From a virus, in the IMG/VR virus record IMGVR_UViG_3300038441_001125, positions 1 to 23,830 of that record: a stretch of DNA of 23,830 nucleotides; one strand, written 5' to 3'. Positions 1 through 23,830 of the stretch are shown piece after piece. The position numbers and the translations under genes were made by a program. Numbering within the stretch: position 1 is the first letter of the stretch; each line of letters begins with the position of its first letter. A model generated the notes under the pieces. The model was given only the letters and a program-made list of their open reading frames with translations. It had not been told where the DNA came from and ran no database searches.

Positions 1-2
1 GA

Positions 3-317
3 GGGAAACGCGTAACGGTCGACGATCTCTGGCACGAGATCGCGTGCGCGATTGGACGACCGGTACGCGAATGCAAACGGACGATGAGCCACAAGGAATG
101 GATGGATTGGCTCGAATACTTCAACCGCAACGGACGACTCGATCCGATCCGCATGTACGACCGTGGCTCGGCACAACTGTGTTCGATTGTGGCTAACGCA
201 TTGGGAGGCAGCGGAACGATGGAAGATTTCCTGCCTTACCGACCGAAGCCGAAGCTCGACAACCTGGACGATTTCGTCAAAGCCTTTGGCATGGTGAAGC
301 ATGGCCGGACTCGGTAG
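3..317 (+). CDS. Tail assembly chaperone-like protein (gpT-like), 5' partial
   Basis: The frame is open from the left edge, so the true start lies outside the window. Visible residues read R-P-V-R-E-C, then MSHKEWMDWLEYFNR, and later a D-R-G-S-A-Q-L-C-S-I-V-A-N-A stretch and EDFLP. This pattern is typical of the C-terminal part of tail assembly chaperones placed just before the tape measure gene (lambda gpT/DUF4035-like). In lambda this part is made by a -1 ribosomal frameshift as a fusion to the upstream gpG. Whether that happens here cannot be seen because the upstream gene is missing. An internal ATG at 84 would give 77 residues, but the conserved R-P-V-R-E motif lies upstream of it, so I favour the longer reading. 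It overlaps the tape measure start by 17 nt. Expected role: cytoplasmic chaperone for the tape measure protein during tail assembly. Confidence 0.72.
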   Translation, partial: GKRVTVDDLWHEIACAIGRPVRECKRTMSHKEWMDWLEYFNRNGRLDPIRMYDRGSAQLCSIVANALGGSGTMEDFLPYRPKPKLDNLDDFVKAFGMVKHGRTR

Positions 318-2538
318 CCTTTTCATCGATCTACTTGCGCGGACAGGAAAGTTCGAGACGGATATCGGCCGTGCCGCGCGCGTGGCTGAGAAGCGGGCGA
401 AGGAGATTGATCGATCTTTCAAACGGCTTGGCTCGCGTATCACTGGCGCACTTGGCGGGATCGCAGCTGGATTCTCACTCGGCGCGATTATCACCGAGAC
501 GGCGAACGCTGAGAAAGCACTAGCCGCGCTCGACAATGCCGTCAAGAACAATGCGGGCGCGGCTGGACTGTCGACCCGAGAACTCTCCGACATGTCTTCG
601 GAGTTGCAGCGGCTCACCACATACGCCGACGACTCGATCCAGGGGATGCAGTCACTGCTTCTGACATTCCGTCAGATCAGCGAGCCGGAGTTCAAGCGGG
701 CACAGGTTGCAGTACTGGATCTCGCTACTGCCCTTGGTCGAGATCTGAACTCTTCGGCGCTGCTGGTTGGTCGAGCGCTGGCTGATCCTGAGAAGGGGAT
801 GAAGCAACTCGCACGAGCCGGGGTTGTGTTGTCGGAGTCCCAGCAGGATCTCATCAAGAATCTTACTGCGACAGGGAAGGTGTCGGAGGCACAGGCGGCG
901 CTGCTCTCGCAATTAGAAGCACGATTCGGGGGCGCTGCCAAAGCAGCTAAAAATACCCTGGGTGGCGCCATTGAAGGCTTGAAAAACTCGTTTGGTGATC
1001 TGCTCGAAGCGGAGTCCGGCGTGAGCGCGCTCACGAAGTCGGTCAACGAGCTATCGGATGTCCTTTCCGATCCGAAAACCAAGGAGGGCGTGGATGCCAT
1101 CCTCGGCGCTATCGCACGCGGCGCAGCTAATTTGGCGCAAACGATTGCAGCGGTTGGCAATGCCTTCAAATGGTTCTTCGAGAATTCCGACAAGTGGCAT
1201 CCGCTCTTCCAAGGAATCAACTACGCCAGAAAGGAACTCGACTTCTTCCTGTCCGATGTAGATCTCCTGAAGGATCAGATTCGGTTTCTCGAAGAGCAGC
1301 GTGACACTATCCCCCTTGTGTTCACGCTGGGCTTCAGCAACCTGAACCCTGATAGCTTCCTTGGTGTCCTCACTAAGGGCGATATCGCGAAGCGCATTCA
1401 GGAGATGAACCGTGAACTGGCGCGGCTGCAGTACGATCCTAACCAATCGAGTGGGCCAAAGAACCCGCGCCGTCGATCCGCTGCTGTAGAAGCCGCTCCA
1501 TCCGAAGAATTCGAGAAGCTTTCGTCAAAACTGCAAGAGCAGATCGCACTGTACGGCAAGGTCGGCAAAGCGGCCGAGGTCAGTTACCAGATCCAGTCGG
1601 GTGCACTGGATGAACTGAGCGGGAAGGAGCAGCAGCAGCTGCTCGCGCTCGCCCGTCGCTACGATGCCATCGTTGCGTCTGTCGACGCCGAGAAGAAGCT
1701 CTCTGAGGAACAGAAGAAGGCCGTCGAAGAAATCACGAAGATGACGCAATCGCTGGAGCAGCAGGTTGCGACGTTCGGCATGGGTGAGACGGCAACGATC
1801 GCCTATCGAGTCGCTCACGGTGATCTGGCACTCGCGTTTCAACAAGCTGGCGCGGATGGCGCGGCATTGAAGGACAAGCTGCTCGATCTCACGCTGGAGC
1901 TGGAGGTCATGACCGATGCCGCGAACGGAGCGGCAGAAGCGATATCTGACTTCGCCCAGCAGAACAGCGAGAGCTTGAATCAAAGCCTCGAAGCATTCGA
2001 AGCAGACTTCGAAGAGCGATTCATCAAGGGCGTCGACAAACTCACGGCGTATCAAGAGCAAGCCGCACGTAACACGCAGGACATCATCGCCGACACGCTC
2101 CTTTCCGGATTCGACAAGGGCGTGGACGGAATCCTGAAGTCCTTCGGCGACATGATCGTCAAACTGGTCGGGCAGGCGGTCGCGGCGGACATCGCCGGGA
2201 AGCTGTTCGGCGCTGCTGGTGGCGGAACCGGTGGCGGATGGGTTGGCATGGCTGCGGGCTGGCTCGGCGGATTGGCTGGTAACCGTGCGATAGGCGGCCC
2301 GGTGCTCGCTGGCATGAACTACCACGTCAACGAGCGTGAGCCCGAGTTCTTCAGGCCGCGCGTCGGTGGCGACATCATTCCGCTGTCGAAGATGCCAAAC
2401 ATGGGCGGCGGTATGTCCCTGACGCAGCACTTCACCGTGAAGCCCGAAACAGGCGAGCGCGTGACCCGGCGAACCGAACAGCAGATCGCGGCCGCTGCAT
2501 CTCGTGGCCTGGCCATGGCCAGCAGGCGGAACAACTGA
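301..2538 (+). CDS. Tail tape measure protein
   Basis: A 745-residue protein rich in helix, placed between the chaperone-like gene and the DUF2460 gene, which is the usual site of the tape measure gene. Residues about 20-45 are charged helix. Residues about 60-200 resemble the tape-measure N-terminal domain (AEKALAALDNAVKN, then TTYADDSIQGMQSLLLTFRQ). Residues about 400-600 are Gln/Glu-rich coiled coil. The C-terminus has an amphipathic segment (ILKSFGDMIVKLVGQAVAAD), a Gly-rich hinge and the lambda gpH-like ending N-R-A-I-G-G-P-V-L-A-G...EREPEFF. Family role: sets tail length and leaves the tail during DNA ejection. At roughly 0.15 nm per residue of helix the length predicts a tail near 110 nm (inference). 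Its stop TGA shares one base with the next ATG (TGATG). Confidence 0.93.
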   Translation: MAGLGSLFIDLLARTGKFETDIGRAARVAEKRAKEIDRSFKRLGSRITGALGGIAAGFSLGAIITETANAEKALAALDNAVKNNAGAAGLSTRELSDMSSELQRLTTYADDSIQGMQSLLLTFRQISEPEFKRAQVAVLDLATALGRDLNSSALLVGRALADPEKGMKQLARAGVVLSESQQDLIKNLTATGKVSEAQAALLSQLEARFGGAAKAAKNTLGGAIEGLKNSFGDLLEAESGVSALTKSVNELSDVLSDPKTKEGVDAILGAIARGAANLAQTIAAVGNAFKWFFENSDKWHPLFQGINYARKELDFFLSDVDLLKDQIRFLEEQRDTIPLVFTLGFSNLNPDSFLGVLTKGDIAKRIQEMNRELARLQYDPNQSSGPKNPRRRSAAVEAAPSEEFEKLSSKLQEQIALYGKVGKAAEVSYQIQSGALDELSGKEQQQLLALARRYDAIVASVDAEKKLSEEQKKAVEEITKMTQSLEQQVATFGMGETATIAYRVAHGDLALAFQQAGADGAALKDKLLDLTLELEVMTDAANGAAEAISDFAQQNSESLNQSLEAFEADFEERFIKGVDKLTAYQEQAARNTQDIIADTLLSGFDKGVDGILKSFGDMIVKLVGQAVAADIAGKLFGAAGGGTGGGWVGMAAGWLGGLAGNRAIGGPVLAGMNYHVNEREPEFFRPRVGGDIIPLSKMPNMGGGMSLTQHFTVKPETGERVTRRTEQQIAAAASRGLAMASRRNN

Positions 2539-3179
2539 TGCTGGTTCCAGACACGACCGAGATCTTCCCTGCCTGTCCGTCGTTCGGCTTCACGTCAGGG
2601 CCGCGATACAAGACGAAGATCATCGAACGCGAAGGCGGGCACGAGCGACGCACGCGCAAGTGGTCGCGACCGCTGCATCGATACGCGTCGGTGCCCATCG
2701 GTAACCGGGCAGAGGAAGAGATTCAGGAGATTCTTTACTTCTGGCACGCGATGGGCGGCATGGCCACGGGCTTCAGGCTCAAAGATTACGCCGATTTCAA
2801 AAGCTGCAAGACACACGAGACGGCGACGCCGCTGGATCAGCCGTTCATTCTGATTGAGGACAGTCCGGGCGGATATCAGCTGGTCAAGACCTATGCGATC
2901 GGCTCGATTCAGCAGGTCCGAGAAATATACAAACCCAATGGCGACACGATCCGCGTGGCGAATGAACTAGGCGAGGAGCAACCGGAGAGCGCTTGGACTG
3001 TGGATGAGGGGACGGGGTTGTTGACGCCCGAGTCCAGTTTCGCAGGCACACCGACGAGCTGGGGCGGGGAGTTCTACGTCTACGCCCGATTCGACAGCGA
3101 GCTCGACATTGCCATCGCCGAGCAGCGCATTCAGCAGTGTGATTTCTCGCTGACTGAGATTCGGATTCCGCGCGTATGA
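2538..3179 (+). CDS. DUF2460 distal tail protein (RcGTA gp12-like)
   Basis: This 213-residue protein matches the DUF2460/TIGR02217 pattern. It begins with FPACPSFGFTSGPRYKT, followed by a G-G-H-E-R-R-x-R-K-W-S-R-P-L-H-R-Y block near residues 34-50. Further on are FWHAMGGMATGFRLKDYADF (about 73-92) and a C-terminal FSLTEIRIPRV. In the Rhodobacter gene transfer agent this family forms the distal tail ring joining the tube to the baseplate hub. The start overlaps the tape-measure stop by one base, and its stop overlaps the next ATG (ATGA), so the genes are probably translationally coupled. Confidence 0.92.
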   Translation: MLVPDTTEIFPACPSFGFTSGPRYKTKIIEREGGHERRTRKWSRPLHRYASVPIGNRAEEEIQEILYFWHAMGGMATGFRLKDYADFKSCKTHETATPLDQPFILIEDSPGGYQLVKTYAIGSIQQVREIYKPNGDTIRVANELGEEQPESAWTVDEGTGLLTPESSFAGTPTSWGGEFYVYARFDSELDIAIAEQRIQQCDFSLTEIRIPRV

Positions 3180-4102
3180 AGACAATCGCGGCAGATCTAC
3201 TCGCACATCTGCGTGGCGAGGTGTCGACCCTCGCGATCTGCTGGACGATTGAGAAGGGCAACGGCGAAGTTATCCGCTCTACGGACCACGACCGTGACAT
3301 CGAGATCACAACCGGGCGTTACGCGGGCGTGTATCGAGCGGTCGCGAACTTCACCGCCTCCGATGTGCGCTCCACGAGCGACATGTCGGTGGACAACATG
3401 GAGGTGGATGGCGCACTTGCCGACGCCTACGAGATCCCAGACATCACGGTTGCAGAGATTGAAGCGGGCTTGCTGGACAACGCACCAGTCGAAGCGTTCG
3501 GGGTGAACTACAACGCGCCTGACCAGGGGCAATTGATCGAGCGCCGTGGATATCTCGGCATTCCGGCGCGTGACTCGGATGGCCGATACAAGATCGAAGT
3601 TCGCGGACTCGCGCAAAAACTCCAGCAGAACATTGGATGGACGTACTCCGACCGCTGCAACGTGGTGGAGTTCGGTGATAGTCGGTGTGGATTCAACGTG
3701 GCGGCGGTGACGCGCACAGCCGTGGTGACGGCGGTGTATAGCCGGCGGCGATTCGATATCGAGATCACGGCCGGTGATGCGGCTCCCAACGCTACTTACT
3801 TTGACGGCGCGAAGCTCACGTTCACGAGCGGCGACAACAACCAGTTTTTCCGCGAGGTGAAGCGGGTGACGACGGTGGGCGATACGCTGACGGTCACGAC
3901 GTGGGAAGAGTTTCCGGACGAGCCGGAGGTCGGCGATACCTTGACGCTTCCGCCAGCGTGTAATCGTCTGCTCTCGACCTGCCGAGACGTTCACAACAAC
4001 ATCATCAACTTCCGCGGCTATGGCGTCTTCGTGCCGGGCGTGCTCGAGATGATGAAGGGAAACTCGAGATCTGAGACATCCAGTGGCGGTGGTGGAAAGT
4101 GA
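3176..4102 (+). CDS. DUF2163 baseplate hub protein with four-cysteine cluster (RcGTA gp13 / lambda gpL-like)
   Basis: This 308-residue protein matches DUF2163/BR0599-family phage proteins. It contains AICWTIEKGNGEVIRSTDHDRD near residues 20-41 and R-G-L-A-Q-K-L-Q-Q-N-I-G near 143-154, and it has the C-terminal NNIINFRGYGVF. Four cysteines fall at C161, C171, C262 and C269, in the contexts DRCNVVEFGDSRCGF and ACNRLLSTC. Lambda gpL and the RcGTA hub protein coordinate an iron-sulphur cluster with cysteines in this region, so an Fe-S cluster is likely here by family analogy. The probable role is a hub at the tail tip that binds the peptidase and the large tail-tip protein encoded next. Start ATG overlaps the DUF2460 stop by 4 nt, and its stop overlaps the next GTG by 3 nt. 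Confidence 0.92.
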   Translation: MKTIAADLLAHLRGEVSTLAICWTIEKGNGEVIRSTDHDRDIEITTGRYAGVYRAVANFTASDVRSTSDMSVDNMEVDGALADAYEIPDITVAEIEAGLLDNAPVEAFGVNYNAPDQGQLIERRGYLGIPARDSDGRYKIEVRGLAQKLQQNIGWTYSDRCNVVEFGDSRCGFNVAAVTRTAVVTAVYSRRRFDIEITAGDAAPNATYFDGAKLTFTSGDNNQFFREVKRVTTVGDTLTVTTWEEFPDEPEVGDTLTLPPACNRLLSTCRDVHNNIINFRGYGVFVPGVLEMMKGNSRSETSSGGGGK

Positions 4103-4548
4103 TCAAGGGCGCGCATGTGATCACCGCCGACCAGCTGATCGTGGCCGCCCGCGCACTGAAGGATGTTCCCTGGCGAAACCAGGGCCGTACAGCGGATGGC
4201 GTTGATTGCGGCGGCTTCGTTGTGTTGGCCCTGAGGAATGCCGGGCATGACATTGCGAAGTACGTCGGCGAGCGCCTGCCGCACCAGTATCACCGTCGCG
4301 CAACCCCGAAGATATATGAGTTCGCTGCTCGTCATGGGGAACGGATCTCCAATCCGTGCCCCGGCTGCGTCGTGTTGTTCAAGTTCGATGGCGACAAACA
4401 ACCGAGGCACTTCGGCATCGTGACTTACGACGGCAATGTCATTCACGCGGATACGATTCGCTGTCGTGTGCTGGAGCATGGTTTGCGGGCGCAATGGGCG
4501 CGGTGGGCGCACTCCTATTGGAAGATTCCGGGAGTGCAGTACGCGTGA
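4099..4548 (+). CDS. NlpC/P60 tail-tip peptidase (RcGTA gp14 / lambda gpK-like)
   Basis: This 149-residue protein has the NlpC/P60 cysteine peptidase motif: nucleophile C37 in G-V-D-C-G-G-F, candidate base H104 in R-H-F-G-I-V and polar partner H116 in V-I-H-A-D. The order Cys, His, His/polar is that of TIGR02219 phage NlpC proteins. The probable role is local cleavage of peptidoglycan stem peptides from the tail tip during DNA entry, a tail-associated function rather than lysis. The start is GTG at 4099, within a GTGA overlap with the previous stop; no better ATG exists. The frame ends with TGA overlapping the GTG of the large tail-tip gene. C87 and C90 (P-C-P-G-C) are extra cysteines. Confidence 0.92.
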   Translation: MIKGAHVITADQLIVAARALKDVPWRNQGRTADGVDCGGFVVLALRNAGHDIAKYVGERLPHQYHRRATPKIYEFAARHGERISNPCPGCVVLFKFDGDKQPRHFGIVTYDGNVIHADTIRCRVLEHGLRAQWARWAHSYWKIPGVQYA

Positions 4549-7500
4549 GTAACACGGGCCAGATCGCTGGAGCGATACTTGGCGGCGTTGTGGGTTTCCT
4601 TGTCGGTGGTCCGACGGGTGCCTTGTATGGCCTGCAGCTAGGTTTACTCGCCGGCACGATAATTTCTCCGACGCAACTGCCCACGATGCTGGGGCCACGG
4701 CTCGAAGATTTTCGAACGACGGCGGCGCAAGTGGGAACGCCTGTCGTTCGTTCCTGGGGAACGATCGCTGTACCGGGCACCGTGCTCTGGCTCGGCGCGG
4801 TCGAAGAGGTCGCCACTACCGAAGAGATCGACGGCGGGTTGTTCGGTCCTGATCAGTCCGTAACGACGTACACCTATTACCAGTCCATTGCCGTCGGTCT
4901 GGTCGGGAATGAGATCAGCGGAATCCTGCGCGTATGGGAAAACGGCGAGCTCGTGTATGACGCGCGAGACCAGCAGATCGGCGAGACCTCGGATGAGTTC
5001 CTGGAGCGATTCCAGGCCTCGCGTCGCTGGCGCGGAGGCGTGGAGATCTACACCGGCACCGAGGATCAGATGCCGGACCCAACGATTGAAGCTGCGGAGG
5101 GCGTGGGCAACGTGCCGGCCTTTAGAGGTCTTGCCTACATCATCTTCAACCGTCGACAGCTGCTGGATGGGCAGGGCCGTCGTCATCCGCAGTGGCGCTT
5201 CGAGGTCTTCAGCGGTACCGGAGAGCGAGCATACATCCCGCCCACGCCACTGCCCGACAGTGTCATGTCGGGATATCAGGCCGATGTGATCATGGTGCAC
5301 TGGGACCGCGGTCTGGTGTATTTCGTGGACCGAACTGGAGGCGCGGATCAGGAAGGTTTCCGCGTCTTTCGGCTCAGCGACAACACGGAGATTCGGCAGC
5401 AACTGTTTACCGATGCGCTTGCGGAGAGTGCGAGGCCTGATCCGAACATTGGAGTCGGACAGCCGACGGTTGGGTATCTGGGACACATCTATTTCTCGTG
5501 GTTCACGACGGTCAACAACGTGGCCATCGCTCGGATTGATCCCGACACGATGGTCATGGATTTGTATCGGCCTTCCGGTGGCAGTTCGGATTTCTGGCGA
5601 GAGGCTGTCACGTTCTATGTTCACCGCTACGGTGACTTGATCTTCACGGTATCTCTTTCTGGCGGGCACTTCAGCTTGTACAACGGACTGACCCTTGAAG
5701 GCTCTCCGATCTGGTCGCCGGGTGGCGCATACACAACTGGAAAAGTCTGTCGCGGAAATTTCTTCGTAGAAATTGAGGATCTTCTCAACAATTGGACTTT
5801 CGCCTACGGACTGGCCTACGACCCCGCGACATCGGGCACGTCTCTGCCGATCCTGCTTCGCAGAGTTTATGCGGGCAGGAGGGCTTTCGGTAATCGACTG
5901 CTATGGGGAAGCGAACCCTACGGCACCATTCAGCCGTCGCAGATCGTGCCAGCGTGGACGCGCATTGAGGAGGTCAGAGTATTCCTGTGGGATGAAACTG
6001 ATCGAACGTTCTTGATCGGGCTACGTGGCGGCGAAAGCTCGGGCGGCGAGTCGGATCGGTTGTTCAAATGGGACCCGGACACCTCATCGGTGGTCTGGAA
6101 CGTCGAAACGAGCTTACCCGTCTATAATGGTCAGCTGAATCTATCTCGCGTGCAGAACAGCCGAATGGCTTGGCCGACTGCCAGTCGAGTCACTCGATAC
6201 TTCAACACGAGAGACGGAACCTACCAAGACATCGACTGGAGCGAGGAAGCGGATAACTCCTTCACGGGAGAGCAGGTCTTCGACGGCGGCAGTAACCGCA
6301 TGGTTACGTTTGAGATTGGGCGCGGGCCGGTGGTGCTGGAGTTCGGTACACCGTCGCCGCGAGACGTTTCGCTCGCGACCATCGTCTCTGACGTTTGTTA
6401 CGAATGCGGTCTCAGCGACGAAGACATCGACGTAGCCGATCTGGAGTCTCGATACGTCCACGGATATGCACGCACGCGTCCTATGGCGGGACGCGCCTGC
6501 ATCGAACCGTTGCGCATGGTGGGATTTTTTGATTGCGTTGAATCGGGTCGCGTCCTGAAGTGGCCGACGCGAGGCAAGGCGGCAGTCGCGACCATCGACG
6601 CAGACGAACTCGGCGCGCACGAGGGCGAAGAGGCGCCGCCCGCTGTGACGACGAAGAAGCTCAGTGCGCTTGAATTGCCGCGCGCCATACGGGTGCACTA
6701 CCTGGCGCCCTCGCGAGACTACGAACCGGGCGAACAGATCAGCCCGGTGCGACTGACCACCGATGCCGTGAATGACGTGGACGTGGATCTGGCCGCTGCA
6801 TTGGACGATGACCAAGCGGCGCAGATCGCAGAGATCATCTGGGCGGATGCATGGAGGGCCAGATGGGTTCATGAGACAGCTATCGACCGATACTGGTCTC
6901 CGTTGGAGCCGGCCGACGCAATCATATTGCCGGTCGATGGCCGCAACGAGCGCGTGCGGATCGCGACGATGACCACGTCCGATCTGATTCTCAAACGACT
7001 TGAACTGGTCCGTGATGACGATGGGGCGTATGAGTCGACGGCAGTCGCTGAGGTCCCGCAACACCAGCCCGGCAGGCTCATCTCCTACGGGAGCACGAGC
7101 CTGCTGATGCTCGACTTGCCAGCCTTAGTGGAAGCGCATGATGACGCGGGCTTCTACGCGGTGGCTTCGCGAGGCGGCTCGGGGACGGCATGGGCTGGGG
7201 CGGTCATCTACCGAAGCGCCGATTCAGGCGCGACGTGGGCGGAGGTGGGCTCTGTCAGCAGCGAGGCGACCACCGGGTGGATTGAGGCGCCGCTGGAGCC
7301 CGGCATCACAGGCACATGGGATTACGAGAGTGCCATCGATGTCACGATTGCGACGGGGACGCTGGAGAGTCGGTCGAGGGACGCCGTTCTGGCCGGCGCG
7401 AACATGGCAGCGATTGGCGTGGATGGTCGGTGGGAGATCGTCCAGTTTGCCGATGCGGAGCTGATTGCAACGAATCGCTATCGCCTCACAACGCTGTTGC

Positions 7501-8024
7501 GAGGTCGGCGCGGTACGGAGCACCTGATCGACACCAGCGTCATTGATGACTATTTCGTGCTGGTGTCTGGGCCGGGCGTCGTTCGATTGCCGCTGTCGAC
7601 CGGCCAGATCGGGGCGACGATGCTCTACCGTGCGGTGACCATCGGGACCTCAATGGCGTCTGCGCCCACATCGTCCTTCGTGGGGCACGGCATGGCGCTG
7701 GAGCCGTTCTCACCAGTGCATGTACTCGGTGCGCGCGACAGCTCGGAAGACGTGGCCATCACGTGGACACGTCGAGATCGCATCTATCAAACCATGCGCT
7801 CTGGGGTGGAGCTGCCGAACTCCGAAGTCAACGAGTCCTATTCTATCGACATCATGGACGGGTCCTCGGTCGTGCGTACGCTCACGAGTTCGACACCGTC
7901 GGTGGTCTACACCGCCGCGGATCAAACGACTGACTTCGGTGCACCTCAATCCGAGGTCACCGTCCACATCTATCAGCTATCCGCATTCGTCGGCCGTGGC
8001 ACGCCGGCAGAGGCCACGATATGA
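4545..8024 (+). CDS. Large tail-tip / host-specificity protein (Phage_tail_3 type)
   Basis: The reading frame is open from 4356, but GTG at 4545 is the likely start. It forms a GTGA overlap with the peptidase stop and has GGGAG about 10 nt upstream, and the protein then begins with the family's usual S-N-T-G-Q-I-A-G-A-I-L-G-G. This gives 1159 residues. Residues about 7-40 are a glycine-zipper hydrophobic stretch. About 45-130 is the conserved tail-protein N-terminal domain (P-R-L-E-D-F-R-T-T). About 241-590 is beta-rich with recurring x-x-x-D-P-D-T blades, suggesting a beta-propeller. About 700-840 matches the PF13550 putative phage tail protein region (LPRAIRVHYLAPSRDYEPGE). The rest is beta-rich, fibronectin-like. 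By position it equals the RcGTA megatron or lambda gpJ: the tail tip that contacts the cell surface. Confidence 0.9.
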   Translation: MSNTGQIAGAILGGVVGFLVGGPTGALYGLQLGLLAGTIISPTQLPTMLGPRLEDFRTTAAQVGTPVVRSWGTIAVPGTVLWLGAVEEVATTEEIDGGLFGPDQSVTTYTYYQSIAVGLVGNEISGILRVWENGELVYDARDQQIGETSDEFLERFQASRRWRGGVEIYTGTEDQMPDPTIEAAEGVGNVPAFRGLAYIIFNRRQLLDGQGRRHPQWRFEVFSGTGERAYIPPTPLPDSVMSGYQADVIMVHWDRGLVYFVDRTGGADQEGFRVFRLSDNTEIRQQLFTDALAESARPDPNIGVGQPTVGYLGHIYFSWFTTVNNVAIARIDPDTMVMDLYRPSGGSSDFWREAVTFYVHRYGDLIFTVSLSGGHFSLYNGLTLEGSPIWSPGGAYTTGKVCRGNFFVEIEDLLNNWTFAYGLAYDPATSGTSLPILLRRVYAGRRAFGNRLLWGSEPYGTIQPSQIVPAWTRIEEVRVFLWDETDRTFLIGLRGGESSGGESDRLFKWDPDTSSVVWNVETSLPVYNGQLNLSRVQNSRMAWPTASRVTRYFNTRDGTYQDIDWSEEADNSFTGEQVFDGGSNRMVTFEIGRGPVVLEFGTPSPRDVSLATIVSDVCYECGLSDEDIDVADLESRYVHGYARTRPMAGRACIEPLRMVGFFDCVESGRVLKWPTRGKAAVATIDADELGAHEGEEAPPAVTTKKLSALELPRAIRVHYLAPSRDYEPGEQISPVRLTTDAVNDVDVDLAAALDDDQAAQIAEIIWADAWRARWVHETAIDRYWSPLEPADAIILPVDGRNERVRIATMTTSDLILKRLELVRDDDGAYESTAVAEVPQHQPGRLISYGSTSLLMLDLPALVEAHDDAGFYAVASRGGSGTAWAGAVIYRSADSGATWAEVGSVSSEATTGWIEAPLEPGITGTWDYESAIDVTIATGTLESRSRDAVLAGANMAAIGVDGRWEIVQFADAELIATNRYRLTTLLRGRRGTEHLIDTSVIDDYFVLVSGPGVVRLPLSTGQIGATMLYRAVTIGTSMASAPTSSFVGHGMALEPFSPVHVLGARDSSEDVAITWTRRDRIYQTMRSGVELPNSEVNESYSIDIMDGSSVVRTLTSSTPSVVYTAADQTTDFGAPQSEVTVHIYQLSAFVGRGTPAEATI

Positions 8025-8701
8025 CGACACCGATTCTCGGCATGGACGAACTCGCGGCGGCTCAAAGCCAGCCCGAGGTCATCGTCAATGCCGCCCTCCG
8101 TGCGCTCGAAGCGGCGCTGCAGATCTCTGCACTCGGATACCAGAATGATCCACCGGGCTCGCCGAGCGAGGGCGATCGCTATTTGGTGGGCAACTCGCCG
8201 ACCGGCGCGTGGACGGGCCATGCGCAGGAAGTGGCGTATTACTCCGGCGGTTGGCAGTTCCTGGAGCCGCGACCCGGCTGGCGCGCATACATCCCCGGTG
8301 ACGCCGAGTACGTGTATGACGAGAGCAGTTCGGGGTATTGGGAACCGGGCGGTCCCGGCGGGCCGCCTCCATATGATGTGGGCGCAATGGTGGCGGGCGT
8401 TCCAGATGCCGACGCTGTGTGTCTGCGATATTCATTCCCGCGCGAAGTGACATTCGCGGCGGGGTTGTCTCCGTCGCAAGGCGTGGCAGGTGTGGCCGCG
8501 ACCGGTGAGACCGACTTCGACATCCAACAGAACGGGGTGTCGGTGGGCACGATGACCTTCGCTGCCGCTGCCACGACAGCGACCTTCGACATGGACTCAG
8601 AGACGGTCTTCGAAGTCGGCGACGTGCTCACCGTCATCGCACCCAACACGCCGGATGCGACGCTCGCGGATATTTCTTTTGTGCTTTCTGGTACGCGCTA
8701 G
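8021..8701 (+). CDS. DUF2793 tail-associated protein
   Basis: A 226-residue protein whose first half carries the DUF2793 pattern found in phage structural proteins: P-P-G-S-P-S-E-G-D-R-Y-L-V near residues 44-56, G-A-W-T-G-H-A, and G-G-W-Q-F-L-E-P-R-P-G-W-R near 75-87. A Gly/Pro linker (W-E-P-G-G-P-G-G-P-P-P) then leads to a second beta-rich domain ending L-A-D-I-S-F-V-L-S-G-T-R. That second domain resembles the C-terminal modules of phage fibres and carbohydrate-binding proteins, but I cannot name it. ATG overlaps the previous stop by 4 nt. Probable virion component near the tail tip, possibly surface-binding. Confidence 0.82.
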   Translation: MTTPILGMDELAAAQSQPEVIVNAALRALEAALQISALGYQNDPPGSPSEGDRYLVGNSPTGAWTGHAQEVAYYSGGWQFLEPRPGWRAYIPGDAEYVYDESSSGYWEPGGPGGPPPYDVGAMVAGVPDADAVCLRYSFPREVTFAAGLSPSQGVAGVAATGETDFDIQQNGVSVGTMTFAAAATTATFDMDSETVFEVGDVLTVIAPNTPDATLADISFVLSGTR

Positions 8702-8712
8702 AGGGTGACGAA

Positions 8713-9735
8713 ATGACCTTGCGGTTCTTTGACGGCTGGGATCACTACGCAACAGCCGATGCAGCCGAGATGTGGAGTGCATTCGATGGCACTTCGTCCG
8801 GGCAATCTATCGCATCCGGCGCGGGGCGTCGCGGTGGAAATGGGTGGACGTGCAACACAACAGGTCGAGGGTTGACTATCGCAATCCCGTCGACCTCCAC
8901 TGTCATACTGGGGTTCGCGTTGAACATGGGTGCCGCGCCAGCGTCAGCCATGAATATCGTTGAGCTTCGAGAAGTATCAACGCTGCACATTGCACTGAGA
9001 ATTAACACAGACCTGTCCGTAAGCGTTCTACGAAACACGACTGTGTTGGGTACGTCCGCATCCGGTGTCATTACCGCTACGGGATTCTGTTATGTAGAGC
9101 TGAAGACCCTGATCAACGACAGCACCGGCACTTACGAGGTTCGGGTAAATGGAGGAAGCGTCCTTTCCGGAACGGGCGCTGACACGCGGAACAGTGGAAC
9201 GTCTGGCGTGATCACAGTCGCCTCGATTCTCTTCGCCCGAGGTGGGCAGATATTCGATGACTTCTATATCTGTGACGGTGCTGGATCGGTCAACAATGAT
9301 TTCCTCGGGGACCGTCGCGTTGATGCCTATTTTCCAAGCGCCAACGGCAACAGTTCGCAGATGGTGGGCAGTGACACAGATTCCACCGACAACTATCTGC
9401 TGGTGGATGAGACCAGTCCAAACGACGACACAGACTACGTGCAGTCGGACGTGCTCAACAACAAGGATACGTACACGTTCCAGAACATGGTGCATACGCC
9501 GTCATCGATCTCGGGTGTTATGGCACTCGCGAACGCGAAGAAGGACGATGCCGGAACTCGTTCGATTGCCATCGTAACGCGGTCGGGCGGTGCTGACTAT
9601 GACGGGTCATCGCATGCGCTCTCGACCAGCTATACCTACTATCGCGATATCCTGGAGACGGACCCGGCCACGTCGGCCGCATGGTCTCTGAGCGGATTCA
9701 ACAACGCTGAGTTCGGGCCCAAGGTGGCGGTATGA
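8713..9735 (+). CDS. Putative tail fibre / structural protein, concanavalin-like fold
   Basis: A 340-residue, Thr/Ser/Asn-rich beta protein that begins MTLRFFDGWDHYAT. Around residue 200 it has F-L-G-D-R-R-V-D-A-Y-F-P, a pattern I recognise from phage structural proteins annotated as having a LamG or concanavalin-like part, followed by S-T-D-N-Y-L-L-V-D-E. SD GAGGGTG sits 5-10 nt upstream of ATG. Its stop overlaps the next ATG by 4 nt. Position after the tail-tip genes suggests a virion fibre or decoration protein that may bind a cell-surface glycan. The fold assignment is inference from composition and the short motif. Confidence 0.72.
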   Translation: MTLRFFDGWDHYATADAAEMWSAFDGTSSGQSIASGAGRRGGNGWTCNTTGRGLTIAIPSTSTVILGFALNMGAAPASAMNIVELREVSTLHIALRINTDLSVSVLRNTTVLGTSASGVITATGFCYVELKTLINDSTGTYEVRVNGGSVLSGTGADTRNSGTSGVITVASILFARGGQIFDDFYICDGAGSVNNDFLGDRRVDAYFPSANGNSSQMVGSDTDSTDNYLLVDETSPNDDTDYVQSDVLNNKDTYTFQNMVHTPSSISGVMALANAKKDDAGTRSIAIVTRSGGADYDGSSHALSTSYTYYRDILETDPATSAAWSLSGFNNAEFGPKVAV

Positions 9736-9947
9736 CGGTCGCGCGCACTACCCAGGAAGTTGCGCTAACGCTCAGCGCGGTGACTCCAGTAGCGCGCGTT
9801 TCGCAGGCCGCGACACTGGTGCTCAGTTCCAACTCGCTGCATGCGATCACGTCGCAGGTCTGCGTGCTGATGCTCAGCGAGAACGTCCCCGATGATGTCG
9901 TTGGATCGAACGCCAACAAGTACCGTCAGATCCAGATCGCCTGTTAG
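9732..9947 (+). CDS. Small tail-region protein with three 17-residue repeats
   Basis: A 71-residue protein coupled by an ATGA overlap to the preceding structural gene. Residues 3-19, 20-36 and 37-53 are three consecutive 17-residue units with pattern [V/H]-A-x-x-[S/T]-Q-x-x-x-L-x-L-S. The alternating hydrophobic positions suggest short beta strands. The tail end (N-A-N-K-Y-R-Q-I-Q-I-A-C) is hydrophilic. Related A-R-V-T-Q-like units occur in some phage tail proteins, so this is probably a minor virion component, but no function is known. It is the last gene of the tail operon and converges by 4 nt on the 47-codon minus-strand gene. Confidence 0.72.
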   Translation: MTVARTTQEVALTLSAVTPVARVSQAATLVLSSNSLHAITSQVCVLMLSENVPDDVVGSNANKYRQIQIAC

Positions 9948-10087
9948 AGCAGTCGTCGTATCACATGCACGATGACGGCGATGATGATGAGCAGGATGAA
10001 AATCGCGGTGGCCATGCCGAAACCACGCACGGTGGGCCATAGCGTCCAGTTGGCGAGCCAGCACCAGAAATATCTGATGCGTCCCAT
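9944..10087 (-). CDS. Small single-pass membrane protein (47 aa)
   Basis: A minus-strand frame of 47 codons with a good SD (AAAGGA, about 9 nt upstream of ATG at 10087). Translation begins MGRIRYFWCWLANWTLWPTV; residues about 23-43 form a strong membrane helix (A-T-A-I-F-I-L-L-I-I-I-A-V-I-V), followed by a basic end H-V-I-R-R-L-L. The aromatic N-terminus and the positively charged tail give a clear single-pass topology. Its stop overlaps that of the tail gene by 3 bases (convergent). It lies antisense to late transcription and next to a moron, so it may be a lysogenic or early-expressed membrane peptide. Function unknown. Confidence 0.6.
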   Translation of the reverse strand: MGRIRYFWCWLANWTLWPTVRGFGMATAIFILLIIIAVIVHVIRRLL

Positions 10088-10125
10088 AAGAGAACATCCT
10101 TTATGAAGGGGTTAATGCGGTTCGT

Positions 10126-10134
10126 TGGTATAAT
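10126..10134 (+). promoter_or_regulatory. Extended -10 promoter of the HNH gene
   Basis: The sequence TGGTATAAT is a perfect extended -10 element (TGn plus TATAAT). No clear TTGACA lies at the normal -35 distance, as is usual for extended -10 promoters. Transcription should start about 7 nt downstream, near 10141-10143, almost at the ATG at 10144. Confidence 0.65.
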
Positions 10135-10143
10135 CTAGTCACA

Positions 10144-10794
10144 ATGCACCTAAAGCCAGTGATTCCAGGATCAAAATTCAATCGCTGGACAGTACTGCGA
10201 GAAGCGCCGCGAGCAAATCCTAAATGCCCCCGCTATTTCTGTAGGTGCGATTGCGGAACTGAGCGAATCGTGGCTTGGGGGGCAATTAAATTGGGCAGGT
10301 CCAAATCTTGTGGATGTCTTCGCAACGAGAAGACCGTCGAACGAAGCACGCTTCATGCTCATGCAAAGCGCGACAATGTGACATCGACATATCGCGCATG
10401 GCGAAACATGCTGAATCGATGCTATGTGGGAACAAACGAGTCTTACTATCGATACGGCGGTCGTGGAATAACTGTTTGTGATCGGTGGCGAGCTTCGTTC
10501 GCTGCATTCCATGCAGACATGGGCAGTAGTCCTGGTAATGGGTTTTCGCTCGATAGGCGAGACAATGACAAAGGCTACTGTAAAGAGAATTGCAGGTGGG
10601 TTTCTTCTGCAGAGCAGGCGAGAAACAAATCCACGAATGTAATCATAGAATATGATGGAGAAAGGAAGCCCTTGGTGGATTGGGCGATATCTTCCGGCAT
10701 TACTTATAGCGCCATTGTGCAGCGAATTTATGCAGGCTGGAGCATTCATGACGCGCTTACTAGACCGACCAGGATAACTTCCAGGTCCAAGTGA
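10144..10794 (+). CDS. HNH-like homing endonuclease family protein (moron)
   Basis: A 216-residue protein. Residues about 8-60 contain a cysteine-rich module: F-C-R-C-D-C-G-T-E-R, then R-S-K-S-C-G-C-L. Residues about 80-160 carry the pattern RAWRNMLNRCY, Y-G-G-R-G-I-T-V-C-D-R-W, F-S-L-D-R-R-D-N-D-K-G-Y and N-C-R-W, found in phage-borne HNH/AP2-type endonucleases. The C-terminus (Y-D-G-E-R-K-P-L-V-D-W-A ... A-G-W-S-I-H-D-A-L) looks like a small helix-turn-helix repeat. The first His of a classic HNH is replaced by D-R, so catalysis is uncertain. Base use differs from neighbours: 10621-10680 has 23 G/C of 60, against 41 of 60 in 11521-11580. It has its own promoter and terminator, so it looks like a transferred mobile gene. 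Confidence 0.8.
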   Translation: MHLKPVIPGSKFNRWTVLREAPRANPKCPRYFCRCDCGTERIVAWGAIKLGRSKSCGCLRNEKTVERSTLHAHAKRDNVTSTYRAWRNMLNRCYVGTNESYYRYGGRGITVCDRWRASFAAFHADMGSSPGNGFSLDRRDNDKGYCKENCRWVSSAEQARNKSTNVIIEYDGERKPLVDWAISSGITYSAIVQRIYAGWSIHDALTRPTRITSRSK

Positions 10795-10812
10795 TGGTCA
10801 CTCAATCGCGCT

Positions 10813-10837
10813 AACGCCCCCTTCTGGGGCGTTTTTT
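10813..10837 (+). terminator. Rho-independent terminator after the HNH gene
   Basis: AACGCCCC, loop CTTCT, GGGGCGTT: a perfect 8-bp stem with a 5-nt loop running into six Ts. It lies 19 nt after the HNH stop codon and upstream of the lysis genes. Confidence 0.92.
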
Positions 10838-10874
10838 ATGCACAACGTCATTCGATCCCCACGAGCGAACCTCC

Positions 10875-11264
10875 GTGTACCAGCGCCTAATTGATCTCGT
10901 TCTCTCGCTCATTGCCCCGCCGAGGAATGCCGGTGCTACTGAGATGCGCCGACACGCGGTCGCGCTCTCGGTCGCTGTCGCCATGATCTACGGCTACATA
11001 GCTATCTCATGGGGCGCGCTGTCGTCAATTGGAATCTCTGGCTTTGCCAAGGCCGACGATCTGGAAAGCCTGCAGGACGAAAGCGCGGAGGTGCGAGTGA
11101 CGCTGTATGGAATCGCGATCCGCGACCTGTACCGCTCGTGCCGGAATGCGGCCGACTACGATGATCGGCTCGCGCTCAACGAAGAGCTGCAGCGGGTTCG
11201 CGCCAAGTACGAGAACGCCGTCGGCGTGCCGTACCTCCTTCCTCCGTGCATTGAGGGAAGGTAA
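10875..11264 (+). CDS. Membrane protein of the lysis cassette, function unknown
   Basis: A 129-residue protein read from GTG at 10875; the SD is poor. Residues 1-13 are amphipathic and hydrophobic, and residues about 28-50 form one membrane helix. After G-F-A-K-A-D-D-L follows a charged helical domain (residues 60-115) with C100-region and C-terminal cysteines (R-S-C-R-N, P-P-C-I). A membrane anchor followed by a coiled coil is the shape of an inner-membrane spanin, but the position before the endolysin is unusual for Rz, so this remains a guess. An ATG at residue 24 (MRRHAVALSV) is a possible later start. The gene lies 8 nt before the endolysin. Confidence 0.65.
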   Translation: MYQRLIDLVLSLIAPPRNAGATEMRRHAVALSVAVAMIYGYIAISWGALSSIGISGFAKADDLESLQDESAEVRVTLYGIAIRDLYRSCRNAADYDDRLALNEELQRVRAKYENAVGVPYLLPPCIEGR

Positions 11265-11272
11265 ACCAACCC

Positions 11273-11791
11273 ATGACTCCAGCTGATCTTGCGGCATTCA
11301 TGCCGCTTGCGGGCCCGCGTGCGTCGATCTACGCCGAGCCGCTGACGCAAACGATGATCGAGTTCGGCATCGACACGCCGAAGCGACAGGCCGCCTGGCT
11401 GGCCAACCTCGCTCACGAATCCGGCAGCCTGCGCTACGTCAAAGAGATTGCCAGCGGTGCTGCGTACGAAGGCCGGCTTGATCTCGGCAACACCCAGCCG
11501 GGCGACGGCAAGCGCTTCAAAGGCCGCGGCTTCGGTCAAATCACAGGGCGCGCGAACTATCTCGCCTGCGGGCAGGCGCTTGGTTTGGACCTGATCGCGA
11601 ATCCGGAATTGCTCGAGCAGCCATTGCCGGCCGCCCGATCCGCCGGGTGGTTCTGGAAAGTGAAGCGTCTCGCGCCGCTGGCCGACGACGACAAGTTCGG
11701 CTCCGTGTGCCGATTGTGGAATGGCGGTTTCAATGGAATCGATGACCGTATCCAGCACTGGCTTCGGATACGAAGGATTCTCGGACTGTGA
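11273..11791 (+). CDS. Endolysin, glycoside hydrolase family 19 (chitinase-like)
   Basis: A 172-residue single-domain enzyme without signal peptide or membrane segment. It shows the GH19 lysozyme-like signature: L-A-H-E-S-G-S-L with E49, V-K-E-I with E58, A-Y-E-G-R near 64-68, and G-R-G-F-G-Q-I-T-G-R-A-N-Y at 84-96. Glu49 and Glu58 coincide with the catalytic glutamates described for the Salmonella phage SPN1S endolysin. The C-terminus has the expected W-N-G-G-F-N-G-I-D-D-R. It should hydrolyse the peptidoglycan glycan strand and needs a holin to reach the periplasm. The stop is followed within 11 nt by the holin-like start. Confidence 0.93.
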   Translation: MTPADLAAFMPLAGPRASIYAEPLTQTMIEFGIDTPKRQAAWLANLAHESGSLRYVKEIASGAAYEGRLDLGNTQPGDGKRFKGRGFGQITGRANYLACGQALGLDLIANPELLEQPLPAARSAGWFWKVKRLAPLADDDKFGSVCRLWNGGFNGIDDRIQHWLRIRRILGL

Positions 11792-11801
11792 GGTTCTGCA
11801 A

Positions 11802-12065
11802 ATGAAAGCTTTCTTCGATGAACACGGCACCAAGATCTACGGTGGCGTGACTGCATTTCTCGGTGCGCTCGCGACGCTCATTTCGACGGGCGCGTTCACC
11901 CAGTTGATGACGCCGGTTGCGATCGGCTGGCTCAACATCTTTGTTTCTCTGGCGACCGCCACCGTCGGTGGTATGACCATCGCGCGCGGGTTCAATAACA
12001 GCACTCAAGCGAAGGTCGCCAGCGCTCTTGAAACGGCGATCAAAGCTCAATCCCCGAAGGAGTAA
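11802..12065 (+). CDS. Putative holin, two membrane segments
   Basis: The frame is open from 11721, inside the endolysin, but ATG at 11802 has GAGG 8 nt upstream and gives an 87-residue protein typical of small holins. Residues 1-12 are charged (MKAFFDEHGTKI). Membrane segments lie at about 13-33 and 40-62, with a hydrophilic C-terminus (N-N-S-T-Q-A-K-V-A-S-A-L-E). Two helices fit a class II-like holin. The holin role is inferred from size, topology and position next to the endolysin; no specific family motif was recognised. Confidence 0.72.
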   Translation: MKAFFDEHGTKIYGGVTAFLGALATLISTGAFTQLMTPVAIGWLNIFVSLATATVGGMTIARGFNNSTQAKVASALETAIKAQSPKE

Positions 12066-12069
12066 TCCC

Positions 12070-12405
12070 ATGCGAAAACTCGCGATCATTCCCTTACTGC
12101 TGATACTCACGGCGTGCGCCTCGCTCGGTTTGGCACCGGCGAAAACGTTCGACGAACGCTGGTCCTACGCTCAAGGGCAGACCACCGGCCTGCGCGACGC
12201 ATCCACACGAGCACTCGACGCCAAGCTCATCACTTCGGGCGACATGGAGTACTGCATCGCTGTGGCCGACCGCTCGACGCAGATGCTGACCATGGCGAGG
12301 GCTGCCTACCACGTCGGCGACATCTCGACGGCCGAAGGGCGCTTGCTTTTGGTGAGCAACATCTTGACCGATCTCGAAACGTACCTGACCCAGAGGGCTA
12401 AGTAA
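12070..12405 (+). CDS. Lipoprotein of the lysis cassette
   Basis: ATG at 12070 follows a near-perfect SD (AAGGAG, 7 nt spacing) and is preferred to the upstream in-frame ATG at 12028. The 111-residue product has a short signal peptide with lipobox L-T-A-C at residues 13-16, so lipidation at C16 is likely. The mature part is helical and has no Pro-rich stretch. Phage lysis cassettes often end with an outer-membrane spanin lipoprotein, and this gene could fill that role, but it is longer than typical Rz1 and no embedded partner frame is evident. The stop shares one base with the next ATG (TAATG). Confidence 0.75.
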   Translation: MRKLAIIPLLLILTACASLGLAPAKTFDERWSYAQGQTTGLRDASTRALDAKLITSGDMEYCIAVADRSTQMLTMARAAYHVGDISTAEGRLLLVSNILTDLETYLTQRAK

Positions 12406-12596
12406 TGAACGAGCAAGTGATGGCAGCCGGCCTGATGCTGGTCAATACGCTGCTTCAGCGAGCGATGCAGGTGTCGTCACGGATTCAGGCCGGGACGCTG
12501 AGTCAGGACTTCCTCGACGCCCAGCAGATCGAAGATGGCGAGGCGAGGCAGCGTCAGTTGGATGCGCTGGAGCGCGCGAAGGCCAAAGGGCGGTAG
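12405..12596 (+). CDS. Small helical protein at the end of the lysis operon
   Basis: A 63-residue protein that starts at a TAATG junction with the lipoprotein gene, which supports real translation. Residues 1-30 are amphipathic helix (MAAGLMLVNTLLQRAMQV), and the C-terminal half is charged (QRQLDALERAKAKGR). No family recognised. It may associate with the membrane or the lipoprotein. Confidence 0.6.
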   Translation: MNEQVMAAGLMLVNTLLQRAMQVSSRIQAGTLSQDFLDAQQIEDGEARQRQLDALERAKAKGR

Positions 12597-12600
12597 GGGA

Positions 12601-12756
12601 TTACGAGGCCGGTCTGCGCTTCGTGGCCTTGAACGCGGCCAGACGTTCCCGCAACGGAATCTCGCGATGAGTAGCGAGCGGCGGCGCTATCGTCAATGGT
12701 GACGGGCCAGGGCAGTTGAATACCTCAGCTCGCTTGCTTTTCGGCTTTCGAGTCAC
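12601..12756 (-). CDS. Small basic protein (51 aa), unknown
   Basis: A GTG at 12756 has an ideal SD (AGGAGG with 5 nt spacing) and opens a 51-residue frame beginning M-T-R-K-P-K-S-K-R-A and ending K-A-T-K-R-R-P-A-S. The frame stays open further upstream, but that part lies antiparallel within the Lar-like gene in another frame. The protein is strongly basic at both ends with a central P-S-P-L-T-I-A-P-P. It is the last gene of a leftward run that begins at 13469 and converges with the lysis operon. No function can be named; the charge suggests nucleic-acid binding. Confidence 0.6.
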   Translation of the reverse strand: MTRKPKSKRAEVFNCPGPSPLTIAPPLATHREIPLRERLAAFKATKRRPAS

Positions 12757-12787
12757 AGTGACCTCCTGAATGCCTCGAACCCAAGCG

Positions 12788-13006
12788 TCAGCCGGACACA
12801 CGCTCGTTCCACGCTGCCATAGCCTTTCGTTGGGTTTCCTCTTTGCTGCCGCTCCAGCCCTCCGCGAATGCCTTTCCCCGAGCGCCATAGCCAGTGCATA
12901 CGATGTAATGGTCAATCTCGTGCCCTTGGCCGCTTGGACCGTCCCGGCGGAGAGCTCCCGATCCACCGCAAAACGGGCACTGCTTAAGGTCGTAGGTTCT
13001 AGTCAT
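12788..13006 (-). CDS. Lar-like restriction alleviation protein
   Basis: A 72-residue protein. Residues 8-15 read K-Q-C-P-F-C-G-G and the end reads A-M-A-A-W-N-E-R, the pattern of Lar-family proteins (CPFCGG...C..C...A...WN.R). Family members such as Rac prophage Lar reduce type I restriction of phage DNA. The usual second CxxC pair is C37-T-G-Y40 here, so one expected metal ligand is replaced by Tyr (codon TAT). A single G-to-A change would explain this. The gene follows the 54-residue gene by 2 nt. Lar-like phage proteins are widespread and often of unproven activity, so the family call is stronger than the functional one. Confidence 0.78.
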   Translation of the reverse strand: MTRTYDLKQCPFCGGSGALRRDGPSGQGHEIDHYIVCTGYGARGKAFAEGWSGSKEETQRKAMAAWNERVSG

Positions 13007-13008
13007 CG

Positions 13009-13173
13009 TCAGTGCCTTTTGGACTCTCGCCCCTGGATGTAATCCTCGACCGCATCTTGAATCACTTGCGCCAGATCGTTCTTCGATTCCATTGTCGCAT
13101 CATCCGGTAAGAAGTGGCAGGCCAGTTCCAGGCACAATGGATCGAAGCTGTACTCTCGATTGATGCCAGACAT
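13009..13173 (-). CDS. Small conserved phage protein (54 aa), unknown
   Basis: ATG at 13173 has GGAG 7 nt upstream and is preferred to longer in-frame extensions. The 54-residue product has F-D-P-L-C-L-E-L-A-C-H-F-L-P-D-D and L-A-Q-V-I-Q-D-A-V-E-D-Y-I. This pattern of a Cys/Leu-rich helix followed by an I-Q-x-x-V-E-D-Y helix is common in small phage proteins of unknown role. It probably forms a two-helix domain. It lies 2 nt upstream of the Lar-like gene, so the two are probably co-translated. The 104 nt between it and the zinc-ribbon gene hold nothing recognisable. Confidence 0.68.
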   Translation of the reverse strand: MSGINREYSFDPLCLELACHFLPDDATMESKNDLAQVIQDAVEDYIQGRESKRH

Positions 13174-13277
13174 ATCCGTTCTCCGTGGCATGGAATGGGC
13201 TATCGGTCGCCCGGTCGTTCTTTGCTGGGATGCGATCCTAGCCGGCCGGATCTGTGTGCGTCTGCCGCGCAGCCGCC

Positions 13278-13469
13278 TCATCGCTCCGAATCCACCTCCC
13301 GCCGACACCGCGGGCACAGCGGCCGGTCGTCTTCAGGGTGCCGGTCGCGCTCCTGAAAGGTGTTACCGCACTCCGAGCAGGTGCATTCGACCCGCGGAAG
13401 CTTCCCGGGCTTGAGCATCGATCCCAACTCCGGTTTGTGCTTGCGCCTGTAAGTCGTGATGCGCCGCAA
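13278..13469 (-). CDS. Small zinc-ribbon protein
   Basis: The open frame has no ATG near its beginning. A TTG at 13469 preceded by GAGGG gives 63 residues; an ATG at residue 18 with GGAG upstream would give 46. The core is a zinc ribbon with knuckles C31-x2-C34 and C52-x2-C55, in the contexts T-C-S-E-C-G-N-T-F and L-C-P-R-C-R. The N-terminus is basic (M-R-R-I-T-T-Y-R-R-K-H-K). It could bind nucleic acid or protein. It is the first gene of the leftward operon, divergent from the Xre repressor, so it may be controlled from the shared intergenic region. Confidence 0.65.
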   Translation of the reverse strand: MRRITTYRRKHKPELGSMLKPGKLPRVECTCSECGNTFQERDRHPEDDRPLCPRCRREVDSER

Positions 13470-13524
13470 CGTCCCTCTGCTCCCGTCCTTCTAGACTGGG
13501 CAGAGAGGGTGCCACACGAACGCC

Positions 13525-13543
13525 ATTCCCCAAAACCGGGAAT
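13525..13543. promoter_or_regulatory. Inverted repeat, candidate operator in the divergent region
   Basis: ATTCCC and GGGAAT form a perfect 6-bp inverted repeat with a 7-nt spacer. A further half-site ATTC follows at 13549-13552 (GAAT, 5 nt, ATTC). Location between two divergent genes, next to an Xre repressor gene, suggests repressor half-sites. Confidence 0.4.
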
Positions 13544-13558
13544 CACCTATTCGGCCTT

Positions 13559-13590
13559 TATAAGCGTCGGTCCCCAATGAACGGACCGAC
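13559..13590. promoter_or_regulatory. Candidate promoter and 25-bp operator before the Xre gene
   Basis: TATAAG at 13559-13564 is a plausible -10 on the plus strand; the overlapping CTTATAAA reads similarly on the minus strand. Downstream, GTCGGTCC (13566-13573) and GGACCGAC (13583-13590) form a perfect 8-bp inverted repeat with a 9-nt spacer. It spans the expected transcription start and ends 2 nt before the TTG start codon. This geometry fits autorepression by the Xre protein. Confidence 0.5.
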
Positions 13591-13592
13591 CA

Positions 13593-13823
13593 TTGAACCA
13601 CCTCTACAGCAAGCGGCAGGAGAAGCTGTGCGCGCTCCTGAAGGAATGCCGGCTGAAGGCCGGACTCACTCAGCAGCAGCTCGCTGATCGCCTGAAGCGC
13701 AGCGACAACTTCGTTTCGTACGTCGAGCGAGGGGAGCGGACATTGGGAGTGCTCGAGTTCCTCGACTACGTCGAGGCGATGGGCGCCGATCCGAAGGGGC
13801 TGCTCGGCAAGCTAATTAAGTGA
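13593..13823 (+). CDS. Xre-family transcriptional repressor (HTH_3)
   Basis: A 76-residue protein that is essentially one HTH_3 domain: L-L-K-E-C-R-L-K-A-G-L-T-Q-Q-Q-L-A-D-R-L at 15-34, recognition helix and turn N-F-V-S-Y-V-E-R-G-E-R-T-L at 39-51, then V-L-E-F-L-D-Y-V-E-A-M-G-A-D-P. There is no peptidase or dimerisation extension, so it is not a LexA-like CI. TTG at 13593 is the only usable start, because an in-frame TGA lies at 13578-13580 and the SD is weak. That suggests low expression. It is divergent from the leftward zinc-ribbon/Lar operon and convergent (8-nt overlap) with the DUF2335 operon. Likely a local regulator of the accessory region or a lysogeny accessory repressor. Confidence 0.88.
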   Translation: MNHLYSKRQEKLCALLKECRLKAGLTQQQLADRLKRSDNFVSYVERGERTLGVLEFLDYVEAMGADPKGLLGKLIK

Positions 13824-13995
13824 GCGGCCCTTTGCCGGTCAGCTGGTACGAGTCCACTTTCTCGTAGCCGTCCAGGTCGAACACGTCGATTCGACGCACG
13901 AGTACGAGCTTGGTGTCGAACACGTACTCGACGTTCCACAGCGTCCCATCCTTATCGCGCACGATGTCGCCCTTCGTGAAGTCTGTGGGTTTCAT
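13816..13995 (-). CDS. Small beta-rich phage protein (59 aa), unknown
   Basis: ATG at 13995 sits in an ATGA overlap with the stop of the preceding gene, which decides the start over a longer in-frame extension. The product reads M-K-P-T-D-F-T-K-G-D-I-V-R-D-K-D-G-T-L-W-N-V-E-Y-V and then V-L-V-R-R-I-D-V-F-D-L. Alternating hydrophobic and charged residues and G-D-I-V-x-D suggest a small SH3- or KOW-like barrel, a pattern seen in small phage proteins. Last gene of the DUF2335 operon. The function is not known. Confidence 0.65.
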   Translation of the reverse strand: MKPTDFTKGDIVRDKDGTLWNVEYVFDTKLVLVRRIDVFDLDGYEKVDSYQLTGKGPLT

Positions 13996-14189
13996 GGCTC
14001 GCGCTTCCGCATAAACGTCTCGATGTAATCCGCCCGATCGCGCCACAGATCGTACTCGCCCATTGCCTCGCGAGCAGCCTCATCGTCACCGGTCTCGTGC
14101 AGGTACAGGCATCCCGACGCCCAGCGCTCCTGCATTACGATTGTTTGGGCGAGGGCGCCGATGATGGGCTGGATGTCAGGGCGGGGCAT
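13992..14189 (-). CDS. Small acidic phage protein (65 aa), unknown
   Basis: The start ATG at 14189 forms a TAATG junction with the stop of the DUF2335 gene, and its stop overlaps the next ATG by 4 nt, so it lies in a coupled operon. The protein is helical and acidic (H-E-T-G-D-D-E-A-A-R-E-A-M-G-E-Y-D-L-W-R-D-R-A-D-Y-I-E). N-terminal P-D-I-Q-P-I-I-G-A-L-A-Q is amphipathic. No family recognised. Confidence 0.65.
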   Translation of the reverse strand: MPRPDIQPIIGALAQTIVMQERWASGCLYLHETGDDEAAREAMGEYDLWRDRADYIETFMRKREP

Positions 14190-14578
14190 TATTTACGCCC
14201 GCGTATCAGCGCCTGAGCGACGCCAAGAACGGGGACGCCAACGAGGGCAACGCCAACTAACGACGGACCGCCAAAGTAGCTGTTTATGACGGCCGCGAGG
14301 ATTGCTGTGACTCCGATAGCAGCTCCGAGCCACTGACCGCGCCAGTGAGACTTGATGTTGGCGTCCGTACTCGTTTGCTCAATCGCGAGCCGGTGAGATT
14401 GCTCTTGCTCTACCATGCGCAAGATACGATCACCGCCGCCCGGAATAATCCGGTCGAAATGCTCAAGCGCAGCTGGTGGAGGGAGTGGCCCAGACCACTC
14501 CATGGATACTTGTGTCTGCTTACGCTGCGGGACAGTGGGCTGCGGAGGCGGGGCCTTCACTTTTGCGGGGTGCTTCAC
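14189..14578 (-). CDS. DUF2335 membrane protein
   Basis: A 129-residue protein read from GTG at 14578. Residues 28-66 match DUF2335: W-S-G-P-L-P-P-P-A-A-L-E-H-F-D-R-I-I-P-G, then D-R-I-L-R-M-V-E-Q-E-Q-S-H-R. Two membrane helices follow at about 82-101 and 105-123, ending R-G-R-K. The N-terminal 25 residues are Pro/Lys/Gln-rich. A later ATG (residue 26, at 14503) would remove the 59-nt overlap with the upstream gene but has no SD. DUF2335 has no established function; two-helix phage membrane proteins in accessory operons are often superinfection-exclusion candidates, which is inference. Confidence 0.75.
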   Translation of the reverse strand: MKHPAKVKAPPPQPTVPQRKQTQVSMEWSGPLPPPAALEHFDRIIPGGGDRILRMVEQEQSHRLAIEQTSTDANIKSHWRGQWLGAAIGVTAILAAVINSYFGGPSLVGVALVGVPVLGVAQALIRGRK

Positions 14579-14747
14579 GGCTGATTACCGCCCTGAAGTC
14601 ACGGCCGATTCGTTCCCAGTCTGACCGCAGTGCATCAGTGGCAGAAGCGGAAAGCTCGGGTTCCACGCGTTCGCCGAAGATCTCGGCCGGACTACCGAGG
14701 CCTCGTAGAAGGCCGCGCCAGAAGGATTTGCGCATCGGTGTACCCAT
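14520..14747 (-). CDS. Small protein heading the DUF2335 operon, unknown
   Basis: From ATG at 14747 it has 75 residues, beginning M-G-T-P-M-R-K-S-F-W-R-G-L-L-R-G-L-G-S-P. A second in-frame ATG at 14735 gives 71. Neither has a clear SD. The -10 element at 14754-14759 would place the transcription start near 14747, so the first ATG would be leaderless and the second would have a leader of about 12 nt. The N-terminus is amphipathic and basic; the middle reads A-L-R-S-D-W-E-R-I-G-R-D-F-R-A-V-I. It resembles small proteins seen in other phages, of unknown role. The 3' end overlaps the DUF2335 frame by 59 nt. Confidence 0.62.
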   Translation of the reverse strand: MGTPMRKSFWRGLLRGLGSPAEIFGERVEPELSASATDALRSDWERIGRDFRAVISREAPRKSEGPASAAHCPAA

Positions 14748-14753
14748 GAAGTC

Positions 14754-14781
14754 ACTATAACACCTGTGAGACGGCCCACAA
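14754..14781 (-). promoter_or_regulatory. Promoter of the leftward DUF2335 operon
   Basis: On the minus strand TTGTGG (14781-14776) and TATAGT (14759-14754) are spaced by 16 nt. The -10 has five of six consensus bases and the -35 has the TTG core. It lies just upstream of the small gene that starts the operon. Confidence 0.5.
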
Positions 14782-14858
14782 CCGGACATAGTTCCAGGTC
14801 TGGAGACGACTCCGTCGGCGTATTCAGCCCTCCGTACTATCCCGCTCCCTCCTGATCA

Positions 14859-14966
14859 GAGAGTCCATTGAGAGGGGAGCGGCTCAACGCCGCACAACGG
14901 CCACTCCCGGTACCGTGCGAAGGTAACGCACCACGTCTATCCGTGGTCCCCTCCCAATGGACTCTC
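14859..14966. ncRNA. 108-nt inverted-repeat element able to fold as a multi-hairpin junction
   Basis: Arms 14859-14878 and 14947-14966 are complementary at 19 of 20 positions (mismatch at 14871/14954). Inside are three perfect 5-bp hairpins: 14879-14883 with 14889-14893, 14915-14919 with 14927-14931, and 14931-14935 with 14942-14946 (hairpins 2 and 3 share base 14931). The first hairpin starts at the base after the left arm, and the third ends at the base before the right arm, as in a stacked multi-way junction. The element begins right after the stop codon of the 54-residue gene and ends about 75 nt before the next leftward promoter. No convincing coding frame crosses it. Strand, transcription and function are unknown; a DNA-level role or remnant of a mobile element is also possible. 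Confidence 0.45.
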
Positions 14967-15131
14967 CTACTCATCGCAGTTCAGAGGAGTGGCACCGGCC
15001 ACCTCGGCGGACTCGTCGGTCTCGCCCGCAATCAGGCAGTCGATGTGGGCTTCAACATAGTCGAGCTCGACAAGGCCTTTCTTGAAGTCGCCCAGGATGG
15101 CTCGAAGCGTCAACCGTTCTTCTCGTGTCAT
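14967..15131 (-). CDS. Small acidic protein (54 aa), unknown
   Basis: ATG at 15131 has GGAG 7 nt upstream and lies 3 nt after the stop of the 84-residue membrane-protein gene. The 54-residue product begins M-T-R-E-E-R-L-T-L-R-A-I-L-G-D-F-K-K-G-L and ends acidic, A-T-P-L-N-C-D-E. It is helical at first with a single mid-protein Cys (H-I-D-C-L-I-A-G). Conserved small phage proteins with a similar layout exist, but no function is known. Its stop codon directly abuts the 108-nt inverted-repeat element. Confidence 0.65.
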   Translation of the reverse strand: MTREERLTLRAILGDFKKGLVELDYVEAHIDCLIAGETDESAEVAGATPLNCDE

Positions 15132-15134
15132 GGC

Positions 15135-15389
15135 TCAGCTCCGTTCAGACTTATCCACCGGCTGCGGGTAGTGCGCCCACTCCTGGTCCGGGGCGGGATC
15201 GGCCGGCATGGGGGCGGGCGCCGGTGTCCTGCCCAGGTAGTGTACGGCAGCCATGAGCCCGAAGATCAGGGCGGCGAACAGCAAGGATGCCGCAATCAGC
15301 CAGCCGGTCTCGGACGGGATCGGCGGGTGAGTGTCGGTTGGGCGCTCGGTTTGAACGCTGGTGTAGCGAAGTGAAGATCCGTCGTCCAT
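15135..15389 (-). CDS. Single-pass membrane protein (84 aa)
   Basis: ATG at 15389 has GGAGG with 5 nt spacing, much better than the upstream in-frame ATGs. The 84-residue product has an N-terminal Thr/Pro-rich part (about 10-27), a membrane helix at about 29-52 (G-W-L-I-A-A-S-L-L-F-A-A-L-I-F-G-L-M), and a Pro-rich extracytoplasmic or cytoplasmic tail (T-P-A-P-A-P-M-P-A-D-P-A-P-D). It is the first gene left of the attP-like region and coupled to the 54-residue gene. Role unknown; a lysogenic membrane function is possible. Confidence 0.68.
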   Translation of the reverse strand: MDDGSSLRYTSVQTERPTDTHPPIPSETGWLIAASLLFAALIFGLMAAVHYLGRTPAPAPMPADPAPDQEWAHYPQPVDKSERS

Positions 15390-15463
15390 TTCGTCCTCCG
15401 AAATACAGTTGCAACTCATTGTTTCTACGTGCGCCAATCACGCCTATTTGGGCCATTAAAACA

Positions 15464-15529
15464 ATGGCGCCGAAGTAGGCTAAAATCAGGAGAAATCCCT
15501 TTACGATCAGGTGATTAACATGGCGCCGA
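15464..15529. repeat. Direct repeat pair ATGGCGCCGA
   Basis: The 10-mer ATGGCGCCGA occurs at 15464-15473 and 15520-15529, each following an A/T-rich stretch (preceded by ACA and AAC). They lie on the left side of the attP-like region, where lambda has its P-arm integrase sites. Arm-site function is inferred. Confidence 0.45.
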
Positions 15530-15585
15530 TTCGAGTTCTTTTTTGTTGCATGGGGAGCACACGGCGCATCTAAAGTCACCTGGAA

Positions 15586-15598
15586 AATCAAAGCGTTA
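15586..15598 (+). promoter_or_regulatory. IHF binding-site consensus
   Basis: AATCAAAGCGTTA matches WATCAANNNNTTR at every fixed position. Its placement between the predicted core and the tandem repeats equals the H' site of lambda attP. Confidence 0.6.
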
Positions 15599-15606
15599 GA
15601 GGGTTG

Positions 15607-15636
15607 CTCTCCGATTCTCTCCGATTCCCCTCCGTT
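15607..15636. repeat. Tandem 10-bp repeats, candidate integrase arm sites
   Basis: CTCTCCGATT occurs twice without spacer (15607-15616, 15617-15626), followed by a degenerate third unit CCCCTCCGTT. A 10-bp period places each unit on the same DNA face, as in the P'1-P'2-P'3 arm sites of lambda. Confidence 0.5.
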
Positions 15637-15643
15637 ATACAGG

Positions 15644-16726
15644 TCACTTTTTAACATTGATTTTCACCCACTCACCGCGGCCATCAACGTAGGTCGCAGT
15701 GGACTTCGGGTCCTTGTGACTGAGCAAGTCTTGAGGGTCCACATCGCCCTGCTCCTTGTGCAGTCGGGCCGCCAATGACCGAATCTCGTGGAAGGTTGGC
15801 GGCGCCTTGTCAGCCCAGTCGATGCCCAGCTTCGCGAGCTCGGCGGAGAATACCCGAGTGATCATGTCCACGTGCAATGGCTTGCCGATCGTGGCGCCCT
15901 TGACTCGCTGGGTCTGGTGTACGAGGTAGATACTCACGATGCCAGTCTTGCGGCACTGGCTGACGACATCCTCGAGACTCATGCCAAAGACGTTCAGGCG
16001 TAGATGCATCGGCAGGAAGAAGCGTGCGCCTGTTTTGGTTCGCTCGCACCACCAGCCACCATCGCGGAAGTCTGTGAATTTCGCATTCCGAACGCTATCC
16101 CGGTCTTTGCCAGCCACAAGCGCGAGGGCGATGGCATTGCGTAGCCATACGATCTCGGTGGTTTTGTAGAGCCTCATAAGCACGTCCAGCGTGAGCCTGG
16201 AGCGCTTCACCTTGACCTTGACCTCATCCAGCACCCGCGCCGGGTTGTCCTTGCGCCAGCCCTTGGCGATCATCCTGTCGAAGCAGTCGACCAAGAATGA
16301 CCGGAATGCCTGAGCAGTGCGGGCTTTGCCTTCCGAGGTGATCTGGTCAATCACCTTGGCACAGTCCTGCGTGCTGATGCGCGAGGCGGCCAGATCAGCC
16401 TCGAAGCACCGACGTAGGCGGTTCAGCTGGCTCTTGCGGGTGCGTCGCGTATTCGGCCTGGAGTCGCGCTCCTCCAGGATCTTCTCGAAGATGTCGCACC
16501 ACTCGCCCCAAGTGTTAGCTGCTCCGGTGATGCGCTCGAGCAGGCTAGGGCGCTTCGATGCGAGGTACACCTCTGCGGCGAGAACTTCCTGGATGGCCTT
16601 CGTCCGATCGCGGCCGAGCCCATGCTCGACGCCAGTCTCGGGGTTCGTCCACGAGTAGTAGCCATCGCGCACTCGCATACCAGGCCGAAGGGAACGATTG
16701 ATCGCTTTACGCTGCCTTGGAGCCAT
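15644..16726 (-). CDS. int: Lambda-type tyrosine recombinase (integrase)
   Basis: ATG at 16726, which lies inside the 3' end of the excisionase gene, gives 360 residues. The N-terminal arm-binding domain has G-Y-Y-S-W-T-N-P-E-T-G-V-E-H-G-L-G-R-D near residues 22-40, followed by a SAM-like core-binding domain and the catalytic domain. An ungapped mental alignment with lambda Int places K231 (T-K-T-G), H313 and R316 (P-P-T-F-H-E-I-R-S-L), H337 (L-L-S-H-K) and nucleophile Y346 (T-A-T-Y-V-D-G-R-G). The first catalytic Arg (lambda R212) aligns with D208, with R209 next to it. It should catalyse attP x attB recombination. An upstream ATG at 16783 would add 19 residues but is less like the family. 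Confidence 0.93.
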   Translation of the reverse strand: MAPRQRKAINRSLRPGMRVRDGYYSWTNPETGVEHGLGRDRTKAIQEVLAAEVYLASKRPSLLERITGAANTWGEWCDIFEKILEERDSRPNTRRTRKSQLNRLRRCFEADLAASRISTQDCAKVIDQITSEGKARTAQAFRSFLVDCFDRMIAKGWRKDNPARVLDEVKVKVKRSRLTLDVLMRLYKTTEIVWLRNAIALALVAGKDRDSVRNAKFTDFRDGGWWCERTKTGARFFLPMHLRLNVFGMSLEDVVSQCRKTGIVSIYLVHQTQRVKGATIGKPLHVDMITRVFSAELAKLGIDWADKAPPTFHEIRSLAARLHKEQGDVDPQDLLSHKDPKSTATYVDGRGEWVKINVKK

Positions 16727-16916
16727 AGAAACCAGCTGCCTTCGATGGGTCGCGACCGATGAAGACCGCGCTCGGATCAACATAGTACGGCTTCCCGACG
16801 CGCTCAGGAGCTGGGAAAATCCACCCGTCGCGGGCCCAGCGCTGCAGCGTCTTGATGTTGGGCACCGGATCGAACCGAGCAGCTGCCCATGCCTGCAATG
16901 TGATCTTCTTGCTCAT
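16707..16916 (-). CDS. xis: Excisionase-like DNA-binding protein
   Basis: A 69-residue protein beginning M-S-K-K-I-T-L-Q-A-W-A-A-A-R-F, then P-N-I-K-T-L-Q-R-W-A-R-D-G-W-I-F-P-A-P-E-R-V-G-K-P-Y-Y-V. This is the winged-helix excisionase pattern (lambda Xis, PF07825-like): helix, R-W-A-R-x-G-W-I-x-P recognition and wing. It overlaps the integrase start by 20 nt as in lambda xis-int, so the two are co-transcribed leftward. The role is to bend attachment-site DNA and drive excision. No clear SD precedes ATG at 16916; a stronger SD (AAGGGGG) precedes an out-of-frame ATG at 16935, discussed under rejected items. Confidence 0.85.
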   Translation of the reverse strand: MSKKITLQAWAAARFDPVPNIKTLQRWARDGWIFPAPERVGKPYYVDPSAVFIGRDPSKAAGFYGSKAA

Positions 16917-17000
16917 TGTGAATACGTTTCGACATCAATCCCCCTTTATGACGTGCCGCCCGATCTGGTTGCCGGGCTGGCGGTTAGTAGAACTTCCTAG

Positions 17001-17029
17001 GTCGGAGCGGGCTACTTAGCCCGCCCGAC
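17001..17029 (-). other. Strong hairpin overlapping the 76-aa gene stop
   Basis: GTCGG, a bulged A, then GCGGGCT, loop ACTT, AGCCCGC and CCGAC form a 12-bp stem with one bulge. It overlaps the stop codon of the leftward 76-residue gene and lies about 90 nt before xis. There is no T run on either strand, so it is not a normal intrinsic terminator. It may stabilise mRNA or reduce read-through into xis/int. Confidence 0.5.
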
Positions 17030-17242
17030 TTTCACGCGACCGGTGATTGGGGTAACGACCTTGCTCGACGACGCAAACGTCGTTGACGTGGATAGCTTGC
17101 CAACCTCGCGCAGTTCGTACACTGCAGCTTCGATTGTTCCGTTATCGCTCTCGGCAAGATCTGCCCAGTCGGTGTCGGCAACGTAATAAGTCTCGCTTCC
17201 ATCTTGCTGCTTCTTCACATATAGCTTCTGGGGAAATTTCAT
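17012..17242 (-). CDS. Small early protein (76 aa), unknown
   Basis: Three consecutive ATGs follow an AGGAG; the third, at 17242, has the best spacing (6 nt) and gives M-K-F-P-Q-K-L-Y-V-K-K-Q-Q-D-G. The protein looks like a small beta-rich phage protein (E-T-Y-Y-V-A-D-T-D-W-A-D-L-A-E, G-T-I-E-A-A-V-Y-E-L-R-E-V-G-K-L) with a Thr/Ser/Val and basic tail. No function known. It is the last gene of the early run before xis/int, separated from xis by 95 nt that contain the hairpin. Confidence 0.68.
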   Translation of the reverse strand: MKFPQKLYVKKQQDGSETYYVADTDWADLAESDNGTIEAAVYELREVGKLSTSTTFASSSKVVTPITGRVKVGRAK

Positions 17243-17283
17243 CATCATCTCCTGTGGTTAAAAAAGGTCCAAGGTTGCAATTC

Positions 17284-17481
17284 TCAGCTGATCACATAGC
17301 TGTTAAAAAAGACGCGAGACGGGCTGCCGCCGACCGGCTTGGCATACGACGGAGTCACCCATGACTCCTCATTGTCGGTGGCCAGCTGGGTCCAGCGATC
17401 GAAATCTGCCTCGCGTGATTTCGGGATGACGAACCAGTCGCCATCGTTGGACGCGAGAATGAATGGGCCTTGTTCTGTCAT
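17284..17481 (-). CDS. Small early protein (65 aa), unknown
   Basis: ATG at 17481 with GGAG 7 nt upstream is preferred over the longer open frame, which would overlap the previous gene. The product begins M-T-E-Q-G-P-F-I-L-A-S-N-D-G-D-W-F-V-I-P and ends F-F-N-S-Y-V-I-S. A Trp/Asp-rich middle (D-F-D-R-W-T-Q-L-A-T) suggests a compact soluble domain. It lies 11 nt after the small membrane-protein gene. Function unknown. Confidence 0.66.
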   Translation of the reverse strand: MTEQGPFILASNDGDWFVIPKSREADFDRWTQLATDNEESWVTPSYAKPVGGSPSRVFFNSYVIS

Positions 17482-17492
17482 GGTCAACTCCG

Positions 17493-17621
17493 TCACTCGG
17501 AACGGGTCGCGAGACCCATCCACATCAAAACCATTGATGCTGTGAAATGGCCGTCCATTTCGTAAATGAGCGCGAATATGAACAGGCATGCCGCGCCACA
17601 GAGAAGTGTTGTGCGGTTCAT
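17493..17621 (-). CDS. Small membrane protein (42 aa)
   Basis: ATG at 17621 forms a TGATG junction with the stop of the upstream gene, which supports translation by coupling. The 42-residue product M-N-R-T-T-L-L-C-G-A-A-C-L-F-I-F-A-L-I-Y has one clear membrane helix at about 4-20 and a second weak hydrophobic stretch (T-A-S-M-V-L-M-W-M-G-L). No family recognised. Such small membrane peptides are common in phage early regions. Confidence 0.6.
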   Translation of the reverse strand: MNRTTLLCGAACLFIFALIYEMDGHFTASMVLMWMGLATRSE

Positions 17622-17809
17622 CACGGAGCTGATTCCTTGCCCTTCGCTGACTGATGCTTCTGGATTGCCTTCTCCAGTCGAGCGTTCACGCGATCGCGCT
17701 CGGCATCGCTGAGAAATCCATGCAGGTAGAGCATGCTCCGGCACTGCTGGAGACGTTCGAGCATGTTGGTCGCCGGCCACGGCACAACTTCGGCATTTAG
17801 CTTGATCAT
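17621..17809 (-). CDS. Small early helical protein (62 aa), unknown
   Basis: The 62-residue protein contains M-L-E-R-L-Q-Q-C-R-S-M-L-Y-L-H-G-F-L-S-D-A-E-R-D-R-V, a helix-turn-helix-like run seen in small phage proteins, and a basic C-terminus. It starts 4 nt after the stop of the upstream gene and is coupled to the membrane-protein gene downstream. No function can be assigned. Confidence 0.68.
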   Translation of the reverse strand: MIKLNAEVVPWPATNMLERLQQCRSMLYLHGFLSDAERDRVNARLEKAIQKHQSAKGKESAP

Positions 17810-17813
17810 CTCG

Positions 17814-18188
17814 TCATCGCTCCATTAGTTCGCTGAGCTTGACCCAGCCGAGTTCTTCAGCGCCGGGCACCATTGGCCCCTCATAGCCGATCAACAAGAA
17901 TGTGTCTTTGCTGATCCGCTCGGCGCGTTCGGTGTCCTCTGGCGGCACGTGTGGCAGCCAGAACGCGACGGCCTTCTGCAACTGCTCGACCAGTTGCTCC
18001 AGCTCGGCGATGCGAGCGCCCAGCTTGGTCACCGACTCCGACAGCGCCAGGTTGTCGTCGTCGTACTCTTTGAACTTAGCGTCGGCATCGGCGGCGAGGT
18101 ACCATTCGCCGTCGTCACGCTGTAGTCGCCTGATGTATGGCAAGCGATCCAAGCCTTGGAAACCTAGAATGATGGAGTACTTCTGCAT
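17814..18188 (-). CDS. Early protein with central coiled coil (124 aa), unknown
   Basis: ATG at 18188 has GAGG about 8 nt upstream; the open frame extends further but crosses the zinc-finger gene. The product begins M-Q-K-Y-S-I-I-L-G-F-Q-G-L-D-R-L. Residues about 45-75 are a coiled coil (L-A-L-S-E-S-V-T-K-L-G-A-R-I-A-E-L-E-Q-L), followed by V-A-F-W-L-P-H-V-P-P-E and an E-L-G-W-V-K-L-S-E-L end. Function unknown; probably an oligomer. Confidence 0.66.
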   Translation of the reverse strand: MQKYSIILGFQGLDRLPYIRRLQRDDGEWYLAADADAKFKEYDDDNLALSESVTKLGARIAELEQLVEQLQKAVAFWLPHVPPEDTERAERISKDTFLLIGYEGPMVPGAEELGWVKLSELMER

Positions 18189-18213
18189 ACTCAGGGCCTC
18201 AACTTGTAGCTGG

Positions 18214-18408
18214 TCATCGACGCTGCGAAGCTCGCATATCGGTGAACACGCCTGGCACATCCTCTCGGTATGCCCAGTTGGACACCTGCTGCTTGCTGAT
18301 GGGATGAAACGCTCGGCAGCACCGATCACAGAAGAGATGCACCGGCGGACGCTTGTAGACGATCGGCTTGCGACCGCAGCAGCGGCCTTTTTCATCAAGG
18401 GTGCTCAC
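18214..18408 (-). CDS. Small zinc-finger protein (64 aa)
   Basis: GTG at 18408 with GGAG 7 nt upstream is preferred over the longer frame. The 64-residue product has a zinc motif: K-G-R-C10-C11-G-R-K-P-I-V-Y-K-R and H-L-F-C27-D-R-C30-C31-R-A-F. This arrangement of a C-C-G-R-K-P knuckle and a C-x2-C knuckle is a pattern I recognise from small phage proteins annotated only as hypothetical. Its end is Gln/Trp-rich (Q-Q-V-S-N-W-A-Y). Probably metal-binding; partner unknown. Confidence 0.68.
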   Translation of the reverse strand: MSTLDEKGRCCGRKPIVYKRPPVHLFCDRCCRAFHPISKQQVSNWAYREDVPGVFTDMRASQRR

Positions 18409-18424
18409 TGGTCCGCTCCGGTTC

Positions 18425-18625
18425 TCATCCTTCGACGGGCTCGGAATCAGCCTTCTCCCACGCGGAGAGAACGGCCTTTGAGATGGCGATTTCGGCAACA
18501 CTCATGAGGTCGCGAGTTCGCGCGTCTGAGAGCAGCACGTCACCGTACGATTCTTTGATCGAAGCCTGGATGTTGATTAGCTTGCCAGCGAGTCGCATCG
18601 TCTTGTCTCGATTCTCTTTCGTCAC
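18425..18625 (-). CDS. Small early protein (66 aa), unknown
   Basis: The GTG at 18625 lies in a GTGA overlap with the stop of the upstream gene and has GGAGAG upstream, so it is chosen over the longer frame. The protein is helical: M-R-L-A-G-K-L-I-N-I-Q-A-S-I-K-E, then T-R-D-L-M-S-V-A-E-I-A-I-S-K-A-V-L-S-A-W. An ATG at residue 10 is an alternative start. Function unknown. Confidence 0.64.
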   Translation of the reverse strand: MTKENRDKTMRLAGKLINIQASIKESYGDVLLSDARTRDLMSVAEIAISKAVLSAWEKADSEPVEG

Positions 18626-19035
18626 AGACTTTCTCTCCGGTTCGCTGTTGAGCCTGTCCGCTGGAATGCGCAGGCAGGGCAATCTGGCGTGCACATTTGC
18701 AGTCCCTTGTGAGGTTCGAACGTGTGATGGAGCGCCAGTGGTGCCGGCGCATCCCCAGGGCACGTTTCCAATCCGAGGCGCTGTCGTAAATCGGCCAGTG
18801 CGCCTTCGGCGGTAGGCTCAGGGCGCGTTTCCTGAGCGGCTCCGCGACCTTCGATGACATGCGTTAGCCGAACCTTCGTGACGGTCTTGTAGCCTTGGCT
18901 TTCCCAATGCGGCACGCCATGGACGCGGATGATGTTGAACGCGCCGTACTGGTCTTCCATGATGTCGACGGACTCCCACAAATCCTTTGCGTACTTGAGC
19001 GCTAGATCGAACTGATCGCGATTGAAGTCACCCAT
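18622..19035 (-). CDS. Early protein (137 aa), unknown
   Basis: ATG at 19035 is preferred; an upstream in-frame extension crosses the small Cys-rich gene. The N-terminal domain (about 1-65) reads M-G-D-F-N-R-D-Q-F-D-L-A-L-K-Y-A-K-D-L-W and G-A-F-N-I-I-R-V-H-G-V-P-H-W. The C-terminal part (about 90-137) is low in order with cysteines in M-C-T-P-D-C-P-A-C, a possible metal site. No family recognised. Confidence 0.64.
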   Translation of the reverse strand: MGDFNRDQFDLALKYAKDLWESVDIMEDQYGAFNIIRVHGVPHWESQGYKTVTKVRLTHVIEGRGAAQETRPEPTAEGALADLRQRLGLETCPGDAPAPLALHHTFEPHKGLQMCTPDCPACAFQRTGSTANRRESL

Positions 19036-19195
19036 GGCCCGATCCCTCTCCCTCCGGTGAGTAGCCGCGCGTGTTGTCACACTCCCCGGGATCGTGCTCC
19101 GGCACGATGCTGGAGGGGTGATTGCCATGCACCGGGCATCGCGGGTTCAGGCCGCAATCGTCATGACATCGGCAGGCTTCTGGGAAGGCTTGCAT
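19028..19195 (-). CDS. Small Cys-rich protein (55 aa)
   Basis: ATG at 19195 lies 2 nt after the stop of the 337-residue gene, and the frame ends by overlapping the next ATG by 8 nt. The 55-residue product has a dense cluster C8-R-C10-H-D-D-C14, then C20-P-V-H, and later E-C-D. This looks like a small metal-binding peptide. The rest is Gly/Pro/Ser-rich. The tight packing between two genes is the main support. Confidence 0.55.
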   Translation of the reverse strand: MQAFPEACRCHDDCGLNPRCPVHGNHPSSIVPEHDPGECDNTRGYSPEGEGSGHG

Positions 19196-19197
19196 GG

Positions 19198-20211
19198 CTA
19201 CTCACCCGCCTTCGTTTCGGATGACGTGGCCACCTCGATGAAGGCGACGAGGTGGTGAGTGCGACCGAGGTAAGGCCAGAGCCAGCGTCGTTCAGCGCCC
19301 GGCTCCGGATCAAAGTCAAGCGACTGTCCTGGCGGCACTAGGACGGCTTTGTACGAAGCGGCGTGCAGGCTCACGCGATCTTCGACGTCGTGGTGCTCAA
19401 GGAGGGCAATGTGAGTCACCGCTGGCGGTTGCGATGCTCGCTCTTCCCGCAGCGTGTGCAGGTCAACGAATTCCTCGTTTGTCACGATGTTAATCGGCCA
19501 CGGCTCGCCGCCTTCAATCCAGGCGCCCTCATCGTGGTCGTAGCGCTCAGAGCGCAACGTCCGCTCGTTGTCATCATCTGGGACCGGCATGGTGTAGCTG
19601 TCGTACGGCCCGCCATACGTGGGCACGCGGCCAAGCTCGGGATGCTCCAGGTGCATGAAGTAGGGCAGCTTCGTGAACGGGCAACGCGTACCCTCGAATG
19701 CCGGATCGACGCAAAGAGCAGGAGCCGGTTCGTGAGCGGAACTACAGCCGCAAGTCGGGCAGTGCGGCGGCTCTCGCGTCGTGCCGGTCGGGTCGGGGTG
19801 GCAGGGCGGTTCGTTAGAAGCTCTAAGGCGCAACACCTCGGTTTCAAGCCAGTGCTCATAGCCGAGGTTTGGTGCCTGACGCCACTCGTTGTATAGCGAG
19901 TCTCGGGCCTGTTGCTCGGTGACGGCACGGGCCGAGCCTCCGTGTGACGTATCCTGTGCCGACGCAGGCTTGCCTACGATCTCTGTAACAGGGGCGGTGG
20001 AGCACTTCTGGCAGGCCCCGCTGTCGCAATCGCATTTCTTCGTCCGTAACCGCTCGATCTCATTCGCCGCTTCGGCGAGGGTGTCAGCGAGAACTGAAAA
20101 CATCTGCCCGATTTCTCCGTCGCCGTGGCGATCGGCGCTTCGGGCGCACGCGGCCGAGCCGTCACGCAAACGCGGCAACAACTCTTTCGATGTCCGAGTG
20201 ATGTCGTTCAT
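19198..20211 (-). CDS. Large mosaic early protein (337 aa), unknown
   Basis: ATG at 20211 is in an ATGA overlap with the upstream gene. Residues 1-20 (M-N-D-I-T-R-T-S-K-E-L-L-P-R-L-R) match the start of the 103-residue gene nearby. A helix (about 35-57) is followed by Cys clusters C-D-C-D-S-G-A-C-Q-K-C (about 60-70), C-P-T-C-G-C (about 151-156) and C-V-D-P-A-F-E-G-T-R-C (about 167-177). The C-terminal half is acidic with D-D-D-N-E-R and ends in a beta-rich part (Y-L-G-R-T-H-H-L-V-A-F-I). The pieces look assembled from short modules. No function recognised. Confidence 0.7.
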   Translation of the reverse strand: MNDITRTSKELLPRLRDGSAACARSADRHGDGEIGQMFSVLADTLAEAANEIERLRTKKCDCDSGACQKCSTAPVTEIVGKPASAQDTSHGGSARAVTEQQARDSLYNEWRQAPNLGYEHWLETEVLRLRASNEPPCHPDPTGTTREPPHCPTCGCSSAHEPAPALCVDPAFEGTRCPFTKLPYFMHLEHPELGRVPTYGGPYDSYTMPVPDDDNERTLRSERYDHDEGAWIEGGEPWPINIVTNEEFVDLHTLREERASQPPAVTHIALLEHHDVEDRVSLHAASYKAVLVPPGQSLDFDPEPGAERRWLWPYLGRTHHLVAFIEVATSSETKAGE

Positions 20212-20396
20212 CGGAGTCCAAGCTCCTTTTCCATGCTGTGCAGGCGAGAGCGCTCAGCGTTGTAGGTCGCCCAGTCCTTGCACTGGTCGCTGTGCCAGCA
20301 GGCGCCCTTCTCGCGCTTCTCCGCACGAACGCTCGCGGCCAGCCTGTCCACTTTCGAGCGGAGTTCGGTTAACTCGGTCGTCATCGTATTTGTCAT
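20208..20396 (-). CDS. Small early protein (62 aa), unknown
   Basis: ATG at 20396 overlaps the upstream stop (ATGA), which decides the start against a longer frame. The product is helical: M-T-T-E-L-T-E-L-R-S-K-V-D-R-L-A-A-S-V-R, then G-A-C-W-H-S-D-Q-C-K-D-W and E-R-S-R-L-H-S-M-E-K-E-L-G-L-R. Two helices around a C-x6-C turn suggest a small hairpin fold. Function unknown. Confidence 0.66.
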   Translation of the reverse strand: MTNTMTTELTELRSKVDRLAASVRAEKREKGACWHSDQCKDWATYNAERSRLHSMEKELGLR

Positions 20397-20686
20397 GACT
20401 GCAATTTCTCCCGGATCAGCGCCAAACCTTCCTCTTCCTCTCGGTCGATGGCTATCCAGTCGGTGAGATGGGCGCCAAGCTGATCCGAAAGATCGGCGTG
20501 CCGTTTGAGCAGCCCGACATGCCACTCGAACGCCGCCCGCCATGCCAGTGCGAGCGCGTCGTAACGACGTTCGGCATACAACTCGTCCGTCGAGTCGGCT
20601 TTGAGCTTGCGCTCGTAGTGCGCTATTCGATTCTTCAGTTCGCCGATGCTCAAGGTGTCTTTGGGGAGCGGGGTAGGGTTGCTCAT
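20393..20686 (-). CDS. Helical early protein (97 aa), unknown
   Basis: ATG at 20686 has AGGAG 6 nt upstream and lies in an ATGA overlap. The 97-residue protein is almost wholly helical with heptad-like spacing: L-S-I-G-E-L-K-N-R-I-A-H-Y-E-R-K-L, then L-A-L-A-W-R-A-A-F-E-W-H-V-G-L-L-K-R-H and an acidic R-E-E-E-E-G stretch. No family recognised. Confidence 0.68.
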   Translation of the reverse strand: MSNPTPLPKDTLSIGELKNRIAHYERKLKADSTDELYAERRYDALALAWRAAFEWHVGLLKRHADLSDQLGAHLTDWIAIDREEEEGLALIREKLQS

Positions 20687-20994
20687 CGGTCGCTCCTCGC
20701 CATGGCGGTGTCTGCGAGTCGATCGCACTTAGCTTCCAACTGCGTGATCCGTTTTCGCTGCGCCTCGGCCTTCTGACAAAGGGCCTTCATGACCGCTGCC
20801 GAGTCGGCTCCTTCGTCGGATACCTCTGCGATGCGCAGTACCTCCGAGTGAGGCATCTGAAGCTGTTCGATGCGCTCGATCAGCATCAGCAGCTCGGTCG
20901 CCTTGACCGGAATCCAAGGCTCGCGTGCGTTCTGCTCGGCGTAGCGACGCAGCCTGCTCAGGAGGTCCGAGGTTCGCTGAGTAGCGTCGCTCAT
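20683..20994 (-). CDS. Helical early protein (103 aa), unknown
   Basis: Start ATG at 20994 has GGAGG close by and overlaps the upstream stop by 4 nt. It begins M-S-D-A-T-Q-R-T-S-D-L-L-S-R-L-R-R-Y-A, similar to the start of the 337-residue protein. Two helices follow (L-L-M-L-I-E-R-I-E-Q-L-Q; Q-K-A-E-A-Q-R-K-R-I-T-Q-L-E-A-K), the second a likely coiled coil. No function recognised. Confidence 0.7.
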   Translation of the reverse strand: MSDATQRTSDLLSRLRRYAEQNAREPWIPVKATELLMLIERIEQLQMPHSEVLRIAEVSDEGADSAAVMKALCQKAEAQRKRITQLEAKCDRLADTAMARSDR

Positions 20995-21200
20995 TGTTCC
21001 TCCGGGTATACGGCCTTCATGCCCGCCTTGGCGACGAGGTACTTGTACGTTTCCTCGCGCATCACGACCAGGATGGTTCCTTCCTGCAGCGTCATGCGCT
21101 TGGCCTGCATAGGCTCCAGCGAGCGCAGGCCTTGATAGGTTTCCTCGCTCATGAACCCTATCGGGTCAGAAGTGCGCTGAGTATCAGAAGGGGATGTCAT
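20991..21200 (-). CDS. Small early protein (69 aa), unknown
   Basis: ATG at 21200 has AAGGAG with 6 nt spacing and is better than the adjacent GTG. The product starts M-T-S-P-S-D-T-Q-R-T-S-D, sharing T-Q-R-T-S-D with the next protein, then G-F-M-S-E-E-T-Y-Q-G-L-R-S-L and I-L-V-V-M-R-E-E-T-Y-K-Y-L-V. It overlaps the upstream gene by 17 nt. Function unknown. Confidence 0.67.
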   Translation of the reverse strand: MTSPSDTQRTSDPIGFMSEETYQGLRSLEPMQAKRMTLQEGTILVVMREETYKYLVAKAGMKAVYPEEQ

Positions 21201-21381
21201 CACATTCTCCTTGGTGACCGCGTCGCGAGTGGCAATAGATTTCTCGCTGCTTGCTATTGCCGCACGGTAGGTAGTGACAGCTGTAAGGCGGGCTGTAGCC
21301 AGCCTTGAGCAGTTTTCGGTAGTGCGAGCACGACATCCCTGGCGGACGATTCCACCTGAGAATCCAGTCTGTGCGCCTCAT
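21184..21381 (-). CDS. Small Cys-rich protein (65 aa)
   Basis: ATG at 21381 overlaps the upstream stop by 4 nt. Cysteines C18, C35, C40, C50 and C60 with H20, H36, H51 and H56 (C-S-H-Y; S-C-H-Y-L-P-C-G-N; Y-C-H-S-R-R-G-H-Q-G-E-C) suggest one or two metal sites. R-G-H-Q-G-E-C-D-D resembles endings of other small phage zinc proteins. The remainder is basic. Function unknown. Confidence 0.66.
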   Translation of the reverse strand: MRRTDWILRWNRPPGMSCSHYRKLLKAGYSPPYSCHYLPCGNSKQREIYCHSRRGHQGECDDIPF

Positions 21382-21719
21382 GGCAGTCTCCGGATGTATT
21401 CGAGCGCGGCGGCGCGGATGGCGAGTGGCGCTGTCGATGCTTTGTTCACTGGAGGGCCAAGCGATTCGATATCGCAGTACCAGTGCGCCTCGTAGCGGCC
21501 GAAGTTACCAACCTCGACGCCGAGTACTCGCTTGTTCAGCGCATCCAGAATCAGCCCGGCGTCGGCCCAGGTGGTGAAAGAGGGCGTGCGAACGGTTCCT
21601 GCATGCTCTTGGCTGGGGAACCAATAGCCAACAATGCTTGACCGCTTCCAGCCGAGCAGTTTTTCACAGATGGCTTCGTTCTCGATGCCCAGCTCGTCGG
21701 GTGTGCGATGAGCAGTCAT
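21378..21719 (-). CDS. Early protein (113 aa), unknown
   Basis: The open frame is longer, but ATG at 21719 is in an ATGA overlap and gives a compact 113-residue protein: M-T-A-H-R-T-P-D-E-L-G-I-E-N-E-A-I-C-E-K-L-L-G-W, then F-T-T-W-A-D-A-G-L-I-L-D-A-L and A-L-E-Y-I-R-R-L at the end. The pattern L-G-W plus T-W-A-D-x-G-x-I-L-D-A and a C-terminal A-x-L-E-Y-I is a recurrent layout in phage hypothetical proteins of about this size. No biochemical role known. Confidence 0.72.
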   Translation of the reverse strand: MTAHRTPDELGIENEAICEKLLGWKRSSIVGYWFPSQEHAGTVRTPSFTTWADAGLILDALNKRVLGVEVGNFGRYEAHWYCDIESLGPPVNKASTAPLAIRAAALEYIRRLP

Positions 21720-21901
21720 TCTTGTGTCTCCAGTACGAGCTCGCCGGCCTTCGCTATGGGCTTGCCGTAGGGTTCGCCGATGCACGTGTGCGGCATCCCG
21801 TCGAACTCGATAAAGCGCTTCTTCTCTTCTGCCACCCATACGCCGCACTTCACGCAGCAGATGTTCAGCAGGACCTTGAAGCGGGATAGGTGGCCGATCA
21901 T
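21716..21901 (-). CDS. Small zinc-binding protein (61 aa)
   Basis: ATG at 21901 is in an ATGA overlap with the DUF1364 gene, so it is preferred over the longer frame. C15, C16-V-K-C19 and H38-T-C40 make a plausible four-ligand metal site in a short beta-rich protein (G-V-W-V-A-E-E-K-K-R-F-I-E-F). No known function; the position next to DUF1364 suggests a nucleic-acid-related role by context only. Confidence 0.66.
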   Translation of the reverse strand: MIGHLSRFKVLLNICCVKCGVWVAEEKKRFIEFDGMPHTCIGEPYGKPIAKAGELVLETQE

Positions 21902-22206
21902 GCTGCCCCCACAATGATGATCTCGTTTTTCCACAACCATTCGAGCCACTGGTTCTGGGCTCTGTAGCTTTCGGCCTGCAACTGCTCTTGCGAGTAGATC
22001 GATTGCTTGAACCGACCATCGATCACTGCATGGCACATATCGCATCCCGGGGCCGCGCAGATATCTGGTGGCTTGAGGGAAGTGCCGCCCGTACCGCCGA
22101 CTCGGAAGTGGCAGAGCACGGTGTACTGCGGATCGCGCCGACAGAATTCCGGCAGCCGGAAGTAGCACGGCTTTCGCTCGGCCAGCTTGCGAAGATCACG
22201 CGGCAC
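21898..22206 (-). CDS. DUF1364 putative nuclease (YbcO-like)
   Basis: GTG at 22206 starts inside the ninB-like gene (11-nt overlap) with AGGAG 10 nt upstream and gives 102 residues. The sequence matches DUF1364: R-K-P-C14-Y-F-R-L-P-E-F-C22, V-L-C-H33-F-R-V, S-L-K-P-P-D-I-C50-A-A-P-G-C55-D-M-C58-H59-A-V-I-D-G-R. The cysteines and histidines form a zinc-stabilised HNH-like fold in this family (E. coli YbcO). Family members sit beside ninB in lambdoid recombination regions, as here. A nuclease role is probable but not proven. Confidence 0.86.
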   Translation of the reverse strand: MPRDLRKLAERKPCYFRLPEFCRRDPQYTVLCHFRVGGTGGTSLKPPDICAAPGCDMCHAVIDGRFKQSIYSQEQLQAESYRAQNQWLEWLWKNEIIIVGAA

Positions 22207-22648
22207 GGGCTTCGCGCTCCTCTTTGATCTGATGCCACATCGGATCAGGATCGGGCACCCAGCAGCCGATCTCCGCTCCCTTCTGCTGAACGAATTCGTA
22301 GAACGCATTGAACTCGACGGTGGACAGCTTGTTCTTAGCGCCGTTCTCGTCCGTAGTGGTCGTGCGTCGAGGGCGGGTGATGATCTCTCCGAAGATCTCA
22401 CGCTCCACCGTGCCGAAGTAGGCACGCAGGAACACGTCATGCAGCTCCGGCGCGGTGTAGCCAGTGAACTCGCTCAGTGCTTTGTACGCGACGCCAAACA
22501 GCGCATTGTTCTGCGGATCGCTGCGCTCCTTCTTCACGCGAGCGATCGTGATCTTCCACGCGACATCCTTGGCGAGCGCAGACAGGACAGCGACGATTCG
22601 CGTCAAGCTGCGCTCGCCTGGTTGCAGGGTGAAGGTCTGGTCTTTCAT
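22196..22648 (-). CDS. ninB: NinB/Orf-family recombination mediator
   Basis: A 150-residue protein, close to the 146 of lambda NinB (Orf). It has W-K-I-T-I-A-R-V-K-K-E-R-S-D-P-Q-N-N-A-L-F-G near residues 30-52, then Y-T-A-P-E-L-H-D-V-F-L-R-A-Y-F-G, T-T-T-T-D-E-N-G and the C-terminal F-V-Q-Q-K-G-A-E-I-G-C-W-V-P-D-P-D-P. NinB binds single-stranded DNA and helps load recombinase in place of RecFOR. ATG at 22648 has GAGG 5 nt upstream and overlaps the preceding stop by 4 nt. It pairs with the DUF1364 gene. Confidence 0.9.
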   Translation of the reverse strand: MKDQTFTLQPGERSLTRIVAVLSALAKDVAWKITIARVKKERSDPQNNALFGVAYKALSEFTGYTAPELHDVFLRAYFGTVEREIFGEIITRPRRTTTTDENGAKNKLSTVEFNAFYEFVQQKGAEIGCWVPDPDPMWHQIKEEREARAA

Positions 22649-22851
22649 GCGCGCCTCGTCACCACAAGGTCGGACATCGGGTCACGGCTGTTGATTCGTC
22701 GAACACTCAGAACGATGCCGTGCGGGGCAACTCGCCTATAGATGTCGAATCGCAGACGCTTCGGTGGATTCTCGATGGTCACGCTACGGCCCACCGGCAT
22801 CGTGTAGATGGGCCACTTGCGGTTGTGGGGGATGCGGGCGGTAAGTCTCAT
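22645..22851 (-). CDS. Small basic protein next to ninB (68 aa), unknown
   Basis: ATG at 22851 is in an ATGA overlap, and its stop overlaps the ninB-like ATG by 4 nt. The product begins M-R-L-T-A-R-I-P-H-N-R-K-W-P-I-Y-T-M-P-V-G and is basic and beta-rich (S-V-T-I-E-N-P-P-K-R-L-R-F-D-I-Y-R-R-V, I-V-L-S-V-R-R-I). It may bind nucleic acid or be a small partner of the recombination proteins; this is context only. Confidence 0.66.
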   Translation of the reverse strand: MRLTARIPHNRKWPIYTMPVGRSVTIENPPKRLRFDIYRRVAPHGIVLSVRRINSRDPMSDLVVTRRA

Positions 22852-23830
22852 GCCGCGATGTCCTTCGAAAGGTCCATCGCCAGAATCCACTCGATGACCT
22901 TGGACGCCGGCACGTTGTAGTGACGGGTCAGGACGCCGAGCAGTTCATCGTCGGCCGGCTTCTTGATGGAGGCGAGGCGGGCCTGCTCACGCTTGACGCG
23001 CTCTTCCTCTTCCTTGGCCTTGCGGGCCTCGGCCTGCTGGCGCTCGAACTCGGCGCGCTCCGCTGCGAGCTTCGCGGCTTCGGCGTCACGGGCCGCTTTG
23101 GCTGCTGCTTCTTCCTTGGCGATGCGCTTGCGCTCGGCCTCGGCGGCCTGCTGTTGAGCGAGGCGCATCTGGCGTAGTTCCTCGGCCTGCTTCGCCGCCT
23201 CGGCATCGCGAGCAGCCTTCGCCACGCGCTCCTCTTCAGCAAGCCGGGCGCGCTCAGCGGCCTGGCGTTGCTCCTGCTCGGCGCGCAGCTTCGCGAGTTC
23301 TTCCCGCTCGGCCACGATGCGCGCCTGTTCGGCTTCGTGGGCGACGGCAGCGGCGTGCAGCTCGCGGAGCCATGCCAAGCCCTCGGTTTTTGCGGCTTCA
23401 GCCCGCTCGCGGAACTCCTCGAATGACTCATCCACCGCAATGCCTTCCACGTCGCCGATGTGGTCGGCGATCAGCTCAGCGCCCGAAGTAGGGGAGAGCA
23501 TCCGGTTGCCCCGCAACTCGGCGACGCGCTCCTGCAGATCGGCCACACGCTTCAGCTCGGCGGCGATCTTGGCTTGCTTCTCGGCTTCGCGTGCGTCGTC
23601 CCAAGCATCTTGCAGCTTCTGCAGACGGTCTTCCTCTGGCTCGATCAGCGCAATAAGGCGCTTCTCTTCGGCGATCACAGCCCGGCTGAACTTCGTCGCT
23701 TCGTCACGCGCTTCCTTGCCGCGGTTCTGAATGTCGACGCGCAGGTTCTTCAGTACCATGCGGGATGAGTGGACCTGCTCACGGCCGTCAACGTTGGTGA
23801 TGACCGTGATATCTGCAGACTTCGCGGCGA
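22848..23830 (-). CDS. Coiled-coil early protein, 5' partial
   Basis: The frame is open to the right edge; at least 326 residues are visible. An ATG at 23759 exists, but the upstream residues (D-I-T-V-I-T-N-V-D-G-R-E-Q-V-H-S-S-R) continue smoothly into M-V-L-K-N-L-R-V-D-I-Q-N-R-G-K-E, as in phage coiled-coil proteins of the pattern R-x-x-L-K-x-x-R-V. So the real start is outside the window. Residues corresponding to nt 23400-23000 are a long Ala/Glu/Arg coiled coil with repeated A-K-A-A-R-D-A-E-A-A-K. The C-terminal globular piece reads K-P-A-D-D-E-L-L-G-V-L-T-R-H-Y-N-V. Similar proteins lie by phage recombination genes; function not established. Confidence 0.8.
   Translation of the reverse strand, partial: AAKSADITVITNVDGREQVHSSRMVLKNLRVDIQNRGKEARDEATKFSRAVIAEEKRLIALIEPEEDRLQKLQDAWDDAREAEKQAKIAAELKRVADLQERVAELRGNRMLSPTSGAELIADHIGDVEGIAVDESFEEFRERAEAAKTEGLAWLRELHAAAVAHEAEQARIVAEREELAKLRAEQEQRQAAERARLAEEERVAKAARDAEAAKQAEELRQMRLAQQQAAEAERKRIAKEEAAAKAARDAEAAKLAAERAEFERQQAEARKAKEEEERVKREQARLASIKKPADDELLGVLTRHYNVPASKVIEWILAMDLSKDIAA

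What the first reader, a model, noticed from the sequence alone, without database searches (positions are those of the whole stretch)
14859..14966. 108-nt element with a 19/20-bp closing stem and three abutting hairpins
The two 20-nt arms are complementary at 19 positions, and the 68 nt between them hold three perfect 5-bp hairpins. Two of these touch the closing stem with no unpaired base. The element fills the gap between a stop codon and the next promoter in the accessory region. This is more ordered than expected for a spacer and looks like a structured RNA (phage-encoded regulatory or decoy RNA) or a foldback mobile element. I know of no named RNA class with this shape.
Basis: partly seen in the sequence, partly recalled or inferred. 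Interest (0 to 1): 0.7.

Follow-up and report, generated by a model that had tools for sequence, protein, structure and literature searches.

The report
Long hairpin after a phage gene
A little-known temperate phage has an unusually long RNA-type hairpin exactly between the stop codon of a tiny gene and the next gene junction; it is real and not chance, but it has no known relatives and is most likely just the 3' end structure of that small gene cassette.

Summary
The inverted repeat at 14859-14966 is real: 20-nt arms, 19/20 complementary, 68 nt apart, never matched in 200 shuffles of the window. The 'three abutting hairpins' are not special: two share base 14931 and cannot both form fully, and the 68-nt interior folds no better than shuffled sequence (z -1.4 / -0.1). 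Only the closing stem is signal. It pairs better as minus-strand RNA (21 consecutive pairs with two G.U), the direction of xis-int-ORF84-ORF54. The stem starts at the last base of ORF54's stop codon and ends at a junction motif, CTGATCAGGAG. With CTGAACGGAG upstream, this motif brackets other small ORFs in two related phages, so ORF54 plus hairpin looks like one exchangeable cassette. There is no Rfam match and no copy in phages, plasmids, IMG/VR (except the same phage, identical) or sampled Xanthomonadaceae and order-level genomes; two relatives lack it. Covariation is therefore untestable. Best reading: the 3'-UTR long-stem hairpin of a moron-like cassette, acting on mRNA decay or processing (compare lambda sib). 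A mobile foldback relic, a free sRNA and a DNA-level site remain possible. Low-to-moderate interest.

The parts
14859..14966 (-). 108-nt foldback element; 20-bp closing stem (21 consecutive pairs in minus-strand RNA) around a 68-nt GC-rich loop
14947..14966 (-). 5' arm of the stem in minus-strand RNA, directly after the ORF54 stop codon
14859..14878 (-). 3' arm of the stem in minus-strand RNA; its last base is the first base of CTGATCAGGAG
14967..15131 (-). ORF54, a small gene of unknown function whose TAG stop abuts the element; no family match, no homologue found
15129..15148 (-). upstream junction motif CTGAACGGAGCTGAGCC-ATG (ribosome-binding site of ORF54), shared with related phages
14849..14859 (-). 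downstream junction motif CTGATCAGGAG; in relatives it is stop codon plus ribosome-binding site of the next ORF, here without a start codon after it
15135..15389 (-). ORF84 (listed as a 100-aa ORF with an upstream TTG start), small protein with a hydrophobic stretch; its end overlaps the ORF54 ribosome-binding site
15440..15643 (.). presumed attP region, directly after int (by analogy with lambda, D3 and the two relatives)
   Evidence: inferred
15644..16783 (-). lambda/HK022-type tyrosine integrase
16707..16916 (-). excisionase (PF07825, phrog_629)
14520..14747 (-). next small ORF downstream of the element (phrog_26284-like)

Best explanation
The element is the 3'-untranslated hairpin of a small moron-like gene cassette (ORF54 plus hairpin) lying across the presumed attP from int in a D3/lambda-like temperate phage. 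It is transcribed on the minus strand after ORF54, possibly on read-through transcripts from xis-int. The 21-bp stem would act as an mRNA 3'-end signal: either a double-stranded cleavage site for RNase III that sets decay of the upstream genes, as sib does for lambda int, or a block to 3'-5' exonucleases. A ribosome terminating at the abutting stop codon would hinder formation of the stem base. Shown: the stem, its significance, its exact placement, better minus-strand pairing, and the shared flanking junction motifs. Inferred: transcription, processing and effect on decay. The interior loop probably has no specific structure.
For: The stem exceeds 200 shuffles and survives in the 461-nt native context. 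It pairs fully only as minus-strand RNA (21 consecutive pairs with two G.U), the sense of xis, int, ORF84 and ORF54. It fills exactly the space between ORF54's TAG and CTGATCAGGAG. CTGAACGGAG then CTGATCAGGAG bracket a different small ORF in G400 and in L071, so the bracketed unit behaves as an exchangeable cassette; by my estimate such 10-11-nt motifs are expected well below once per genome by chance. The same scan finds lambda's sib/tI hairpin about 233 nt after int in lambda, HK022, 434, Gally, SI8 and HK106, and here the element is the strongest int-sense structure within 1.1 kb after int.
Against: There is no U-tract, so it is not an intrinsic terminator. It lies about 680 nt from int with two ORFs between, unlike sib. 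Related phages G400 and L069 have no long stem in the corresponding region, so it is not conserved. There are no expression data. The only homologue is identical, so there is no covariation. The strand argument rests on two base pairs.
Confidence: 0.42

Rival explanations
1. A non-coding foldback mobile element (MITE-like, 108 bp with 20-bp terminal inverted repeats) that inserted between ORF54 and the next gene.
For: Shape (terminal inverted repeats, no coding), sharp borders with gene junctions, and absence from the syntenic region of relatives.
Against: Single copy in the phage. No second copy by blastn in phages or plasmids, by arm patterns in IMG/VR, or in sampled Xanthomonadaceae/order genomes. 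No target-site duplication at any border shift tried. The host is unknown, so its genome may not have been sampled.
Confidence: 0.2
2. A lambda-sib-like retroregulator of int itself: RNase III cuts the stem in read-through transcripts from the left operon and int mRNA decays, relieved after integration separates int from the element.
For: Same strand as int, on the far side of the presumed attP, and the strongest structure downstream of int. The two relatives and D3 have attP or a tRNA-like stretch directly after int.
Against: About 680 nt away with two ORFs between, against about 233 nt in lambda-type phages. No such stem in relatives G400 and L069. Different sequence and shape from sib.
Confidence: 0.13
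3. An independent small RNA (regulator or decoy) processed from, or transcribed within, this interval.
For: Very stable 108-nt fold, intergenic position, and many phages encode sRNAs.
Against: Interior structure not above chance, no consensus promoter, no Rfam family, no convincing structure-model hit elsewhere.
Confidence: 0.12
4. A DNA-level site (protein-binding inverted repeat or recombination site) with no RNA role, or a neutral remnant.
For: An inverted repeat is symmetric on DNA; the accessory region turns over quickly.
Against: The 68-nt spacing of 20-bp arms is unusual for a dimeric protein site; no other copy of the arms in the phage; better pairing on the presumably transcribed strand.
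Confidence: 0.13

Closest known systems
lambda sib/tI (int retroregulation, RNase III site)
   Same: Strong hairpin downstream of int on the int-sense strand; beyond attP in lambda, and presumably here.
   Different: About 680 nt rather than 233 nt away, two ORFs between, 21-bp stem with a 68-nt loop, no sequence similarity, not conserved in relatives.
Moron-type cassettes of lambdoid phages (small gene with own 3' structure; from memory)
   Same: Small extra ORF between conserved junctions, exchanged between related phages, with a 3' hairpin.
   Different: No U-tract terminator and no convincing promoter found.
Start-associated sequences of cluster K mycobacteriophages (from memory)
   Same: Short conserved sequence containing the ribosome-binding site at junctions of small phage genes.
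   Different: Different sequence (CTGA[A/T]C...GGAG), overlapping upstream stop codons; homology not claimed.
MITEs / foldback repeats such as ERIC or Correia elements (from memory)
   Same: About 100-nt foldback with terminal inverted repeats, intergenic.
   Different: Single copy, no target-site duplication, no sequence match found.

Membership tests
lambda sib-type retroregulator | Strong hairpin downstream of int on the int-sense strand | tested here: met
   Strongest structure within 1.1 kb after int
lambda sib-type retroregulator | Cleavage by RNase III and int mRNA decay | not testable with these tools
   Needs RNA experiments
lambda sib-type retroregulator | Separated from int by attP | tested here: inconclusive
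   attP core not identified; inferred at 15440-15643 from lambda, D3 and relatives
lambda sib-type retroregulator | Close, conserved position (about 233 nt after int) | tested here: not met
   676-785 nt after int, absent in G400 and L069
Intrinsic terminator | Hairpin followed by U-tract | tested here: not met
   No terminator-like site in 13500-16000; the 3' flank is TGATCAGGAGGG
MITE / foldback mobile element | Multiple copies | tested here: not met
   host unknown, so not exhaustive
MITE / foldback mobile element | Target-site duplication | tested here: not met
   No direct repeat at border shifts -8 to +8
Known RNA class (Rfam 15) | Score above gathering threshold | tested here: not met
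Stop-codon readthrough/recoding signal | Open frame beyond the stop codon | tested here: not met
   A second in-frame TAG nine codons on; the read-through product matches no family
Moron-type cassette | Small ORF unit absent or replaced between conserved junctions in relatives | tested here: met
   Same junction motifs bracket other ORFs in G400 and L071
Moron-type cassette | Own promoter | tested here: inconclusive
   No sigma-70 consensus promoter, but the host and its promoter type are unknown

The most novel reading that the evidence does not exclude
The element is a phage-encoded structured RNA of a new class, carried as the 3' half of an exchangeable gene cassette, that regulates int/ORF54 expression or a host target.
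Probability: 0.07. Interest if true: 0.55.

Novelty: new member of a known kind. Interest (0 to 1): 0.22.

Why it matters
If the stem controls decay of the int-side genes it would be a second, independently evolved solution to what lambda does with sib. The clearer gain is the bracketing of exchangeable small-gene cassettes by fixed stop/ribosome-binding-site junctions in this little-known phage group, which would make gene exchange in the accessory region traceable.

Tried and rejected
Rfam at gathering and permissive thresholds (only sub-threshold miRNA and snoRNA hits). blastn in phages and plasmids. Arm-pair pattern in IMG/VR: 12 other hits besides this phage, none sharing the interior. 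Single-sequence covariance model on relatives and 397 genomes: one hit at E 0.009 per genome, judged chance because by eye it overlaps the 3' end of a reading frame and about 3-4 such hits are expected over 397 genomes. blastn hits in Xanthomonadaceae/order genomes, judged chance matches, mostly in coding DNA or upstream of metK. Integrase and ORF54 as baits in viral and bacterial genomes found only the same phage or nothing convincing. Read-through of ORF54 through the element: rejected, second in-frame TAG. A short ORF open through the element in another frame: rejected, GC by codon position not coding-like. Antisense ORF 14868-15374: no family match. X. maliensis and S. sepilia prophages share mainly terminase/head genes, not this region.

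Full report
What is there. The window is an IMG/VR virus record. All 23.8 kb are identical to part of a 59.7-kb phage record. The terminase of that record is 75% identical to Pseudomonas phage D3 and about 70% to prophages of Xanthomonas maliensis and Stenotrophomonas sepilia. The integrase is lambda/HK022-type. At 14859-14966 there is an inverted repeat with 20-nt arms, 19/20 complementary, 68 nt apart.

Is it more than chance. No pair of 20-nt arms this good and this close occurs in 200 dinucleotide shuffles of the window, and it is the only one in the phage. Among 348 kb of related phage and prophage-bearing bacterial DNA, the other pairs of 18/20 or better (three places) were all on the bacterial contigs, so such stems are rare but not unheard of. 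The element folds at -59.0 (+) and -66.4 (-) kcal/mol, z about -7.6 and -7.5. The stem persists in the 461-nt native context. The interior is a different matter: its fold is no better than shuffled sequence (z -1.43 and -0.06), three or more 5-bp hairpins occur in 3.8% of shuffles, and two of the three share base 14931.

Strand. The one arm mismatch (14871/14954) is A.C on the plus strand and G.U on the minus strand. The next pair outward (14858/14967) is also G.U on the minus strand, giving 21 consecutive pairs there. The genes on either side, from xis to the DUF2335 gene, run on the minus strand. This favours minus-strand RNA, but two pairs are weak evidence.

Neighbourhood. On the minus strand: xis (16707-16916), int (15644-16783), a presumed attP (15440-15643, with short direct repeats seen by eye), ORF84 (15135-15389), ORF54 (14967-15131), the element, then a 14520-14747 ORF and DUF2335. 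ORF54's ribosome-binding site lies in the end of ORF84. The stem begins at the last base of ORF54's TAG and ends at CTGATCAGGAG. attP directly after int is annotated in D3 and lambda, and a tRNA-3'-end-like stretch follows int in relatives G400 and L069 (recognised by eye).

Relatives. Tail genes led to G400 (IMGVR 3300045996_001123), G401 and L069 (3300044648_000159). In G400 and L069 the region between int and the XRE gene holds other small ORFs and no long stem, and the covariance model finds nothing in them. G401 ends before this region. The junction motif CTGAACGGAG, followed by a small ORF and then CTGATCAGGAG, occurs in the same order in the window phage and G400 and in L071 (3300049185_000045), which was fetched by the first motif alone. 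L069 has the first motif followed by a diverged second one. In G400 and L071 the second motif is the stop codon plus ribosome-binding site of the next ORF. In the window it follows the element and has no start codon behind it. So ORF54 plus the element occupies the slot of a single small gene: an exchangeable cassette (inference from three phages).

Mechanism. The best reading is a 3'-UTR long-stem hairpin of that cassette, working on mRNA decay or processing. As a positive control, the same scan applied after int in lambda, HK022, Gally, 434, SI8 and HK106 recovers the sib/tI hairpin at about 233 nt; sib is known to lower int mRNA (PMC5300877). The element is the strongest such structure after int here, but at 676-785 nt, with two ORFs between and absent in relatives, so a true sib equivalent is only a rival. 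It is not an intrinsic terminator. Transcription and processing are inferred, not shown.

Mobile element and sRNA readings. No other copy was found in phages, plasmids, IMG/VR arm patterns, or samples of 397 Xanthomonadaceae and 399 order-level genomes, which overlap in part, and there is no target-site duplication. The host is unknown, so this is not exhaustive. No consensus promoter or Rfam family supports a free RNA.

Limits. The only homologue is identical, so compensatory change could not be examined. The single-sequence model is weak for finding diverged copies.

Noticed in passing
window 15129-15148 and 14849-14859; G400 contig 29476 and 29253; L071 7314 and about 6885; L069 17614: Conserved stop/ribosome-binding junctions (CTGAACGGAG..ATG and CTGATCAGGAG..ATG) bracket unrelated small ORFs in related phages, in the same order, resembling start-associated sequences used for cassette exchange.
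   Followed up: partly
window 14790-14858: The junction CTGATCAGGAGGGAGCGGGATAGTA has a strong ribosome-binding site but no start codon; possibly a decayed ORF start.
   Followed up: no
window 14735-14790, minus strand: TTGTGG...TATAGT about 6 nt before the ATG of the 14520-14747 ORF could give a leaderless transcript, as for lambda cI from pRM.
   Followed up: no
window 15440-15643: Direct repeats AATCGGAGAG (x2) and TCGGCGCCAT (x2) just after int look like integrase arm sites of attP.
   Followed up: no
NC_049947 (phage 1H12) about 26708-26800: A 14-bp stem closing about 64 nt lies about 600 nt after int, similar in layout to this element but unrelated in sequence.
   Followed up: partly
L010 2400-2477: The phage record carries a predicted tRNA-Glu(ttc) gene on the minus strand.
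   Followed up: no
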